Positions 1 through 64,000 of a DNA stretch of 64,000 nucleotides are shown here, one piece after another. Below the pieces are notes generated by a model that saw only the letters and a program-made list of their open reading frames with translations, had not been told where the DNA came from and ran no database searches. The first letter of the stretch is position 1. Every line of letters begins with the position of its first letter. Source of the stretch: Bacteroidaceae bacterium (GTDB lineage: Bacteria > Bacteroidota > Bacteroidia > Bacteroidales > Bacteroidaceae); assembly GCA_024398435.1 (NCBI GenBank), contig JAKSJD010000011.1, forward strand, positions 1 through 64,000, read 5' to 3'. The position numbers and the translations under genes were made by a program.

Positions 1-326
1 TAATTAACGTGAGTTCGACGAAATATAAGCCTCTATAAATTTGGTGATTAGCGGAGAATTATTACATCTCCAATGACTTTTAAGGTGCAAAGTTACACAT
101 TATTTATAAATAAAACGACATAATCCCAATGATTTAACTCTAAAATTAACACTTTTGCTATTAAAACGCCTTAAAATTGCCATCTCCACCCCACAAATAG
201 CTCTTAAAAAACATTAAAAACGTTAAATCTCACCCTCCCTCCATACCACTCCAAAACCCCTCTCCCCACTTTTCTACCTTTATACACGCATTAACCTGAT
301 ACACAATACTTTGCAAAAACTTTTGC
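1..326. other. Intergenic region at the left edge
   Basis: No open frame with recognisable coding character is seen. The only signal is a leftward -7 box at 88-95. The stretch between it and the BspA-like fragment is AT-rich and otherwise featureless. Confidence 0.5.
88..95 (-). promoter_or_regulatory. Promoter -7 box, leftward
   Basis: The minus strand reads TAACTTTGCACC, the Bacteroidota TAnnTTTG element with the usual GCAC extension. It points off the left edge and should serve a gene outside the window. Confidence 0.55.
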
Positions 327-689
327 TGTTCGAGTCTGACAAGCATATCGATTCCAAACTCTGTGACCACAATAGGAGAAGGTGCATTCTTTGGCTGCCA
401 ATTAAAAGAGGTCTATGTATCATGGGATACTCCTGTCGAGACGAGGGGAATTATGTATGATTATAGTACGCTGTATGTGCCGATAGGTACGACGGCATTG
501 TATCGCGCTACTTACCCTTGGAGCCAGTTCCGCGAAATCAAGGAATACGATCCTTCTGCAGCGATTAAGAATGTGAAGATGGATGCTCCACAGGGAGATA
601 AAATATATTACAACCTCAATGGCCAAAGAGTAAACACCCCTACCAACGGTATCTATATCATTGGCGGCAAGAAGATTTATGTAAAATAA
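327..689 (+). pseudogene. 3' remnant of a BspA-like leucine-rich repeat protein
   Basis: Only the end of a secreted LRR protein remains. The frame is open from the stop codon at 297-299. From about 330 it encodes SSLTSISIPNSVTTIGEGAF, which is one BspA/LRR_5 repeat. The first possible start (GTG at 363) lies inside that repeat, so the repeat array and signal peptide are missing. The tail has the NLNGQRV and GIYIIGGKKIYVK pattern typical of Bacteroidota type IX secretion C-terminal domains. No promoter box precedes it. It probably arose by deletion or recombination within a longer LRR gene. A complete relative lies at 9400-11005. Fragment status is confident; expression is doubtful. Confidence 0.75.
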
Positions 690-740
690 CGGAATGGCTG
701 CTACATATTGACACCAACTCATCGACTATGAATTCTTAGT

Positions 741-775
741 TTGACTCCGTCGAATATTCAGTTCGACGGAGTCAA
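741..775. repeat. GACTCCGTCGAA palindrome, copy 1
   Basis: Perfect 14-bp inverted arms TTGACTCCGTCGAA and TTCGACGGAGTCAA flank a 7-nt loop. Related copies lie at 1731-1765 and 11586-11620, and a half copy lies inside the ABC transporter gene at 20087-20100. At 706-729 it is preceded by TATTGACACCAACTCATCG, the outer end of the inverted-repeat element at 8.7 and 57.2 kb. Confidence 0.8.
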
Positions 776-817
776 TGCGTAATCTCTAACCTCTAACCTT
801 TTATCGTTTTATCGTTA

Positions 818-1444
818 TCAATGGGAGATTACATTTATGCTTTCATTGTTGTATGATACTTGGCAGTAGGAGAAGAAATACTTTCCATATACGTCGAAGA
901 ACGTGCTGAGGGGCATTTCTGAGATGTGAATCTCTGTTATGCCTTCCATATCCCTGTTGTCATATTCCTCGGCTTCGGGATTTGGGGTTTCTGAGAAATA
1001 GATTTGCTCGAAGATGTATGGCTTAGGATTGATGAACGTGAATGTCATTTCTGTATCATCTGCCACTTTCGGAATCAACTCTACCCTGCATTCGCATGAT
1101 ATGGGTAGGGTGGTGTAAATGAATGTCTTCGCATAGAGATTGATGGGGCTCGATGTGGCTCTGGACTTGGCGGAGGCATCATAGTTTCTCCATTCCTTGA
1201 CTTCTATGTCGCCTTGACTGATCGTATCTGCGTATTCATATCCCTGATTGTCCATATAGCGAACTATATAGTCGAAATACTTAAACGTTGTGGGATGAAT
1301 GTGTATAACGACCTGCATGTCGATTTGTTTGACTGTGGATGCAGTAATGATTGAACGGGGGGTGTCATCGTCGTTGGTATCATCGCATCCGACCAACGGA
1401 ATGCACAGTATGACTGCGAGGAGTATCAATGTGGTATGCTTCAT
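818..1444 (-). CDS. Hypothetical lipoprotein
   Basis: A 208-residue protein with a clear lipoprotein signal peptide: MKHT, a hydrophobic stretch, then the lipobox LVGC with Cys20, followed by an acidic DDTNDDD spacer common in surface-exposed Bacteroidota lipoproteins. The mature part is probably beta-rich, with no motif I recognise. ATG at 1444 is supported by a -7 box about 50 nt upstream at 1494-1501. It is a single-gene unit, converging with the BspA-like remnant. The protein is likely anchored in the outer membrane or periplasm; its function is unknown. Confidence 0.75.
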   Translation of the reverse strand: MKHTTLILLAVILCIPLVGCDDTNDDDTPRSIITASTVKQIDMQVVIHIHPTTFKYFDYIVRYMDNQGYEYADTISQGDIEVKEWRNYDASAKSRATSSPINLYAKTFIYTTLPISCECRVELIPKVADDTEMTFTFINPKPYIFEQIYFSETPNPEAEEYDNRDMEGITEIHISEMPLSTFFDVYGKYFFSYCQVSYNNESINVISH

Positions 1445-1493
1445 AAGATTTCTATTTATACGATTAATAACAAGTAATATCTAAATGACCGGG

Positions 1494-1501
1494 CAAAATT
1501 A
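1494..1501 (-). promoter_or_regulatory. Promoter -7 box of the 818-1444 lipoprotein
   Basis: The minus strand reads TAATTTTGCCC, matching TAnnTTTG, about 50 nt before the ATG at 1444. Confidence 0.55.
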
Positions 1502-1676
1502 CGAAAAAAAAATGAAACCGTAGCAGTATTTCGTGAATTTTATTCTCTGATCTTGAAAGATTATTCTTTATGAACAAAGAACTATCACCAACAATGCTAA
1601 CGCTAAGAGTTGTAGGAGTTATAACCTCAAATCTCACCCTTGACCCACTAGAGTATAAAGAATCATGTATGAGGTC

Positions 1677-1728
1677 TTTCTCTCTCCGCTTTATCGACAA
1701 AGTCGCTTGGCTCGTCCAAGAATTATCG
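1677..1728. mobile_element. Solo end of the inverted-repeat element
   Basis: TTTCTCTCTCCGC, then a short hairpin segment, then AAGAATTATCGAT matches the reverse complement of the right end of the long copy at 57.2 kb almost base for base. Nothing of the element body remains. Confidence 0.6.
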
Positions 1729-1730
1729 AT

Positions 1731-1765
1731 TTGACTCCGTCGAATATTCAGTTTGACGGAGTCAA
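1731..1765. repeat. GACTCCGTCGAA palindrome, copy 2
   Basis: Same 35-bp palindrome as at 741-775, with one mismatch in the right arm (TTTGACGG instead of TTCGACGG). It directly abuts the element end fragment on its left. Confidence 0.8.
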
Positions 1766-1830
1766 TTTACCATGTACAAAGTACAATTTCATGCCTTGAA
1801 CTTGGAACTTGAAACTTTATACTAAAAAAT

Positions 1831-1858
1831 CCTGCATCCTGCATCCAGCATCCAGCAT
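1831..1858. repeat. CCTGCAT/CCAGCAT heptamer microsatellite
   Basis: Four 7-bp units alternating CCTGCAT and CCAGCAT. The same microsatellite on the other strand is embedded in the ABC transporter coding sequence at about 20103-20137. Confidence 0.7.
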
Positions 1859-1866
1859 TTTTTTAT

Positions 1867-1874
1867 TACCTTTG
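1867..1874 (+). promoter_or_regulatory. Promoter -7 box of the PEP-binding protein gene
   Basis: TACCTTTGTACC matches TAnnTTTG exactly. It lies downstream of the longest possible start (1809) and 21 nt before the ATG at 1896, so it decides in favour of the shorter start. Confidence 0.7.
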
Positions 1875-1895
1875 TACCCAAAGTTAATAAACAAG

Positions 1896-4883
1896 ATGAA
1901 GAAAGAACAACTCATACTGAAAGATACTTCGTTCGTCGACCTTATGGCGCGACGTATCTTCAATGTGCTTATCGTTGCAAATCCTTACGATGCCTTCATG
2001 CTGGAGGACGACGGACGCATCGATGAGAAGATTTTCGACGAATACTCAAAACTCGGCCTTCGATATCCGCCTCGCTTCTTTCAGGCAGCCAATGATGAGG
2101 AAGCTCGCCAACTGATGCAGCAGACCAAGTTCGAACTCGTGATCTGTATGCCTGGTAACGACAGCAACGACGTGTTCGACGTGGCTCGCAACGTGAAATC
2201 GTTCCTTCCCGACATTCCAATCGTGGTGCTTACTCCTTTCTCGCATGGTATCACAAAGCGAATGCAGAATGAGGACCTCAGCATCTTCGAATATGTGTTC
2301 TGCTGGCTTGGCAATACCGACCTCCTGCTCTCTATCATCAAGTTGATGGAGGACAAGATGAACCTCGAACACGATATCGAGGCGGCTGGTGTTCAGATGA
2401 TCATGTTGGTGGAGGACTCTATCCGCTTCTATTCGAGCATCCTGCCAAATCTCTATAAGTTCGTACTTCAGCAGAGTCTTGAATTCGCTACCGAAGCCCT
2501 CAACAGCCAGTTGGAGACACTCCGAATGAGAGGTCGTCCAAAGATTGTGCTTGCCCGCAACTATGAAGAGGCTTGGAATCTCTATCAGCGATTCAAGGAC
2601 AACACTCTGGGAGTGATCAGCGACTGCAAGTTCCCGATGACTGACGATAAGAAGGAACTCAGGGATAAGAGTATAAGTCTTGCCCAGAAGAAGGACGAGC
2701 AAGCTGGCTACAAACTCCTCTCTGCCATTCGTGCCGAAGACAAGTTCGTACCGCTTATCATGGAAAGTTCCGAACCCGAGAACGAACGCCTTGCCGACCT
2801 TTGTCATGCCAGTTTCATCGATAAGAACTCGAAGAAACTCGATGTCGACCTCCGCCGATTGGTGCGCAAGTACTTTGGTTTCGGCGACTTCATCTTCCGC
2901 AATCCTGAAACCATGGAAGAAGTGGCTCGCATCAAGAACCTCAAGGACCTTCAGGATCAGATTTTCTCGCTTCCACGCGAATCGCTTCTCTATCATATCA
3001 GCCGAAACAATGTCAGCCGTTGGCTTGGTTCGCGTGCCTTGTTCCCAATCTCCGAATTCCTGAAACACATCACTTGGAATTCGCTTCAGGATGTGGATAT
3101 GCACCGCCAGATTATCTACGATGCTATCGTCAGCTACCGAAGGATGAAGAACAGGGGTGTTGTGGCTACCTTCCGCAAAGATCGTTTCGACCGCTTCTCC
3201 AATTTTGCCCGAATAGGTGAAGGTTCGCTCGGAGGCAAGGGCAGAGGCTTGGCTTTCCTCGACAATATCATAAGCCGCCATGAAGACCTCAACCAATACG
3301 ATAATGCCGAGGTCACGATTCCGAAGACAGTCGTGCTGTGTACGGATATCTTCGATGAATTCATGGATTCGAACGAACTCTATCAGATTGCCCTCAGTGA
3401 CGCTACGGACGAAGAGATTCTCCAAAACTTCCTTCAAGCCAAACTGCCGGAAGAACTTACCGACGACCTTCTTGCATTCATTGATGTAGTGAAGACGCCG
3501 ATCGCCATCCGAAGCAGTAGCCTTCTCGAAGATGCCCACTACCAGCCGTTTGCAGGAGTTTACAGCACTTACATGATTCCGTATGTTGAGGACAAGACAT
3601 TGCAACTGAAACTTCTCGGCGATGCCATCAAGGGCGTGTATGCATCGGTGTTCTATCAGGATTCGAAAGCTTACATGACTGCCACAAGCAATGTGATCGA
3701 CCAAGAGAAGATGGCCGTAATCCTTCAGGAAGTGGTGGGAACTCAATACGAAAACTATTTCTATCCAACCATTTCGGGAGTTGCTCGCAGTATCAACTAC
3801 TACCCAATCGGCGACGAAAAGGCAGAGGAAGGTACCGTGAACCTTGCATTGGGACTTGGTAAGTATATCGTCGATGGCGGAATGAGTCTTCGCGTGTGTC
3901 CTTACCATCCACATAAGGTGTTGCAGACGAGCGAGATGGAGATTGCCCTTCGTGAGACACAAACCTATTTCCAGGCTCTCGACACGAAGAATATCAAGGA
4001 CGATTTCAAGGTGGATGATGGTTTCAACCTCTTGAAAGTGATGGTTCGCGATGCCGAGAAAGATGGTTCGCTCCAGTATATTTGCAGCACCTACGACCCA
4101 TACGACCAATGCATATACGATGGATTCTATGAAGGCAGAAACCGCAAGCTCATCACGTTTGCAGGTGTGCTTCAGCAAGGAGTGTTCCCTCTTCCGGAGA
4201 TTCTTTGCGACATCCTTCGCTACGGACAGGACGAGATGCGCCGACCTGTGGAGATTGAGTTTGCAGTGAATCTCCATCCCGACAAGACGGGTGAGTTCTA
4301 TCTGCTTCAGATTCGTCCGATGGTCGATAATAAGATGGTCATCGAGGAAGACCTCACACAGATAAAAGACGAGGAATGCCTTATCCGCAGCCACAATGCC
4401 ATAGGTCTCGGAATCAACAACGAGGTGCAGGATATCGTATATGTGAAGACGGAAGGATATTCGGCAAGCAACAACCCTCGCATTGCCGATGAGGTGGAAA
4501 GCATCAACCGCAAGTTCATCAATACCGACAAGTCATACGTCTTGATTGGCCCTGGACGATGGGGAAGCAACGACAGTTGGCTTGGCATTCCGGTGAAGTG
4601 GCCAAGCATAAGTTGTGCAAAAGTGATTGTTGAGGCGGGTCTCAAGGATTATAGGGTGGAACCAAGTCAGGGCACCCATTTCTTCCAGAACCTCACATCG
4701 TTTGGCGTTGGCTATTTTATTGTCAACGACTATATAGGTGATGGCGTTTACGATATCAATTTGCTGAACAGTATGCCGGCAGTGGAAGAAACTGAATTCG
4801 TGCGTCATGTACACCTCGACCACCCTCTCTCTATCAAGATTGATGGTATGAAGAAAGAGGGCGTCGTGATGATGGTTGAATAG
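1896..4883 (+). CDS. PEP/pyruvate-binding domain protein with receiver-like N-terminus
   Basis: A 995-residue protein. Residues ~20-150 and ~165-300 look like two degenerate response-regulator folds (NVLIVANPYDAF; MIMLVEDSIRF; ELVICMP). A PPDK/PEP-synthase ATP-grasp domain follows at ~440-815, with GEGSLGGKGRGLAFLDNII, IAIRSSSLLEDA and FAGVYSTY. The end is a distinct ~150-residue domain (LIGPGRWGS, SQGTHFFQNL). I see no phosphohistidine swivel domain and no C-terminal PEP-binding barrel, so it is not a complete PEP synthase or PPDK. The ATP-grasp part may phosphorylate or bind pyruvate/PEP; the real substrate is unknown. The start follows from the promoter at 1867. It converges with the FadL-like gene, with a 27-nt gap. 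Confidence 0.85.
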   Translation: MKKEQLILKDTSFVDLMARRIFNVLIVANPYDAFMLEDDGRIDEKIFDEYSKLGLRYPPRFFQAANDEEARQLMQQTKFELVICMPGNDSNDVFDVARNVKSFLPDIPIVVLTPFSHGITKRMQNEDLSIFEYVFCWLGNTDLLLSIIKLMEDKMNLEHDIEAAGVQMIMLVEDSIRFYSSILPNLYKFVLQQSLEFATEALNSQLETLRMRGRPKIVLARNYEEAWNLYQRFKDNTLGVISDCKFPMTDDKKELRDKSISLAQKKDEQAGYKLLSAIRAEDKFVPLIMESSEPENERLADLCHASFIDKNSKKLDVDLRRLVRKYFGFGDFIFRNPETMEEVARIKNLKDLQDQIFSLPRESLLYHISRNNVSRWLGSRALFPISEFLKHITWNSLQDVDMHRQIIYDAIVSYRRMKNRGVVATFRKDRFDRFSNFARIGEGSLGGKGRGLAFLDNIISRHEDLNQYDNAEVTIPKTVVLCTDIFDEFMDSNELYQIALSDATDEEILQNFLQAKLPEELTDDLLAFIDVVKTPIAIRSSSLLEDAHYQPFAGVYSTYMIPYVEDKTLQLKLLGDAIKGVYASVFYQDSKAYMTATSNVIDQEKMAVILQEVVGTQYENYFYPTISGVARSINYYPIGDEKAEEGTVNLALGLGKYIVDGGMSLRVCPYHPHKVLQTSEMEIALRETQTYFQALDTKNIKDDFKVDDGFNLLKVMVRDAEKDGSLQYICSTYDPYDQCIYDGFYEGRNRKLITFAGVLQQGVFPLPEILCDILRYGQDEMRRPVEIEFAVNLHPDKTGEFYLLQIRPMVDNKMVIEEDLTQIKDEECLIRSHNAIGLGINNEVQDIVYVKTEGYSASNNPRIADEVESINRKFINTDKSYVLIGPGRWGSNDSWLGIPVKWPSISCAKVIVEAGLKDYRVEPSQGTHFFQNLTSFGVGYFIVNDYIGDGVYDINLLNSMPAVEETEFVRHVHLDHPLSIKIDGMKKEGVVMMVE

Positions 4884-4910
4884 GTGGGTATCACTTTAGG
4901 GGGCGCAGCA

Positions 4911-6239
4911 TCAGAAACTGACGTCGATGCCAAGTCCGATGACATTATTCTTGCGGCTGTAGGTGGTAGAGCTTACAGCCGTATTTTTTGTGTAGTCGTC
5001 ATAGTTGGTTTGGAAGTAAGCCACGTTCAGCTTTACGTTTTGACTTACTTTCACGCCCACTCCAAAACCGAATGAATAGCTGTTGAGACAGAAACCCATA
5101 TCGCTCAGGTTGTCGGCCGTCTGGTTGTACATAGTCTTCTGATAGCCACAACTTACCTCCACTCTTCGTGTGATGTCGTATTCCACACCTGCAGTCAGTT
5201 CGTCGGTATCGCCCACGTTATCGTCCATCCATTGCTTTGTGTCCACATCGAAATAGTGGTGGTAGCCAAAGTCGAGGCGTAGGCGGTCGGTCGGACTTAT
5301 CTGTGCACCTACAGTGAGCAATCCCGGAATGTCGTTGGCTGTGGTGACACCATCCAGATAACCGCGGAAGGCGGGTTGGGTTTGAGCCAACTGATTGAGT
5401 GATTCACTGTTGTCGGCAGAGTTCTTCAGCCGGAGACGGGTCTTGAATTCGTATTTAGCCGCAAAGTTCACATATCGGTTTGGCTTGTAGTCGATACCGA
5501 TGATAGGGGCAATGCCGAAGCCGCGTTGGTCGCAATCGAGGGAATAGGATGTAGGAACATCGATGATGTCGCCAGAAAGGGCATTACGGAACTTGATGCC
5601 TTGCAGATGTCCCACATAGTTATTTGTCGCATATACATTACGGATTCCCACCGAAACGCTCAACTTGTCTGAGATTTTTCTCGCAGCAGTGAGGGTAAGG
5701 CCGAAACTGTAGGAACGTCCTTTCACATAGCTGTCCAAGGCATAGCCGCCGAATGCTTGGCCGAGGGTGGTCATTCCCATATTGCCTACGAGTGCCTCGA
5801 ACGAAGCCACGCCGTCATTGAATTCACACGAACCTCCGCCACCAATCACTCCAAGACCTGCCTGGAAGCTCCATTTGTCTCGATTGTAGGCAAAGTAGAG
5901 AGATGGTTGGATTGGTACGTTCACATCGCCCTTGAACTTTCGGTAGCCATCCGAAGAAGGATTGCCGAAGTTGTACTTGAAGAGGTCGCCGTAGCTGGCC
6001 AAGGCATTACGTTGTTGTTTCACGTGTTGCCAATTGAATTGCAGATGAAATCCTCCGGGAAGGAAAGCTGCTCCGGCTGGATTGTAGTAAACGCCGTCGA
6101 TGCCGATAGATGCCTCACGGGCAGGATTGCGCAGGAAGTTGATGCTTTGGTTTGTGTTTGTGATGTAGCCGCCTGCCATTGCTTGGGTGGTTGAAAGTGT
6201 TATCAATATTCCACCGCATACTAAATTCTTAATCTTCAT
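4911..6239 (-). CDS. OmpP1/FadL/TodX-family outer membrane protein
   Basis: A 442-residue outer-membrane beta-barrel. Signal peptide of ~22 residues ending AMAGG, then the family hallmark GGYITNTNQSINFLRNPARE and GVYYNPAGAAFLPGGFHL; NPAG is the conserved FadL motif. The rest alternates as barrel strands (FQAGLGVIGGGG, FGFGVGVKVS) and ends IGLGIDVSF with the terminal aromatic typical of outer-membrane barrels. By family it should carry hydrophobic compounds such as long-chain fatty acids or aromatics across the outer membrane; this substrate is inferred. It is monocistronic, with a canonical promoter at 6293-6300. Confidence 0.85.
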   Translation of the reverse strand: MKIKNLVCGGILITLSTTQAMAGGYITNTNQSINFLRNPAREASIGIDGVYYNPAGAAFLPGGFHLQFNWQHVKQQRNALASYGDLFKYNFGNPSSDGYRKFKGDVNVPIQPSLYFAYNRDKWSFQAGLGVIGGGGSCEFNDGVASFEALVGNMGMTTLGQAFGGYALDSYVKGRSYSFGLTLTAARKISDKLSVSVGIRNVYATNNYVGHLQGIKFRNALSGDIIDVPTSYSLDCDQRGFGIAPIIGIDYKPNRYVNFAAKYEFKTRLRLKNSADNSESLNQLAQTQPAFRGYLDGVTTANDIPGLLTVGAQISPTDRLRLDFGYHHYFDVDTKQWMDDNVGDTDELTAGVEYDITRRVEVSCGYQKTMYNQTADNLSDMGFCLNSYSFGFGVGVKVSQNVKLNVAYFQTNYDDYTKNTAVSSTTYSRKNNVIGLGIDVSF

Positions 6240-6292
6240 ACTTTCATTGATAATTAATATTCTTTTTGTCGTGTCTGATTGTTTCGACGGTG

Positions 6293-6300
6293 CAAAGTTA
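6293..6300 (-). promoter_or_regulatory. Promoter -7 box of the FadL-like gene
   Basis: The minus strand reads TAACTTTGCACCG, an exact TAnnTTTGCAC match, about 53 nt before the ATG at 6239. Confidence 0.65.
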
Positions 6301-6440
6301 TTGCTTTTGCTGGTAATGCATATCGTTTTTTTTATAAAAATTTTATTGATTTCTCACTGTACTTCCTCTGTGTGCAGACATTTTCCGATTTTATTGCACA
6401 CTTCAGCTTGTTTTGTAGCATAGGGATATGAAATAAAACA

Positions 6441-6470
6441 TAAGGGGCGCGCCTCTCGGCGTACCCCTTA
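6441..6470 (-). terminator. Terminator hairpin of gdhA
   Basis: TAAGGGG...CCCCTTA arms extended by GCGCC/GGCGT around a TCTC loop, 52 nt past the gdhA stop. The flank on the minus-strand exit side is AT-rich, so leftward termination is likely. Confidence 0.6.
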
Positions 6471-6521
6471 CTGATTGTCGTGTTTAAATTTTACTTATTA
6501 TGCTATGGTAGATATTTTATT

Positions 6522-7856
6522 TTATACAATACCCTGTGCCATCATTGCTTTGGCAACTTTCATGAAGCCAGCAACGTTTGCACCCTTGACGTAGTTGATA
6601 TATCCGTCAGGTTCAGTACCGTACTTAACACAGTTGGCGTGGATGTCTTCCATAATCATGTGGAGACGCTGGTCAACTTCTTCAGATGTCCATGACAGAC
6701 GCTCTGAGTTCTGACTCATTTCAAGACCTGATACAGAAACACCACCTGCGTTGGAAGCCTTACCTGGAGTGTAGAGAATCTTTGCCTTCTGGAATACACG
6801 TACAGCACCTGGAGTAGATGGCATGTTTGCACCTTCGCTTACTGCGATAACTCCGTTGTCGACGAGTGCCTGAGCCTGTTCCTCATTGAGTTCGTTCTGA
6901 GTAGCGCAAGGAAGAGCGATGTCTGCCTTCTCGTGCCAAGGGCGTTCGCCTGCAACATACTTGCAACCATATTTCTCAGCATATTCTCTGATACGTCCAC
7001 GGTAAACTTGCTTGAGTTCCATGATGTAGTCGAGCTTTTCGCGGTCGATTCCGTCTGGATCGTAGATGTAACCGTCAGAGTCGGACATTGTGAGCACCTT
7101 ACCACCGAGCTGGAGAACCTTCTCTGCTGTGTACTGTGCAACGTTACCTGAACCTGAGATAAGCACTGTCTTACCCTTGAGGTCCCATCCTCTTGTCTTC
7201 AACATTTCGCAGAGGAAGTAAACGTTTCCGTAACCTGTAGCTTCTGGACGGATGAGTGAACCACCGAATTCGCGGCCCTTGCCTGTGAATGTACCGCTGA
7301 ACTCGTGAGTGAGCTTCTTGTACATACCGAACATGTAGCCAACTTCGCGACCGCCTACGCCGATATCGCCAGCAGGAACGTCAGTGTCAGGACCGATGTG
7401 GCGAGTGAGTTCGAGCATGAATGCCTGGCAGAAACGCATAACTTCAGCGCTGCTCTTTCCACGTGGAGAGAAGTCGGAACCTCCCTTACCGCCACCCATT
7501 GGAAGGGTAGTGAGAGAATTCTTGAATGTCTGCTCGAATGCGAGGAACTTCAAGATACCGAGGTTTACGCTCTGGTGGAAACGGATACCACCTTTGTAAG
7601 GGCCGATGGCGTTGTTGTGCTGAACGCGGTAACCCATGTTGGTTTGGATGTTGCCCTGGTCGTCCATCCAGTTTACGCGGAACTGGTAAACTCTGTCTGG
7701 AATGCAGAGGCGTTCTATGAGGTTCACCTTGTCAAATTCAGGGTGTTTGTTGTATTCTTCTTCGATAGTACCAAGTACTTCTTCTACTGCCTGATGGTAT
7801 TCAGGCTCATTTGGGAAACGCATCTTAAGTGTTTCTAAAACTTTTTTTGCATCCAT
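6522..7856 (-). CDS. gdhA: NADP-specific glutamate dehydrogenase
   Basis: A 444-residue hexameric-type glutamate dehydrogenase, interconverting 2-oxoglutarate plus ammonium and glutamate in the cytoplasm; the main ammonium-assimilation enzyme of many gut Bacteroidota. The N-terminal dimerisation domain has the glutamate-binding segment GPYKGGIRFH and the catalytic lysine region PMGGGKGGSDFSPRGKS. DVPAGDIGVGGREVGYMFG and the Rossmann segment VLISGSGNVAQYTAEK follow. Length and motifs match the ~445-residue anabolic class. A strong promoter at 8021-8028 leaves a leader of about 160 nt, which may carry regulation though I see no clear structure. It is monocistronic, closed by the hairpin at 6441-6470. 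Confidence 0.96.
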   Translation of the reverse strand: MDAKKVLETLKMRFPNEPEYHQAVEEVLGTIEEEYNKHPEFDKVNLIERLCIPDRVYQFRVNWMDDQGNIQTNMGYRVQHNNAIGPYKGGIRFHQSVNLGILKFLAFEQTFKNSLTTLPMGGGKGGSDFSPRGKSSAEVMRFCQAFMLELTRHIGPDTDVPAGDIGVGGREVGYMFGMYKKLTHEFSGTFTGKGREFGGSLIRPEATGYGNVYFLCEMLKTRGWDLKGKTVLISGSGNVAQYTAEKVLQLGGKVLTMSDSDGYIYDPDGIDREKLDYIMELKQVYRGRIREYAEKYGCKYVAGERPWHEKADIALPCATQNELNEEQAQALVDNGVIAVSEGANMPSTPGAVRVFQKAKILYTPGKASNAGGVSVSGLEMSQNSERLSWTSEEVDQRLHMIMEDIHANCVKYGTEPDGYINYVKGANVAGFMKVAKAMMAQGIV

Positions 7857-8299
7857 AATGTTTTGATTTTATTTAGTTATATCTTTAATACCTTATTTAT
7901 TATTTATAATAGTTAGTTCCGGTTGAGGTTCCGACTTTTTTAGGTTCCAAACTCAAGGTTCAGGTCGCAAAAAGTAAGTTTTAGGGTCCTTTACCTTGTG
8001 TTTGTGTTGTTTTCTGGGTGCAAAGTTAGTGATATTCTGCAAACTGACAAAATAATCGTGACATTTTTTTATGTTTTTCTTTGTTTTTTATGTAAAAACG
8101 TAACTTTATGCAATAATTATTTAAAAAATTGAAAGTATTATGCATGTTGTGCTCGAAAACACGTCATAATAATGGCATAAAACAGCTTCCCTCCCCGAAT
8201 ATCCTGCATATTGTGAATGCATATACATTATTTTCTTGCATAAAAGTGGGTTGTCGTGTCAAAGTTTTATGGTTGTAGGTTACAAATTGTAACAAAAAA
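7857..8299. other. gdhA leader and upstream spacer
   Basis: Contains the ~160-nt gdhA leader, its promoter (8021-8028) and AT-rich DNA up to the terminator of the next gene. I see no second gene and no recognisable riboswitch. Confidence 0.45.
8021..8028 (-). promoter_or_regulatory. Promoter -7 box of gdhA
   Basis: The minus strand reads TAACTTTGCACCC, an exact match to the Bacteroidota consensus. Confidence 0.65.
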
Positions 8300-8328
8300 G
8301 GCCGACACAAGGATAAAAAGTGCCGGCC
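8300..8328 (-). terminator. Rho-independent terminator of the small lipoprotein gene
   Basis: GGCCGACAC and GTGCCGGCC form a 9-bp stem with one mismatch. Read leftward it is followed by a run of six T. It lies 23 nt past the stop at 8352. Confidence 0.75.
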
Positions 8329-8351
8329 GATGTAGTCGAAATGCTGTTTGG

Positions 8352-8609
8352 TTATCTTGCGAGTACTCTCATGTTGAACCAAGTGTTGTTTTCGTAGCTT
8401 ACATAGTGGTCGAATGTCTTTTGGGCAGTGAAGTTCCACCATCCACCATTTCTTGGTGCCCAGATTTCACCTACCTTCACCATGACTTCCTTCTTTCGGG
8501 TAGAGTTGTTGATTACCTTGCCGAAGTAGAAGTCGTCGTCGTCGTTGTCGCAGGCAGCGAATGTCGCACCCATCAATACAGTGAGAACCATTAAGAGATA
8601 CTTTTTCGT
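8352..8609 (-). CDS. Small hypothetical lipoprotein, start codon uncertain
   Basis: The C-terminal ~85 residues are convincing: a lipobox (LMGATFAAC) followed by DNDDDD and a short mature part ending NTWFNMRVLAR, with a terminator behind. The start is not. The natural signal peptide would be MKKYLLMVLTVLMGATFAAC, but the codon in front of KKYLL (8607-8609) is ACG. The nearest ATG, at 8589-8591, lacks a positively charged n-region. Upstream ATGs in the open frame (8696, 8771) lie inside an inverted-repeat element. A mutated start, a non-ATG start, or a long extended leader peptide are all possible. Function unknown. Confidence 0.55.
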   Translation of the reverse strand, partial: TKKYLLMVLTVLMGATFAACDNDDDDFYFGKVINNSTRKKEVMVKVGEIWAPRNGGWWNFTAQKTFDHYVSYENNTWFNMRVLAR

Positions 8610-8680
8610 AAGTCTTTGATATTTGTTGATAAATTGATTGACTCGATGCAAGTCGGAGTGTTGTTTAGGCAATGACTTAC

Positions 8681-9060
8681 ATATTGACACCAACATATCA
8701 ACTATGTTTTCTCTCCGCAAATTATCATAAATTTTTCGATTGCCAGCCCTGAGTCTTATGCTCATTCCCATTTCCTTGCAAGCAAGCTTGCAGATAAATG
8801 GTCAGAGCAAATCCTCAAAAGTCTTGTGCCAAGCCTTTCATTTGGCTGACAATATTAGAAGCAAATTCCCTCCGGATGGAATTTATTTAAAATTTACGAA
8901 TAATATTTGAGCGTAAGGCCGAAAGGCCGACTTGGAAGATGTGGAGCCTTTTGATGGGAACTCGTTCACAAAAAGAAGGAGTCACATCTTACAAAGGAAG
9001 CGAAGCGATACGCTCAAATCGATAATTTACGGAGAGAGAAAAACTGTAGTGTCATTATGT
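8681..9060. mobile_element. Inverted-repeat (MITE-like) element, long copy A
   Basis: A ~380-bp non-coding element. The left end, TTTTCTCTCCGCAAATTATC at 8708-8727, and the right end, GATAATTTACGGAGAGAG at 9021-9038, are inverted repeats. An outer pair, ATTGACAC (8683-8690) and GTGTCATT (9049-9056), extends them. The interior is colinear with the copy at 57.2 kb (CCAGCCCTGAGTCTT, AAGCCTTTCATTTGGCTGAC, ACGAATAATATTTGAGCG, ATCACATCTTACAA-like) and can fold back on itself. No transposase is present. It sits between a promoter-like box (9109-9116) and the lipoprotein at 8352. Confidence 0.7.
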
Positions 9061-9108
9061 TAGTCACTACCGTTGTTTATGATATGTTTCTTTCCATCAA
9101 TAGCGTTG

Positions 9109-9116
9109 TAAAGTTA
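9109..9116 (-). promoter_or_regulatory. Candidate promoter upstream of the element, leftward
   Basis: The minus strand reads TAACTTTACAAC, one base from the TAnnTTTG consensus. If real, its transcript crosses the whole element before reaching the lipoprotein gene. Confidence 0.35.
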
Positions 9117-9230
9117 CGGATTTTCTAATTATACAACGTAAAAACGCAGGAGAAAAATGATAGTTCAGGCTCTGTTTTATGTGATTTTGCAGAAAAACGT
9201 ATCGCATGGGCTCATGTTCAAGGTATATGA

Positions 9231-9310
9231 AAGGCCCCTCTCATCTCCTTGGTAGCAATGTTGGGTACATTCGTTCTGTTAAACCAAGTGAATCCTGAGG
9301 GGCCCTTTTT
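9231..9310. other. Stacked hairpin, terminator or small structured RNA
   Basis: Outer stem GGCCCCTC (9233-9240) with GAGGGGCC (9297-9304); inner stem CTTGGT (9248-9253) with ACCAAG (9283-9288); then TTTTT on the plus strand. It is the only structure downstream of the leftward BspA-like gene, yet the T-run favours the rightward direction, where no gene precedes. A small RNA is possible. Confidence 0.4.
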
Positions 9311-9366
9311 AGTTCAAGGTTCAAAGTATATTTTACTCTAACCACTAACCCCTAACCCATCCTCCA

Positions 9367-9390
9367 CCCCCTGGGGGGACGGGAGGGGGG
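9367..9390. repeat. G/C-rich imperfect palindrome behind the BspA-like gene
   Basis: A CCCC-TGGGGGG core followed by GGGAGGGGGG. Related G/C palindromes lie in the leader of the same gene at 11022-11048 and 11133-11148, so the gene is bracketed by them. CTAACC microrepeats sit alongside. Confidence 0.5.
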
Positions 9391-9399
9391 CTTTGACCT

Positions 9400-11005
9400 T
9401 TAATGACTGAGGATATAGTTGTATATCAGCATTGCATCCGTTGCATTTACCTTGCCGTCGTTGTTCACGTCTTCCGGAATGGCTGATGATCCCTCTTCTA
9501 CGATGTTAAGGAACTCCTCCCATACATCCGCAGAGGCATACAGGGATTTTGTGCCTCCTGGTACATACAGTTTACACAGTGACTTGTCGACGTTTTCAAA
9601 CGCTCCGTTAGGTACACTCAATGGTTGTGACCAATTCACTTTTATTGTTTCAAGGCCGGAACAGCCTTTAAATGCGTAAGATCCAATGCTGGTCACGGAA
9701 TTCGGAATCTCGATACTTGTAAGTTTGGAACATCTATAAAATGCCCAATTTCCAATGCTCTTCACGGAATTTCCAATCGTGAGGCTTGTAAGGCCGGAAC
9801 AGCCATAAAATGCTTGTTCGCCAATGCTGGTCACGGAATTCGGAATCGTGAGGCTTGTAAGGCCGGAACATTCATAAAATGCGTAAGATCCAATGAAGGT
9901 CACGGAATTTCCAATCGTGAGGCTCGTAAGGCCGGAACAGCCATAAAATGCGGAAGATCCAATGAAGGTCACGTAATTCGGAATCGTGAGGCTCGTAAGG
10001 CCGGAACATTCATAAAATGCGGAAATTGCAATGCTGGTCACGGAATTCGGAATCGTGACGCTCTTAAGGCCGGAACAGCCATAAAACAGTTCTTTTTCAA
10101 TGCTGGTCACGGAATTCGGGATCGTGAGGCTCGTAAGGCCGGAACAGCCTTTAAATGCGTAAGCTTCAATGCGGGTCACGGAATTCGGGATCGTGAGGCT
10201 CGTAAGGCCGGAACAGTTCTGAAAGGTTTGAGCTTCAATGCTGGTCACGGAATTCGGGATCGTGACACTCTTAAGGCCGGTGCAGTTTTGAAATGCGCTA
10301 CTTCCAATGCTGGTCACGTAATTCGGAATCTCGATACTTGTAAGGCCGGAACAGCCAGCAAATACGCAAGAGCCAATGCTCTTCACGGAATTCGGAATAG
10401 TGAGGCTCGTAAGGCTTGAGCAACCATAGAATGCACAGGAACCTATTGTCTGCACGTCGCTGCCAATCTGAAGGGATTTTAGATTTGAACACTCGTAGAA
10501 ACACTCGTCGGGAATGGTCGTGATGCTCTGCGGGATAGACACCGATGTGAGGCCGGTGCAGCCACGGAACTCGCCTATGCCCAGGGTGGATGCCTGATTT
10601 ATAGACACATATGTGAGGCCGGTGCAGCCACGGAATGCATAGTCGCCCACTGACTTCTCATATCCTTGCAGATAGAGCTTGCCTATCCATGTTGCTCCGT
10701 TGAACGCTTGAGAAGAAATGGCCGTAGGCTTGTAGCCATAGCCGTTGTTTGATACCAGGTCAATATACACTTCGCTGCCCGAAGGACCTGTGCCTCCCAC
10801 GATGGTCACTTCGCCTCTGCCACTCGACTTAGTCGATGTCGCCTGTTTTGTTATCTTGCAATAGAGCTTCACATTGCCGTATGCATTATACACGAAATCA
10901 TAGTTTTGAGCAAAGGTATTAGTAGTAAACAGTATGCATAACAGACTGATTACCAACGCTTTACCCCCCCCATATTAGGGAACTGGAAAGTAATTGTTTC
11001 TTCAT
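9400..11005 (-). CDS. BspA-like LRR surface protein, interrupted by a G8 tract
   Basis: The main frame (9400-10956) encodes about 14 BspA/LRR_5 repeats (LTSLTIPNSVTSIGSYAFYGCSG type, 23 residues), then a short tail domain and a terminal dockerin-like repeat DVNNDGKVNATDAMLIYNYI. It lacks a start. The likely ATG is at 11003-11005: MKKQLLSSSLIWGG, then TAA at 10961-10963. With eight G at 10964-10971 the frame stops; with seven it reads on through KALVISLLCILFTTNTFAQ, a complete signal peptide, giving about 534 residues. As sequenced the gene is therefore off. A promoter lies at 11187-11194. Such proteins usually serve adhesion or matrix binding; that role is inferred. TTG at 10954-10956 would give a truncated signal. 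Confidence 0.75.
10964..10971. repeat. Homopolymeric C8/G8 tract in the signal-peptide codons
   Basis: Eight consecutive C on the plus strand (G on the coding strand), placed where loss of one base restores an open frame through the signal peptide. This is the classic position of a slipped-strand phase switch; a sequencing error is the alternative. Confidence 0.7.
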
Positions 11006-11362
11006 AATGATAAAGTTTTTAGCCCCCCTCTGTCCCCCCCAAGGGGGGATGATGGGGATGAGTTATTAATATAGTTCAATATTTCAAAGTTCAAAGTATA
11101 TTCTACTCTAACCACTAACCTCTAACCCAGTTCCTCCCCTTGGGGAGGTTAGGAGGGGCTTTCAACAACACTATACTTTCTGCTGGCAAAGATAAGGAAA
11201 TAATTTCAAACTGCAATATAAATTCTGCAAAAAATCACATTAATTGAGTTATTTGTTTTAAAAACACTGATAATCATATTTTGTATATTATTCATTGCAG
11301 ATGGATTCATTTCCCGATTTTTGCAGGAGAGTTTTATGTTTTATATAGGGATATTCTTAAAT
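11006..11362. other. Leader and promoter region of the BspA-like gene
   Basis: Contains C-rich blocks (11022-11048), TTCAAAGTTCAAAGT and CTAACC microrepeats, a CCTCCCC-TT-GGGGAGG palindrome (11133-11148) and the leftward promoter. The leader is about 175 nt and can fold into two G/C hairpins. No gene is seen. Confidence 0.5.
11187..11194 (-). promoter_or_regulatory. Promoter -7 box of the BspA-like gene
   Basis: The minus strand reads TATCTTTGCC, an exact TAnnTTTG match, about 180 nt upstream of the ATG at 11005. Confidence 0.55.
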
Positions 11363-11440
11363 CAGCGACGTAATTTAATTAAACAGCGACGTAACCTAAT
11401 TAAACAGCGACGTAATTTAATTAAACGGCGACGTTGTTTT
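11363..11440. repeat. 21-bp tandem array
   Basis: Units CAGCGACGTAATTTAATTAA(A) at 11363, 11384 and 11405, then a diverged CGGCGACG unit at 11426. They share the first 11 bases and differ in the middle. A 70-codon frame (11321-11533) runs through it as LIKQRRN repeats only because the period is a multiple of three. Confidence 0.75.
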
Positions 11441-11585
11441 AAGAATGGAACAAGAAGTTTCATGCTTTTTAACTATAGAAATGATCAAAAGTTTGCAGAT
11501 TACGGACAACCGTTAACCGATAACCGAGCCTAACCCATTGCTTCCTGCAATGACGTACATGGTGACACTAATGCTGTTTTCTTGT

Positions 11586-11620
11586 TTGACTACGCCGAAT
11601 TAAAATTTGACTCCGTCGAA
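11586..11620. repeat. GACTCCGTCGAA half-repeats in direct order
   Basis: TTGACTACGCCGAA (11586-11599) and TTGACTCCGTCGAA (11607-11620) are two left arms of the dispersed palindrome, in direct rather than inverted arrangement. Confidence 0.6.
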
Positions 11621-11704
11621 CTTTCGTTTCACGCAGAGACTTGTAGACTCAACTGCAAAAATGTGATTAATGTGATTCGTGATTTCACTAAACACAGTAA
11701 AAAA

Positions 11705-11736
11705 GTTTTCGTTTTCGTCTTCGTTTTCGTTTTAAT
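11705..11736. repeat. TTTTCG hexamer run upstream of recG
   Basis: Five hexamers (GTTTTC, GTTTTC, GTCTTC, GTTTTC, GTTTTA) fill the space directly before the -7 box of recG. Confidence 0.65.
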
Positions 11737-11740
11737 TGTG

Positions 11741-11748
11741 TATCTTTG
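11741..11748 (+). promoter_or_regulatory. Promoter -7 box of recG
   Basis: TATCTTTGCACAC, an exact consensus, only 8 nt before the ATG at 11757. The mRNA should be leaderless or nearly so. Confidence 0.65.
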
Positions 11749-11756
11749 CACACAGT

Positions 11757-13865
11757 ATGATACAACTCGGTCAGGACATAAAGTTTTTACAGGGCGTTGG
11801 ACCTTCGCGTGCATCGCTGCTGGATAAGGAACTCGGCATAAAGACGGTGGGCGATATGCTGACCTATTATCCTTTCAAGTATGTCGATAAGACGCGTATC
11901 TACAATATCTCCGATATCGACGGCTCTATGCCTTATGTGCAGATTAAGGGCGAAATCCTTTCGGCCGACACTGTGGGCGAGGGGCGTGGCCGTCGGTTGG
12001 TTGCACGACTGTCTGATGGTACGGGAGTGGTGGAATTGGTTTGGTTTCAGGGTATCAAGTTTGTGATGAAGAACTATAGCCTCCACACTCAGTATATTGT
12101 CTTTGGCAAACCAACCGTATTCGGCGGACGAATCAACATTGCACATCCGGAAATAGAGAAGGCCGACGATGGACGGCAAATGGCTGACAGCAATGGCGGA
12201 ATGAGGTTTGTACCAAGTTACAACACCACGGAGAAGATGAAGCGCTCAAACCTCAACTCCAATGCCATCCGCAAACTGATGCAGACGATGTTTGCAATGT
12301 TCGACCATCCTTTCCCAGAGACATTGCCATCGTATCTCGTAGAGAAAAATCATCTGATTTCGTACGACGACGCCATCCGCAATATCCATTTCCCTAAGTC
12401 GCCCGACATGCTCCGTAAGGCACAGGCACGACTGAAATTTGAGGAGTTGTTTTATGTTCAGCTCAATATCCAGCGCTATGTGCGCGACAGAAACCGCAAG
12501 TATCGCGGAATCATCTTCCCACGCATCGGCGATGCCTTCAACGGATTCTATCACAATCATCTGCCGTTTGAACTGACTAATGCGCAGAAACGCGTGTTGA
12601 AGGAAATCAGGAAGGACATGGGTTCGGGTAGGCAGATGAACCGTCTGCTGCAGGGCGATGTGGGTTCGGGCAAGACACTCGTAGCCTTGATGAGTATGCT
12701 GATAGCCGTCGACAACGGTTGTCAGGCATGCATGATGGCTCCTACCGAAATCCTTGCAGAGCAGCATTTGCAGACGCTTCGTGCGTTCCTCGGCGATATG
12801 CCCGTAAGGGTGGAACTGCTTACGGGAAGCGTGAAGGGCAAGAAGCGCGAGAAGATTCTGCACGACCTTCTGACGGGCGATGTCCACATCTTGGTGGGCA
12901 CACATGCAGTGATTGAGGACAATGTGGCTTTCTGTAGGCTTGGGCTTGCCATCATTGACGAGCAACACCGATTCGGAGTGGCACAGAGAGCGAAGATGTG
13001 GCAGAAGAATGCAGTGCCACCTCATGTGCTCGTGATGACGGCCACACCTATCCCTCGTACTTTGGCAATGACCCTCTACGGCGACCTCGACGTGAGTGTA
13101 ATCGATGAGTTGCCTCCTGGCCGAAAGCCAATCGAAACCCTCCACATGTTCGACAGCCATCGCGCGCATATATATAAAAAGGTAAGGCAAGAGATGGAGC
13201 AGGGGCGTCAGGTGTATATCGTCTATCCGCTCATTCAGGAAAGCGAGAAAATCGACCTCAAGAACTTGGAGGAAGGCTATGTGAATGTGTGCAAGGAGTT
13301 CGAAGGCTACAGCGTGAGCAAGGTGCACGGAAAGATGAAACCTGCCGAGAAGGATGCCGAGATGCAGAGGTTTGCCAAAGGCGAAACGCAGATACTCGTG
13401 GCTACCACTGTGATTGAAGTGGGAGTGAACGTACCTAATGCCAGTGTGATGGTGATTGAGAATGCTGAACGCTTCGGCCTCAGTCAGTTGCATCAGTTGA
13501 GAGGTCGTGTGGGTCGCGGAGCTGACCAATCATATTGCATTCTCGTGACTAAATATGAGATAAGCACCGACACTCGCAAGCGCATTCAGATAATGGTGGA
13601 TTCGACCGACGGATTCGAGATAGCCGAACAAGACCTCAAGCTCAGAGGCCCGGGCGATCTTGAAGGTACGCAGCAAAGCGGAATGGCCTTCGACTTGAAA
13701 ATTGCAAATATTGCCACCGATGGAATCCTCCTCCAGATGGCCAAAGATGCAGCACAACTCGTCCTTGATAATGATCCCGACGAGCGCAACCCACAGAACG
13801 ACATCCTTTGGCGTCGCTTGCAGGAACTGAGAAAAACAAATATCAATTGGGGATCAATCAGTTAA
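11757..13865 (+). CDS. recG: ATP-dependent DNA helicase RecG
   Basis: A 702-residue branch-migration helicase that remodels stalled replication forks and Holliday junctions. The N-terminal wedge/OB domain (LQGVGPSRASLLDKELGIKT, then KGEILSADTVGEGRGRRL) is followed by the SF2 core: Walker A QGDVGSGKT, motif II IIDEQHRFGV, motif III MTATPIPRTLAMTL, motif VI QLRGRVGRG, and the RecG tail DLKLRGPGDLEGTQQSG. Length is typical. The start at 11757 is set by the -7 box 8 nt upstream; an in-frame start at 11736 would lie before the promoter. It converges with the ispD operon across a low-complexity spacer. Confidence 0.96.
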   Translation: MIQLGQDIKFLQGVGPSRASLLDKELGIKTVGDMLTYYPFKYVDKTRIYNISDIDGSMPYVQIKGEILSADTVGEGRGRRLVARLSDGTGVVELVWFQGIKFVMKNYSLHTQYIVFGKPTVFGGRINIAHPEIEKADDGRQMADSNGGMRFVPSYNTTEKMKRSNLNSNAIRKLMQTMFAMFDHPFPETLPSYLVEKNHLISYDDAIRNIHFPKSPDMLRKAQARLKFEELFYVQLNIQRYVRDRNRKYRGIIFPRIGDAFNGFYHNHLPFELTNAQKRVLKEIRKDMGSGRQMNRLLQGDVGSGKTLVALMSMLIAVDNGCQACMMAPTEILAEQHLQTLRAFLGDMPVRVELLTGSVKGKKREKILHDLLTGDVHILVGTHAVIEDNVAFCRLGLAIIDEQHRFGVAQRAKMWQKNAVPPHVLVMTATPIPRTLAMTLYGDLDVSVIDELPPGRKPIETLHMFDSHRAHIYKKVRQEMEQGRQVYIVYPLIQESEKIDLKNLEEGYVNVCKEFEGYSVSKVHGKMKPAEKDAEMQRFAKGETQILVATTVIEVGVNVPNASVMVIENAERFGLSQLHQLRGRVGRGADQSYCILVTKYEISTDTRKRIQIMVDSTDGFEIAEQDLKLRGPGDLEGTQQSGMAFDLKIANIATDGILLQMAKDAAQLVLDNDPDERNPQNDILWRRLQELRKTNINWGSIS

Positions 13866-13935
13866 CGGTTAACGGTTAATGGTTAACGGTTATCGTTATC
13901 GTTAGGGTTATCGTTATCGTTAGGGTTATCGTTGA
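13866..13935. repeat. GGTTAACGGTTA/GTTATCGTTAGG low-complexity tract
   Basis: Hexamer-like repeats ACGGTT, GTTATC and GTTAGG fill the spacer between the convergent recG and ispD. The same GTTATC hexamers recur before the promoter at 38962, and CTAACC variants at 785, 9342, 11106 and 53543. Confidence 0.7.
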
Positions 13936-13945
13936 TTATTGTCGG

Positions 13946-14599
13946 TTATAAATCGGCTTTGGTGGTAATCTTTATGTTTTCGCGATTACCCTCAACGAGA
14001 GAAATGGAATGTCCCATGGCTTCGACTACAGATGCATCGTCGGTGAAGTCGGGACGGAAATCCTGAGCATAAGCCTTGCGAAGAAGTGGAGCAGAGAACA
14101 CCTGAGGTGTCTGCACCAATCGATAGTTGCTGCGAGGTACGGTATGGCTGCCACCGTCGGGAGTCAGTTCGCGGACAGTTTCAACCACACCAACCACGGG
14201 AATGGCAGCACCACTTGCAGCTGCTTCGTCGAAACACCTACCAATCACTTCCGTACTTACATAAGGGCGTACACCATCGTGAATGCCAATCAATTCGGCA
14301 TCGGCATCAGCTTGTTCTATTCCGTTCCTGACGGAGAAGAACCTCTCGCTGCCACCTTCCACGATTTCGTGGCTTACCTCAAAGTTATATTTTCCGCAAA
14401 GGTCGAACCAGTAGTCGATTTGTTCGGCTGGCAACACGACGATTATCTGCATCGAAGGGTCAAACTCATAGAATCGCTCAATCGTATGCATCAGGATTGG
14501 TTTGCCATTCACAACGAGGAATTGCTTCGGAACGTCCGTTCCCATTCGCAATCCCTTGCCACCTGCCACTATGACTATCGTTCGCTTTACCATGGCCAC
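13946..14599 (-). CDS. ispD: 2-C-methyl-D-erythritol 4-phosphate cytidylyltransferase
   Basis: A ~217-residue enzyme of the non-mevalonate isoprenoid pathway, transferring CMP from CTP to MEP in the cytoplasm. The N-terminal nucleotide-binding motif is [20 protein letters not shown], followed by [11 protein letters not shown] and the C-terminal [28 protein letters not shown], all typical of IspD. The first Met gives a 13-nt overlap with the upstream DJ-1 gene; Met3 (14593) is also possible. It is the last gene of a leftward six-gene run starting at pdxJ; isoprenoid precursor and PLP synthesis may thus be co-transcribed with the TonB energy system. Confidence 0.95.
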
Positions 14600-15135
14600 A
14601 TCATTCCTGCTTTAACCTCGTCTGCAGCTGCCTTGCCAAGCAGATACTCAACAATGGCAAAACCAAAGTGAATGGCAGCACCAGGACCTTTGCCCGTGAT
14701 GAACAAGCCATCCACCTCTGTGAGATTACGTGTTACATTTGCCTTGCCAAGCGAGGCATCACAACCAGGATAGCAAGTGGCTGTAACACCATCAAGAAGT
14801 CCGAGATTGCCATAAACCATAGGAGCAGCACAGATGGCAGCCAATGGCTTCCCATTTGCATGATGGGCAAGAACGACTTGCTGAAGTGGCTTGAAGTCGC
14901 GAAGATTTGACGAACCTGGCATTCCACCTGGCATCACCAGCATGTCGGCATCACCGAAATCGCATTCGCTGAACAAGCAATCAGCTTTGACCGTAACTCC
15001 TTCCGAACTCTTCACGAAGAGGTTGTCGGATATGGAAACCGTACACAGTTCGATTGGTGTGCGGCGGATGATTGTCAATGGTGCAATGGCTTCTGTCTCT
15101 TGAAAACCATCTGCGAGAAACATGTAAATCTTCAT
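14587..15135 (-). CDS. DJ-1/PfpI family protein
   Basis: A 182-residue single-domain protein of the DJ-1/ThiJ/PfpI superfamily. It shows the conserved early acidic residue ([12 protein letters not shown]), the GGMPG loop and the nucleophilic cysteine elbow [11 protein letters not shown] near residue 102, with [14 protein letters not shown] at the end. These features fit the DJ-1/YajL branch, linked to protection against reactive carbonyls or oxidative stress; the actual reaction cannot be read from sequence. It overlaps ispD by 13 nt and follows tonB by 30 nt, so it belongs to the same operon. Confidence 0.88.
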
Positions 15136-15165
15136 ATTCTTGACTTGATATTGGTATTAATGTTA

Positions 15166-16185
15166 TTATTTTACTGCTGCAAACTTATAGGTGATAGTAC
15201 CGCTTTCATTGCCCTGACCTTCAGCAAAACTAGAACGCTTTGCTGCTGATATAGCTAATTCGCGAAGGTCTTGCGAGAGAACGCTTCCATTGGCAATCGA
15301 AGCACTCGTGACGGTTCCGCTGCTGTTGACAACTATATTTACCACAACAGTTCCGGATTGACCTGTAGTGTTGCGAGGAGTGAAGAGATGACTTGTTCTG
15401 CCTATTGTAGTACTAACTCCTGCACCTATTCCGCCCGTACCAGTAGAAACACCCGAATTGCTGTTGCCAGTGGTACTGCCCTGACTTCCATTGCCTTGGG
15501 TGTTGCCACTGCTTCCCTTGTTGCCTCCATTACCGAAAGCACCTGCCATACGATTGCGGATAGCGGCTTTTGCAGCTGCTTCTGCCTTTGCTTTAGCTTC
15601 TGCCTCTGCCTTTGCCTTCGCTTCCGCCTCTGCTTTTGCTTTAGCTATGGCTTTTGCCTCTGCTTCAGCTGCTTTTCGTTTTGCTTCTGCCTCTGCTGCA
15701 GCCTTTTTCCTTGCAGCTTCTTCAGCTGCTTTTTTCTTCGCTTCAGCTTCTGCTTTAGCCTTTGCTTCCGCCTCTGCCTTTGCCTTGGCTATGGCTTTTG
15801 CCTTTGCTTCTGCTTCGGCTTTTTTCTTGGCCGTTTCCATGGCAATCGACTTTTCCTTATCCTGAGTGATTACCTTCTCCGCTTCGGCTTCTGCTTTGGC
15901 TTTAGCTTCTGCTTTTGGCTTTGCCACCTCCGGAACAGATGGTTCTTCGGCTTCTTCTTCCTCAACAGTTTCAGCAGCTTCTGGTTGTTGTTCATTAGGA
16001 GTAGGGAAACCATTGAGATTGTCTCCGGCAGCATCTTCAACTTCACCCAAAAGCACAGGTACGCCATCTTCACTCTCCTTGATATCAGCAATCTTGAGAG
16101 TGAGGAACATAAGGAGGAGAAGCACTATGGCATGAACTCCGATTGTTACGATGGTTGATATTACCTTTCGCTTTTTATCGCTCAT
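15166..16185 (-). CDS. tonB: Energy transducer TonB with a TolA-like spacer
   Basis: A 339-residue inner-membrane protein. One N-terminal transmembrane helix (ISTIVTIGVHAIVLLLLMFL), an acidic EEEEAEEP segment, then ~110 residues of Ala/Lys/Glu repeats (KAKAEAEAKAKAEAEAKKKA) that should form a long periplasmic helix as in TolA. A Gly/Ser/Asn linker follows, then a TonB C-terminal domain (GTVVVNIVVNSSGTVTSASI). It should couple the proton gradient, through the adjacent ExbB and ExbD, to outer-membrane transport. The spacer is TolA-like rather than the usual Pro-rich TonB type, so a Tol-like role is an alternative. Spacing to exbD is 32 nt. Confidence 0.87.
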   Translation of the reverse strand: MSDKKRKVISTIVTIGVHAIVLLLLMFLTLKIADIKESEDGVPVLLGEVEDAAGDNLNGFPTPNEQQPEAAETVEEEEAEEPSVPEVAKPKAEAKAKAEAEAEKVITQDKEKSIAMETAKKKAEAEAKAKAIAKAKAEAEAKAKAEAEAKKKAAEEAARKKAAAEAEAKRKAAEAEAKAIAKAKAEAEAKAKAEAEAKAKAEAAAKAAIRNRMAGAFGNGGNKGSSGNTQGNGSQGSTTGNSNSGVSTGTGGIGAGVSTTIGRTSHLFTPRNTTGQSGTVVVNIVVNSSGTVTSASIANGSVLSQDLRELAISAAKRSSFAEGQGNESGTITYKFAAVK

Positions 16186-16217
16186 AAATCGTTTGTAGGG
16201 ATTTAAGGTGAAGGACT

Positions 16218-16634
16218 TTATTTCTTCTCGGGCGGACGGGTAGCCAAAACCATCTTGAAGTGGTTTTCGTTGGCCACATTCAGTACCTCAACAATATTGC
16301 GGTAAGGTACGCTCTCGTCGGCATAGAGTGATACGAACATCTCAGTGCTGTCGTTCATTGCCTTGCTTATGGTGCGAGGAAGGGCCTCGAGGGTGGTAGG
16401 GGTTTCCTTACCATTGCCAATGCCTACATAGAGGTTGAGGTCCTTGTCAATGACGACATGCGAAACGGCTTTCACCGTTGTCTGCTTCTTGCTTTGAGGC
16501 AGGAGTACCTTGATGGCGTTGGGTGCCACCATGGTGCTCGTAATCATGAAGAATATGAGCAAGAGGAAGATAATGTCGGTCATCGACGACATCGAGAATG
16601 TTGGAGTTACTTTTGTTCTTCGTTTGAGAGACAT
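16218..16634 (-). CDS. exbD: Biopolymer transporter ExbD
   Basis: A 138-residue ExbD/TolR protein with one N-terminal transmembrane helix (MTDIIFLLLIFFMITSTMVAP) that holds the conserved membrane Asp near residue 20, the proton-path residue of the family, then a periplasmic domain (SLYADESVPYRNIVEVLNVANE). It forms the stator with ExbB (10 nt upstream) and drives TonB (32 nt downstream). Only one exbD is present here, whereas Bacteroidota clusters often carry two. Confidence 0.93.
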   Translation of the reverse strand: MSLKRRTKVTPTFSMSSMTDIIFLLLIFFMITSTMVAPNAIKVLLPQSKKQTTVKAVSHVVIDKDLNLYVGIGNGKETPTTLEALPRTISKAMNDSTEMFVSLYADESVPYRNIVEVLNVANENHFKMVLATRPPEKK

Positions 16635-16644
16635 AGTCGGGGGA

Positions 16645-17262
16645 TTACTCGTTCATTAAATCCATAAAGATAAGAGATTCTCTCTCGATTTCGTTTACTA
16701 CGCCATCCACCTTTGCAACGAGGTAGTTGTAGGCGAAGAGAGCCACGATTCCGACTATCAATCCACCGACGGTAGTCACCATGGCTTGATAGATTCCGCT
16801 CGAAAGCATACTGATATCGAGGTTGCCGCCGGCATTCGACATTTGCCAGAATGCTTCCACCATACCGATAACCGTACCGAGGAATCCAATCATAGGAGCT
16901 CCTCCGGCGATGGTTGCAAGTACTGGCAGGCGCTTTTCGAGTTGTGCCACTTCGAGGTTGCCTGTGTTTTCGATTGCTGCCTGTATTTCAGGAGCAGGAC
17001 GACCGATGCGGCTGATGCCTCTTTCGATGATTCGGGCAGCAGGAGTGTCGGTAACTCGGCAGAAGTTGATTGCACTTCGTGTGTCGTTGTTCTTTACATA
17101 GTCGCGGATGCGATCCATAAAGAGTTTGTCAACCTTTCCCGCATTGCGGATAGCGATGAATCTGTCGGTAAAGATGTAGATGGCAATGACAGACAAAACG
17201 GCCAGGACAATCATAATCCATCCGCCTTGCTTTGCCAATTCTAAAATGCTTAATTCGTTCAT
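16645..17262 (-). CDS. exbB: MotA/TolQ/ExbB proton channel protein
   Basis: A 205-residue ExbB/TolQ protein with three transmembrane segments: ~15-35 (WIMIVLAVLSVIAIYIF), ~115-140 (IGFLGTVIGMVEAF, the conserved proton-channel motif) and ~155-180 (TVGGLIVGIVALFAYNYL). The cytoplasmic loop contains RVTDTPAARIIERGISR. It is the pentameric channel part of the TonB motor. It lies 25 nt after pdxJ and 10 nt before exbD. Confidence 0.93.
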   Translation of the reverse strand: MNELSILELAKQGGWIMIVLAVLSVIAIYIFTDRFIAIRNAGKVDKLFMDRIRDYVKNNDTRSAINFCRVTDTPAARIIERGISRIGRPAPEIQAAIENTGNLEVAQLEKRLPVLATIAGGAPMIGFLGTVIGMVEAFWQMSNAGGNLDISMLSSGIYQAMVTTVGGLIVGIVALFAYNYLVAKVDGVVNEIERESLIFMDLMNE

Positions 17263-17287
17263 ATAGTTTATTTTTGGTTTTCGTCAG

Positions 17288-18001
17288 TTACTTTTCGAGA
17301 GCTTGCTTATATTGCCTTACTGTTTCTTCCAATCCGAGATAGAGGGCATCGCAGATGAGTGCATGACCAATGCTCACTTCATCCACCCATGGAATCGACT
17401 GGATGAGATAGTGGAGATTGACAAGGCTGAGGTCGTGACCTGCATTAAGGCCAAGTCCACATTTGCGAGCTGCCATTGCTGCCTCTACGAATGGTCGTAC
17501 GGCTTCTTCTGGATTTGCGAATGCAGAGGCATAAGGTTCGGTATATAGTTCCACACGGTCGGCTCCTGCCTTTGCTGCATATTCCACCATTTCCGGATTT
17601 GCATCCACGAAGATGGAAGTGCGTATGCCGTTGCTACGGAATTCGGTTGATAGTTCGGTGAGGAACTCAAGATTCTTCTTTGTGTCCCAACCCGAATTGG
17701 AAGTGATTTGCTCGGGAGAGTCGGGAACGAGAGTCACCTGAGTTGGTTTTACTGAAGTGACGAGGTCGATGAAACTCTTCTGAGGATAACCTTCGATATT
17801 GAATTCGGTAGTGAGCAAAGGCTTCAGAGCAGTCACATCGCTGTAACGAATGTGGCGTTCGTCGGGTCTTGGATGTACTGTGATGCCATCGGCACCAAAC
17901 GATTCACAGTCGAGAGCCACCTTGAGAATATCGGGGTTGTTTCCGCCTCGAGCATTCCTAATAGTGGCCACTTTATTGATATTTACACTTAACTTTGTCA
18001 T
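17288..18001 (-). CDS. pdxJ: Pyridoxine 5'-phosphate synthase
   Basis: A 237-residue TIM-barrel enzyme that condenses 1-deoxy-D-xylulose 5-phosphate with 3-amino-2-oxopropyl phosphate to form PNP in DXP-dependent vitamin B6 synthesis. Family motifs: [73 protein letters not shown] and [14 protein letters not shown]. Length is exactly that of the family. First gene of the leftward operon; the promoter-like box at 18012-18019 leaves a leader of only a few nucleotides. It is divergent from nadK. Confidence 0.96.
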
Positions 18002-18011
18002 TTTTCGAGTA

Positions 18012-18019
18012 TAAAGTTA
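18012..18019 (-). promoter_or_regulatory. Promoter -7 box of the pdxJ operon
   Basis: The minus strand reads TAACTTTATAC, one base off TAnnTTTG, 10 nt before the ATG at 18001. It overlaps the nadK promoter region. Confidence 0.45.
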
Positions 18020-18042
18020 CGTCTACTTAATGAATTATTTCG

Positions 18043-18050
18043 TATATTTG
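18043..18050 (+). promoter_or_regulatory. Promoter -7 box of nadK
   Basis: TATATTTGCACG, an exact consensus, about 78 nt upstream of the nadK ATG. Confidence 0.6.
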
Positions 18051-18128
18051 CACGCAAAATTACAAAAATAAATCGTTAAATGTTCATTCATTTAAGATTA
18101 TTTAGTATAAAATAATAAAAAATAAGGT

Positions 18129-19016
18129 ATGCAGAGAGAGAATTTTAAGATTGCCTTGTTCGGAAATGTCTATCAAGAGAAAAAATCAACAGCCGTGAAG
18201 CAATTCTTGGATGTTGCTGCCAAATATGGCATCAAGATAGCAATGCCCGTTGCGTTTCGCGACTTCCTTCGCGACAAGTTGGAGATAGATGTGGCCGATT
18301 GCGAACTCTTCGACGACGACAACTTCAATGCTGATGTTGCTGTTTGCATGGGAGGCGACGGTACGTTTCTCGATGTGGCAAGTAGGGTTGGCGACAAGTC
18401 GATTCCTATTGTCGGAGTGAACACTGGCCGTCTGGGATTCCTTGCCAATTTCTCTCCCGATGATATTGAAAAGGTGGTGAAGGACCTTATCGAAGGCAAT
18501 TGCAATGTGGAGGAGCATTCACTTCTTGAGATTTCGTGCGATGAGATTCAGCTCGAAGGTTGTAGGTTTGCCTTGAACGAAATTGCTGTTCTCAAGCATG
18601 ATATTTCGGCAATGATAAGCATTCACACTTCAATCAATGGCGAATACCTTACAACCTATCAAGCCGATGGCTTGTTGATTGGTACTCCAACCGGTTCGAC
18701 TGCCTATTCCCTCAGTGTGGGCGGCCCTATCATCGTTCCGAATATTGGCACAATCTCCCTCACACCAGTTGCTCCCCACAGCTTGAATATGCGTCCGCTT
18801 GTGGTGGGTGACGATTCGGTAATCGACCTTCAGGTAGAGAGCAGAAGCGGCAGTTTCCTTATTTCTTTGGATGGACGAAGCCACGGCTATCGCGACAATC
18901 TGCATCTGAAGATTTGTAAGGCAAAGTATTCTGCAAAGGTCATCAGAAATCCAGAACATACGTTCTTCTATACTCTTCGCAACAAACTGATGTGGGGAGC
19001 TGATTCGAGATTATGA
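18129..19016 (+). CDS. nadK: NAD kinase
   Basis: A 295-residue ATP-NAD kinase making NADP+ from NAD+. It has the GGDGTFLDVA motif (~residues 75-84) that includes the catalytic Asp, NTGRLGFLAN, the NE-motif FALNEIAV (~158) and the glycine-rich segment GLLIGTPTGSTAYSLSVGGPI (~178). Length and motif order are normal. It may share a transcript with the ABC transporter 55 nt downstream. Confidence 0.96.
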   Translation: MQRENFKIALFGNVYQEKKSTAVKQFLDVAAKYGIKIAMPVAFRDFLRDKLEIDVADCELFDDDNFNADVAVCMGGDGTFLDVASRVGDKSIPIVGVNTGRLGFLANFSPDDIEKVVKDLIEGNCNVEEHSLLEISCDEIQLEGCRFALNEIAVLKHDISAMISIHTSINGEYLTTYQADGLLIGTPTGSTAYSLSVGGPIIVPNIGTISLTPVAPHSLNMRPLVVGDDSVIDLQVESRSGSFLISLDGRSHGYRDNLHLKICKAKYSAKVIRNPEHTFFYTLRNKLMWGADSRL

Positions 19017-19071
19017 CCACCTCTGTTTCTCCACAAGGAGAGACTTTGGCATTCAATGAAAATAAAAAATA

Positions 19072-20823
19072 ATGGGAAAGAAGAAACATAACAATCGCAA
19101 GTATTCCACAAAGCAAATCATCTCCTGGCTGTGGGCACACCATAAGGGTTGCCGCACTCAGGCGATTCTCAATGCCTTGCTTGGATTGGTGCAGGTGGCG
19201 GCAGGCCTTGTTGGAGTCGAGTTGCTTCGCCAACTGACCGATATCGCAACCGGTAAGCTTGCCGGCGATTTGCTTATGGTGGCTGCCTTCTATGTTGGCA
19301 TGTTGCTTGTTGAGTTTCTTGCCAGCATTGCCCACACATGGATTGCTTCTGTGCTTGGAGTGAAGAGTCAGAACGTGATGCAGCAAGCCCTTTTCCATCG
19401 TTTGCTCGACGGCAAGTGGATAGGAATCGAGAAGTTCCACAGTGGCGATGTGCTCAACCGACTTTTCGGGGATGTGAGTGACATTGTGAGCCTTATGACT
19501 GAGGTTTTGCCATTTGCGGTTACGCTTGTGGTTCAGTTTGTGGCTTCGTTCATTTATCTCTATTCCATCGATGCCACTCTTGCATATATAGTCATCATTG
19601 TTTCGCCTATCTTCCTCGTTCTCAGTAAGATTTACTTCAAGAAGATGAGGCGAATCGTCCGCAAGGTGAAGGACAACAACAGTAGCATTCAATCTACAAT
19701 TCAGGAGAGCATTCAGCATAAGATGGTGATTAAGGTGATGGAAATGACTCGCAAAATGGTTGATAAGTTGGAGAATCGCCAATCGCTTCTTCGCTATCAG
19801 ATAAAAACCCGTGCCCGCCTTTCCATCCTTACCCGAACCATCGTGTTCATCGGTTTCCGCGGAAGTGCTCTTGTGGCATTGATTTATGGTTTGCTTCAGG
19901 TGAAGGACGGAATCGTCACGATTGGTGTACTTATGGCTTTCACCCAACTTATCGGACGAATCCAACGCCCACTTCTCGATTTTGGCCGATTGCTTCCAGT
20001 GCTTGTTGGCAGTATGACGTCGTCTGAACGTTTGATGGAACTTGAAGAACTTCCTCTCGAACATGCAGATGATGCAGAAACTTTAGTTCGACGGAGTCAA
20101 TGCAAGATGCAGGATGCAGGATGCAGGATGCAGGATGATAAGGAATTCTGTAATAGTGAAGCGAAGGCACTTGGTATTCGTTTTGACGATGTTACCTATA
20201 GTTACGAAGATACCGGACGCCTTGTCTTGAGGAATTTCTCCCACGATTTCCATCCAGGAACATTCACGGCCATTCTCGGAGAGACGGGAGCAGGAAAGAC
20301 AACTCTCCTCCGACTTATGCTCTCGCTCATCGAACCAAAGGAAGGAAATGTGGCTCTTTACGATGATGAGGGCAACATGGTGCCAGCTTCGATTTCATCT
20401 CGAAAGCTCTTCTCTTATGTGCCTCAGGGCAATACACTTTTCTCGGGAACGATTCGCGAAAACCTTCGTTTCGGCAATCCTAACGCCACTTCTGCCCAAA
20501 TGGCTGAAGCTCTTCATTTGGCTCAGGCCGATTTTGTGATGGAGTTGCCGCAAGGTCTTGATACAAAATGTGGCGAACTCGGAGGCGGACTTTCCGAAGG
20601 TCAGGCACAACGAATCGCGATTGCCCGTGCTTTGCTTCGTCCTTGCAGGATTCTTCTGCTCGATGAAGCCACTTCGGCACTCGATGTTCAAACCGAACAA
20701 TCTCTGCTCACAGGCATCAAGGAACATTATTCCGACCGCACGATTATCTTCGTTACCCATCGTTTGAGTGCTGTTTCGTTTGCCACCGAACAAATCCTTA
20801 TGGAGAGGGAATCTGCTGTATGA
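19072..20823 (+). CDS. ABC transporter ATP-binding/permease protein
   Basis: A 583-residue half-transporter of exporter type: N-terminal transmembrane domain (~20-310, about six helices; EKFHSGDVLNRLFGDV is the typical coupling-helix region), linker, then nucleotide-binding domain (~360-583) with Walker A GETGAGKTT, Q-loop YVPQGNTLF, signature LSEGQAQR, Walker B ILLLDEATSAL and switch His in FVTHRLSA. Substrate unknown; family members move lipids, peptides or drugs. In the linker, residues ~339-358 (RRSQCKMQDAGCRMQDDKEF) are encoded by an in-frame insertion of intergenic repeats. It overlaps the GNAT gene by 4 nt. Confidence 0.92.
   Translation: MGKKKHNNRKYSTKQIISWLWAHHKGCRTQAILNALLGLVQVAAGLVGVELLRQLTDIATGKLAGDLLMVAAFYVGMLLVEFLASIAHTWIASVLGVKSQNVMQQALFHRLLDGKWIGIEKFHSGDVLNRLFGDVSDIVSLMTEVLPFAVTLVVQFVASFIYLYSIDATLAYIVIIVSPIFLVLSKIYFKKMRRIVRKVKDNNSSIQSTIQESIQHKMVIKVMEMTRKMVDKLENRQSLLRYQIKTRARLSILTRTIVFIGFRGSALVALIYGLLQVKDGIVTIGVLMAFTQLIGRIQRPLLDFGRLLPVLVGSMTSSERLMELEELPLEHADDAETLVRRSQCKMQDAGCRMQDDKEFCNSEAKALGIRFDDVTYSYEDTGRLVLRNFSHDFHPGTFTAILGETGAGKTTLLRLMLSLIEPKEGNVALYDDEGNMVPASISSRKLFSYVPQGNTLFSGTIRENLRFGNPNATSAQMAEALHLAQADFVMELPQGLDTKCGELGGGLSEGQAQRIAIARALLRPCRILLLDEATSALDVQTEQSLLTGIKEHYSDRTIIFVTHRLSAVSFATEQILMERESAV
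20087..20145. repeat. Dispersed repeat inserted in frame in the ABC transporter gene
   Basis: TTCGACGGAGTCAA (20087-20100) is a right arm of the GACTCCGTCGAA palindrome. It is followed at 20103-20137 by five GATGCAG/GATGCAGG-like heptamers, the complement of those at 1831-1858. Both modules otherwise lie in intergenic DNA. Confidence 0.75.
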
Positions 20824-21308
20824 CAATCCGCGAAACCCAACTGAATGACACAGAGCGAGTGATGCAACTCTATGAGGATGCAAAGCTCATCATGCGAAGC
20901 GATGGAAACATGCACCAATGGACGGGTGGCTATCCAACGCTTTCCCAATTGGAGGAGGACATGAGACTTGGTCATAGTTTCGTGGTTGAAGATAATGGAA
21001 TGCTCGTTGCTACTTTTGCCTGCATCATTGGCGAAGACCCCACCTACAAGAAGATTTATGAAGGTAGGTGGATTGACGACACTCTCAGGTACGCCACCAT
21101 TCATCGTTTGGCTTCCACTCCCGATTCCCACGGCATTGCGAAGGCTTGCTTTGATTGGACGAAGGGGAGAATCGATTCCATCCGAGTGGATACTCATCGC
21201 GACAATCGGATAATGCATCATGTTCTTCAAGAGAATGGTTTCACCCGTTGTGGCATCATCTATCTTCTCAATGGCGACGAACGCATTGCCTATCAGTGGC
21301 TTAAATAA
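20820..21308 (+). CDS. GNAT-family N-acetyltransferase
   Basis: A 162-residue single-domain acyl-CoA-dependent acetyltransferase. IRETQLNDTERVMQLYEDAK is the start of a GNAT fold. The central strand reads SFVVEDNGMLVATFACII. The C-terminal part, IDSIRVDTHRDNRIMHHVLQENGFTRCGII, is the usual GNAT ending. The acetyl-CoA loop (ASTPDSHGIAKACFDW) is only loosely conserved. Substrate unknown. The start overlaps the ABC transporter stop (ATGA), implying translational coupling. Confidence 0.85.
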   Translation: MTIRETQLNDTERVMQLYEDAKLIMRSDGNMHQWTGGYPTLSQLEEDMRLGHSFVVEDNGMLVATFACIIGEDPTYKKIYEGRWIDDTLRYATIHRLASTPDSHGIAKACFDWTKGRIDSIRVDTHRDNRIMHHVLQENGFTRCGIIYLLNGDERIAYQWLK

Positions 21309-21310
21309 AG

Positions 21311-21370
21311 GAACTGCATACATGACAAAATCGACTGCAACGCTGCAACGCGCAACGCTTTGCATGTACA
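21311..21370. repeat. 60-bp repeat, copy 1 (TGCAACGCTGCAACGCGCAACG)
   Basis: GAACTGCATACATGACAAAA, then GCAACGCTGCAACGCGCAAC, then TTTGCATGTACA. Copy 2 at 21792-21861 is the same plus a 10-bp duplication. A shorter inverted copy lies at about 21564-21592. Confidence 0.8.
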
Positions 21371-21478
21371 TCATCAACTATGATTTTCTCTCTCCGCTTA
21401 TCGACTTGTCGCTTGGTTCATCCAAGAAATTATCATAAATTATTCGATTGACTTCGTCTTGTGCCAAGCCTTTTCTTC
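21370..21478. mobile_element. Internally deleted inverted-repeat element, fragment
   Basis: Outer motif ATCATCAACTATG, terminal TTTTCTCTCTCCGC, the hairpin segment seen at 1.7 and 57.5 kb, TTATCATAAATTATTCGATTG as in the left arm of the long copies, then a jump to TCTTGTGCCAAGCCTTTTC from further inside copy A. Confidence 0.6.
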
Positions 21479-21491
21479 GCTGTTCATGAGC

Positions 21492-21557
21492 CTCCGAACC
21501 GCGAGAAATCACTCTCCGAACCGCGATGTTTTACTCTCCGAAGCGCGAGGAATTATT
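21492..21557. repeat. 22-bp tandem array (CTCCGAACCGCGA + variable part)
   Basis: Three units at 21492, 21514 and 21536. The first 13 bases are constant (CTCCGAACCGCGA, one change in the third); the last 9 differ between units. Confidence 0.75.
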
Positions 21558-21609
21558 ACCAATCAAGCGTTGCGCGTTGCAGCGTTGCAGCTGTTTTTGT
21601 AATACCTGC

Positions 21610-21775
21610 ATTTTCCTATTTTTACCACTTAACTATCTATATATCAATATATTATATATAGTATATAAGTATATAGTATAGTAATAATAAGTAATAATAA
21701 TGTATAGTATATAGTGTATATTATATTATATATTATTAATATTATAATTATAATTAATAATAAGAATCCTGGAAA
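21610..21775. other. Extremely A/T-rich tract
   Basis: Over 150 bases of mostly TATATA/TAATAA sequence with very few G or C. It lies between the two 60-bp direct repeats. It could be a bent or easily melted region; nothing else supports an origin. Confidence 0.6.
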
Positions 21776-21791
21776 ATCTTAGGAAAAGAAA

Positions 21792-21861
21792 GAACTGCAT
21801 ACATGACAAAATCGACTGCAACGCTGCAACGCGCAACGCTTCGCAACGCTTTGCATGTACA
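21792..21861. repeat. 60-bp repeat, copy 2
   Basis: Same orientation as copy 1 (21311-21370), with an extra CGCAACGCTT-like unit, about 480 bp downstream of it. Confidence 0.8.
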
Positions 21862-22010
21862 ATTAAGTGAAAAGTTGGCTTACTTTATATTAATAAATAA
21901 TGTGCGGATAACTTGTGATTCGTAACCCGTATTTGATTCGGTTTTGAGCATTTTTGAGGATGTAAGCAAAAAATATTACTTCGCCGAACCCATGTTTCGG
22001 AATTATTGAC

Positions 22011-22018
22011 TATCTTTG
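22011..22018 (+). promoter_or_regulatory. Promoter -7 box of the 22027 gene
   Basis: TATCTTTGCGG, exact TAnnTTTG, 8 nt before the ATG at 22027. A possible TTG start at 22006 lies upstream of it and is excluded on that ground. Confidence 0.6.
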
Positions 22019-22026
22019 CGGAGAAT

Positions 22027-22719
22027 ATGAATAGCCAAACAATAAAGCAGTTGATAGTCGCAGGCGATTGGGGAGGGCTCGATAAATCGTTGAGTCGCCT
22101 TTCGAACAGCGAATACCGAAGGATGGAACCCATTGTCAACAGCATGGTTCTCTCCACTTTGGGCAACGACGACTTCTGGAAGGCTTACCTCCATCTGCTT
22201 ATGTTTCGCAGGCAATCATTCCTCACTGGAATCCTCTCCATCAAGCATTTGGCTAAAGATGGTTCGTTGGATTTCCGTTCGGAAGATGCGAGGAATGTGG
22301 CCGATTGGCTTCGTGAGAATTCGCCCGAATCGATGGTGAAAGTGGCAAGAATGGCACTCCCGATTTTGTTCACTTGGCAACAAATCGAGGATTTGCTTTG
22401 CTTTGCAGGCATCGAAGATGAGCAAGCGAGCATCGACCTCTTGGTGAAGGAATCCTCGCCTCATGCATATTATGTGCTTTTCGGCATCCTTCGAAGGGCT
22501 TGCGACAATCAGCAATTGGTTCGCAACTGCTTGATTCAGATAATGAAGAAGAACGACGACCTCTCGTTCAATATGGCCAGCATCGTCAGGAGCTACTTTG
22601 GAATCGACGATATCCGAAGCACTTTCTCCCTTCAGATTGAGCCATTCGAATTGAACTATTTAGACAAGTCATACGATAATTTTATACATGTTTTACAAGG
22701 AAAACGTCCAAGAATATGA
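22027..22719 (+). CDS. Conserved hypothetical protein upstream of an S8 protease
   Basis: A 230-residue soluble, mainly helical protein with no signal peptide, no transmembrane segment and no motif I recognise. Segments such as RMEPIVNSMVLSTLGNDDFWKAYLHLLMFRR and KVARMALPILFTWQQIEDLL suggest a helical repeat or scaffold fold. The stop overlaps the start of the S8 peptidase by 4 nt, so the two are translationally coupled. The promoter 8 nt upstream implies a nearly leaderless transcript. Confidence 0.75.
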   Translation: MNSQTIKQLIVAGDWGGLDKSLSRLSNSEYRRMEPIVNSMVLSTLGNDDFWKAYLHLLMFRRQSFLTGILSIKHLAKDGSLDFRSEDARNVADWLRENSPESMVKVARMALPILFTWQQIEDLLCFAGIEDEQASIDLLVKESSPHAYYVLFGILRRACDNQQLVRNCLIQIMKKNDDLSFNMASIVRSYFGIDDIRSTFSLQIEPFELNYLDKSYDNFIHVLQGKRPRI

Positions 22720-24299
22720 AGACAATTAGCATTTTCAGAATGTTGGCAGCGGGAATGTTGTTCTCGGTTTGCTCAGTTTCACTTTCAGCACAAGAAACTC
22801 CAGAGTTCACACCTTATTATAAATATAGAGTGGCTCTGAAAGACAAGAAGCACAACCCATTCTCTGTTCGCCATCCAGAAGCATTCCTCTCACAAAGAGC
22901 AATCGAACGTCGTGAGCGTCAGGGCCTTAGCATAAAGAAAACTGACTTGCCTCTCACACCAAAATATGTGGAAGAAGTACTCGCCACAGGCGTGAAATAT
23001 GTTGAGGCATCAAAGTGGAACAACACACTTGTTGTCAGCACAACGGATACAAGCCTTATCGAAAAGGTTCGCGCATTGGATTGTGTGGCTTCAGCTCGAA
23101 AAGTGGCAACTTACACTCGTCCAGCAAGAGAAAACCAGAGAGATCGTCATAGTTTGGTCAACAAAAAGGCACAACCAGTGATTGCAGAAGCCCCTCAACA
23201 GCCACAACCAGAGGAACTCAAACCAGATACATTGATTCTCGACTTCAATAAGAAGTCAATCGAGGATGATATCACAAAACTTGTTTCCTTTGTAAATGCC
23301 TACAACGCAAGACATGCTCAATCTCGCCCACTGACACCAGTGCAAATGGTTGAGAAAGAATACAATCATTATGGAGATGCAAAGGACCAAATCGAACAAC
23401 TCAATGGAGTTGCTCTCCACAATGCCGGTTTCACAGGCGAGGGAATGGTGATTGCAATCATCGATGGAGGTTTCTATAATGCCGACATTATTCCAGGACT
23501 TAAAGGTGCGAAGATTCTCGGCACACGCGACTTTGTGAATCCAAGTCCTACAAGTGATATTTACAACAAGCAAGACCACGGAATGATGGTTCTCTCATGC
23601 ATTGGAGCCAACGAACCAGGCAAATTGGTAGGAACAGCTCCAGGTGCTTCGTTCTGGCTTCTTCGTTCGGAAGATGGAGATTCAGAACAACTCATCGAGG
23701 AAGACAACTGGGCAGCAGCAATCGAATATGCCGACAGTGTAGGAGCCGATGTTGTAAACACTTCCCTTGGCTACAACGATTTCGATAATGATATTGACGA
23801 TGTGAAATATTACGAACTCAACGGCCACACCCAACTCATTTCCGTTTCTGCATCACTTTGTGCAGAAAAGGGAATTGTCCTTGTAAACAGTGCCGGCAAT
23901 TCAGGCAACGATGCTTGGAAACTCATCACTTCACCAGCTGATGCTGAAGATGTCCTCACAATCGGTGCAGTAAAGAAAACAGGTGCAATTGCAGAGTTCT
24001 CTTCTCTTGGAAACACTACTGATGGCCGCATCAAGCCAGACGTTGTTGCTAGAGGATACAATGCTGCTCTTTATGGTGATGATGGAGAAGTAACGGCAGC
24101 AAGTGGAACTTCATTCGCCTCTCCAATCACATGCGGAATGGTCACTTGTCTTTGGCAGGCACTTCCACAGTTGAAGGCAAAGCAAATCGTCGAACTTGTT
24201 CGCAAGGTGGGCGACAGAGCCGAACATCCTGACAATGTCTTCGGATACGGAATTCCTGACTACTACAAGGCTTATCGTCTTGGCCTTCAAATGAAATAA
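22716..24299 (+). CDS. S8 family serine peptidase (subtilisin-like), secreted
   Basis: A 527-residue secreted protease. Signal peptide ends VSLSAQ (~25). The propeptide-like region NPFSVRHPEAFLSQRAIERR is characteristic of a Bacteroidota S8 group. Catalytic triad: Asp in IAIIDGGFYNAD (~250), His in NKQDHGMMVLS (~290), Ser in SGTSFASPITCGM (~470); the oxyanion Asn is in LVNSAGNSGND. No T9SS tail is seen, so it is probably periplasmic or exported. Its start overlaps the preceding gene; xseA follows after 11 nt. Confidence 0.93.
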   Translation: MKTISIFRMLAAGMLFSVCSVSLSAQETPEFTPYYKYRVALKDKKHNPFSVRHPEAFLSQRAIERRERQGLSIKKTDLPLTPKYVEEVLATGVKYVEASKWNNTLVVSTTDTSLIEKVRALDCVASARKVATYTRPARENQRDRHSLVNKKAQPVIAEAPQQPQPEELKPDTLILDFNKKSIEDDITKLVSFVNAYNARHAQSRPLTPVQMVEKEYNHYGDAKDQIEQLNGVALHNAGFTGEGMVIAIIDGGFYNADIIPGLKGAKILGTRDFVNPSPTSDIYNKQDHGMMVLSCIGANEPGKLVGTAPGASFWLLRSEDGDSEQLIEEDNWAAAIEYADSVGADVVNTSLGYNDFDNDIDDVKYYELNGHTQLISVSASLCAEKGIVLVNSAGNSGNDAWKLITSPADAEDVLTIGAVKKTGAIAEFSSLGNTTDGRIKPDVVARGYNAALYGDDGEVTAASGTSFASPITCGMVTCLWQALPQLKAKQIVELVRKVGDRAEHPDNVFGYGIPDYYKAYRLGLQMK

Positions 24300-24310
24300 A
24301 AAACAAAAAA

Positions 24311-25567
24311 ATGATGCCGAATACCGACCTTCAGCCATTATCCCTGTTCCAACTCAATTGCCGAGTGCAAGACGCCATTGAGATGGAGTTCGACGAACCC
24401 ATCTGGCTCCAAGCAGAATTGAGCAGTGTGAACGTGAGAGGCCCTCATTGCTATCTGGATTTCGTACAGAAGGCAGTGAACGGAAATACCGTTATGGCAA
24501 CGGCTAAAGGTCATATTTGGGGCAATAAACGCCAGCTAATCTTCTCCTATTTCGAGAGGGAAACCGGCCGCCCATTAAGTGCGGGAATGCAAGTGATGGT
24601 GCAGGTTGAGGTCAGATTCGACCCCAATTATGGTTATTCACTGAATGTAATCGATATCAATCCCGCTTTCACGATGGGAGAGATTGCCCTTCGAAGGCAG
24701 GAAATCATTCGCCAACTCACCGAGGAAGGCATTCTCGAAATGAACAAGGAATTGCCGCTTCCTCGACTTCTCAAACGCATTGCAGTGATTTCTTCAGAAG
24801 GAGCTGCCGGTTGGGGAGATTTCCGCAACCAACTGCTTGCCAACTCTTATGGTTTGGCTTTCGATGTGAAGCTTTTCCCGGCTATAATGCAAGGCGAACA
24901 GGTGGAACGAACCATCATTTCCGCCCTCAATCAAATAGCATTGGAATATGATAAGTGGGATGCGGTTGTCATTATCCGAGGTGGAGGAGCAGTGGCAGAT
25001 TTGACGGGTTTCGACACTTTGGCTTTGGCCGAGAATGTGGCTCAATTCCCTCTGCCAATCATTACCGGAATCGGTCATGAAAGAGACGATACCGTGATTG
25101 ATTTAGTCAGTCATACAAGGGTGAAGACGCCAACGGCAGCTGCCGGATTTATCATCGAACACCAACTCGACGAACTTGCCTTGATTGATTCAATTCGCAA
25201 GCAATTGCAGGAACGGACAAAGGCTGCCTTGTATGCCGAGCATCTGAAACTCAAGCAGATAACCATCAATCTGCCGAATGTTTGCCGAACCTATCAGATG
25301 GGACAGGTGCATAAGATTGAATTGCTTACAAACCAGATAAAGCAATCAGTCGGTCAGTATTTCCAAAAGCAAAACCATCGACTCGAATTGGTTCGGACAC
25401 AAATCGAAGCAGCCAATCCCGAACGCCTTTTCCGCCTTGGCTACAGTGTGGCTCGCATAAACGGAAAAGCCATAAAAGATGCTTCTGAATTGGCTCCAGG
25501 GGATGTGGTTACAATCTCGTTCAGCAAAGGCAATGCAGAGGCAACTATTAATGAAATTAAGGAATAA
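24311..25567 (+). CDS. xseA: Exodeoxyribonuclease VII large subunit
   Basis: A 418-residue catalytic subunit of ExoVII, which degrades single-stranded DNA to oligonucleotides. N-terminal OB-fold (LSLFQLNCRVQDAIEMEFDEPIWLQAELSS), then the catalytic domain with RIAVISSEGAAGWGDF, AVVIIRGGGAVADLTGFD and PIITGIGHERDDTVIDLVSHTR, then a coiled-coil and the C-terminal RLFRLGYSVARINGKAI. ATG at 24311 or the next ATG at 24314 are both possible. The gene for the small subunit follows 13 nt later. Confidence 0.95.
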   Translation: MMPNTDLQPLSLFQLNCRVQDAIEMEFDEPIWLQAELSSVNVRGPHCYLDFVQKAVNGNTVMATAKGHIWGNKRQLIFSYFERETGRPLSAGMQVMVQVEVRFDPNYGYSLNVIDINPAFTMGEIALRRQEIIRQLTEEGILEMNKELPLPRLLKRIAVISSEGAAGWGDFRNQLLANSYGLAFDVKLFPAIMQGEQVERTIISALNQIALEYDKWDAVVIIRGGGAVADLTGFDTLALAENVAQFPLPIITGIGHERDDTVIDLVSHTRVKTPTAAAGFIIEHQLDELALIDSIRKQLQERTKAALYAEHLKLKQITINLPNVCRTYQMGQVHKIELLTNQIKQSVGQYFQKQNHRLELVRTQIEAANPERLFRLGYSVARINGKAIKDASELAPGDVVTISFSKGNAEATINEIKE

Positions 25568-25580
25568 AAATATTAAAGTA

Positions 25581-25781
25581 ATGGAACAGGAAAACAATCT
25601 CACATACGAACAGGCAATGAGTCGGCTGGAAGAGATTACGGAACAAATCTCTTCGGGCGAAATGAACGTTGACGACCTTGCCGCAAATCTCAAGCAGGCA
25701 CAAGCTTTGCTGAAGTTCTGTGAGGCGAAACTCAAGACGGTTGAGGACGAAATCCAAGGAATCGTAGGTTCGGAAGAGTAG
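25581..25781 (+). CDS. xseB: Exodeoxyribonuclease VII small subunit
   Basis: A 66-residue protein starting MEQENNLTYEQAMSRLEEI. The family pattern is LTYEQAMSRLEEITEQISSG, with a coiled LKQAQALLKFCEAKL region. The longer frame that begins at 25479 is only the overlap with xseA. It binds XseA to form ExoVII. Confidence 0.92.
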   Translation: MEQENNLTYEQAMSRLEEITEQISSGEMNVDDLAANLKQAQALLKFCEAKLKTVEDEIQGIVGSEE

Positions 25782-25912
25782 TTGTCCGACTTTGCACCCC
25801 TCGGTGCTGCCTATATGTGACAATATTCCGCTTTGGATTGCATAAAAATGGAATAGATTGTGAATATCGCCAAAAAATGCTAAAATAGTTTGGTGGAATA
25901 AAAAATATTTAC

Positions 25913-25920
25913 TAAATTTG
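25913..25920 (+). promoter_or_regulatory. Promoter -7 box of ndk
   Basis: TAAATTTGCACC, exact TAnnTTTGCAC, 58 nt before the ndk ATG. Confidence 0.6.
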
Positions 25921-25978
25921 CACCGACTAGTGGTAATATTACTGCTACGCAAGCAACGAAATATAGACAGACACACTA

Positions 25979-26440
25979 ATGGAGAAAACTCTTGTAATAC
26001 TCAAACCAAGTGCCGTTCAAAGAGCAATTGTCGGTGAGGTTACAGCAAGATTTGAGCGCAAAGGATTAAGATTGTGCGGAATGAAAATGATGCAGCTTAC
26101 GGATGAAATCCTAAATAAGCATTATGCTCATTTGGCTTCTAAGCCATTCTTCCAAAGAATAAAGGATTCGATGATGGCGGCTCCGGTTGTGTGTTGTTGC
26201 TATGAAGGAGTTGATGCTGTGGAGACAGTCAGAGCAATGACCGGTAGTACAAATGGTAGAAAAGCCGCTCCAGGCACTATCCGAGGCGACTTCGGTATGA
26301 GCTTCCAGGAAAACATCATCCACACGTCCGATTCTCCAGAAAATGCAATCATGGAGATTTACCGCTTCTTCAAGCCAGAGGAGATATTCGACTACAAACA
26401 GGCGACTATGCAGTTCCTCTATGCCAACGACGAGTATTGA
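25979..26440 (+). CDS. ndk: Nucleoside diphosphate kinase
   Basis: A 153-residue kinase that balances NTP and dNTP pools by passing phosphate through an active-site histidine. It shows the start KTLVILKPSAVQRAIVGEV, AMTGSTNGRKAAPGTIRGDF and the active-site segment NIIHTSDSPENA with His115. HTSDS replaces the more common HGSDS, a minor variant. Own promoter; no obvious partner gene. Confidence 0.95.
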   Translation: MEKTLVILKPSAVQRAIVGEVTARFERKGLRLCGMKMMQLTDEILNKHYAHLASKPFFQRIKDSMMAAPVVCCCYEGVDAVETVRAMTGSTNGRKAAPGTIRGDFGMSFQENIIHTSDSPENAIMEIYRFFKPEEIFDYKQATMQFLYANDEY

Positions 26441-26554
26441 TGCTCTTCATGTTCGCTTGTCCAGTTGCTTTTCAAACCGAAAGAGATTAAAGTGTTTTAC
26501 CATCCCGTGTTTTTCCGGCGGGAACTTAATGCAAAAAAATAAAAAATAGTATAT

Positions 26555-27538
26555 ATGCTAAGAATTTGTAAAGCCTTAACATTGATAGCCTTTTCGATGG
26601 TGTCCCTTTGCTCTTCAGCACAGGACTTGCTCGCTAACCGTGCCCCGTCGGATAGAAAGCTTACTGACTTGAAAGCAATCAAAATCAATAATTCCCACGC
26701 TTTTATTGATCTTCATAATCCTGCAGCAAATATCTATTCCACATGGGATGATAAGTCGGCTTTGATTGCTCCAGGAGTTTTGCCTCCAAACTTCAAGGTT
26801 GACCTTCGCGGTTTCGCAATGCCAACTCCAAGTCGACAGATTACATCTAAATATGGTCCTCGTTGGGGACGCCAGCATAAGGGCCTTGATGTGAAGGTTT
26901 ACACTGGAGATACTATCTATGCCGCTTTCGACGGAAAGGTAAGAATGAAGAAATATGATGGCAATGGTTGGGGTTATTACATTGTGATTCGCCATCCAAA
27001 CGGACTTGAAACTCTTTACGGCCACTTGAGCAAGCAGTTGGTTAAGGAAAACCAAATCGTTCGTGCAGGTGATCCTATAGGTCTTGGCGGCAGCACAGGA
27101 GCTTCAACAGGTTCTCACCTTCATTTCGAAACTCGTTTGCTCGGTCAGGCAATCAATCCTGCACTTATGTTCGACTTTGAGCGTCAGGACGTGACGGGCG
27201 ACTACTATGTAGTAAATACAGGCTCGATTCAGAATAAGAAAAACAATACAGCAGTTGCAAGCACTTTGGTGATTCGTGAAGAGGCAAAGAAAGAAGTGGA
27301 AACTGCTCAAAAGCCTTCAACTCCAGAACCTGCACCACAGGCAAATGCTGAAACAAAGCAACCAGTGGCAGCAGCAACTGCAGAAGCAAATCCATCAGCT
27401 ACTTATACTGTAAAGGATGGTGACAACTTGTTCCGCATCGCAACAAACCATGGTTTGACACTCGACCAGTTGTGCAAGTTGAATGGTTTGAAGCCTTCAA
27501 GCCGAATCGTTCGCGGCCAGGTGCTTAAGCTCTCTTAA
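26555..27538 (+). CDS. Secreted M23 peptidase with C-terminal LysM domain
   Basis: A 327-residue cell-wall hydrolase. Signal peptide of ~22 residues (ending LCSSAQ). M23/LytM domain at ~95-205 with RQITSKYGPRWGRQHKGLDVKV (zinc His and Asp) and SHLHFETRL (zinc HxH). A low-complexity Glu/Ala/Pro linker follows, then a LysM repeat at ~280-327 (YTVKDGDNLFRIATNHGLTL). It should cleave peptidoglycan cross-bridge peptides in the periplasm, or act as an EnvC-like activator; the zinc ligands appear intact, favouring an enzyme. A strong terminator follows. Confidence 0.92.
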   Translation: MLRICKALTLIAFSMVSLCSSAQDLLANRAPSDRKLTDLKAIKINNSHAFIDLHNPAANIYSTWDDKSALIAPGVLPPNFKVDLRGFAMPTPSRQITSKYGPRWGRQHKGLDVKVYTGDTIYAAFDGKVRMKKYDGNGWGYYIVIRHPNGLETLYGHLSKQLVKENQIVRAGDPIGLGGSTGASTGSHLHFETRLLGQAINPALMFDFERQDVTGDYYVVNTGSIQNKKNNTAVASTLVIREEAKKEVETAQKPSTPEPAPQANAETKQPVAAATAEANPSATYTVKDGDNLFRIATNHGLTLDQLCKLNGLKPSSRIVRGQVLKLS

Positions 27539-27586
27539 AGCTATCTCGACTTTACATTTAGGCATAGAAAGCCTTAAAGAAATATA

Positions 27587-27621
27587 AAAGAACGTCTAAA
27601 CTATCAGTTTGGGCGTTCTTT
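27587..27621 (+). terminator. Terminator after the M23/LysM gene
   Basis: AAAGAACGTCTAAACT and AGTTTGGGCGTTCTTT form a long, nearly perfect stem around a 3-nt loop, followed by TATTTTGTT. Confidence 0.8.
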
Positions 27622-27646
27622 ATTTTGTTATCAAAATAAATAGTTG

Positions 27647-27654
27647 TAACTTTG
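27647..27654 (+). promoter_or_regulatory. Promoter -7 box of the DUF1599 operon
   Basis: TAACTTTGCAGCC, exact consensus, 19 nt before the ATG at 27674. Confidence 0.6.
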
Positions 27655-27673
27655 CAGCCAAAATAATGACAAT

Positions 27674-28219
27674 ATGGAAACATCAGAACAGTTCAAGATA
27701 GAAATGGATAAGTGTCGAGAGGTATTCTCAAAGAAACTCATCGATTATGGAGCTTCATGGCGTATTTTGCGTCCGGCTTCAGTTACCGATCAGATACTTA
27801 TTAAGGCAAAGCGCATCCGAAGCCTCGAGGTAAAGGGCGTTTCGCTGGTGGGTGAAGGCATCTTTCCAGAGTTTCAGGCAATAGTGAATTATGGTATTGT
27901 TGGTTTGATTCAGTTGGAGAAAGGTTATGCTGATGTTGTGGATATGACTCCAACCGAGGCAATGACCTATTATGACAAGTATGCCCAAACAGCTCTCGAA
28001 CTGATGCTGAAGAAGAATCATGACTATGATGAGGCTTGGCGTTCGATGAGAGTAAGTTCATATACCGACCTTATCCTCCAGAAGATTAACCGCACGAAGG
28101 AAATCGAAGGTCATGATGGCAAGACAATCGTTTCGGAAGGCATCGATGCCAACTATCTGGATATGATTAATTATTCAGTGTTCGGACTTATAAAACTCGA
28201 TTTCGAAGGTGAAAAGTAG
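27674..28219 (+). CDS. DUF1599 family protein
   Basis: A 181-residue cytoplasmic protein with two copies of the DUF1599 motif: FSKKLIDYGASWRILRPASV in the first half and LKKNHDYDEAWRSMRVSSYT in the second, each followed by a helix and a (I/M)NY(G/S)(I/V)(V/F)GLI(Q/K)L end. The family is common in Bacteroidota; function unknown. The fold may resemble dUTPase-like or MazG-like all-helical nucleotide hydrolases, but I see no clear metal site. It overlaps the next gene by 11 nt, so the pair is an operon. Confidence 0.85.
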   Translation: METSEQFKIEMDKCREVFSKKLIDYGASWRILRPASVTDQILIKAKRIRSLEVKGVSLVGEGIFPEFQAIVNYGIVGLIQLEKGYADVVDMTPTEAMTYYDKYAQTALELMLKKNHDYDEAWRSMRVSSYTDLILQKINRTKEIEGHDGKTIVSEGIDANYLDMINYSVFGLIKLDFEGEK

Positions 28220-29369
28220 TACAAAGCAAATATTGAAGAACATTGGAGTGAATGTGTGCCGATTCATCTTGGCAGCGACATTCCTCTTCTCGGGATTCGT
28301 TAAGGCGAACGACCCTCTCGGCACTGTCTACAAACTTGAAGACTATCTTGCCGCTTGGGGAATCACCGGAATTCCGGAACTCTTCGTATTGCTGGTTGCT
28401 CTTGCCTTGGCTTTCTTCGAGTTTGGCTTGGGAATCTACCTCCTCTTTGGTATGAGAAGGAAGTGGACATCGAGAGTTGCATTCGCCTTTATGGCTGTGA
28501 TGACGGTTCTCACCATTTACATCTACATTGCCAATCCAGTGACAGATTGTGGATGTTTTGGCGATGCAATCATACTGACAAATGGACAGACATTGCTTAA
28601 GAACATCTTCTTGCTTGCAGCAGCTTTCGTATTGCTCAAGTGGCACGAATATGAACGCCATCTTGTGAAATCAAGTATATATTGGATTGTCTCTACTATA
28701 AGCATTCTTGCCATTATGGCTTATGCTGTTTATTGCATCTATGCTCTGCCAGTGATTGACTTCCGTCCATATAAGGTCGGTACGGATATTCGCAAGATGC
28801 TCGAAGTGCCGGAGGAACAGCGTCCACAGTTCAAGGTTACCATAGTTTATGAGAAAGACGGAAAGACCCTTGAACTCGACATTGATGACGATGACCCCGA
28901 CTCAACTTGGCACTATGTGGAGACAAAGCGTGAGATGATCAAGAGTGCCGACCACAACATGATGGCCGACTTCTACATACAGGAAGATGATTTCGAGATT
29001 ACGGAAGACATTCTTGCAACGGATGGTTATCTCTTCTTCCTTGTGGCACCGATTTTGCAGACGGCAGATGAGGGAGGAATGGATAAGTACAATGATTTGT
29101 ACGACTATACCCAGCAAAACGATATGGAATTCTATTGTCTCACTGCATCCGACCCAGAGGCTTGCAGCCATTGGGCAGATTACACAGGAGCAGAATACAT
29201 ATTCTATAATTCGGACGAGCGCGCATTGAAGACAGTGGTTCGTGCCAATCCGGGACTTGTGATGATAAAGGATGGCATCATCCTGAAGAAGTGGAGCAAC
29301 TGGAATTTCCCAACACCAGAAGAGGTGGAGGCAATAGTGAAGGCAAACGAGAAGGGCATTGAAGAATAA
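28209..29369 (+). CDS. DoxX/MauE-like membrane protein with soluble C-terminal domain
   Basis: A 386-residue inner-membrane protein matching the Bacteroidota BT_3928-type family. Four N-terminal transmembrane helices (~12-150) carry the DoxX/MauE signature FILAATFLFSGFVKANDPLGTVYKLEDYLAAWG and the cysteine pair DCGCFGDAI. Another membrane segment lies at ~160-180, followed by a ~190-residue soluble domain that looks thioredoxin-like without CxxC (YCLTASDPEACSHWADYTG, NPGLVMIKDGIILKKWSNWNFP). A role in disulfide or quinone redox chemistry is inferred from MauE and vitamin-K-epoxide-like relatives. Start GTG at 28209 overlaps DUF1599. Confidence 0.8.
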   Translation: MKSSTKQILKNIGVNVCRFILAATFLFSGFVKANDPLGTVYKLEDYLAAWGITGIPELFVLLVALALAFFEFGLGIYLLFGMRRKWTSRVAFAFMAVMTVLTIYIYIANPVTDCGCFGDAIILTNGQTLLKNIFLLAAAFVLLKWHEYERHLVKSSIYWIVSTISILAIMAYAVYCIYALPVIDFRPYKVGTDIRKMLEVPEEQRPQFKVTIVYEKDGKTLELDIDDDDPDSTWHYVETKREMIKSADHNMMADFYIQEDDFEITEDILATDGYLFFLVAPILQTADEGGMDKYNDLYDYTQQNDMEFYCLTASDPEACSHWADYTGAEYIFYNSDERALKTVVRANPGLVMIKDGIILKKWSNWNFPTPEEVEAIVKANEKGIEE

Positions 29370-29388
29370 GGCTTCGTAGAACCGCAAA

Positions 29389-29476
29389 AAAACATTGCTA
29401 AACTCGAGGTCATTCCTTGCTAAACTCGGGGGCATTTCTTGCTAGACAAGAGGGCATTTCTTGCTAAACTTTTTTG
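29389..29476. repeat. 22-bp tandem array upstream of tpiA (TTGCTAAAC core)
   Basis: Four 22-bp units starting at 29389, 29411, 29433 and 29455. They share (C)TTGCTAAAC, differ in the other half (TCGAGGT, TCGGGGG, AAGAGGG, TTTTTTG), and end 42 nt before the tpiA ATG. Confidence 0.75.
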
Positions 29477-29517
29477 CAAAGCATATTAGGTTTTAAAAAC
29501 ATATAAAGAACATTAAA

Positions 29518-30279
29518 ATGAGAAAGAAAATCGTAGCAGGCAACTGGAAGATGAACAAGAACCTGCAAGAAGGTGTTGCATTGGCAACAGAACTCAATGA
29601 AGTATTGGCAGCAGACAAACCAAATTGTGATGTAGTGATTTGCACTCCATTCATTCATTTGGCAACAGTGTCTGGAATTATCAACCACGAAGTAATCGGT
29701 CTTGGCGCAGAAAACTGTGCAGACAAGGCTTCTGGTGCATACACAGGTGAAGTCAGTGCAGAAATGGTAAAGTCAACAGGTGCTGAATATGTAATCCTCG
29801 GCCACTCAGAGCGTCGTGAATATTATAACGAAACTCCAGCAATCCTCAAGGAAAAGGTTGACCTCGCACTCGCAAACGGTTTGAAGGTAATCTTCTGCAT
29901 CGGTGAAAGTCTCGCACAGCGCGAAGCTAATGAACAGAATGCAGTAGTAAAGGCAGAACTCGAAGGAAGCGTGTTCCACCTCACTCCTGAGCAGTTTGCA
30001 AATATCGTAATTGCTTACGAACCAATCTGGGCAATCGGTACAGGCAAGACAGCTACAAGCGATCAGGCAGAAGAAATCCATGCTTACATCCGTAGCATCA
30101 TCGCTGCACAGTATGGCAATGAAGTAGCAGAAAACACATCAATCCTTTATGGAGGTTCATGCAAGGCTTCAAACGCTCCTGAACTCTTCGCAAAGCCTGA
30201 TATCGACGGCGGCCTTATTGGTGGTGCTTCACTCAAGGCTCCTGATTTCAAGGGCATTATCGATGCATGGAAGGCTTAA
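29518..30279 (+). CDS. tpiA: Triosephosphate isomerase
   Basis: A 253-residue glycolytic TIM barrel interconverting dihydroxyacetone phosphate and glyceraldehyde 3-phosphate. Catalytic residues are visible: Lys in [10 protein letters not shown] (K11), His in [13 protein letters not shown] (~97) and Glu in [16 protein letters not shown] (~169); the phosphate loop [16 protein letters not shown] and GGLIGGASL are present. Its upstream region carries the 22-bp repeat array instead of a clear -7 box, so its promoter is not certain. Confidence 0.97.
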
Positions 30280-30323
30280 TCTTCCCAGCATAGGAACAGT
30301 AAAAACAAACGTAATAATCATAA

Positions 30324-30869
30324 ATGAAAAAAGCGTTTTCACTTATCGTCTTTGTCTTCATGGTTGCAGGCGCAACCGTGAAGGCTCAGACAAATTTTAT
30401 TAATCAACTGCAAACCGAAATCGAAGGTCAAGGCATTATCTCCGTTGACCAAGACCCTCGTCTGACACAGATTGCCGATGCCGAAGAATTGATTCCAAGC
30501 ACAATAGCCACTTCAAAGGCAACATCCATTGCCACGGAATCAAAGGTAAAGCAAGATGCCGATGGACCTGGAGCAAGAGCAGCCGGATTGCATCAGAAAG
30601 TGCGTGGCTATCGCGTTCAAGTATATTTCGGTGGCAATCTTCGTTCTGACCAAACAAAGGCTCAGCAAGTTGGTACAAAGGTGCAAAGCCAGTTCCCAGA
30701 ATTGAGAGCTTACACATCTTTTGAATCGCCACACTGGCGCTGCCGTGTTGGAGATTTCACGACTCATGAAGATGCAGCAGCATATCTTCGCAAGCTGAAG
30801 GCACGCGGATTCAATGAAGCAATGGTCGTGAAGAGCGAAATATATGTTTCAAGAGACCAGTTGAGGTAA
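30324..30869 (+). CDS. SPOR domain-containing secreted protein
   Basis: A 181-residue protein with a signal peptide ending ATVKAQ (~22), a variable middle (~25-90) and a C-terminal SPOR domain at ~98-178 ([40 protein letters not shown]). SPOR domains bind denuded glycan strands at the septum, so this protein probably works in cell-wall remodelling at division; that is inference. It follows tpiA by 44 nt and precedes folE by 19 nt. Confidence 0.87.
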
Positions 30870-30888
30870 TACACAAACAAAGTCAGAA

Positions 30889-31473
30889 ATGTACAAACGA
30901 TCATTTGATGATAAGCAGAAGCAAGTCGAGGAACTGAAAGAATGCGTTGAGCGAGTTCTCGGTATTGTAAACGAAGACACCAGTCGCGAAGGATTGCAAC
31001 GCACTCCCGAACGAGTGGCTAAATGCATCGTTCAGTTCACAAGCGGATATGAAGTAGATCCCGTCGAGATTCTTAATTCTGCCAAGTTCACAGAGGAATA
31101 TTCGCGTCCGGTTGTTGTGAAGAACATAGAATTCTATTCTCTTTGCGAACACCATATGCTGCCATTCTTTGGTAAGGTTCATGTAGCTTACATTCCAGAT
31201 GGAAGCATTGTAGGCCTTAGCAAGATTCCGAGAGTCGTTGATGTCCTCTCACATCGTTTGCAAGTTCAGGAACGATTCACACGCGAAATCTGTCAGTGCA
31301 TCGACGAGGCATTGCATCCAAAGGGCGTAATGGTCGTAGTTGAGGCTCAGCACATGTGTATGCAGATGAGAGGTGTGGAGAAGCAAGGAGCAGTCACTGT
31401 TACTTCCGACTTCGCAGGCGAATTCTGCAATGCCGAGATGCGTGAGGAGTTCTATCAGCAGATTAAAGGATAG
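30889..31473 (+). CDS. folE: GTP cyclohydrolase I
   Basis: A 194-residue type I enzyme that converts GTP to 7,8-dihydroneopterin triphosphate, first step of folate synthesis. Motifs: [12 protein letters not shown], the zinc segment [20 protein letters not shown] (Cys and His ligands near 86-89), [23 protein letters not shown] and [19 protein letters not shown] with the third zinc Cys near 158. All catalytic elements are intact. Probably co-transcribed with the SPOR gene. Confidence 0.96.
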
Positions 31474-31552
31474 TTCCCCCTCATCATCCATTGGCTGCAT
31501 GCCTTAATATAGAGACAATAGTTCGACATTATTAAATAAACAACTTGCCAAA

Positions 31553-33586
31553 ATGATTCCAAGATCCACTATAGAACGTATCAGAAGTGCAGCGGATATA
31601 GTAGATGTGATTTCAGAGTTTGTCTCACTCCGCAAAGCAGGAACAAGTTATAAAGGGTTGTGTCCTTTCCATGACGACACAACTCCTTCTTTCTCAGTAT
31701 CTCCATCAAGAGGATTATACAAGTGCTTTGCATGTGGTGAAGGCGGGGACGTTGTTCGCTTTATCATGCAACACGAACAAATATCGTATGTGGAAGCCTT
31801 GAAATACCTTGGAAAGAAATATGGTATAGAAGTTGAAGAGCGCGAACTGACTGATGAGGAACGCCAGACGGAAAGCGAGAGGGAAAGTATGTATGTAGTG
31901 AACGAATGGGCGTGCAACTATTTCCATGACATTCTCCTTTCGAATCCAGACGGTCAGGCAATAGGTTTGGCTTATTTCCGAAGCAGAGGTTTTCGCGACG
32001 ATATTGTCGAGAAATTCCGTTTGGGATTCTGTCTTTCCCAACATGATGCAATGTCGAAAGCAGCATTGAAGGCAGGATACAATGATAAATATCTGCAACA
32101 GACGGGCCTCAGCTATAAGAATGATGCCGGTCAGTTGAAGGATAAATATTGGGGTAGGGTTATCTTCCCATGGATTGGAGTCAATGGAAAGGTTGTAGGT
32201 TTTGGCGGGCGAGTACTTGATGCTCGTACCAAAGGAGTAAGTCAGAAATACATCAACTCTCCGGAATCAATCATCTATTCTAAAGGCAAACTTCTCTACG
32301 GATTGTTCCAGGCAAAGAAAGCAATCAGTCGCGAAGATAATGTCTATATGGTGGAAGGCTATACTGATGTCCTTTCGATGCATCAGTGTGGCATTGAGAA
32401 TGTTGTGGCCAATTCGGGTACAGCCCTATCAGAAGACCAAATCCGCTTGCTTCACCGTTTTACTCCCAATATAACATTCCTCTATGATGGCGATAAAGCC
32501 GGAATAAAAGCCGCAATGCGTGGTATTGATATGGTGTTGAAGCATGATATGCGAATAAAGATTGTCTTATTCCCTGATGGAGACGATCCCGATTCGTTTG
32601 CACGCAAACATAATGCCACGGAATTCAAGGAATATGTAGATTCTCATAAAGTCGACTTTATCCAATTTATGACCGATATTCTGCATGAGGAAGCAGGTGA
32701 TGACCCGATGAAGCGTGCAGATATGATAAAGTCCATTACTAAGACCATCTCAGTCATTCCTTCAGAGATTGACAGAGCTACATATGCTCATGTTTGTGGT
32801 GAACGTCTGCATGTTGATGAGGCTATTTTGTTGCGACAGATTAATAGATATCGCAAGGAAGCAAGGGATGAACGAGACAGACAAAAGCGTCTTCGCGAGC
32901 AAAGTGAAGGCAATCAATTGGGAGCAAACTCTTCAGACGAACAACCAGGAGCAGTTAATTCAGATGGAGGATCATCAGGTGATGGTTCTTCAAATGTAGA
33001 AGCAACAGCGAAAGGAATGAACGGACGTCAGCTTTCGAATGAGGAGGCTCGCTTCATAAATCTTGAGCGAATGATTATGATGTTGCTCGTAAGGTTTGGC
33101 GAAAAGCAATATTCTTTTGATGACGGAACAGGCAAAGCCGTTAGAATGTCATTGATTGACTATGTGAGTCAAAACTTGAAAAACGACAATCTCACGTTTT
33201 ATTCTCCTCTTTATCGCAAGATGCTTAATGAGTTGGTTTCAGCAGAAAAACCAGTTAACTTCATGGCAAGTACTTTCCTTTTGAGTAGTCCTGATGGTGA
33301 GATGAGTTGTGAAGTGTCCGAATTGCTTACAGAGAGATACAAACTCTCACAAGATACACAGAAAACACTTTCGGAAGAGAATATGAGTGCTGAATATATT
33401 TCCCATTTGATGATGGATTACAAGTATTGCTTTGTAGACGCTCAGTTGGCTGATATTCTCAAGGAAATAGCAAAGCCAGAGGTTCAGCAAGATTTCGCGA
33501 AGACTTGTGAACTGATTAAGCGACAGGGGGAATTGACTAAGATTCGAAAAACTTTGGCATTTTACCTTGGCGAAAGAATCACGTAA
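31553..33586 (+). CDS. dnaG: DNA primase
   Basis: A 677-residue primase making RNA primers at the replication fork. N-terminal CHC2 zinc finger with Cys37, His40, Cys58, Cys61. The RNA polymerase core follows, with Toprim motifs YMVEGYTDVLSMHQ (Glu ~268) and FLYDGDKAGIKAAMRGIDM (DGD ~310), and FPDGDDPDSF. A Ser/Gly/Asn-rich low-complexity linker (~465-490) precedes a C-terminal helicase-binding domain. Length is slightly above the E. coli form because of the linker. The transcript ends at the hairpin at 33619-33662. Confidence 0.96.
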   Translation: MIPRSTIERIRSAADIVDVISEFVSLRKAGTSYKGLCPFHDDTTPSFSVSPSRGLYKCFACGEGGDVVRFIMQHEQISYVEALKYLGKKYGIEVEERELTDEERQTESERESMYVVNEWACNYFHDILLSNPDGQAIGLAYFRSRGFRDDIVEKFRLGFCLSQHDAMSKAALKAGYNDKYLQQTGLSYKNDAGQLKDKYWGRVIFPWIGVNGKVVGFGGRVLDARTKGVSQKYINSPESIIYSKGKLLYGLFQAKKAISREDNVYMVEGYTDVLSMHQCGIENVVANSGTALSEDQIRLLHRFTPNITFLYDGDKAGIKAAMRGIDMVLKHDMRIKIVLFPDGDDPDSFARKHNATEFKEYVDSHKVDFIQFMTDILHEEAGDDPMKRADMIKSITKTISVIPSEIDRATYAHVCGERLHVDEAILLRQINRYRKEARDERDRQKRLREQSEGNQLGANSSDEQPGAVNSDGGSSGDGSSNVEATAKGMNGRQLSNEEARFINLERMIMMLLVRFGEKQYSFDDGTGKAVRMSLIDYVSQNLKNDNLTFYSPLYRKMLNELVSAEKPVNFMASTFLLSSPDGEMSCEVSELLTERYKLSQDTQKTLSEENMSAEYISHLMMDYKYCFVDAQLADILKEIAKPEVQQDFAKTCELIKRQGELTKIRKTLAFYLGERIT

Positions 33587-33618
33587 TTCTCCGAACTCCT
33601 ATATATTATATAATAATG

Positions 33619-33662
33619 TAAGAGATGCTACGATGGGTTGTCCCCGTTTGTAGCATCTCTTA
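33619..33662. terminator. Bidirectional terminator between dnaG and metY
   Basis: Perfect 13-bp arms TAAGAGATGCTAC and GTAGCATCTCTTA, 18-nt loop, midway between two convergent genes. Confidence 0.85.
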
Positions 33663-33688
33663 GTATTTAGTTTGTTGTTTTGCCTTTA

Positions 33689-34966
33689 TTACATCTTGGC
33701 CATTGCCTGTTCGAGGTCGGCAATGATGTCGTCGCAATTCTCGATTCCGACACTGAGGCGGATGAGGTCAGGAGCAACGCCAGCTTCCATGAGTTGTTCG
33801 TCCGACATTTGGCGATGAGTGTGGCTTGCAGGGTGGAGGACACATGTGCGAGCGTCGGCAACATGGGTTACGATGCATATGAAGTCGAGATTGTCCATGA
33901 ACTTGATTGCATCTTCGCGAGTGCCTTTAAGTCCGAATGCGATAACTCCGCAGCTTCCGTTTGGAAGGTACTTCTGTGCAAGTGCGTGATATTTGTTGTC
34001 TTTCAATCCACTGTAGTTTACCCAAGCAACCTTTTCGTTCTTTTCGAGCCATTCAGCCACCTTCTGTGCGTTTTCGCAGTGGCGAGGCATACGGAGATGA
34101 AGGGTTTCAAGACCGAGATTGAGAAGGAAACAGTTTTGTGGTGAAGGAATGCTTCCGAGGTCGCGCATGAGTTGTGAAACGGCTTTTGTGATGTACGCTT
34201 TCTTGCCGAATGCCTTTGTATAGGTGAGGCCGTGATAGCTTTCGTCAGGAGTTGTGAGGCCGTGGAACTTGTCGCCATAAGCATCCCAATCGAAGTTGCC
34301 GCTATCGACGATTGCACCGCCAACCTGAGTTGCGTGTCCGTCCATGTATTTAGTGGTCGAGTGGGTTACGATGTCGCATCCCCATTCGAATGGTCGGCAA
34401 TTGATAGGAGTGGCGAATGTGTTGTCGACGATGAGTGGAACTCCATGCTTGTGAGCCATCTTTGCGAATCGTTCGATGTCGAATACGTTTCCGCCTGGGT
34501 TGGAGATTGTTTCTCCGAAGAAGCATTTTGTATTTGGTCGGAATTCAGCTTCGATGCGTTCATCGTCCCATTCCTGGTCGACGAATGTGCATTCGATTCC
34601 GAGTTTTTTCATAGTTACTCCAAAGAGGTTGTAAGTGCCTCCGTAGATACTGTTTGTAGTGATGAAGTGGTCGCCGGCTTCGCAGATATTGAATACTGCG
34701 AAGAAGTTGGCAGCTTGTCCGCTACTTGTCAGAACTGCTCCCACGCCACCTTCGAGTGCGTTGATTTTGGCAGCTACTGCATCATTTGTTGGATTGGCAA
34801 GTCGGGTATAGAAATAGCCTTCATCTTCGAGGTCGAAGAGTCGGGCCATTTGCTCGCTTGTTTCGTATTTGAATGTAGTGCTCTGATAGATTGGCAGCAC
34901 TCTTGATTCACCTTTCTTTGGTGTCCAACCTGCTTGAACGCAGAGTGTTTCTAGGTTCTTTTTCAT
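33689..34966 (-). CDS. metY: O-acetylhomoserine aminocarboxypropyltransferase (sulfhydrylase)
   Basis: A 425-residue PLP enzyme of the Cys/Met metabolism family. It forms homocysteine directly from O-acetylhomoserine and sulfide. Motifs: [61 protein letters not shown] and the PLP lysine segment [18 protein letters not shown] (~K205). Length (425-430) separates MetY from the ~390-residue cystathionine enzymes. It lies 72 nt behind rlpA on the same strand; no SAM riboswitch is visible in that gap, so it may read through from the rlpA promoter. Confidence 0.94.
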
Positions 34967-35038
34967 TGGTTTTTGTTTGCGTTTGGTAAGTGTAGTGAGT
35001 GCTGTTGAGGGTCGCTCATTACTATGTGGTTTGATTTG

Positions 35039-35563
35039 TTATCTTATGGTTTTTGCCCACTGAGCGGTTGTATTGAGTTTTGGCAAAACGAACTTGAAGT
35101 CTTCATTGAGATTTGGTTCGTAGAGCATAAACTGCAAAGCAGGAACGGGTTCTTCCTCTTCGTCGATAACTTCTATTGTGACTTTAGCAACTCCGGCTTT
35201 GATCATATCGATTTCCATAGCTGCACCCTTTGAAAGGTCGACGATTCGTCCCTTTGCATAAGGTCCGCGGTCGGTAACAGTAACGATTGTTGACTTGCCG
35301 TTGGCTTCGTTTGTCACTTTGAGTTTAGTGCCGAATGGGAGAGTCTTGTGGGCACAAGTGAGTTTGTACATGTCGAACACATCGCCGTTTGCACATTTTC
35401 TTCCATGGAAGCCAGGACCATAGTATGAGGCCTTGCCAGTGAAGGTCTGCGCATGCGAGTCGAGCGCCGAGAGGCACATGGTTGTTGTCAAAATGATGAG
35501 GGATACAGTTTTCACTGCTATCCGCCAGTTAGCACATAAATTTCTTTTCATTATACATTTCAT
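35039..35563 (-). CDS. rlpA: RlpA-like septal ring lytic transglycosylase
   Basis: A 174-residue secreted protein with a signal peptide ending LDSHAQ (~38, long if Met1 is used; Met5 is equally good). A double-psi beta-barrel follows (~40-125): GKASYYGPGFHGRKCANGDVFD, LTCAHKTLPFGTKLKVTN and VTDRGPYAKGRIVDLSKGAA, which contains the catalytic Asp of RlpA. A short acidic tail replaces the SPOR domain of longer RlpA proteins. It probably cleaves naked glycan strands at the septum. Promoter at 35673-35680. Confidence 0.88.
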   Translation of the reverse strand: MKCIMKRNLCANWRIAVKTVSLIILTTTMCLSALDSHAQTFTGKASYYGPGFHGRKCANGDVFDMYKLTCAHKTLPFGTKLKVTNEANGKSTIVTVTDRGPYAKGRIVDLSKGAAMEIDMIKAGVAKVTIEVIDEEEEPVPALQFMLYEPNLNEDFKFVLPKLNTTAQWAKTIR

Positions 35564-35672
35564 TCATTAGGCAACCCGTAGGGCTGCAGAGGCCGGATGA
35601 ATTGATATTTTGGCCTTCTTACTTAATTAGTCACTTTATCAAAAATTCCACGCTCGGAACTTATTTCGGGTG

Positions 35673-35680
35673 CAAAGTTA
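35673..35680 (-). promoter_or_regulatory. Promoter -7 box of rlpA
   Basis: The minus strand reads TAACTTTGCACCCG, exact consensus. Confidence 0.65.
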
Positions 35681-35889
35681 CGAAAAAATATTGAAACTTC
35701 CAAATTTTCTTTGTTTTTTCAGTCTTCTCGCCCCTGTATGCGAGTCCGAATAGCCGCGCTCCGAGGGGGCTCGTTGCACGCTTCGTGAGCCTATGTTACT
35801 ATGCTTCGCAGTGGAAAACATCAATAAAAATTACCCTATTTCTATAGAGAAATGACCTCCCGAACCGCGGTTCTCGACCCTATTCCTAT

Positions 35890-35977
35890 TGATGTTTTGC
35901 CTCATGTCTTATAATGTTTTGGTATAAACCTTATAATGTTTAGTGCCATTTCTTATAATGTTTTTTGTGTTTCGGGT
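35890..35977. repeat. 22-bp tandem array (TAATGTTTTG...CTTA)
   Basis: Four units at 35890, 35912, 35934 and 35956, each exactly 22 bp. T(A/G)ATGTTTTG and CTTA are constant; the middle (CCTCATGT, GTATAAAC, TGCCATTT) changes in each unit. Confidence 0.75.
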
Positions 35978-36018
35978 TGGGCGTTGCAAGTTTTGCTGTC
36001 GAAAAATAAAGATTTTCG

Positions 36019-36343
36019 CAAAAACCTGTCAGCCTGTCAGTTTTTGCCTCTAAGTCTTTGTAATATAACAACTTAAGTGGCTGACAGGTTCCACTAAACC
36101 TGTCAGTAACCTGTCAGCCATCCTTCAGCTTATTTCATTCCTTTTCCAACAGTTTTCTGCACCATTTCAACAAATCATTCAAATTCCTTTGCTAAAATAA
36201 ATGAATAATTCCTATAATTTATCAATATTACAGCTGACAGGTTACTGACAAGTTGCTGACAAGTTTTTATCAACCTGTCAGCCATCTAATTTGCAGATAC
36301 ATAGACAGTTATATCCTTAAACTGACAGGCTGACAGGTTTTTG
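36019..36343. repeat. CTGACAGG/CCTGTCAG array with 25-bp terminal inverted repeats
   Basis: The ends 36019-36043 and 36319-36343 are perfect 25-bp inverted repeats, each made of two abutting octamers (CCTGTCAGCCTGTCAG and its complement). Inside are further octamers at 36081, 36099, 36110, 36234 and 36274, plus two CTGACAAG variants at about 36246-36264. Several pair up as inverted repeats. It may be a binding-site array, a replication or transfer site remnant, or a MITE. It marks the left boundary of the accessory region. Confidence 0.8.
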
Positions 36344-36378
36344 TAAAATTCTTTTTTCACGAGAAAAAACATGTACTA

Positions 36379-36461
36379 CCCTAGAAAAAGTTGAATGGAT
36401 TTGTACTATAAGCCTGGGGCTGGTTGAATGAATTTTGCCTTGTCCCTAGACTTGGTTGAAT
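36379..36461. repeat. Three CCCTAG-N5-GTTGAAT direct repeats
   Basis: CCCTAGAAAAAGTTGAAT (36379), CCTGGGGCTGGTTGAAT (36413) and CCCTAGACTTGGTTGAAT (36444), spaced about 32 bp apart, between the CTGACAGG array and the NrtR promoter. Confidence 0.55.
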
Positions 36462-36566
36462 ACACGGTCACGAACTTATGTCGCTATTCAGTGGCTTATT
36501 GTTCGGTGAAATTTTCCATGCAGCTAAGGTAAAAATCAATAAACAAATACAAATAAACGCTGTAAT

Positions 36567-36581
36567 GTGTAAATTTTACAC
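36567..36581. promoter_or_regulatory. Operator 1 of the NrtR-type regulator
   Basis: GTGTAAA-T-TTTACAC, a perfect 7-bp palindrome, centred 53 bp (about five helical turns) upstream of operator 2. Confidence 0.6.
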
Positions 36582-36612
36582 AAAAATATTTGGTAGTTTC
36601 AACTTAAATTTA

Positions 36613-36620
36613 TAACTTTG
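36613..36620 (+). promoter_or_regulatory. Promoter -7 box of the Nudix/ADP-ribosylglycohydrolase operon
   Basis: TAACTTTG, exact consensus, 25 nt before the ATG at 36646. Its last base is the first base of operator 2. Confidence 0.65.
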
Positions 36621-36634
36621 TGTTAAAATTACAC
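36620..36634. promoter_or_regulatory. Operator 2, covering the transcription start
   Basis: GTGTTAAAATTACAC, an imperfect version of operator 1 with the same GTGT-N7-ACAC frame. A bound protein would cover the start site, consistent with repression; the binding protein is inferred to be the adjacent regulator. Confidence 0.55.
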
Positions 36635-36645
36635 AACTATCAGTT

Positions 36646-37338
36646 ATGGAAGAATTAAAATATCATTATAAGTATCCCCATCCGAGTGTGACAACAGACT
36701 GTGTCATCTTCGGATTTGACGGAGTAGAATTAAAGGTTTTACTGATTGAGAGAGGAGTAGAACCGTTCAAGGGACGGTGGGCATTTCCTGGTGGATTCAT
36801 AAAGATGGACGAGTCTGCAGAGGAAGGAGCCTTGCGCGAATTGCAGGAGGAAACAGGACTGACAGGAGCGTACATCAAGCAGTTCCATGCTTTCACAGAT
36901 CCTAATCGTGATCCTCGTGAGCGAGTAATCACCATAGCCTATTATGCACTTGTGCGCATACAGGATGTGAAAGGAGGCGATGATGCAGCCAAGGCACAAT
37001 GGTTTGATTTGGATGAAGTGCCTGCTCTTGCCTTCGACCATGACAGAATACTCCGTAATGCGATGCAAGAGCTTCGCAAGCAGATACATTTCGAGCCGAT
37101 AGGTTTTGAATTGTTGCCAGAGAAGTTCACTATGTCAGCCCTTCAGCATCTATATGAAGCCATCCTAGATGTGAAGTTCGACCGCAGGAACTTCAGCAAG
37201 AAGATGCTTCACTTTGGACTTCTTGACCTGTTGGAAGAGAAGGCAAAGGTAAGCCAGGCGAAGGAATCAGTTCTTTACACCTTCAATGCGGAAAGGTACA
37301 ACGAGATGAAGCAAAAGGGATTTAGATTAGAATTTTAA
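36646..37338 (+). CDS. NrtR-type transcriptional regulator with an intact Nudix domain
   Basis: A 230-residue protein. N-terminal Nudix domain (~8-140) with VTTDCVIFGFDGVELKVLLI and a complete Nudix box running from GGFIKMDE to RELQEETGL. C-terminal winged helix (~150-220, LPEKFTMSALQHLYEAIL and RNFSKKMLHFGLL), the NrtR layout. NrtR proteins sense ADP-ribose or phosphorylated ADP-ribose and repress NAD-related genes. Many have a decayed Nudix box; this one keeps every consensus residue, so hydrolysis may persist. Two palindromic operators flank its promoter. The next gene starts 11 nt downstream. Confidence 0.88.
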   Translation: MEELKYHYKYPHPSVTTDCVIFGFDGVELKVLLIERGVEPFKGRWAFPGGFIKMDESAEEGALRELQEETGLTGAYIKQFHAFTDPNRDPRERVITIAYYALVRIQDVKGGDDAAKAQWFDLDEVPALAFDHDRILRNAMQELRKQIHFEPIGFELLPEKFTMSALQHLYEAILDVKFDRRNFSKKMLHFGLLDLLEEKAKVSQAKESVLYTFNAERYNEMKQKGFRLEF

Positions 37339-37349
37339 TCAAAATAAAT

Positions 37350-38702
37350 ATGATAGGAAGTATTATAGGTGACATTGTAGGTAGTGTCTATGAGTTCACA
37401 TACCAGAATATAAAGACGAAGGACTTCCCTTTGTTTTCAGAACAAGGAAACTACACAGATGACAGCATCCTCACAGTAGCAACAGCCGACTGGTTGTTGC
37501 ATGGAGGAAATATAGCAGAGTATTACAGCAGATACGGAGCAAAATACCCTAGGCCGATGGGAGGATATGGAGGCAACTTCCAATTGTGGATTGCACGATC
37601 CAGTGTCCGAGGAGACTATAGCCCATACAACAGCTGCGGCAACGGAAGTGCCATGCGAGTTGGACCAGTAGGATGGGCATTTGACACTAAGGATGAGACG
37701 CTAGCCGCTGCGAAGGTCTCTGCCGAGTGTACCCACAACCATCCAGAAGGCATCAAGGGCGCACAGGCTATAGCACTCTGTATCTTCATGGCAAGAAAAG
37801 GTTTTGACAAGGATACAATACGTAAGGAGGTTGAAGAGCAGTTCGGTTACGATTTGAACTTCACTTGCGACGGTATCCGCGACAGCTATACATGGGGCGG
37901 TACTTGCCAAGACAGCGTTCCGCAAGCCATTGTAGCCTTTCTAGACGGAAATGATTTTGAAGATTGCATACGCAACGCCATCAGCATAGGCGGTGACAGC
38001 GATACCATCGGCTGTATCACTGGAAGCATAGCTGAAGCGTTCTATGGTGTACCAAATGTTATTAGAAAGAAGGCGTTAGAATATCTCCTAGAAGAACTGA
38101 AAAAAGTACTTGTTGAATTTGAAAATATATACAAGCCACTAATTATGAAAGAAAATAATGAAATCAGCCCATTCGAGTTTCAAAAGAATATAATTGAAGA
38201 TTATGAAAATGTCAGAGATGCACAGCTGTATTTCTCAACACATGGAAGAACCGGTACTCTGGAAGGTAGGACCACACCGAAAAATATCAGAGAGTTGAAA
38301 GAAAACGAGGTATTTGTCTTCGGAAGCAATGCCAAAGGATATCATGGTGGTGGAGCCGCTGCTTTTGCATTGAATCACTTTGGAGCAGTATGGGGACAAG
38401 GTGACGGAATTCAAGGGCAAAGCTATGCCATCAGTACCATGGAAGGACTGATTCGCACAGCACGCAATATTAACAGATTTATTAAATATGCGCATGATCA
38501 TCCGGAAAAGAGGTTTTATGTAACTGCCATTGGATGCGGCATTGCAGGATATACGCCATTGCAGATTGCGCCTTTGTTTGAAAGAGCGTTAGTATTACCT
38601 AATGTGTTTTTGCCAGAAATATTCTGGGAATACTATTGGATAACAGGCGAACATCAACCAGAATATTTCACACCCGACGATAGTTGGAAGATGTGGAACT
38701 AG
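37350..38702 (+). CDS. ADP-ribosylglycohydrolase fused to a macro-like (A1S_2505-type) domain
   Basis: A 450-residue two-domain protein. Residues 1-265 are an ADP-ribosylglycohydrolase of the DraG type: GSIIGDIVGSVYEF, the metal-binding YTDDSILTVATADWLL, SCGNGSAMRVGPVGW, HNHPEGIKGAQA and SIGGDSDTIGCITG; both metal sites look intact. After a charged linker, residues ~315-450 (ENEVFVFGSNAKGYHGGGAA, GQGDGIQGQSYAIST, FYVTAIGCGIAGYTP) resemble the phage A1S_2505-like family, whose glycine loops recall macro domains. It should remove ADP-ribose from a target; the second domain may bind the product. Coupled to the NrtR-type gene. The domain naming of the C-terminus is from memory of the family pattern. 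Confidence 0.82.
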   Translation: MIGSIIGDIVGSVYEFTYQNIKTKDFPLFSEQGNYTDDSILTVATADWLLHGGNIAEYYSRYGAKYPRPMGGYGGNFQLWIARSSVRGDYSPYNSCGNGSAMRVGPVGWAFDTKDETLAAAKVSAECTHNHPEGIKGAQAIALCIFMARKGFDKDTIRKEVEEQFGYDLNFTCDGIRDSYTWGGTCQDSVPQAIVAFLDGNDFEDCIRNAISIGGDSDTIGCITGSIAEAFYGVPNVIRKKALEYLLEELKKVLVEFENIYKPLIMKENNEISPFEFQKNIIEDYENVRDAQLYFSTHGRTGTLEGRTTPKNIRELKENEVFVFGSNAKGYHGGGAAAFALNHFGAVWGQGDGIQGQSYAISTMEGLIRTARNINRFIKYAHDHPEKRFYVTAIGCGIAGYTPLQIAPLFERALVLPNVFLPEIFWEYYWITGEHQPEYFTPDDSWKMWN

Positions 38703-39101
38703 CTTTAAAAGAACCATTTTTTGATAAAGACTAGGCAGGTAATATCATTCCCATTCTTCCTGATTATAGCGAAGGTCGGTGTAAATGTCCGTAACAATCT
38801 GGAAGTATGCACAGACGCATCTAGAGAAAAATAGCGATCTATTATCAGCTGTAGCTGTAATCTCTAAACAACGCAGTTGTAAAAGCTACGTTATTTATAT
38901 AAAAATTAGGTGATGCTAAAAAAAAGTTATTGGTTAACGTTATCGTTATCGTTTTTATTTGTATATTTGCAAGTGAAAATTACAAAACGAGTTAGGTTCC
39001 TGTAACTGATCTGGTGAAGTATGATGTATGTGAAGTAAAGGACAGAGCCAAATTCATAGTAGGAATACTTGACTAGACTCGATATTATATAATGTGTAAT
39101 T
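38703..39101. other. Intergenic region before the DUF1848 operon
   Basis: No gene and no clear terminator. From 38931 there is a GTTAAC/GTTATC hexamer run directly before the -7 box at 38962. About 130 nt of leader follow. Confidence 0.5.
38962..38969 (+). promoter_or_regulatory. Promoter -7 box of the DUF1848-helicase-TerB operon
   Basis: TATATTTGCAAG, exact TAnnTTTG, preceded by GTTATCGTTATCGTTTTT hexamers, 132 nt upstream of the first ATG. Confidence 0.55.
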
Positions 39102-40166
39102 ATGGCATCTTGGAAACATAAAAATATTGAGATTGATGGAAGGCTTGTTGAAGCGCAAGCCCCAATCATCATATCTGCAAGTCGTAGTACGGATATTCCG
39201 GCTTTCTATGCTGACTGGTTCTTTTACCGCCTTGAAAAAGGTTATTCCGCATGGACTAACCCTTTCAACGGGGTTAAGTCTTATGTTTCATACGATGAAA
39301 CTAGGTTTGTCGTTTTCTGGTCAAAGAACCCTCGCCCTCTGTTGGAACATCTCCATAAGCTTGAAGAACGTAATATCAAGTGCTACATTCAGTACACACT
39401 TAACGATTACGAAAAAGAACATCTGGAGAAAGTTCCATCTTTGGAGAAACGCATCGAGACATTCAAGTTATTGGTTGAACGCCTCGGAAAAGGTTCCGTA
39501 GTTTGGAGATTCGATCCTATGATCCTCACTGATGACATTTCGGTGGATACACTTCTTTCCAAAGTTCAGAACATCGGCGACCAACTCAAAGGCTACACTG
39601 AAAAACTCGTTTTCAGTTATGCCGACATCGCTCTTTACAAGAAAGTAAAGTCTAATCTTGAAAAGAGTGGTATTCCTTACCATGAATGGACAGAAGAACT
39701 AATGGAAATTTTCGCTCAAAGACTTTCATCCATGAATAAGGAGAGAGAATGGAATTATACTCTTGCCACTTGCGGTGAGAAAATTGACATCAACAAATAT
39801 GGAATTGCACACAATCGCTGTATTGATGGCGACCTCATTACGCGTCTTGCATGGGACGACCCCGTGCTGATGGATTTCATGAAGGTCAAAATTGAGGATG
39901 CCCCAGTTCCTTCACTATTTGGTGACGCCGAGCTTCCACAGGGTGCAATTCATTTACCTCATAATAAATACTTCATCAGCGCACACAAGAAAGATGCAGG
40001 ACAGCGTGAGCTTTGCTGCTGTATGGCAGCCAAAGACATTGGAGAGTATAATACTTGCCCGCATTTTTGCGAATATTGCTATGCAAATACTAGCAAGCAG
40101 TCTGTAGCAAGAAACTACAATTGTCATCAACAGAACCCAAATTCAGAAACAATTACAGGAAAATAA
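39102..40166 (+). CDS. DUF1848 protein with C-terminal cysteine cluster
   Basis: A 354-residue DUF1848 protein. It begins with the family start PIIISASRSTDIPAFYADWF and continues with TNPFNG, FVVFWSKNPRPLLEHL, VVWRFDPMILTDDIS and LATCGEKIDINKYGI, consistent with a barrel-type enzyme fold. Near the C-terminus it has CCCMAAKDIGEYNTCPHFCEYCYAN; the CPHFCEYC part looks like an iron-sulfur site related to radical-SAM motifs but placed at the end. Function unknown. Only 2 nt separate its stop from the helicase start, so the two are co-translated. ADP-ribose and DNA-modification roles are possible by context only. Confidence 0.8.
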   Translation: MASWKHKNIEIDGRLVEAQAPIIISASRSTDIPAFYADWFFYRLEKGYSAWTNPFNGVKSYVSYDETRFVVFWSKNPRPLLEHLHKLEERNIKCYIQYTLNDYEKEHLEKVPSLEKRIETFKLLVERLGKGSVVWRFDPMILTDDISVDTLLSKVQNIGDQLKGYTEKLVFSYADIALYKKVKSNLEKSGIPYHEWTEELMEIFAQRLSSMNKEREWNYTLATCGEKIDINKYGIAHNRCIDGDLITRLAWDDPVLMDFMKVKIEDAPVPSLFGDAELPQGAIHLPHNKYFISAHKKDAGQRELCCCMAAKDIGEYNTCPHFCEYCYANTSKQSVARNYNCHQQNPNSETITGK

Positions 40167-40168
40167 TT

Positions 40169-42817
40169 ATGTCATATGTAGAAGATATAAGGCTCTTAAA
40201 TAGTATTGACGATATAATAGATTATTGTCATAATGCATTGCCAGTAGAATATAAAAGAACCCCTTGGACGCATCCCGAGTTGAATCGTGGCATAGGCCTG
40301 TTAACAAGCGATGTCGCGCTCAATTGCTATATGTCTGCATATGGAGATATGCATGTTGCCAAGTGCCGAGCCGCAATGATGAATTTTCCATTTAATGATA
40401 TCCAAGGAAGTATAGAAATAGTCGACTGGGGATGTGGCCAAGGCATAGGCTCAGCTACTGTAATTGAAGTGCTAAAGCAACGTAATTTGCTTCAATGGCT
40501 TCGTAAGGTAACTCTTATTGAGCCTTCTCGAAGTGCCATCGCGAGAGCAAACGATAATGTCCGTGCACTAACTCACGGCATAGTTGAAATAGACCTGAAG
40601 AATCTTTTTCTTCCATCAAACTGTGTAGCAGAAGAGAAAACACTTACCTCTATTGGATATAAATGTAATAATGTCATCCATGTGTTTTCAAATATTTTGG
40701 ATGTAACTGCTATAGACTTGGGGAAAGTCGCAAGAATGGTGGCGTCTGCACACGGAAAACACTTTGTGCTTTGTATTGGCCCTAAAAATGGTGCTGCGTA
40801 CAGAATTAGTAAATTCTGCTCTGTTTTTGGAGAACAAATGTATTTCAGCCAAATTGATAGTGTTCGTTACGCTCGAACTAAGCGAACTGCACACTCGTAT
40901 TCATGCATGACAAGATGTTTTGAGTACAATGGTGCAACTATTGACCTTAACAGATTAGCTTTGGTGGGTGAGAGTCATGAGGCAATATACCATGAATATG
41001 ATTTACGCTTACAGATTCAAAACCATGTGCTATCACCTCAAAAAGCAAGAATTGCATGGAGATTGGAGAATATTTTGTCTGTGGATGATATTATGTATAT
41101 TGATGCAGTTGTAAATGAAGCAGCTGTTGACTTTATTATAGTCAGACCTAACAAGGGAATTCTTTTACTTAATGTATTCGAGGTAAACCTTAATGAGTGT
41201 AAAATATCGGAAGACAAAAAGAAAATAGACGTAAACGGGCAATTATATCAATCTCCTATTGATCTTATAAACCTTTGTCAATCGAGTATCAAGGATGGTG
41301 TGGAGGAACTTTTGATGAGTACGATTGAGAATACTAAGAACTATAGTCTTATTAAAAAGGTGGTTGTATTTTCGGAAAATACTATTGATGAAATAAAGGA
41401 TTTCTTTGGCCAAAAAGGTAATATAAATAATTTCGCTTTTGTTTACGGCAAGGAGTTTATTGAGAATAGAGACATCTCACAGAATTTATATACTACTATA
41501 GGCTTCCTACGCTCCAACAATGTTTTTGACGATGTGGTTATAAGAAAATTGGCTAAGATAATATCTCCTTCTTGGCATTCTTATCAGGAAGGACGTATTG
41601 ACATGCAACCAATAGGCGCACAGAAGGGACTTTCGGAAAGCAGTGTTACACACCAGAAAATAAGTGGAGTTGCTGGTTCTGGAAAGTCTCAAGTACTTGT
41701 TTTCAGAGCTGTGAATGCTATGAAACGCACTGGAGGTGATGTTTTAGTGTTGACTTATAACATTACGTTAGCAAATTACCTAAAAATGAGACTTTCGGAA
41801 ATTCGAGAAGATTTCTCTTGGGAAAAAATAGACGTCTATCCATATCATCAGTTTTTTAGAATACGGGCCGCAGAATGTCAGTTACATGTTGATTTTGGAT
41901 CATATCAAGACGAATTTTTCTTTGTTAAATCAAGAAACCATAAGAAATATTCTGCAATCTTCGTTGATGAAGTTCAAGACTATACTACGGAATGGCTTCG
42001 CATCGTCATGCAGAATTTTTTATTGGAGCCTAATGGTGAGCTAGTTGTATTCGGAGACCCAAAGCAAAATGTATTTCAACGACCTTTAGGTATAAATGGC
42101 GACATCCGCTTGGGTGTTATTGGAGGACAGTGGAATCGGCAATTAACAACCAGCCGAAGATTTACTAATCCTAGGCTGGCAAATTTAGCAGCAGCATTTC
42201 AAACACAATTCTTTGCAAATCAACCCTGCGATAATATAGTTGTGGAGAATGCTATATCAAACATGTTCAATTTCCAGATACTTTCATATATTGACATAAG
42301 GCAAAATTATTCTTTGGATGTTGTAGTATCTAAAATAATTGACATCATATCTAATGATCAACACGAAGCAAGAGACTTTGTTGTGCTAGCTTCATCAACA
42401 AAATTACTTCGTAGTATTGACACGCTTTATCGCCAAAAAACAAATGAACAAACAGAAAATACATTTATACCAGCCGAAGCTCTTGAACGGTTAAAACAAA
42501 TACATCAAGTAACTGATGAGAGAATGGCTAATTGGAAATTTAATAGGGATTTTGAGGCCCTTGAACGAACAAGAAAGCAATTGTTTACCACTGACAAACG
42601 ATGCTTGAAAATCTCTACCATACAAAGTTTCAAGGGATGGGAAGCTCCTTCCGTTATAGTTATTCTAGAAAGTGACTTTGCTATACATAATACGACATTC
42701 CGTCCAATGTCGCCACAAACAATATATACGGCGATAACTCGTGCTAGAGAAAACATATATATAATTAATATAGGTAATGATACCTATCACAACTTTTTCT
42801 ACAATCAGACATTATGA
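40169..42817 (+). CDS. Methyltransferase / NERD-like / SF1 helicase fusion
   Basis: An 882-residue protein with three parts. Residues ~80-260: class I SAM methyltransferase, motif I EIVDWGCGQGIGSA and VTLIEPSRSAIARAN. Residues ~295-420: a NERD-like nuclease fold (NEAAVDFIIVRPNKGILLLNV) in which the usual E-x-K is not clear (EVN), so it may be inactive. Residues ~490-882: UvrD/Rep-type helicase with Walker A GVAGSGKS (~500), FVDEVQD (~600), GDPKQNVFQRP, TSRRFTNPRL, ISTIQSFKGWEAPSV and YTAITRARENIYI (~855). ATG at 40169 is chosen over a TTG at 40121. It overlaps the TerB-like gene by 4 nt. The base composition is visibly A/T-richer than neighbouring core genes, suggesting transfer. A defence role is inferred. 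Confidence 0.82.
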   Translation: MSYVEDIRLLNSIDDIIDYCHNALPVEYKRTPWTHPELNRGIGLLTSDVALNCYMSAYGDMHVAKCRAAMMNFPFNDIQGSIEIVDWGCGQGIGSATVIEVLKQRNLLQWLRKVTLIEPSRSAIARANDNVRALTHGIVEIDLKNLFLPSNCVAEEKTLTSIGYKCNNVIHVFSNILDVTAIDLGKVARMVASAHGKHFVLCIGPKNGAAYRISKFCSVFGEQMYFSQIDSVRYARTKRTAHSYSCMTRCFEYNGATIDLNRLALVGESHEAIYHEYDLRLQIQNHVLSPQKARIAWRLENILSVDDIMYIDAVVNEAAVDFIIVRPNKGILLLNVFEVNLNECKISEDKKKIDVNGQLYQSPIDLINLCQSSIKDGVEELLMSTIENTKNYSLIKKVVVFSENTIDEIKDFFGQKGNINNFAFVYGKEFIENRDISQNLYTTIGFLRSNNVFDDVVIRKLAKIISPSWHSYQEGRIDMQPIGAQKGLSESSVTHQKISGVAGSGKSQVLVFRAVNAMKRTGGDVLVLTYNITLANYLKMRLSEIREDFSWEKIDVYPYHQFFRIRAAECQLHVDFGSYQDEFFFVKSRNHKKYSAIFVDEVQDYTTEWLRIVMQNFLLEPNGELVVFGDPKQNVFQRPLGINGDIRLGVIGGQWNRQLTTSRRFTNPRLANLAAAFQTQFFANQPCDNIVVENAISNMFNFQILSYIDIRQNYSLDVVVSKIIDIISNDQHEARDFVVLASSTKLLRSIDTLYRQKTNEQTENTFIPAEALERLKQIHQVTDERMANWKFNRDFEALERTRKQLFTTDKRCLKISTIQSFKGWEAPSVIVILESDFAIHNTTFRPMSPQTIYTAITRARENIYIINIGNDTYHNFFYNQTL

Positions 42818-43146
42818 ATAGTTTTACAACAATAGAAACATATGCTATCATAAAAGTTCTTTCTCATATTATGAAAGCAGATGGTATTATCCATCCTGAA
42901 GAAGAGAAATATATGAATCAGATATATAGTGATTTTTCCATAACAATCAATGATTTGGAAGATATTTCAAACCTCGATGATGTTCAAACGAAACTTATTA
43001 TCAGTGTAATGTCTGATGAAAAAAAGGATAGAGCTCTTGGCTTATTCGTTGGAATGGCTGAAGCGGATGGCTATTTTCACCCCATGGAGAAGGAAATCTT
43101 AAATGACATCTTTATTGATGATTATGCAAATGGTGATTTGAAATAA
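42814..43146 (+). CDS. TerB-like protein
   Basis: A 110-residue, acidic, all-helical protein with the two-fold TerB pattern: HIMKADGIIHPEEEKYMNQI in the first half and GMAEADGYFHPMEKEILNDI in the second. TerB domains bind metal and occur in tellurite-resistance and several anti-phage gene sets. The ATG overlaps the helicase stop (ATGA), tying its expression to the fusion protein; a regulatory or adaptor subunit is the likeliest role, by inference. Confidence 0.8.
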   Translation: MNSFTTIETYAIIKVLSHIMKADGIIHPEEEKYMNQIYSDFSITINDLEDISNLDDVQTKLIISVMSDEKKDRALGLFVGMAEADGYFHPMEKEILNDIFIDDYANGDLK

Positions 43147-43182
43147 TTAGTCTTTATTGTTTGTTCATGATAAAAAGTACCA

Positions 43183-43875
43183 TTGTTTAATAGAGAAAAA
43201 GAAACGAAGATTAAAGATTTCAACAAATTAATTGCAGAAGTTAATAAAAATATTATGATACCAGGTCCTCCCCAAATTCTTACCTGCCCATTCTGTGGCG
43301 GCGAGAAACAAATTATGTCTCTTATTTCCGGCAACACATTTGGTGCCGAGTTGTGGTCGGACAATAAACAGATTGCCCCAATGCTACCTAACATCTCATA
43401 TATTCAGAAGTGTCCGCATTGTGGAAAGTATTATATCCTTAGTAGGCAAGAACCGAATTTTGATAGGGATGGTGATTCCTTTGAAACTGGAGAACTGAAT
43501 TTTGAAGAAACCAAAGAAGCATATGAGCAACTGTCTAATGAAGGATTCCGAACTCATGGTGAAGAAATCGAGGTGAGATTAATGCTGTTCCACGCCTTGA
43601 ACGATTGCTATGGCCGAACTTTGCTGGGCTTTGATGGCTGTGAAGATGACTGGAACCTGTTTGTTGAGCAAGGGAAATGGCTTATTGAGCATGCTATTGC
43701 CGATAATGTGTTGAAAGCTGAGTTTTATCGCGAAATCGGTGAGTTTGACAAAGCCAGTGAATTACTCGTTGGGGTAGTGCCTGATGATGATTTCATTAGA
43801 GAATTTGCTGAGAAGATAAAGGAAAGAATCAAGCTTAAAGATAGTAAAGTTTTTATTATCAGCGGAGAAAAGTAA
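43183..43875 (+). CDS. Hypothetical zinc-ribbon protein
   Basis: A 206- to 230-residue protein. It has two zinc knuckles, CPFCGG and CPHCGKYY, about 40 residues apart, forming one zinc ribbon, then a helical C-terminal half (EVRLMLFHALNDCYGR, KAEFYREIGEFDKASELLVG) resembling TPR-like helices. Start: TTG at 43183 is the longest; ATG at 43255, just before the zinc ribbon and after an A-rich stretch, is at least as good. It lies 36 nt after the TerB-like gene and 31 nt before the next. Function unknown. Confidence 0.7.
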   Translation: MFNREKETKIKDFNKLIAEVNKNIMIPGPPQILTCPFCGGEKQIMSLISGNTFGAELWSDNKQIAPMLPNISYIQKCPHCGKYYILSRQEPNFDRDGDSFETGELNFEETKEAYEQLSNEGFRTHGEEIEVRLMLFHALNDCYGRTLLGFDGCEDDWNLFVEQGKWLIEHAIADNVLKAEFYREIGEFDKASELLVGVVPDDDFIREFAEKIKERIKLKDSKVFIISGEK

Positions 43876-43906
43876 TCATTTTAAAGTCATCTAAAATAGC
43901 AAAAGA

Positions 43907-45157
43907 ATGATTTCAGTAAAAGAAATACTTTCAGATTTAAACAAATTATCAGACGAGGAATTTGCTAATTTGTCTATATCAACACGCAGGTTATTCGAGT
44001 ATAAACTTCGTGCGCTTGAATATAGTGAGTTGGAAGAATTATTAGTTAATGTACCTTCAACCAGTCAAAAACGGAGTTATATCAATGGCATAGCTATTGA
44101 GCAAGCCCAACGCCTTGCATTTAAAGAAAAGAAAGAAGCCGAGCGTTTGGTTAAAAACGAGACAATAGAGGAATTGCTGGAACTTTACAACAACAAGAAA
44201 TCTGGAAGAGTCCAAGAAGCCAGGAAGAAAATTCAACATCGCTATCCATACCTTTCATACAAAGAACAACTCGTTATCATGAGAACTTTTTTGAAAGGCG
44301 GAAAAACAGAAAGGCTTTGGGGATACAATATTCTCCGCAACTTATGGAGTGAAGATTTTAAAGATGATGTGCTTGAACTTTGGCTGAAATACAAGGAAGA
44401 GCGATGCGGATGGCTATTGATAAAATATTTTTCTACTGACGAAATCCGTCCTTTTGTAGATGACCTCAGCACCAGAAATAGCTATTACAATCTTTGTAAG
44501 AAATTGGTCAAAGAAGAATGGTTTTCGATTGACATTAATTTGTTGAAACAATTACCTTTGACACATGAAGAGTTTATATGGATTGTGTCTCAGTCAAAGA
44601 ACGGGATATCCGAAGAAGAAGCCATGTCCTATGTATACAGAAACATTGCTTACACTTTGTGTGGTTTGAATGTGTATACTTATCCCGACGGCCAATTTGC
44701 ATATGGAAGGAACATTTATTATTATCCTCCAAAGATAGATGACTTGTTCTATATGCGTAAGATTATAGGTATGGACAATATGCTGACCAGTATATGCAGA
44801 ATGGGATATGATGTCGCTGTTCGAAAATTTTTGGAACTGGACCAGTCCATACATGATTCGATAATTGATATGTACTATGAAGATGAGGTTGGAGGTGATC
44901 AACGATATGAGGCTATTGTTCGTGAATGGCTCGCCGAATACCGAGCTAAATTCCCTAAAGAATATAGATACATATTGGATAATAACTCAGGCACTAAGCC
45001 AGTCAAAAGGTCTTATATTAGGAACAGGCCGATTACTGAAGAAGAGTATAACCAAATGGCATTTGACAATGAATCATTCAATGCCCTTGTGGAGCAATTT
45101 AAGTTAGAGGTTCCAAAGGATGAAGAAACTAATTATGCAGATGATCCTCCGTTTTAA
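43907..45157 (+). CDS. Hypothetical large helical protein
   Basis: A 416-residue soluble protein, rich in Glu, Lys and Tyr, without a signal peptide or membrane segment. The first ~130 residues are strongly helical and charged (NETIEELLELYNNKKSGRVQ). The middle holds repeated Leu/Tyr helices (LRNLWSEDFKDDVLELWLKY, SYVYRNIAYTLCGLNVY). No enzyme motif is seen. It sits in the same rightward run as the helicase fusion (31 nt from the zinc-ribbon gene, 14 nt before the lipoprotein). Confidence 0.65.
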   Translation: MISVKEILSDLNKLSDEEFANLSISTRRLFEYKLRALEYSELEELLVNVPSTSQKRSYINGIAIEQAQRLAFKEKKEAERLVKNETIEELLELYNNKKSGRVQEARKKIQHRYPYLSYKEQLVIMRTFLKGGKTERLWGYNILRNLWSEDFKDDVLELWLKYKEERCGWLLIKYFSTDEIRPFVDDLSTRNSYYNLCKKLVKEEWFSIDINLLKQLPLTHEEFIWIVSQSKNGISEEEAMSYVYRNIAYTLCGLNVYTYPDGQFAYGRNIYYYPPKIDDLFYMRKIIGMDNMLTSICRMGYDVAVRKFLELDQSIHDSIIDMYYEDEVGGDQRYEAIVREWLAEYRAKFPKEYRYILDNNSGTKPVKRSYIRNRPITEEEYNQMAFDNESFNALVEQFKLEVPKDEETNYADDPPF

Positions 45158-45171
45158 TCATTACAAATTAA

Positions 45172-45876
45172 ATGAATATGGCAAATACGGTAAAAAACTG
45201 TAAGGAGCAAAAGGCATGTTTGAAAGACATGCCAATGGTAGATATTGCTACAGAAATCATAGGATACGCAATATCGATACTGATAATTATGTTGATTTCA
45301 GGTTGCAACAATCAAAACTCCATTCAAGAACCTAATGAAGAGGCAGACACCTGTATTGAGATTTATGTTAATTGTATGAAGTGCCAACAGGAGCTGGATA
45401 CAGTCATTGGTAAGTTCGATGGTGTGAATATCGATACTCTGTTCCTTCAGCAACAGGAAATCATCGATATTCATGATGTCTCTTATCTGCTTACTTCCAC
45501 ATCGGGAAAGCTTCCGGCAATTCAAATGTATGGTTATCATGATGTTAAACCATGTGTTTATGAAGAAGGAGATCTTGACGGAAACGGAACTGATGAAGTT
45601 GCCTATATGAATTCCATGGACACTGGTGGATGGAGAATGTATTACATACTCTCATTCAAGGATGGCAAGTGGATGAATATGTTCCCTGACTTAAAAGACA
45701 TTTTGTACACAGGCACTTCTTTCAGGGGATTAGACTATGAAATCGCCCAACCATACGAGAAGGGCAAGGTCAAATTAACATACTATTTCGAAGGGTATGA
45801 CGAAAAAATAGGTGACAGGATAGAAGAAGTTAGAGATACCATAGTCTCACCATCATTTGGGGATTTATTGCAATAA
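45172..45876 (+). CDS. Lipoprotein with an FG-GAP-like repeat
   Basis: A 234-residue protein. The hydrophobic segment IIGYAISILIIMLISGC ends in a lipobox at about Cys45; the unusually long N-terminus suggests that a later Met (MPMVDIATEIIGY) may be the real start. The mature part has an FG-GAP/calcium-loop-like motif, EGDLDGNGTDEVAYMNSMDT, and a beta-rich end. Last gene of the accessory run; a weak hairpin follows at 45895-45912. Function unknown. It may be an unrelated passenger in the run. Confidence 0.65.
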   Translation: MNMANTVKNCKEQKACLKDMPMVDIATEIIGYAISILIIMLISGCNNQNSIQEPNEEADTCIEIYVNCMKCQQELDTVIGKFDGVNIDTLFLQQQEIIDIHDVSYLLTSTSGKLPAIQMYGYHDVKPCVYEEGDLDGNGTDEVAYMNSMDTGGWRMYYILSFKDGKWMNMFPDLKDILYTGTSFRGLDYEIAQPYEKGKVKLTYYFEGYDEKIGDRIEEVRDTIVSPSFGDLLQ

Positions 45877-45894
45877 AACATTTGTCGTTAGGAA

Positions 45895-45912
45895 CACTGA
45901 TTTTAGTCAGTG
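45895..45912 (+). terminator. Weak hairpin after the accessory run
   Basis: CACTGA and TCAGTG with a 6-nt loop, 19 nt past the lipoprotein stop. There is no T-run, so termination is uncertain. Confidence 0.35.
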
Positions 45913-45938
45913 CCATTAATGTATCACAACAAAAAAAA

Positions 45939-45978
45939 GAGTGCTGACCGATTCGTGAATGAATGTGATCAGCACCTC
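45939..45978 (-). terminator. Terminator of the tRNA-fMet gene
   Basis: GAGTGCTGA and TCAGCACCTC arms. Leftward it runs into eight T (AAAAAAAA on the plus strand), 12 nt past the 3' end of the tRNA. Confidence 0.75.
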
Positions 45979-45989
45979 GTGGGTTGTTG

Positions 45990-46063
45990 TTGCGGAGATT
46001 GGATTCGAACCAATGACCTCCAGGTTATGAGCCTGGCGAGCTACCAGCTGCTGCCACTCCGCG
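45990..46063 (-). tRNA. Initiator tRNA-fMet (anticodon CAU)
   Basis: A 74-nt cloverleaf. Acceptor CGCGGAG pairs with CTCCGC except for a C1-A72 mismatch, the hallmark of initiator tRNA. Anticodon arm CCAGG-CTCATAA-CCTGG; T-arm ATTGG-TTCGAAT-CCAAT; discriminator A; CCA not encoded. The D-stem can form only with one bulged C (GCAGC opposite GCTC), and the third G-C pair of the anticodon stem is A-U, so it departs slightly from the textbook initiator. It has its own promoter and terminator, with its 3' end facing the accessory region. Confidence 0.9.
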
Positions 46064-46099
46064 ATGTTATGTTGTTGCCTTCATTTCTGAAAGCGAGTG

Positions 46100-46107
46100 C
46101 AAAGGTA
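46100..46107 (-). promoter_or_regulatory. Promoter -7 box of the tRNA-fMet gene
   Basis: The minus strand reads TACCTTTGCACTCG, exact consensus, 37 nt before the tRNA 5' end. Confidence 0.65.
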
Positions 46108-46204
46108 CGAACTTTTTTCGACATTGCCAAACTTTTTGGTGGAAAAAATGCCTTTTTCAGCATGTTGGCTGATTTCGCCTTCGTTTTTCTTTGGTAATGA
46201 TAAC

Positions 46205-46303
46205 ATAATGACACAACAATTTTTCTCTCTCCACTAATCGACTTGTCGCTTGGCTCGTCCAAGAAATATTATCCATAAGTTAAAAACAAATCCATCCGGA
46301 AGG
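46205..46303. mobile_element. Internally deleted inverted-repeat element
   Basis: Outer ATAATGACAC, then TTTTTCTCTCTCC and the hairpin segment of the right arm, then directly AATATTATCC...ACAAATCCATCCGGA, which is the centre of the 57.2-kb copy read on the other strand. About 150 bp between end and centre are missing. Confidence 0.65.
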
Positions 46304-46448
46304 TCATTGCCTAGATTCTCGCTTTTGCAAACTCTAAAACCTTTGGTTTTGTGGCTCGAAATCGTCAAAATCTTTCCCCTATAATAAAATAATAATGTGT
46401 TTGTTGTATATTTTTGTAAATTTTCATTGGAGTTTGGAAAAGTTGTTG

Positions 46449-46456
46449 TATTTTTG
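46449..46456 (+). promoter_or_regulatory. Promoter -7 box of tamB-tamL
   Basis: TATTTTTGTACCC matches TAnnTTTG, 23 nt before the ATG at 46480. Confidence 0.55.
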
Positions 46457-46479
46457 TACCCTTGATAAAGTGTGTAATT

Positions 46480-49400
46480 ATGCAGAAGCGAACAAAAACC
46501 ATATTGAAGACCTTGATGTGGGTGGTGTTGACTCCAATACTGCTCGTCTTGCTTTTGTTCGTTTGCCTCTATATTCCGCCAATCCAAAAGTGGGCAGTCG
46601 ATACTGCAGCCGATTGTCTTTCGGAAGAGATGGGAATGCAGGTCAGTGTCGACCGAGTTTTGCTCAAGTTCCCTCTCGACCTTTCCGTTGGAGGAGTGCT
46701 TGCAGTGAAGCCAGCCGATGGGGTGAACACTCAGCAACCAGATACAGTTCTCGATGCTGAGGAACTTTTGCTCGATGTGGCCTTGATGCCGCTGTTTAAG
46801 GGTGAAGTGATGGTTGAGAATGCCACTTTGAAAAATACCAAAGTCAATACACTCGACCTCGTCGAAGCCCTTCAGATAAAGGGACATGTGGGCGAGTTGC
46901 AGTCGAATGATATTAGTTTTGGCCTTAACTCGGGAGAAGGAATTATTCCAACCCTCTCGCTCAAGGATTCCGAACTTTCGATTATATTGGCCGACAGTGT
47001 GCTAGAGGACACAACAGAGGAAGAAGAAGGATTCCTGAAGACGATTGACATGCAAGGCATAAAGCTCGAAAATGTGGCTCTCAATCTCGATCTTGCTCCA
47101 AGTGCCGACAGTATGTTCGTGGCCACAAATTTCCCAGAAGCAAGTCTTTCAGCCTTCCTCGACCTAGAGAATGGCAATTACTATGTGAAAGACTTGAAGG
47201 CTTCGGATTCGAAGGTCAATTACGATATAGGAAAGGGAGAGGCACTTCCTGGTTTCGACCCTAACCACATCAACCTCAGCAATCTCAATCTTCAGATAGA
47301 TTCTCTTTCATACCTTGCCAATGGCGACCTTTATGTGGGCATCAATCAATTGGCTGGAAAAGACAGAGGCGGACTTAAAATCAATGATGCGAAGGGCGCA
47401 TTCCGTATGGATGCCAAGCGCCTTTACCTCGATAATTTCAGTTTGAAGACCGACGAAACCGACCTCGACCTCACGATGGCAATGGACATGAATGCCTTCG
47501 ATGAAACCGACCCAGGTGTGTTTGAGATTGACGTGAATGGAATCGTAGGGAAAGACGATATTTCACAGTTTACTTCCGATTTCACTCCACAGTTCATGAA
47601 GGGTTGGCCAAACAAACCTCTCACCATTGATATGAAGGCCAACGGAAACATGCAGACACTTTATGTCGACCACATCAAGGCAAAGATGGACGGAGCCTTC
47701 GATATAAATGGAAGTGGGGTGATGACCGACTTGATGGATCCTAATGGTAACATCGGAATGGACCTTGATATGAATATGGCTGGTCAAGACCTTGCCTTCA
47801 TCAAGCAGTTCCTTCCTGCCGATGTCGCTTCATCATTCAATATTCCACGAGGTACAACCCTCAACGGCAAAATGTCGATGAAGAATGGTCGATTGCTTGC
47901 TGATGCAATCCTTTCGAGTGGCCGTTCAAGTGCCAAGTTGAAGGCTGACTACAACATGAACAGCGAAGCCTATGAAATCGACCTACATGCAAAGAATTTT
48001 GATGTCAACCGATTTGTCCCTCTTGGCGAACCTTGCAGCTTTACTGGTCATCTGTATGCCAAGGGACAAGGTTTCGACTTCGACAATCCTCGCACATATT
48101 GCAAGGCAAATGCCAACATAGACGATGCATCTTATTCGACATATTACTTGACAAACACTTCCCTTGATGCCTCGCTCCTGAAGCAGACAATCAATGCTGA
48201 TATGAAGTTTGACGACCCTCGTCTGCAAGGACATTTCATCGTTGACGGAAAGATGACAGCTAAGAATCTTGATGCCGATGCACAGATCGACCTTCCATTC
48301 TCCGACATTCAGGCATTGGGCTTCTCTCCAGATCCACTCACAGCTCATGCCACTCATGGAACACTTCATGCTACAAGCAACTTCGACAACTTGTTCCTCG
48401 TGGATGCCGATGTTGAGGGAGTTCAGGTGATTCTCAATGAAGACAGTATTGTGACTGACAAGTTCGACCTCTTTGCCGAAACCACTCTCGACCGCACTGA
48501 TGCCGTACTTCACACAGGCGACCTCGACTTTGAATTCAATTCGCCAAAGAACCTGTTTGCACTCATAGACGATTTCACGAAAGTGGGAGAGACAGTTCAG
48601 CAGCAATTGGAAGACCGCGAACTCAGTTTTGATGCAATCAAGGCAATTATGCCTGAAGCCCGACTCAAGGCAAATATCGGTCATAACAACCCAGTGAGCA
48701 AGTTCCTCTCAATGCAAGGTTACAACTATGACGAAGTCGTTGCCAATCTTCGTACTTCACAGGAATACGGACTTCAAGGTGATGCTCACGTCTTTGCATT
48801 CAAAACTGATTCGATGAAGGTCGACACCATATTATTCAATATAGAACAAGACAGTACTCACCTTCGCTTCGATGCAGCTCTTGCATGCAACGAACAGCAA
48901 GATTTAGTTCCTGCTTTCACGGCTCATCTCGATGGTTATGTATCTCCTTCGACGGCTAATGTTCGCCTCAATTATTTCGATGGCGAAGGCAAGAAAGGCG
49001 TAGATTTGGGACTCGACGGAATCATCGGAGCAGACAGCATCCTCCACATGAAGATGTATCCAGAGGAACCAATCATAGCTTATCGAAAGTTTAAGGTGAA
49101 CGATGACAACTATCTCGACCTTCATAAACACAATCGCTTGTTTGCCGACCTTGAGTTGCAATCTACAACCGATAGTTGTTATGTAGGAATCTTTGCAAAT
49201 CCAGCCGATTCGATGAATCAGCAAATCAATGCAATCATCAAGCAACTCAATATTGAGGAACTCCTGACCGTTTTGCCATTCGTACCAAAGATGAAGGGTG
49301 TGCTAGGTTTGGATGCAACATATTCGCAGAATGACGAAAACTTCAATGTAGAGGGAATGCTGAGTGCCGACGACTTCTATTATGAAGGCACTCCACTGGG

Positions 49401-51171
49401 AGATGTTGTCTCAATGTTCAAATATCAGCCAATGGGAGAGGCAGGTCACGACATTCATGCAATCCTCTATCAAAACGGCAACAACATCATGACTGCTCAG
49501 GGAACCTACAATGTAGTTGGTCCTGACTATCTTGATATGAAGCTTCTTCTCGACAATCTCCCAATGTCGATTGCTTCCGCATTTGTTCCCGACCAGATTT
49601 GTGCATTCAGCGGTAATCTCGACGGAATCATAGATGTTCATGGACCTGCAGATACATTGCTCGTGAACGGAAATCTCTATCCTAATGATATTCATGTTTA
49701 CAGTGATGTCTATTCGTTCGACCTCACGATAGGAAACGACCCAATAACATTCACCGACAGCCGAATCCAATTCAATCAGATTAAGATTCTTGGTTCGGGT
49801 GGAAATCCTCTCACTGTGAATGGCTATGTAGATTTCAGCAACTTCGACGATATCAACATGAGTCTCAGTGTCTATGGCCAGAACTTTGAGGTGTTCAATG
49901 CTCCTCGCACTCGCAAGTCGGCTCTCTTCGGCAAACTCTATGGCGACTTCTTTGCCCGTGTCACTGGTTCTACCAACGACCTCCGAATCCGTGGACTTGT
50001 CAATGTACTCAGTAAGAGTGATATTACTTACATCATGACAAACACTCCACTCACTGTGGATTATCGTCTTGATGATATTGTTACATTCGTCGACTTCTCT
50101 GCACCTCCAGAGTCGTCAGAACGTATTCCACACACATTTGTCGGCATCGATATGGATGTCACTCTCGAAGTGGAAGACGGTGCAAAGATTAATTGTGAGT
50201 TCAGTGCCGATAAGCAGAGCTACGTTACAGTTCAGGGTGGCGGTTCGATTGATGCTTCCTACACTCCGGAAGGTGTGTTGAGTCTTCAGGGACGATATAC
50301 AATCAATGAAGGTGAGATGAAGTACACATTGCCAGTTATTCCTCTCAAGACCTTCACTTTGAAGAAAGGAAGTTACATTGAGTTCACTGGCGAACCAGCT
50401 AATCCAACCCTCAACATAGCAGCTACCGAGCAGACAAAGGCTGGTGTAAGCAATGCCGATGGTTCGAGCCGTTCGGTTCTCTTCAATGTAGGTTTGAAGA
50501 TAACCAACACCCTCAACAATATGGGTCTTGAATTTACGATTGAAGCACCTGAAGATATTGCTGTTCAGAACGAACTTGCAGGAATGACAGCCGAGGAAAA
50601 GAACAAGTTGGCTGTTGCCCTCCTTGCTACAGGAATGTATCTCTCAAGCAGCAATACAACAGGATTCAGTGCTACCAATGCCCTCAACAACTTCCTCCAG
50701 TCGGAAATCAACAACATTGCAGGCAAGGCCATTTCCACTGCAGTCGATGTGGATATGAGTGTGGGCATGGAACAGACAAAGCGAGATGACGGTACCACTC
50801 GCACCGACTATTCGTTCAAGTTCACGAAACGTTTCTTCAGTGATAAGCTCAATGTGGTTATCGGTGGTCGAATCAATGCCGATGGCAATAATGGCCACAG
50901 TGAGAATTCTGCCTATATTGATGACATTTCACTCGAATGGCGACTCGATGATGGTGGTACGCAGTATGTCCGTCTCTTCCATGATAAGAACTATGATAAT
51001 ATCGTAGAAGGTGAACTCACAGAGAATGGTGCTGGTATTGTGCTTCGAAAGAAACTCGACAGCATTTCCGAACTCTTCATCTTCAAGCGAAAGAACAAGG
51101 AGGAACAGCAACCAGTTTTCACTCCAGGTCTTCGTCAACGAACTCAAACCGAAACTAATGAAAACAAATAA
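46480..51171 (+). CDS. tamB: Translocation and assembly module protein TamB
   Basis: A 1563-residue inner-membrane-anchored periplasmic protein of the TamB/AsmA-like (DUF490) family. One N-terminal transmembrane helix (MWVVLTPILLVLLLFVCLYI), then more than 1300 residues of beta-rich repeats (NGVMTDLMDPNGNIGMDLDM-type) that should form a long hydrophobic groove across the periplasm. The C-terminal DUF490 core (~1150-1500) has FTLKKGSYIEFTGEPANPTLNIAA and SVGMEQTKRDDG. It carries lipids or assists insertion of outer-membrane proteins together with TamL, whose gene overlaps by 14 nt. ATG at 46480 follows the -7 box; a TTG at 46462 is less likely. Confidence 0.93.
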   Translation: MQKRTKTILKTLMWVVLTPILLVLLLFVCLYIPPIQKWAVDTAADCLSEEMGMQVSVDRVLLKFPLDLSVGGVLAVKPADGVNTQQPDTVLDAEELLLDVALMPLFKGEVMVENATLKNTKVNTLDLVEALQIKGHVGELQSNDISFGLNSGEGIIPTLSLKDSELSIILADSVLEDTTEEEEGFLKTIDMQGIKLENVALNLDLAPSADSMFVATNFPEASLSAFLDLENGNYYVKDLKASDSKVNYDIGKGEALPGFDPNHINLSNLNLQIDSLSYLANGDLYVGINQLAGKDRGGLKINDAKGAFRMDAKRLYLDNFSLKTDETDLDLTMAMDMNAFDETDPGVFEIDVNGIVGKDDISQFTSDFTPQFMKGWPNKPLTIDMKANGNMQTLYVDHIKAKMDGAFDINGSGVMTDLMDPNGNIGMDLDMNMAGQDLAFIKQFLPADVASSFNIPRGTTLNGKMSMKNGRLLADAILSSGRSSAKLKADYNMNSEAYEIDLHAKNFDVNRFVPLGEPCSFTGHLYAKGQGFDFDNPRTYCKANANIDDASYSTYYLTNTSLDASLLKQTINADMKFDDPRLQGHFIVDGKMTAKNLDADAQIDLPFSDIQALGFSPDPLTAHATHGTLHATSNFDNLFLVDADVEGVQVILNEDSIVTDKFDLFAETTLDRTDAVLHTGDLDFEFNSPKNLFALIDDFTKVGETVQQQLEDRELSFDAIKAIMPEARLKANIGHNNPVSKFLSMQGYNYDEVVANLRTSQEYGLQGDAHVFAFKTDSMKVDTILFNIEQDSTHLRFDAALACNEQQDLVPAFTAHLDGYVSPSTANVRLNYFDGEGKKGVDLGLDGIIGADSILHMKMYPEEPIIAYRKFKVNDDNYLDLHKHNRLFADLELQSTTDSCYVGIFANPADSMNQQINAIIKQLNIEELLTVLPFVPKMKGVLGLDATYSQNDENFNVEGMLSADDFYYEGTPLGDVVSMFKYQPMGEAGHDIHAILYQNGNNIMTAQGTYNVVGPDYLDMKLLLDNLPMSIASAFVPDQICAFSGNLDGIIDVHGPADTLLVNGNLYPNDIHVYSDVYSFDLTIGNDPITFTDSRIQFNQIKILGSGGNPLTVNGYVDFSNFDDINMSLSVYGQNFEVFNAPRTRKSALFGKLYGDFFARVTGSTNDLRIRGLVNVLSKSDITYIMTNTPLTVDYRLDDIVTFVDFSAPPESSERIPHTFVGIDMDVTLEVEDGAKINCEFSADKQSYVTVQGGGSIDASYTPEGVLSLQGRYTINEGEMKYTLPVIPLKTFTLKKGSYIEFTGEPANPTLNIAATEQTKAGVSNADGSSRSVLFNVGLKITNTLNNMGLEFTIEAPEDIAVQNELAGMTAEEKNKLAVALLATGMYLSSSNTTGFSATNALNNFLQSEINNIAGKAISTAVDVDMSVGMEQTKRDDGTTRTDYSFKFTKRFFSDKLNVVIGGRINADGNNGHSENSAYIDDISLEWRLDDGGTQYVRLFHDKNYDNIVEGELTENGAGIVLRKKLDSISELFIFKRKNKEEQQPVFTPGLRQRTQTETNENK

Positions 51172-53536
51172 TATATATAATAGGCAGTCAACGGGTCAAC
51201 GGGCCAACAAGCTGGCAAGCATTGGCTTCGTGGCTATGGTGGTGGCTTGCATTATCCTTTCGGCTTGTTCCACAACGAGCAATCTGCCAGAGGACGAAGT
51301 GCTTTATACCGGTATCAAGAAGATAAGTTATGAGGACAAGAAGAATACCTATGCCGAGAGTGTGGCACTCACCGAAATTGAGGCAGCTCTGGCTTATGCT
51401 CCAAACAACTCGTTCATGGGCAGTTCTTCCGTTCGTTTCCCTCTCCCAGTAGGTCTTTGGGTATATAATGGTTTGGTCAATAAGCAGAAGGACGGTTTCT
51501 CAAAGTGGGCATTCGATGCATTCAGCAGTGTGCCAATCACTCTCACGGCCGTTGCTCCAGCCACTCGTGTTCAAGTGGCTACCAACACACTTCAGAACTA
51601 TGGTTATTTCCAAGGCAAGGTGTCATACGATATAATCGACGAAAAGAATCCTAAGAAGAAAAAGATTGCATACAATGTGAAACTCGGTGAGCCTTATCTT
51701 CTCGATTCCATTCATTGGTCGTTCCCTGAATTGCAGGACAGCATCATCCGAGCTACCAAGTCGGATAGTTATATTGCTACAGATAAGCAATTCAGCGTCA
51801 TCGACCTTCAGATGGAGAAGGACCGTATTACGAGTGAGTTCCACAATAATGGTCTCTACTTTTATCGTCCCGACTATATCAACTATTATGCCGATTCGAT
51901 GATGGTGCCACAGCGAGTGAAACTTCTTGTAATGGAAGACCCCGACACACCGGAGAAAGCTAAGCATAAGTGGTATTTCGGCAATACGAGTGTTTATATC
52001 CGCAATTCATCATCCAACGGTGCCCGTCGTGGAGCATATACCGACTCTATTATGATGCGAGGCGGAAAATTTGTTTATCAAGGCGAGAAGGAACCAGTGA
52101 GTCCTCGCACTCTCTTCCGCAATTTCCGCTTCCGCCGAGGCATGATGTTCAAGCAGAGCAGTGTGGACGAAACGCTCACCAACCTTTCCGGAATGCAGAT
52201 GTTCTCGAAGTTGCAGTTCTCGTATATTCCTCGTGACACAACCCAAACCTGCGACACCCTCGATGTGAAGATTGAGGCCACGATGGATAAGCTCGTCGAT
52301 GCCGAACTTGCTTTCAACATCACTCAGAAGAGCAATTCACAGATTGGCCCGAATGCAGCTGTAACAGTTTCTAAACGCAATGCCTTTGGCCATGGTGAGA
52401 CACTTTCCCTCACATTGAAGGGAGCCTACGAATGGCAGACGAAGGCAGAGAACCGCAATAAGGACCAAGACCAAATCAATTCGTATGATGCCGGACTTGG
52501 AGCCACTCTCACTTATCCTTGGCTCGTTTTCCCTGGTTTGAGCCAGAAGCGTTTCAAGTATGCCACATCTTCTTCATTCCGTTTCGATATCGACCATCTC
52601 AATCGTTCGGGCTATTATCGCATACTCTCATTCAATGCTGAGGCCGACTATAATTTCCGAACTTCAAAATATTGGACTCATAGATTCACTCCGCTCTCCC
52701 TCACTTACAACCGACTCGAACACACATCCGAGAAGTTCGACTCCATTGCCAGTGTCAACCGAGCTCTCCTTGTTTCGCTTGAAGACCATTTCATCCCAGC
52801 AATGGGCTATACCATCACTTACGATAATTCCTTCAAGCCAACACTTCGCACCACTACATGGGCTGAGTTTTCCATCAAGGAATCGGCCAACCTCATCAGT
52901 GGTGTTATGGCACTTTCGGGAAAGGACTTCAACAAGAAGGACAAGAAGCTCTTCAGTCAGCCATATTCTCAGTTCCTCAAGCTCACGATGGATGTCCGCA
53001 ATAAGTTCCTCCTGACGGATAAGAGTCTTATTGCCACCCGCTTCTATGCCGGAGTTCTTTGGAGTTATGGCAACAGTGAAGTGGCACCTTATAATGAGTT
53101 GTTCTATGTGGGTGGAGCCAACGACATCCGAGCATTTGCTGCCCATTCCATTGGTCCTGGTCAGTACTACGACTATTCGGGCCGAGGAACATATCTCGAC
53201 CAAGCCGGCGACCTCAAGCTCGAACTCAATGCAGAATACAGATTCAATATAGTCAGCAATCTCTATGGAGCCCTCTTTGTGGATGCAGGTAATGTGTGGT
53301 TGCTCGATAAGCGCGACTCCAATCCTGGTGGTGAGGTAGGTTATGACAGTTTCCTAAAGGATATTGCCCTTGGTACAGGATTTGGTTTCCGCTACGATCT
53401 CGAATTCCTTATCCTCCGTCTCGACCTTGGTATCGGAATCCATGCACCTTACGATACTGGCAAAAAGGGTTATTACAACATTCCAAAGTTTAAGGATGGT
53501 CTCGGTCTCCACTTTGCAGTGGGTTATCCATTCTAA
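51158..53536 (+). CDS. tamL: TamA-like outer membrane lipoprotein (TamL)
   Basis: A 792-residue BamA/Omp85-superfamily protein. N-terminus with a lipobox (VACIILSAC, Cys ~36), as in the Bacteroidota lipoprotein form TamL. POTRA-like domains follow (~50-400; VLYTGIKKISYEDKKNTYAE, YGYFQGKVSYDIIDEKNPKK), then a 16-strand surface-antigen barrel (LFYVGGANDIRAFAAHSIGPG, YRFNIVSNLYGALFVDAGNVW) ending GLHFAVGYPF with the terminal Phe. Partner of TamB. The longer frame from 51011 is overlap with tamB; MKTNN at 51158 is the start. Confidence 0.92.
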   Translation: MKTNNIYNRQSTGQRANKLASIGFVAMVVACIILSACSTTSNLPEDEVLYTGIKKISYEDKKNTYAESVALTEIEAALAYAPNNSFMGSSSVRFPLPVGLWVYNGLVNKQKDGFSKWAFDAFSSVPITLTAVAPATRVQVATNTLQNYGYFQGKVSYDIIDEKNPKKKKIAYNVKLGEPYLLDSIHWSFPELQDSIIRATKSDSYIATDKQFSVIDLQMEKDRITSEFHNNGLYFYRPDYINYYADSMMVPQRVKLLVMEDPDTPEKAKHKWYFGNTSVYIRNSSSNGARRGAYTDSIMMRGGKFVYQGEKEPVSPRTLFRNFRFRRGMMFKQSSVDETLTNLSGMQMFSKLQFSYIPRDTTQTCDTLDVKIEATMDKLVDAELAFNITQKSNSQIGPNAAVTVSKRNAFGHGETLSLTLKGAYEWQTKAENRNKDQDQINSYDAGLGATLTYPWLVFPGLSQKRFKYATSSSFRFDIDHLNRSGYYRILSFNAEADYNFRTSKYWTHRFTPLSLTYNRLEHTSEKFDSIASVNRALLVSLEDHFIPAMGYTITYDNSFKPTLRTTTWAEFSIKESANLISGVMALSGKDFNKKDKKLFSQPYSQFLKLTMDVRNKFLLTDKSLIATRFYAGVLWSYGNSEVAPYNELFYVGGANDIRAFAAHSIGPGQYYDYSGRGTYLDQAGDLKLELNAEYRFNIVSNLYGALFVDAGNVWLLDKRDSNPGGEVGYDSFLKDIALGTGFGFRYDLEFLILRLDLGIGIHAPYDTGKKGYYNIPKFKDGLGLHFAVGYPF

Positions 53537-53586
53537 TGAAGAGGTTAGGGGTTAGTGGTTAGAGGTTAGGGTATAAGAAGAAAAAT

Positions 53587-54993
53587 ATGGCAAAAGAAAG
53601 AATAGCATACGTTTGTTCCGAATGTGGCTACGACTCACCTAAATGGTTGGGCCACTGTCCTTCATGTGGAGCATGGAACACCTTCGTCGAACAGCGACTT
53701 GGCAAGAAGTCTGCTGCCTCCACTGCTGCAAGCAGTTTTGCAAGCGAACTCTCATCTTCCCCAATTTCGATGAGCAAGATAGCAACCGAGGAAGAGCCAC
53801 GAATCAATATGCTCGACGGAGAACTCAACCGAGTGCTCGGAGGCGGACTTGTTCCCGGTTCGCTCACACTTCTTGGAGGCGAGCCAGGCATTGGTAAGTC
53901 GACGCTTATTCTTCAGACGGTTCTTCGCCTGCGTGGTTTCCGCACACTTTATGTCAGTGGTGAAGAAAGTGCGCGTCAGTTGAAACTCCGTGCCGACCGC
54001 ATCGTGAACCACAGCCCCAACAATCCCGACCAGTTGCAAGAGCCAGCCGATGTGCAGGTGCTTTGCGAAGTGATGATAGAGAAGGTGTTTGAGCATATAA
54101 AGGCAGTAGAGCCACAGCTTGTCGTCATCGATTCCATTCAGACGATGGCCACGGAGAATGCCGAGTCGTCGCCTGGCAGCATTACCCAGATACGCGAATG
54201 TGCAGCCCTGCTGCTCAAGTTTGCCAAAGAGTCGAACATACCAGTCATTCTTATTGGCCATATCAATAAGGAAGGCAGCATAGCTGGTCCGAAGATTTTG
54301 GAACACATGGTCGATACCGTTCTCCAGTTCGAGGGCGACCAGCACTATATGTATCGAATGGTGCGTGCCATAAAGAATCGATTTGGCAGTACGGCCGAAC
54401 TCGGAATCTATGAAATGATGCAGGGAGGTCTGCGAATGGTGACCAATCCATCCGAGATGCTTCTTTCGGATGTGAAGGACAGTGAAGGTCTCAGTGGCGT
54501 TGCCATTGCTTCAGCCATCGAGGGAGTGCGTCCGTTGCTCATCGAGACACAGGCACTTGTAAGCACAGCAGCTTATGGAACTCCCCAACGTTCAGCCACT
54601 GGTTTCGACCTTCGTCGCCTCAATATGCTTCTTGCCGTACTTGAAAAGCGAATTGGTTTCAAGTTGGCCCAGAAAGATGTTTATCTCAATATAGCTGGAG
54701 GAATCCGTGTGACCGACCCAGCCATCGACCTCAGTGTCATTGCTGCCGTTCTTTCGAGCAATGTAGATACAGGTCTTGAACGTGATGTATGTATGGCAGG
54801 TGAAGTAGGTCTCAGTGGTGAGATTCGTCCAGTGAGTCGAATCATGCAGCGCATAGCCGAAGCCGAAAAACTTGGTTTCAGTCGCATTCTCATTCCGTCG
54901 GCCAATCTCACTGGTCTCGACCGCGAGCATTTCAAGATTGAGATAGTTCCAGTTCGTCGAGTCGAAGAAGCTCTCCGTCAGTTGTTGGGATGA
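53587..54993 (+). CDS. radA: DNA repair protein RadA
   Basis: A 468-residue RecA-like helicase that helps branch migration in recombination. N-terminal zinc finger Cys10, Cys13, Cys24, Cys27. Walker A GGEPGIGKST (~97-106); Walker B region LVVIDSIQTM; the RadA-specific IKNRFGSTAELGIYEM; then a Lon-protease-like domain (~290-460: DVYLNIAGGIRVTDPAIDLS, GEVGLSGEIRPVSRI). Complete and of normal length. It follows tamL after a short CTAACC-type repeat tract (53543-53575). Confidence 0.95.
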   Translation: MAKERIAYVCSECGYDSPKWLGHCPSCGAWNTFVEQRLGKKSAASTAASSFASELSSSPISMSKIATEEEPRINMLDGELNRVLGGGLVPGSLTLLGGEPGIGKSTLILQTVLRLRGFRTLYVSGEESARQLKLRADRIVNHSPNNPDQLQEPADVQVLCEVMIEKVFEHIKAVEPQLVVIDSIQTMATENAESSPGSITQIRECAALLLKFAKESNIPVILIGHINKEGSIAGPKILEHMVDTVLQFEGDQHYMYRMVRAIKNRFGSTAELGIYEMMQGGLRMVTNPSEMLLSDVKDSEGLSGVAIASAIEGVRPLLIETQALVSTAAYGTPQRSATGFDLRRLNMLLAVLEKRIGFKLAQKDVYLNIAGGIRVTDPAIDLSVIAAVLSSNVDTGLERDVCMAGEVGLSGEIRPVSRIMQRIAEAEKLGFSRILIPSANLTGLDREHFKIEIVPVRRVEEALRQLLG

Positions 54994-55063
54994 TTCAACT
55001 CTCAGCTCTGACCACTGTCTTGTGTTCAAGAGTTTCGCTCTTGAATCCCCTAATCCCTAACCA

Positions 55064-56065
55064 TCAATCTTTAACCGTCAATCGTATATAAACCGGTAGG
55101 TGGTCGCTGTAGCCATGGTTGTAGCGAGGACCGATGAAGGTGCGGAAAGGTTTCGTGCCACCATATTGTTGGTCGGGTTCGAGAAGGAACGGTTTGTCGA
55201 CGATGCCCGCATCGGCAGAGGAGGTATGGAGCGAATTGTCGGAGTCGAGAAGCGACTGACTTACGAGAATGTGGTCGATAGTGTCCCATTGTCCCTGGTA
55301 TTTGTACGTACCAGGTTTTTTGTTTTTCATGAGGTCGGTGAAGCCCTTGATTTGCTTGATAGAACGGGATTTCAGTCCGTCGTTGAAGTCGCCTGCAATG
55401 ATGATGTTGGCGTTGGGCGAAATGGTTTGGATGGAATCGATGACCGAAAGAATGGACCTCACCACGTTGTTGCGGTTGGTGTTGCTTTTCTTTCCGCCCA
55501 ATTTTGATGGAAGATGAACTGCAAGAATATGAATCGTGTCGCGGTTCAGAGCGAGTCCGGAGGCATAGAGAATGTCGCGGGTGGGAGCATCCGTGGCAGG
55601 GCGAATGCTGTGGTAGTTGAGCAGATGGAAAGTGAGGGGAGAATAGAGGATGGCCACGTTGATGCCACGGCTGTCGGCCGAATGGGTGTTGATGTATTCG
55701 TAGCCAAGGTTTCGGAGAGGGGAGAGTTGAGTGAGGTAGGAGAGAATGGTGTCGCTTTCCACCTCTTCCATGCAAACAATGTCGGCAGGGCGCACGGAGT
55801 CGATGGCCATGATGGCCGCCGCTGTGTCTCTGAGTTTCTTGAACATTCGGCTGCGAGTCCAATGGTGTTCGCCTTGGGGAGTGAAGTTAGAGTCGGCTGG
55901 GATGGTATAGGCAATTGTGTCGAAGAGGTTCTCGGCATTGTATTCGGCTAGGGTGAAATATTGTGCCTTTATGCTGAGGGAAGTGAATAAAAAGAGGAAC
56001 GACGCAATGCAAGCATGTGCAATGGTCGTTCCATATTGTGTGTAATCAGTTTTCTTCGACTGCAT
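55064..56065 (-). CDS. Secreted endonuclease/exonuclease/phosphatase family protein
   Basis: A 333-residue EEP-fold hydrolase with an N-terminal hydrophobic signal (ACIASFLFLFTSLSIKAQ, ~35). Motifs: EYNAENLFDT, the metal Glu in IVCMEEVES (~98), HLPSKLGGKKSNTNRN, IAGDFNDGLKS (Asp/Asn) and the catalytic Asp-His in YSDHLPVYI. All active-site residues are present. The substrate could be extracellular DNA or RNA, or a phosphoester; not decidable from sequence. It lies 30 nt behind the nucleotidyltransferase gene on the same strand, so a two-gene operon is likely. Confidence 0.9.
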   Translation of the reverse strand: MQSKKTDYTQYGTTIAHACIASFLFLFTSLSIKAQYFTLAEYNAENLFDTIAYTIPADSNFTPQGEHHWTRSRMFKKLRDTAAAIMAIDSVRPADIVCMEEVESDTILSYLTQLSPLRNLGYEYINTHSADSRGINVAILYSPLTFHLLNYHSIRPATDAPTRDILYASGLALNRDTIHILAVHLPSKLGGKKSNTNRNNVVRSILSVIDSIQTISPNANIIIAGDFNDGLKSRSIKQIKGFTDLMKNKKPGTYKYQGQWDTIDHILVSQSLLDSDNSLHTSSADAGIVDKPFLLEPDQQYGGTKPFRTFIGPRYNHGYSDHLPVYIRLTVKD

Positions 56066-56095
56066 AAATATAGCTGAAAGCTGACCGCTGGGGTT

Positions 56096-57004
56096 TTACC
56101 ACAACTTCTTTGGATATTCGCCGGCATCGATGAGAGCCTGGATGCGAGCCACAGTGTCAGGACGGTCGGCAGCATAAGTGACGCCAAACCACTTGCTTGT
56201 GGTATCGAGCACCTCAACAGTTGCAGTTCCGTCGTTGATGAGCTTGTTGACCATCAAAGGAATGAAGAACTCAGCCTTGAGGTTTTCCATATTCTTAGGG
56301 TCGCTGAGGAATTCCTTGAAGTATTCTTCGCTGTACTGGAAGTAGTCAGGAGTGAAGCCCCACATATTCATGCTTACAGGAGCATTCTCTTCTACAGGCA
56401 CCCATTGTTCGCCTTCCTGGTAGCAAATCTTACCATCCACACGCTGGATTGCAGTGCGTTCCACAACGTCGGTGAGGAGGTTCTGCTCGTTAGTGGCACA
56501 AACGCCGCGAGCCACAGTACCGTTCTCGCTGAGAGTGTTGCAAACGCGGAAACCAACCATGGCATATTTGTTCTTTGTCCCTTCAGGCAGGTTGAGGAGG
56601 TAACGTCCGATAGTGGCGAAGGCATCGCGTCCATAGAAGTCGTCGCAATTGATCACGCAGAAAGGTTCCTTCACTACATCCTTGCCCATAAGCACAGCAT
56701 GGTTGGTGCCCCAAGGTTTTACTCTGCCCTCAGGACATGTGAATCCTTCAGGAAGGGAGTCGAGAGCCTGGAAGCAGAGTTCGCATTCCACCTTGCCCTC
56801 ATATTTTGCAAGAATCTGAGTGCGGAACTGCTCTTCGAAGTCCTTGCGGATTACCCATACAATCTTACCGAATCCAGCACGGATAGCATCGTAGATGCTG
56901 TAGTCCATGATAGTTTCACCGTTTGGTCCGAGACCGTCAAGCTGCTTGAGGCCACCATATCGGCTACCCATTCCAGCAGCAAGCAAAAATAGAGTTGGTT
57001 TCAT
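56096..57004 (-). CDS. Sugar-phosphate nucleotidyltransferase family protein
   Basis: A 302-residue NTP_transferase. The N-terminal signature is FLLAAGMGSRYGGLKQLDGLGPNGETIMDYS. INCDDFYGRDAF supplies the metal Asp pair, and FEEQF...LAKYEGK and VKPWGTNHAVL lie between them. The C-terminal third (~220-302) shows no left-handed helix repeats, so it is not a full GlmU. It probably makes an NDP-sugar or NDP-polyol for surface polymers; substrate unknown. The promoter-like box at 57037-57044 is imperfect. Confidence 0.87.
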   Translation of the reverse strand: MKPTLFLLAAGMGSRYGGLKQLDGLGPNGETIMDYSIYDAIRAGFGKIVWVIRKDFEEQFRTQILAKYEGKVECELCFQALDSLPEGFTCPEGRVKPWGTNHAVLMGKDVVKEPFCVINCDDFYGRDAFATIGRYLLNLPEGTKNKYAMVGFRVCNTLSENGTVARGVCATNEQNLLTDVVERTAIQRVDGKICYQEGEQWVPVEENAPVSMNMWGFTPDYFQYSEEYFKEFLSDPKNMENLKAEFFIPLMVNKLINDGTATVEVLDTTSKWFGVTYAADRPDTVARIQALIDAGEYPKKLW

Positions 57005-57036
57005 TTTATTCGTAGTTTAAATTACTTTTCAAAGTG

Positions 57037-57044
57037 CGAAGTTA
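57037..57044 (-). promoter_or_regulatory. Imperfect promoter box of the nucleotidyltransferase gene
   Basis: The minus strand reads TAACTTCGCAC (TTCG instead of TTTG), preceded by TTTTCG-type hexamers as at recG, 32 nt before the ATG. Confidence 0.4.
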
Positions 57045-57118
57045 CGAAAAAGAAACGAAAACGGAAACGAAATCGAAAACTTTTTGCAAATTTCATGGCA
57101 TATATTAGTATTTTCCCG

Positions 57119-57126
57119 TACATTTG
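57119..57126 (+). promoter_or_regulatory. Promoter box pointing into the long element copy B
   Basis: TACATTTGCAG matches TAnnTTTG. It lies 485 nt before the TlpA-like gene, with the whole inverted-repeat element in between. Confidence 0.45.
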
Positions 57127-57163
57127 CAGTTGAAAGACGAGTAGGGCAATAAACAAAGGAACA

Positions 57164-57583
57164 GACTGACATCTTGGCACCAGTGGATTTTTCTCTCTCC
57201 ACAAATTATCACCAATTATTCGATTGCCAGCCCTGAGTCTTCTGCATTGTTTCATCTTCTTACAAGTGAACTTGCAGATGATGCTCCAAACCAGAATTCT
57301 CAAAAGTCTTTTCAAGCCTTTCATTTGGCTGACAATATTTAACGTTAATTACCATCCGGATGGATTTGTTTTAATTTACGAATAATATTTGAGCGCAAGG
57401 CCGATTAGGCCGACTTGGGAGATGGAGAGCCTTTCGATTGGAACTTGTTCACAAGAGAAAGGAATCACATCTTACAATGGAAACGCAAAGCGGAGCAGCT
57501 CAAAATCGATAATTCTTGGATGAACCAAGCGACTTTGTCGATAAAGCGGAGAGAAAAAAATAGTCGATGAGTTAGTGTCATTA
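57164..57583. mobile_element. Inverted-repeat (MITE-like) element, long copy B
   Basis: About 420 bp. The left end, TTTTTCTCTCTCCACAAATT, and right end, GCGGAGAGAAAAAAA, are inverted, with an outer GTGTCATTAA motif beyond the right end. The interior matches copy A at 8.7 kb along its length. The right arm carries an extra hairpin segment (TTGGATGAACCAAGCGACTT, TGTCGATAA). The centre is CCATCCGGATGG, a perfect palindrome. Non-coding, no transposase; it lies between a promoter box and the TlpA-like gene. Confidence 0.72.
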
Positions 57584-57610
57584 AGTATAACATTCAAATA
57601 ACATAACGAT

Positions 57611-58783
57611 ATGAAAACAAGAATTATGATTCTGCTGCTTGCAGCGTCCACATCCATCAATGCCCAGAAACCAATCAAGATCGTGGGCACCATCGACGAC
57701 CCATCAACCACCCATTTGTACATCCAAGTAGGCAAGGAAGGCTCCTATGGCCTTTACAATCCCGAACAAGAGATAGAAGTGAAGAATGGCAAGTTCCAGT
57801 TCCAGACCAAGCTCAGTCAGGTAGTACCAGCATGGCTGAAGCGCGAAAGCGGCGACGAAGCCCACGTCATGGCCACCATCTACCTAGTTCCCTCCGAGCG
57901 ACTCAACCTCACCATCAAATCAGGCAAATGCATCTGTGCCGGTTCGAAGGTATATAAGGAAATGAACGAAGCCGAGCAGTTCTATTCCGAGAAAAGGGAA
58001 TTGTTCGATTCCTGGTACGATTCCGCCCTTGCCCGCTATTATTCAGCATCCGAAACCGATAAGCCAACGATAAACCAAGAAATAACCGACTCCGCCGAAA
58101 TCAAGTACGGCGCCCTCACCAAGGCAGTGGCCGACTACCGCAAGCAAAATCTCGCATCAGATGGCGTGCTGATTTATCTTTCCGACCACGACGATGTGGA
58201 GATGATGTACAGCGACCTCTTGGCAAAGGACGATAATTCCAGCAATCCCGATTTCCCCCAAAGCCATCGAGTAGGGGCATATCTCTCATCCAGAATCAAG
58301 CATATCATTGCAATGCGCAGGTATGAAGAGCAGCAAGACTCCATCGAACAAGCCAAGCTTGATGCCATGAGAGGCACTCCGGCACCCGATTTCACCCTCA
58401 CCGACATCACCGGCAATCCGCTCACCCTCTCATCGCTCCGCGGCAAATATGTCATACTCGACTTCTGGGGCAGTTGGTGCGGTTGGTGCATCAAAGGCAT
58501 CCCCGACATGAAGAAATACTATGAGAAGTATGCAGGAAAGTTCGAGATACTCGGCATCGATTGCAGAGATACGGAAGAGAAGTGGAAGGCAGCCGTAGCC
58601 AAGTACGAGCTCCCATGGCTCCATGTCTACAATCCCGCCTCCAGCAGCGTATGCACCGATTTCGACATCACCGGTTATCCAACCAAGATAGTCATAGATC
58701 CCGACGGCAACATCGCCAAAGTCATCATAGGCGAAGATCCCGCCTTCTATACCTATCTCGATGAACTCTTCGGCAAGGAATAG
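57611..58783 (+). CDS. TlpA-like thiol-disulfide protein with DUF4369-type domain
   Basis: A 390-residue secreted protein. Signal peptide ends STSINAQ (~19). The N-terminal beta domain (~20-120, KIVGTIDDPSTTHLYIQVGK...) is of the DUF4369 type common in Bacteroidota. A helical spacer follows, then a thioredoxin-like domain (~255-390) with APDFTLTDITGNPLTLSSLRGKYVILDFWGSWCGWC, CxxC near 287-290, and the cis-Pro segment DITGYPTKIVIDPDGNI. It probably reduces periplasmic disulfides, for example in cytochrome maturation or in response to oxidative stress. No promoter box lies within 400 nt except the one beyond element B. Confidence 0.9.
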   Translation: MKTRIMILLLAASTSINAQKPIKIVGTIDDPSTTHLYIQVGKEGSYGLYNPEQEIEVKNGKFQFQTKLSQVVPAWLKRESGDEAHVMATIYLVPSERLNLTIKSGKCICAGSKVYKEMNEAEQFYSEKRELFDSWYDSALARYYSASETDKPTINQEITDSAEIKYGALTKAVADYRKQNLASDGVLIYLSDHDDVEMMYSDLLAKDDNSSNPDFPQSHRVGAYLSSRIKHIIAMRRYEEQQDSIEQAKLDAMRGTPAPDFTLTDITGNPLTLSSLRGKYVILDFWGSWCGWCIKGIPDMKKYYEKYAGKFEILGIDCRDTEEKWKAAVAKYELPWLHVYNPASSSVCTDFDITGYPTKIVIDPDGNIAKVIIGEDPAFYTYLDELFGKE

Positions 58784-58828
58784 GTGGTTCAGGCCCCCAA
58801 GTTCAAGGTTCAAAGTCTATATAAAAAA

Positions 58829-58857
58829 AGCCGACACACTTTCATTGTGTGCTGGCT
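58829..58857 (-). terminator. Second leftward terminator hairpin
   Basis: AGCC..CACAC and GTGTG..GGCT arms. Leftward it continues into seven T. The plus strand has no T-run here. Confidence 0.45.
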
Positions 58858-58933
58858 GCTGATAGCTGAAAGCTCTTAGAGGTTTACGAGGAATTCACGG
58901 CTTCCTCTCACAACTTTGAACCTTGAAACAAAA

Positions 58934-58960
58934 AGGGCCAACACATAAAGTGCTGCCCCT
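58934..58960. terminator. Bidirectional terminator between the TlpA-like and giant genes
   Basis: AGGGCC-AACAC and GTGCTGCCCCT arms flanked by AAAAA on one side and TTCTTTT on the other, 13 nt past the giant gene's stop. Confidence 0.7.
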
Positions 58961-58973
58961 TCTTTTATGGCTT

Positions 58974-61900
58974 TTACTTCACGAGTACTTTCTTTCCATT
59001 CAGGATATAGATGCCGCGTGGCAGATTGTCGAGCGAATCTCCTACTCGTATGCCTGTAACTGAATGGATGGCTCCGTTGGCGGCGTTGGCATTTATTCCG
59101 TCGATACCTGTTGAAGCACTGTATTCCAATCGGATTGGACTTGTGAGCGAACCAAGCATAGCGTCGTTTGAATAGATTACGGTTGGCGAGAGTTCTACTT
59201 CGCATCCGTCGAGAATGGTACGGAACGAAATCTCTGGTTCGTTGCCTTCTCCTGGAATGGTGATGAAGTAGCGTCCGTTGGTCGCACGGTCGGCTGAACG
59301 ATATTCGTTGCCGTCGAATGTGGCAACTTCGAGTGTGTCGGTCTTGACATCGTTGATATATACTTCTGCCACAACTGTCATATTGCCGGAATACTGACTC
59401 ATATCACCTACTTCGAAGTTGGAAGAACCTGCCTCGGCTGCCATCAGAGGAGCTCGGCGTTCCTTCGTGCCGGCTGCTGTCTCTGGATAGATGAGGGTCT
59501 TGGCGTTTGAGGCAACGGAATGGTAGAGATAGCCCTTTCCTGGTTCGATGCTCGTAAGTGTACCTTCCCATGTGTAGCCGTTGTAGATGGCGAATGCAGT
59601 GCGCGACTTGATGAGATCGTCGGTCTCTGGGTCCATTCCGGCGAGAGCACGGTCGAGGCTGAGGGTTGTCTGTGATGGATTGCCAATCCAGTTCCAGTTC
59701 TTCGTGATGGTCTGCTTACCTTCTTCAGCGGAGATTGGTTGTCCATGAGTGGTGAATGTAGTAGCGGCGGCGGCATACATCATATAGAGTTTGGCACCTC
59801 TGATGGATGCAAGCGAACCTTCGTAGTGTGTTCCGTCGGACATAGCGAACGATGTGCGGTTCTTCACGATTGTGATATATTCTGCATAATCGTTCATCAC
59901 GCTTGCCAAGTCGGCTGGTAATGGCTGTACATAGAGTGATGTCCAGTTCCAACCCTTGTTGAGAGCGATCTGCTGTTCGATGACATTCAGGGTGGTGAGG
60001 ATTACAGGCTTGCTGAATGTGCCATATATCATGCCGTCGGCGAATGTGATGTCTTCGGAGGCAGTGACTCCGCTGTAGATGATTCCCTTCGAGGCATCCC
60101 ATACCTTGAAATCGACTGGCTGGCGTGATATTTCGTCGTTGCCGTAGAGGGTCATGCAGAGGTAATAGGCATCACGGGTGGTCAGGTACATTGGCTGTGC
60201 CACGCCGATACACATGTCGCCGATGAATGCAGCCACGCGGGTGTCGGAATTTTCACATACGGCTCCGTCGAGAATCAGTTGGGCTGTGAGGTTCATCGTC
60301 TTGTCGAGGTTTTCGGTGTCAACTGTCCAGTCAGGAGTGTCGCCGGTGATGATGAGCGAGATGTCGAGTGGTTCGTAGATTCCGCTGTTGCCCACTAGAT
60401 AGATGTCGCTGCCGTAGTGGCCGATGGCAGTGGAGTTGGCCACACGGAATGTGATGGTTTCCACGCTTTCTGGCTCGAGTGTGCCCTGAGTCTGACTTGC
60501 AGAGAGCCATGTAGGCAGACCCATAATCATCCATTGCTGAGCATCTCCGCCGGTGTTGGTGAATGAAATGTCGAACGAAGTGCCTTGTGCTTCCTCGGCC
60601 ATGAGGTCAATATTTTGCTGAGTCCATCTCAGAGGGTTCTTCCTTACATAAGCCGACCATGTGATAGGTTCGTTCACATTCTCGTGCATGTCCTTCACAT
60701 TGCGGAGAGTGAAGTAAACGGTAGTGCCTTCGAGTCGGTCGGGGGCATCTGTGAGGTTGAGGAATATCTCGCGTTCGCTTGCAGTGTAAGTGTATTGCAA
60801 GTTGGTGAGGGTTGGAGCATTCTTGAGAGCAGGCGAAGTGGTGGCCTTGACAACGGTAGCCGAGGCATTGCCCGACTTGTTGCCGGAATTGTCGGCAAGA
60901 GAGAAGTTGGTGAAGAGTTGGTTGGCTTGGTCGAGAGCAGTCGATTCGAATGGATAGTAAGCCACGAGTCCGTAGGCATTGGTTGTGTCCACTTTATTAT
61001 ATCTATTGTCGGCGATATACTTGCCCTGGAGCGATGCCTTCCACAGACGGATTTCGTCGAAGTCGCCCTTCATTTGGTTGCTGAATACATTGTGCTTGAG
61101 GTTGTCAAAACCGCGTCGGCCTCCGAAGTAGAGACTGTCGCCCTGAAGGGCAGGAACAGATTGCTCAGCCACTGTGAGGATGTTGTTGCCATCGAGATAG
61201 AGGATGGCAGAGGCTCCGCGAAGTACATTGAGAGCCATGTGGTGCCAAACGCTTGGAACGGCTTTAGCCTCCGACTTGAACTGTCCGCTGTTTGTAGTGA
61301 GCGTGAGTCGGTTGTCGCCGTCGATATCGATGCGAATCTTGTCGTCGCCGGAATTGAAGATAGTGGCATCCCCCGTTTCGTCGGCCTTGAACCAGAATTC
61401 GAGAGCATAATTTTCGTCGATAGTGGCCGAAGCACGCGAGAGGTCGATGGCGAGAGGTTGGGTGCCTTCGATATGAGCTGCAAAGTTCTCATTCTGGAGC
61501 ATCCACTGGTCGCCCGAGAGGAAGAGGTTGCGACTGCGGGCAATATCCGTGCAGACATTGCCGTGACCTTCGTCCATCTTCCAGTAACCGATAAGTCCCT
61601 TGGTGCCAGCCGACTTGGTCTTGTTCATCGAAGCAAGAGATTCAACTGATGTGCGGGCAATGTTCCATAGAGCAATTTCCTGAATAGCACCAATGAATCC
61701 GTGTCCGACCGAGAGTTTACCCTTGGCCTTGTTGGTGCCAACGCTTTGGTCGTGGAACAAATCTACTGTCTGGCCGTCGTAAGCACAAACGGCACTGAGT
61801 TTGTGTCCGCTTCCATTGCCAGAGTACGAGATAGTGAGGTAAGTCCACTTATTGAGAGGAACTATATCTTCAGAAATGAATGTCTCGCCAGCAATGCCAA

Positions 61901-64000
61901 TGACAAGATGACCATCAGCGTCGATGTCGGCATTGACAGCATTTTGTGTTGTTCCGAGAGAGAAGAGGTTGCCGTCGGCAGTGCGGTTGAGCCACATATC
62001 GATAGTGAAGTCGCGACCGCCACTGATATCAATCGATACATCGGTCCAGGCTCCGTCGGTTCCTCCATTGAAGAGAGCAGCAACGCTATGGTCAACGTTG
62101 GCATCATTCAATGCACCGGTCACAATGAAGTTGTTGGCCTTCGTGAGTTCTCCGTTGCGGATATCCTCGTTGAATCTGACATTGATATCATCGGCAGCGG
62201 TGAGGATTCCGTTGGCAGGAGTTGGAGTGCCGAGCAATGCAGGACGGGCAGTGTCTTTCGCGAGAGGAATTTCCTCACTGTACTTATATACCTCGTCGCT
62301 GCCGTATGAACTGACAGATACCACGCGGAAACAATAGTTGCCATCTGGGTAGGAATCCATATCGAGAGAATATTTGACAGAGGCTCCCGTAGGCAACAAC
62401 TCGTTTGAGGCAGTCAGGTTGTTCTCGCTGATCACATATTCGCGGAGTTGGGTCCATCCGGAATCACCATCCATTTGATATTGCAGACGGAATGCCTTGA
62501 GATTGTAGTAGTTGCGGTCGAATCCACTGAATGAGAGGTCGAGGCGGTTACCTGTGAACATATTCATTACAGAATTGGATGCTGTGAGATGAACATCAGA
62601 AGATGAAGGAACGAACTGAGCCGAAATCCAAACCGTGTCGGCAATGAGGGCCCAAGTGCTCGTAGGGTCGTACTGAGTAGGCGAAGCCAGGACAATTCCG
62701 ATATTCGTGTAGTCGAGTATGCTGAGATTCGACTGAGCCAAAAGGAGAGTCTTGGTGAGAGTTTCGCCGGCAGGAACCTTTATGCTTCTGCCTTCCGACA
62801 AAGGAACTCCATCGACAGAGATTTGTGCTCCGTTGGCATTGGATTCATCGATTACGAGCAAGCGATAATATATGTCGGAGTCGATTTCTGAATCGTTGGA
62901 GAGGCGGAGAGTGAATGTAGCAGCCTGTCCGGAAGGAACATCAACAATAGTGGCTTGGTCGACACTGATATGAGGAACCTCAATCTGCATCGTACCTTCA
63001 TTGAGTTTATGGCGTCCAGGCTCGTAGTATGCAGTCCATTCCTCGCCTTCGTATGGGTTGCAGGTCTGTCCGCCACGAGTGTGGAAAATAGGCGAATAGT
63101 TGCCGTAGCGGAGTACATCGACTGTGATGGCGTCGCCGCTGCCCTCTTCTGCGAGAGTATAGGCGAAGGAAGCCGAATGGGTGGTTTCATCGCTTGATTC
63201 ATGTTCTTCAGCACCGCCCGTTTCGGTCTTGAGTTCGAAGATAACACCCGTTCCGTTGATAGTAGCACCGAATGAGTCGCCGACGATAGCCACAGCTCCG
63301 GCTGTCCATTCCTTCGAACTTGTATTGGTTGTGTCGTTTTCGGAAGTGAAATTCACGGAACTGCCCGAATCGAAAGAAATATTGTGTTCGAGGTATGCCT
63401 CTCGGTTGTCGTAGGCCCTTACTTTCTCTTCTTCATTGAATGCGAGCCAATCCTTCCAACGCTCAATTTGGGCATTGAGCCAATAGATGGAATCCTGATA
63501 GCACGAGTCGGCCAATGCAGAGTCGACAGGTCGGAATGCCTTGTAGCTCGGTCCGTCGCTGCTTGGTCCGTTGGTATGATTGGTAGGCCATGCTGTGGCA
63601 TCATCGTTGTTGGTTCCCCAGAGAGGGTCGTCATCGGTGAGGGTGGTGAGGTAAACCATGTGGTCGGTGGTGTTCTTGTAGTTGCTGAGAACATCAGGAG
63701 TGACAGTCTGGAGATATGAGTGCTTCAAAGCGTCGAAGTTAGGAATGAGCGTATTCACGATATGGTCTTGTGAGTAGGCGAAGGTAGTGCCGAAACTCAT
63801 ATTAGAGACAAGTACATCGTGCATTGAGATTTCCACTGTGTTTGCTCCTGCGCTTGTACGCTTGAAACCAACCTCGCGCGACTTTCCGAATGTGATGTTG
63901 GTGGAGTTGCCGAAGAAGATATCGCCATTGCTGCCTACATACTCTGGTTCGCCCGATGTGCTGATAGTTCGGGTGGTGGTTACGCTGACTGTCTGCTCGT
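58974..64000 (-). CDS. Giant secreted LamG-domain protein, 5' end outside the window
   Basis: The frame is open to the window edge, so about 1675 C-terminal residues are seen. In order, with positions counted in the visible part (~55 less from the internal GTG at 63836): fibronectin-like strands (~480-560); an SbsA-like Ig segment ALLGTPTPANGILTAADDINVRFNEDI; a first LamG domain (ISGGRDFTIDMWLNRTADGN, ~670-810); a second LamG domain (ENYALEFWFKADETGDATIF, ~860-1010); Ig-like strands; two ~75-residue repeats (LNKGWNWTSLYVQPLP and ITKNWNWIGNPSQTTL); and the tail LPRGIYILNGKKVLVK, a T9SS-type sorting end. Probably a cell-surface adhesin or glycan-binding protein; that role is inferred. Two terminator hairpins follow. 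Confidence 0.85.
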   Translation of the reverse strand, partial: EQTVSVTTTRTISTSGEPEYVGSNGDIFFGNSTNITFGKSREVGFKRTSAGANTVEISMHDVLVSNMSFGTTFAYSQDHIVNTLIPNFDALKHSYLQTVTPDVLSNYKNTTDHMVYLTTLTDDDPLWGTNNDDATAWPTNHTNGPSSDGPSYKAFRPVDSALADSCYQDSIYWLNAQIERWKDWLAFNEEEKVRAYDNREAYLEHNISFDSGSSVNFTSENDTTNTSSKEWTAGAVAIVGDSFGATINGTGVIFELKTETGGAEEHESSDETTHSASFAYTLAEEGSGDAITVDVLRYGNYSPIFHTRGGQTCNPYEGEEWTAYYEPGRHKLNEGTMQIEVPHISVDQATIVDVPSGQAATFTLRLSNDSEIDSDIYYRLLVIDESNANGAQISVDGVPLSEGRSIKVPAGETLTKTLLLAQSNLSILDYTNIGIVLASPTQYDPTSTWALIADTVWISAQFVPSSSDVHLTASNSVMNMFTGNRLDLSFSGFDRNYYNLKAFRLQYQMDGDSGWTQLREYVISENNLTASNELLPTGASVKYSLDMDSYPDGNYCFRVVSVSSYGSDEVYKYSEEIPLAKDTARPALLGTPTPANGILTAADDINVRFNEDIRNGELTKANNFIVTGALNDANVDHSVAALFNGGTDGAWTDVSIDISGGRDFTIDMWLNRTADGNLFSLGTTQNAVNADIDADGHLVIGIAGETFISEDIVPLNKWTYLTISYSGNGSGHKLSAVCAYDGQTVDLFHDQSVGTNKAKGKLSVGHGFIGAIQEIALWNIARTSVESLASMNKTKSAGTKGLIGYWKMDEGHGNVCTDIARSRNLFLSGDQWMLQNENFAAHIEGTQPLAIDLSRASATIDENYALEFWFKADETGDATIFNSGDDKIRIDIDGDNRLTLTTNSGQFKSEAKAVPSVWHHMALNVLRGASAILYLDGNNILTVAEQSVPALQGDSLYFGGRRGFDNLKHNVFSNQMKGDFDEIRLWKASLQGKYIADNRYNKVDTTNAYGLVAYYPFESTALDQANQLFTNFSLADNSGNKSGNASATVVKATTSPALKNAPTLTNLQYTYTASEREIFLNLTDAPDRLEGTTVYFTLRNVKDMHENVNEPITWSAYVRKNPLRWTQQNIDLMAEEAQGTSFDISFTNTGGDAQQWMIMGLPTWLSASQTQGTLEPESVETITFRVANSTAIGHYGSDIYLVGNSGIYEPLDISLIITGDTPDWTVDTENLDKTMNLTAQLILDGAVCENSDTRVAAFIGDMCIGVAQPMYLTTRDAYYLCMTLYGNDEISRQPVDFKVWDASKGIIYSGVTASEDITFADGMIYGTFSKPVILTTLNVIEQQIALNKGWNWTSLYVQPLPADLASVMNDYAEYITIVKNRTSFAMSDGTHYEGSLASIRGAKLYMMYAAAATTFTTHGQPISAEEGKQTITKNWNWIGNPSQTTLSLDRALAGMDPETDDLIKSRTAFAIYNGYTWEGTLTSIEPGKGYLYHSVASNAKTLIYPETAAGTKERRAPLMAAEAGSSNFEVGDMSQYSGNMTVVAEVYINDVKTDTLEVATFDGNEYRSADRATNGRYFITIPGEGNEPEISFRTILDGCEVELSPTVIYSNDAMLGSLTSPIRLEYSASTGIDGINANAANGAIHSVTGIRVGDSLDNLPRGIYILNGKKVLVK

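What the first reader, a model, noticed from the sequence alone, without database searches (positions are those of the whole stretch)
39102..43146. Operon of DUF1848, a methyltransferase/NERD-like/SF1 helicase fusion, and a TerB-like protein
Seen: three genes locked together (2-nt gap, then a 4-nt ATGA overlap). The central protein joins a SAM methyltransferase motif (VDWGCGQGIG), a NERD-like fold and a full set of UvrD-type helicase motifs in one 882-residue chain. Known: NERD domains, SF1 helicases and TerB domains each recur in anti-phage gene sets. Inference: a self-contained defence system in which a DNA or RNA modification activity and a translocase are tied together, with DUF1848 adding an Fe-S enzyme. 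I do not know this domain order as a described system.
Basis: partly seen in the sequence, partly recalled or inferred. Interest (0 to 1): 0.85.

Follow-up and report, generated by a model that had tools for sequence, protein, structure and literature searches.

The report
Radical-SAM and methyltransferase defence-like module
In gut bacteria, two enzymes that probably alter chemical groups on other molecules travel together on mobile DNA with interchangeable partner parts (motors, binding repeats, sugar-tagging enzymes), which looks like an undescribed, mix-and-match anti-virus system, although no one has yet tested whether it defends cells.

Summary
The operon is real: DUF1848 (39102-40166), an 882-aa protein (40169-42817) and a TerB-like protein (42814-43146). 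It is one architecture of a wider modular family. The 882-aa protein's methyltransferase-like N-domain (residues 1-258) lies near DUF1848 in 34 of 45 loci; six more are cut by contig ends and five lack DUF1848 nearby. The attached module varies: NERD-like/UvrD plus TerB (this window), DpdF-like helicase plus a small protein, UvrD helicase plus ADP-ribosyltransferase, Sel1/LRR repeats, FGE domain, or none. One ORF encodes DUF1848, N-domain and LRRs together.

In two loci an AlkB-type oxygenase accompanies the N-domain without DUF1848 nearby; in a third both occur.

Low GC, mobilisation and restriction neighbours and phage-contig copies suggest a conflict system. I propose that the methyltransferase modifies a nucleobase that DUF1848 or AlkB reverses or remodels. 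Defence, substrate and chemistry are untested.

The parts
39102..40166 (+). DUF1848 protein, 354 aa: probable circularly permuted, SPL-like radical-SAM enzyme; CX3CX2C at residues 319/323/326 (40056-40079) near the C-terminus; four more invariant cysteines 224, 240, 305, 307 (a second Fe-S site is inferred)
   Evidence: (invariant in 20 of 20 diverse DUF1848 rows)
40169..42817 (+). 882-aa fusion: methyltransferase-like N-domain, NERD-like domain, SF1 helicase
40169..40942 (+). class-I methyltransferase-like N-domain (residues 1-258), the recurring partner of DUF1848
41024..41608 (+). NERD-like domain (about residues 286-480; boundaries approximate): D321 kept, catalytic E-x-K replaced (LNVF, residues 334-337): predicted pseudo-nuclease
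41636..42814 (+). UvrD-type SF1 helicase (about residues 490-882), motifs intact by eye (GVAGSGKS with Walker-A lysine 506, VDEVQD, GDPKQN, STIQSFKGWE, YTAITRAR)
42814..43146 (+). TerB-like protein, 110 aa, found only with the NERD/UvrD architecture among the loci scanned
35600..46400 (.). island (boundaries approximate): 34-41% GC per kilobase from 38 to 46 kb against 43-48% in most flanking kilobases (36-37 kb 38%, 37-38 kb 46%); its eight genes were not found upstream of TamB in 9 congeneric stretches of 2.4-16.5 kb; membership of 43183-45876 in the system is not supported

Best explanation
SHOWN: DUF1848 and a class-I methyltransferase-like domain form a recurring pair, carried with interchangeable modules; this window holds the NERD-like/UvrD + TerB version. 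DUF1848 is related at profile level to spore photoproduct lyase (SPL), a direct-reversal DNA repair enzyme, if its C-terminal cysteine segment is moved to the front. In two loci an AlkB-type dioxygenase (a family that includes direct-reversal alkylation repair; recalled) sits beside the N-domain and no DUF1848 is found nearby. INFERRED: this is a mobile conflict (anti-phage) system. The variable module (helicase, LRR/Sel1 repeats, FGE domain) recognises or tracks along the invader; the NERD-like domain is a nucleic-acid-binding remnant. When engaged, the methyltransferase domain places a methyl group on a nucleobase of the target. The radical-SAM DUF1848 (or AlkB) reverses or remodels that mark, most simply protecting the host: a lesion-and-reversal, writer/eraser logic. 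I put the modular conserved pair at about 0.9, a conflict/defence role at about 0.7, and the specific writer/eraser chemistry at about 0.3; the confidence below is for the whole statement.
For: Pairing: DUF1848 (250 aa or more) lies within four genes of the N-domain in 34 of 45 loci, 35 of 46 N-domain ORFs (near-copies included). In 393 Bacteroidales genomes, 18 of 19 genomes with a strong N-domain hit also hold a PF08902 match (one, G513, only an 18-position fragment below the cut-off at a contig end), against 80 of 393 overall (hypergeometric 1e-12; relatedness not corrected). Spacing of directly abutting same-strand pairs is -4 to +33 nt, apart from L178 (mechanical ORFs overlap by 94 nt). 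L071 encodes DUF1848 + N-domain + LRR in one 891-aa ORF. Modularity. N-domains cluster by module type (6 changes, shuffled mean 24.4), while DUF1848 tracks it only weakly (mean identity 66.4% same versus 60.7% different type; N-domain 52.1% versus 27.1%). SPL kinship: hhalign 78.1% native, 94.9-95.7% permuted at cuts 160-316; MiaB-family control 6-8%; column-shuffled maximum 0.4%. AlkB-type PF13532: L192 6.2e-33, L074 2.4e-32, L024 9.1e-31. Conflict context; PADLOC models hit by both main proteins.
Against: No phage challenge and no substrate. The N-domain shows no DPPY-type motif, so it need not be a nucleic-acid methyltransferase. A single chain holding DUF1848 and N-domain (L071) suits successive steps on one substrate better than weapon and antidote. 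Five loci lack DUF1848 although the contig continues, and only two of these have an AlkB-type gene beside the N-domain; one genome (G693) has two N-domain genes and no PF08902 hit. Twelve DUF1848 genes without a nearby N-domain fall inside the system's own part of the tree (L039 ends 601 nt downstream, so its partner may be cut). Most DUF1848 genes lack the N-domain, so the enzyme may have a housekeeping role. DUF1848 similarity may follow host lineage (L069, L072, L079 are one family) rather than exchange.
Confidence: 0.3

Rival explanations
1. Two-step hypermodification: the methyltransferase and then DUF1848 (or AlkB) act in sequence on one base to make a self-mark or a toxic modified base; there is no reversal. 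The helicases and repeats are the restriction or sensing arm, as in other modification-linked defence systems.
For: DUF1848 and N-domain fused in one chain; tight gene coupling; DpdF-like helicases in one architecture, DpdF being a component of a deazaguanine DNA-modification system (recalled).
Against: The NERD-like domain lacks its catalytic residues and no other nuclease recurs in the loci read; no DPPY-type motif.
Confidence: 0.25
2. Constant effector, variable sensors: DUF1848 + methyltransferase modify a host or phage protein, tRNA or free nucleotide (viperin-like logic) after a variable sensor fires, causing growth arrest.
For: LRR, Sel1 and FGE modules look like binding scaffolds; no DPPY-type motif in the N-domain, compatible with a non-DNA substrate; DUF1848 tracks the variable module only weakly.
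Against: AlkB-type neighbours and SPL kinship point to nucleobases; three architectures carry helicases.
Confidence: 0.25
3. Non-defence: an accessory DNA/RNA repair or stress operon for alkylation or photo-damage.
For: SPL- and AlkB-like enzymes are repair families; DUF1848 commonly occurs without the N-domain.
Against: Patchy presence (19 of 393 genomes strongly), island location, restriction and mobilisation neighbours, copies on phage-like contigs, exchangeable LRR/ART/helicase modules.
Confidence: 0.12
4. One reading: a self-contained restriction-modification-like trio with a working NERD nuclease.
For: The trio keeps TerB in 14 of the 15 NERD-type loci with enough sequence to tell.
Against: E-x-K lost in nine of nine fusions aligned; the same core occurs with unrelated modules.
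Confidence: 0.05

Closest known systems
Spore photoproduct lyase (Pfam PF20903) / radical-SAM direct-reversal repair
   Same: Profile similarity over 147-169 columns, including CX3CX2C and the E..P...RI...DP region, after permutation
   Different: The cysteine motif is at the C-terminus; no direct PF20903 match listed at E<=1; extra invariant cysteines; partnered with a methyltransferase domain
PADLOC C3a187 'NERD+UvrD' and plasmid NERD/UvrD helicases
   Same: Residues 286-865 match at 1.4e-32; about residues 425-880 are 28-29% identical to the best plasmid NERD/UvrD proteins
   Different: Fused to a methyltransferase domain, E-x-K lost, partnered by DUF1848 and TerB
PADLOC RTasDUF1848 (DUF1848 associated with defence reverse transcriptases)
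   Same: DUF1848 of the window matches at 1e-35
   Different: No reverse transcriptase domain among the ten proteins scanned around the operon
DpdF helicase (Dpd deazaguanine DNA-modification defence) and PsyrT
   Same: In the three type-2 proteins scanned, the module matches DpdF (1.1e-71 to 5.3e-80) and PsyrT (8e-55 to 2.2e-49) models
   Different: Fused to the N-domain, usually beside DUF1848, followed by a small predicted coiled-coil protein; other Dpd genes were not looked for
2CompART/2CompARG ADP-ribosylation proteins (PF22546, PF22545)
   Same: L018 and L077 match both, L081 the ART alone; four more by similarity to L077
   Different: Here between a UvrD-like helicase and an extended N-domain protein, with DUF1848 at the head where the contig reaches it
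DISARM / ARMADA (helicase plus DNA methyltransferase systems; PMC12458937, passages read)
   Same: Helicases and a methyltransferase in one operon
   Different: ARMADA's methyltransferase is PglX-like; 'radical SAM' does not occur in that paper's main text

Membership tests
Radical-SAM enzymes | CX3CX2C cluster motif | tested here: met
   Cys 319, 323, 326 invariant in 20 of 20 diverse DUF1848 rows
Radical-SAM enzymes | Motif at the start of the barrel, Pfam PF04055 above its cut-off | tested here: not met
   Motif near the C-terminus; PF04055 E 0.096 native and 0.0073 permuted (window), 0.063 and 0.021 (L178), none either way for L034 and L171; all below the cut-off
Spore photoproduct lyase family | Profile similarity across the catalytic barrel | tested here: inconclusive
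   95.7% only after permutation, 78.1% native; MiaB control 6-8%; single-sequence tests indecisive; no PF20903 match; no structure available
Class-I SAM methyltransferases | Motif I G-x-G and acidic residue after strand 2 | tested here: met
   D86, G90, Q91, E118 invariant in 12 of 12 rows of A1; G88 and C89 in at least 90%. Pfam methyltransferase matches are below their cut-offs
DNA amino-methyltransferases | D/N/S-P-P-Y motif | tested here: not met
   By eye on the N-domain alignment: the motif-IV position reads IHxFSNILD
NERD / PD-(D/E)xK nucleases | Catalytic D...E-x-K | tested here: not met
   D kept; E and K replaced (N-V-F, N-L-F, N-I-F, N-V-C, N-I-C) in nine of nine fusions aligned; the unfused L014 has Q-V-C; the Klebsiella plasmid NERD keeps E-V-K
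UvrD-type SF1 helicases | Helicase motifs, Pfam above cut-off | tested here: met
   PF00580 37.3 bits against a cut-off of 23; motifs seen by eye
TerB | PF05099 above cut-off | tested here: met
   36.8 bits against a cut-off of 24.4
Defence-associated reverse transcriptase (DRT) | Reverse transcriptase gene in the locus | tested here: not met
   None among the ten proteins scanned from 33.7 to 45.9 kb
Anti-phage defence system | Protection against phage | not testable with these tools
   Only genomic context:

The most novel reading that the evidence does not exclude
A new class of immune system that fights with reversible base chemistry: a methyltransferase inflicts a base lesion on the invader, steered by exchangeable helicase or repeat modules, while a direct-reversal enzyme (a circularly permuted photoproduct-lyase relative, or AlkB) heals the host. 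DUF1848 genes without a partner would then be orphan antidotes.
Probability: 0.22. Interest if true: 0.93.

Novelty: new variant of a known kind. Interest (0 to 1): 0.74.

Why it matters
It gives DUF1848, a family of unknown function, a functional setting and a link to direct-reversal repair enzymes. If the conflict role is right, it adds a modular defence family whose recurring part is a radical-SAM/methyltransferase pair and whose variable part ranges from helicases to leucine-rich repeats. That makes 'what base chemistry does DUF1848 do?' a concrete question, testable by nucleoside mass spectrometry.

Tried and rejected
Active NERD nuclease: rejected on the alignment. A fixed three-gene system: rejected, because the module varies. 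DUF1848 as a marker of defence: rejected as a general rule, since most DUF1848 genes seen lack the N-domain (60 stretches around DUF1848 places were fetched, not every place listed; in one, L135, my ORF calling found no DUF1848). Relatives in IMG/VR by single-protein patterns: none for the 882-aa protein or DUF1848; the N-domain profile found four. Solved structures: no credible hit for DUF1848, the N-domain or the whole fusion. N-domain in a Clostridia-like class: 1 of 236 genomes, the one it was seeded from, so L035 may be a mis-binned contig. SPL family in 61 related genomes: 0. Simple empty site in congeners: not found; the flanks are rearranged. Kinship of the N-domain with the other methyltransferases beside DUF1848 (L132, L124): only short motif matches, 83% over 51 columns and 14% over 45. 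Single-sequence hhalign against SPL was weak (4-49%) and not better in probability than other radical-SAM proteins (1.5-49%), differing in aligned length. Promoter and terminator scan: only slightly above shuffles. Paper searches: 'DUF1848' in 0 papers of the held library; nothing describing this pair was seen in the listings, nor in the passages read of PMC10853773, PMC9503650 and PMC12458937. Most subscription papers and bioRxiv preprints outside PMC are not held, so this is weak evidence of novelty.
Full report
OBSERVATION. The three genes are as described: DUF1848 at 39102-40166, a 2-nt gap, the 882-aa protein at 40169-42817, and a 4-nt overlap into a 110-aa TerB-like gene at 42814-43146. 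Pfam and PADLOC confirm DUF1848, UvrD-type helicase, NERD+UvrD (residues 286-865) and TerB. The N-terminal 258 residues carry class-I methyltransferase motifs; Y54, D86, G90, Q91, L116, E118, P119, S120, R126, H171, S174 and D178 are invariant in 12 of 12 rows of alignment A1.

THE UNIT IS LARGER AND MODULAR. A search of 101 related genomes matched 10, with the N-domain on proteins of very different length. Reading the neighbourhoods showed that what recurs is DUF1848 beside this N-domain. I counted 46 N-domain ORFs (E<1e-30 with my profile) in 45 loci, the window included; near-copies are counted (L027/L028/L029; L175/L176). In 34 of 45 a DUF1848 of at least 250 aa lies within four genes. Six of the remaining 11 are cut by a contig end: L018, L026, L070, L075, L076, L193. 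Of these, L018, L026 and L076 show a DUF1848 fragment at the break, and for L070 the matching contig end L153 leads into DUF1848. Five lack it although the contig continues: L082, L083 (both genome G693), L177, L192, L024.

MODULES. Type 1, NERD-like/UvrD: 17 loci (window, L013, L023, L026-L036, L072, L175, L176). The TerB-like gene follows in 14; L034 and L035 are cut inside the big gene; L023 has 352 nt left, in which no TerB was found. So 14 of 15 that can be judged. No TerB hit lay in any other type. Type 2, DpdF/PsyrT-like helicase: 7 loci (L015, L016, L017, L074, L083, L177, L192). Three were scanned with PADLOC, the other four assigned by similarity to L015; L083 had no Pfam match at 0.001. 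A small protein follows in 7 of 7; including L015 itself five match the L015 one at E<=0.01, and the other two look alike only by eye. Type 3: UvrD-like helicase (6 of 7; L193 is cut), ART/ARG-type protein (7 of 7) and an N-domain protein with an N-terminal extension (L018, L075-L078, L081, L193). Type 4, Sel1 and/or BspA-type LRR repeats, by Pfam in 10 of 10: L019, L020, L069, L070, L071, L073, L079, L080, L082, L084; in L019 the N-domain gene faces DUF1848, and in L084 it lies upstream. Others: FGE-sulfatase domain (L194) and N-domain alone (L021, L024, L178). L071 encodes DUF1848, N-domain and LRRs as one 891-aa chain.

WHAT TRAVELS WITH WHAT. In 31 loci with both, N-domain identity averages 52.1% within a type (116 pairs) and 27.1% between types (349 pairs); DUF1848 averages 66.4% and 60.7% (types assigned by me). 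In a 42-row tree N-domains sort by type (6 changes, shuffled mean 24.4). L069 (Sel1) and L013 (NERD) share DUF1848 at 84% with N-domains at 28%; L034 has an N-domain 83% like the window's but DUF1848 only 64%. So the N-domain travels with its module, and DUF1848 follows the module only weakly. Exchange is one reading; host lineage is another, since L069, L072 and L079 come from one family.

HOW COMMON. In 393 Bacteroidales genomes, 25 matched the N-domain profile at E<=0.001, 19 of them strongly (E<1e-30); six were weak (2e-4 to 8e-7) and were not counted. PF08902 matched in 80 of the same number (77 over the cut-off), including 18 of the 19; G513's match is an 18-position fragment below the cut-off. 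Hypergeometric p is 1e-12 (relatedness not corrected). Across the phylum sample 12 of 395 matched, 4 strongly, the window's own genome included; in a Clostridia-like class 1 of 236, the seed genome. In a tree of 88 DUF1848 proteins, all 31 with an N-domain nearby fall in one 43-row group (SH-aLRT 94) that also holds 12 without; four linked to a different helicase pair lie in a neighbouring group.

DUF1848 IS PROBABLY A PERMUTED SPL-LIKE RADICAL-SAM ENZYME. It has CX3CX2C near its C-terminus plus four further invariant cysteines. Against 13 SPL-family proteins (alignment A6; 13 of the 15 fetched, leaving out a partial and a fused one), hhalign gives 78.1% over 73 columns as it stands. Moving the C-terminal segment to the front raises this to 94.9-95.7% over 147-169 columns for cuts between residues 160 and 316; a cut at 60 gives 79.2%, and a cut at 110, which breaks the matching region, 61.1%. 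A MiaB-family control of 24 proteins, mostly from close relatives, gives 6-8%, and 20 column shuffles reach at most 0.4%. Pfam Radical_SAM improves from 0.096 to 0.0073 for the window protein and from 0.063 to 0.021 for L178, but L034 and L171 match neither way. Single-sequence comparisons are inconclusive. SPL reverses a thymine dimer directly (PMC3742179, start of abstract seen in the listing).

ALKB. PF13532 proteins lie beside the N-domain in L192 and in L024 (a Moraxella plasmid), with no DUF1848 in the 18.0- and 16.5-kb stretches read, and beside DUF1848 in L074. With the SPL kinship this is the main reason to favour nucleobase chemistry. It rests on three loci. Two DUF1848 loci without the N-domain also carry a gene weakly matching class-I methyltransferases, below the Pfam cut-offs (L124, L132).

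THE NERD-LIKE DOMAIN IS PROBABLY DEAD. Where the Klebsiella plasmid protein has D...E-V-K, nine of nine type-1 proteins aligned (nine of 17 loci) keep D but read N-V-F (window, L031, L033), N-L-F (L035), N-I-F (L036), N-V-C (L013, L072) or N-I-C (L023, L175). The unfused relative L014 has Q-V-C, so the loss is not confined to the fusion. Helicase motifs are intact by eye.

CONTEXT. The operon's stretch is AT-rich, and none of its eight genes was found upstream of TamB in nine congeneric stretches of 2.4-16.5 kb. From the type-1 loci a script listed 141 non-redundant flanking proteins; I scanned 123 of them. PADLOC at 1e-10: three match type I restriction enzymes, two type I methyltransferases, two GajA and two PtuA models (possibly the same two proteins); only the 25 commonest of 262 families are shown. 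Pfam at 1e-6: HSDR_N in three, GmrSD in two, NikA-like in three, relaxase in two, integrase in two. No control set of random loci was scanned. On IMG/VR contigs, two hold the whole type-1 trio (near-copies), one a type-2 gene, and one DUF1848 + N-domain near genes that look like phage lysis genes by eye.

MECHANISM. Shown: pairing, modularity, motif status, profile kinship, island context. Inferred: conflict role, base methylation, reversal or remodelling by DUF1848. The writer/eraser model explains why DUF1848 is well conserved, loosely coupled to the module and often alone, and why AlkB can stand near the N-domain instead. It fits less well with the L071 fusion, with loci that have neither enzyme, and with the absence of a DPPY-type motif. 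Sequential modification and a viperin-like constant effector remain close rivals.

NOVELTY. Parts are known to PADLOC as candidates (RTasDUF1848, C3a187). No held paper names DUF1848, and the other searches listed under Tried and rejected found none describing this pair. I rate it a new variant of a known kind, with a bolder reading at probability 0.22. Checking changed three facts (nine, not ten, NERD rows; TerB in 14 of 15, not 14 of 14; DUF1848 tracks the module weakly rather than not at all); none required a change of odds.

Noticed in passing
window 36646-38702: NrtR-like NUDIX regulator followed by an ADP-ribosylglycohydrolase fused to an A1S_2505-type domain: an NAD/ADP-ribose pair just upstream of the operon. 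L069 carries a protein with a similar N-terminus three genes before its DUF1848 (by eye).
   Followed up: no
window 43907-45157: The 416-aa unknown protein has distant relatives beside the system elsewhere (L016, directly upstream of DUF1848; L036, downstream).
   Followed up: partly
window 45989-46063 (-): tRNA-Met at the right edge of the low-GC stretch, a possible integration point.
   Followed up: no
L038, L124, L132, L162: DUF1848 with a different UvrD-like helicase and a large unknown partner (663-755 aa), no N-domain; L124 and L132 also have a gene weakly matching class-I methyltransferases: a possible sister system.
   Followed up: partly
L020, L073: The Sel1/LRR architecture is followed by a second, ordinary radical-SAM protein (202-209 aa) and an 85-88-aa protein.
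   Followed up: partly
L193 2347-3258: A TIR-domain protein with pentapeptide repeats directly follows a type-3 operon.
   Followed up: no
L024 (Moraxella osloensis plasmid) 3754-4680: An annotated viperin-family gene lies about 3 kb before a stand-alone N-domain and an AlkB-type gene.
   Followed up: no
L013, L070/L153: A gene that looks (recalled, not scanned) like a DUF1016-type nuclease lies between or beside N-domain and DUF1848; the N-domain of L013 is split over two frames.
   Followed up: no
L071 6291-6908: A second, shorter N-domain copy (205 aa) near the fused gene, with altered motif letters (DYGSGQ, IIQPT): perhaps decayed.
   Followed up: no
L023 11222-11573: The fecal 'Bacteriophage sp.' record with a type-1 fusion has, after it, another open frame instead of TerB, and a MutS-like gene upstream, so it may be a bacterial contig.
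   Followed up: partly
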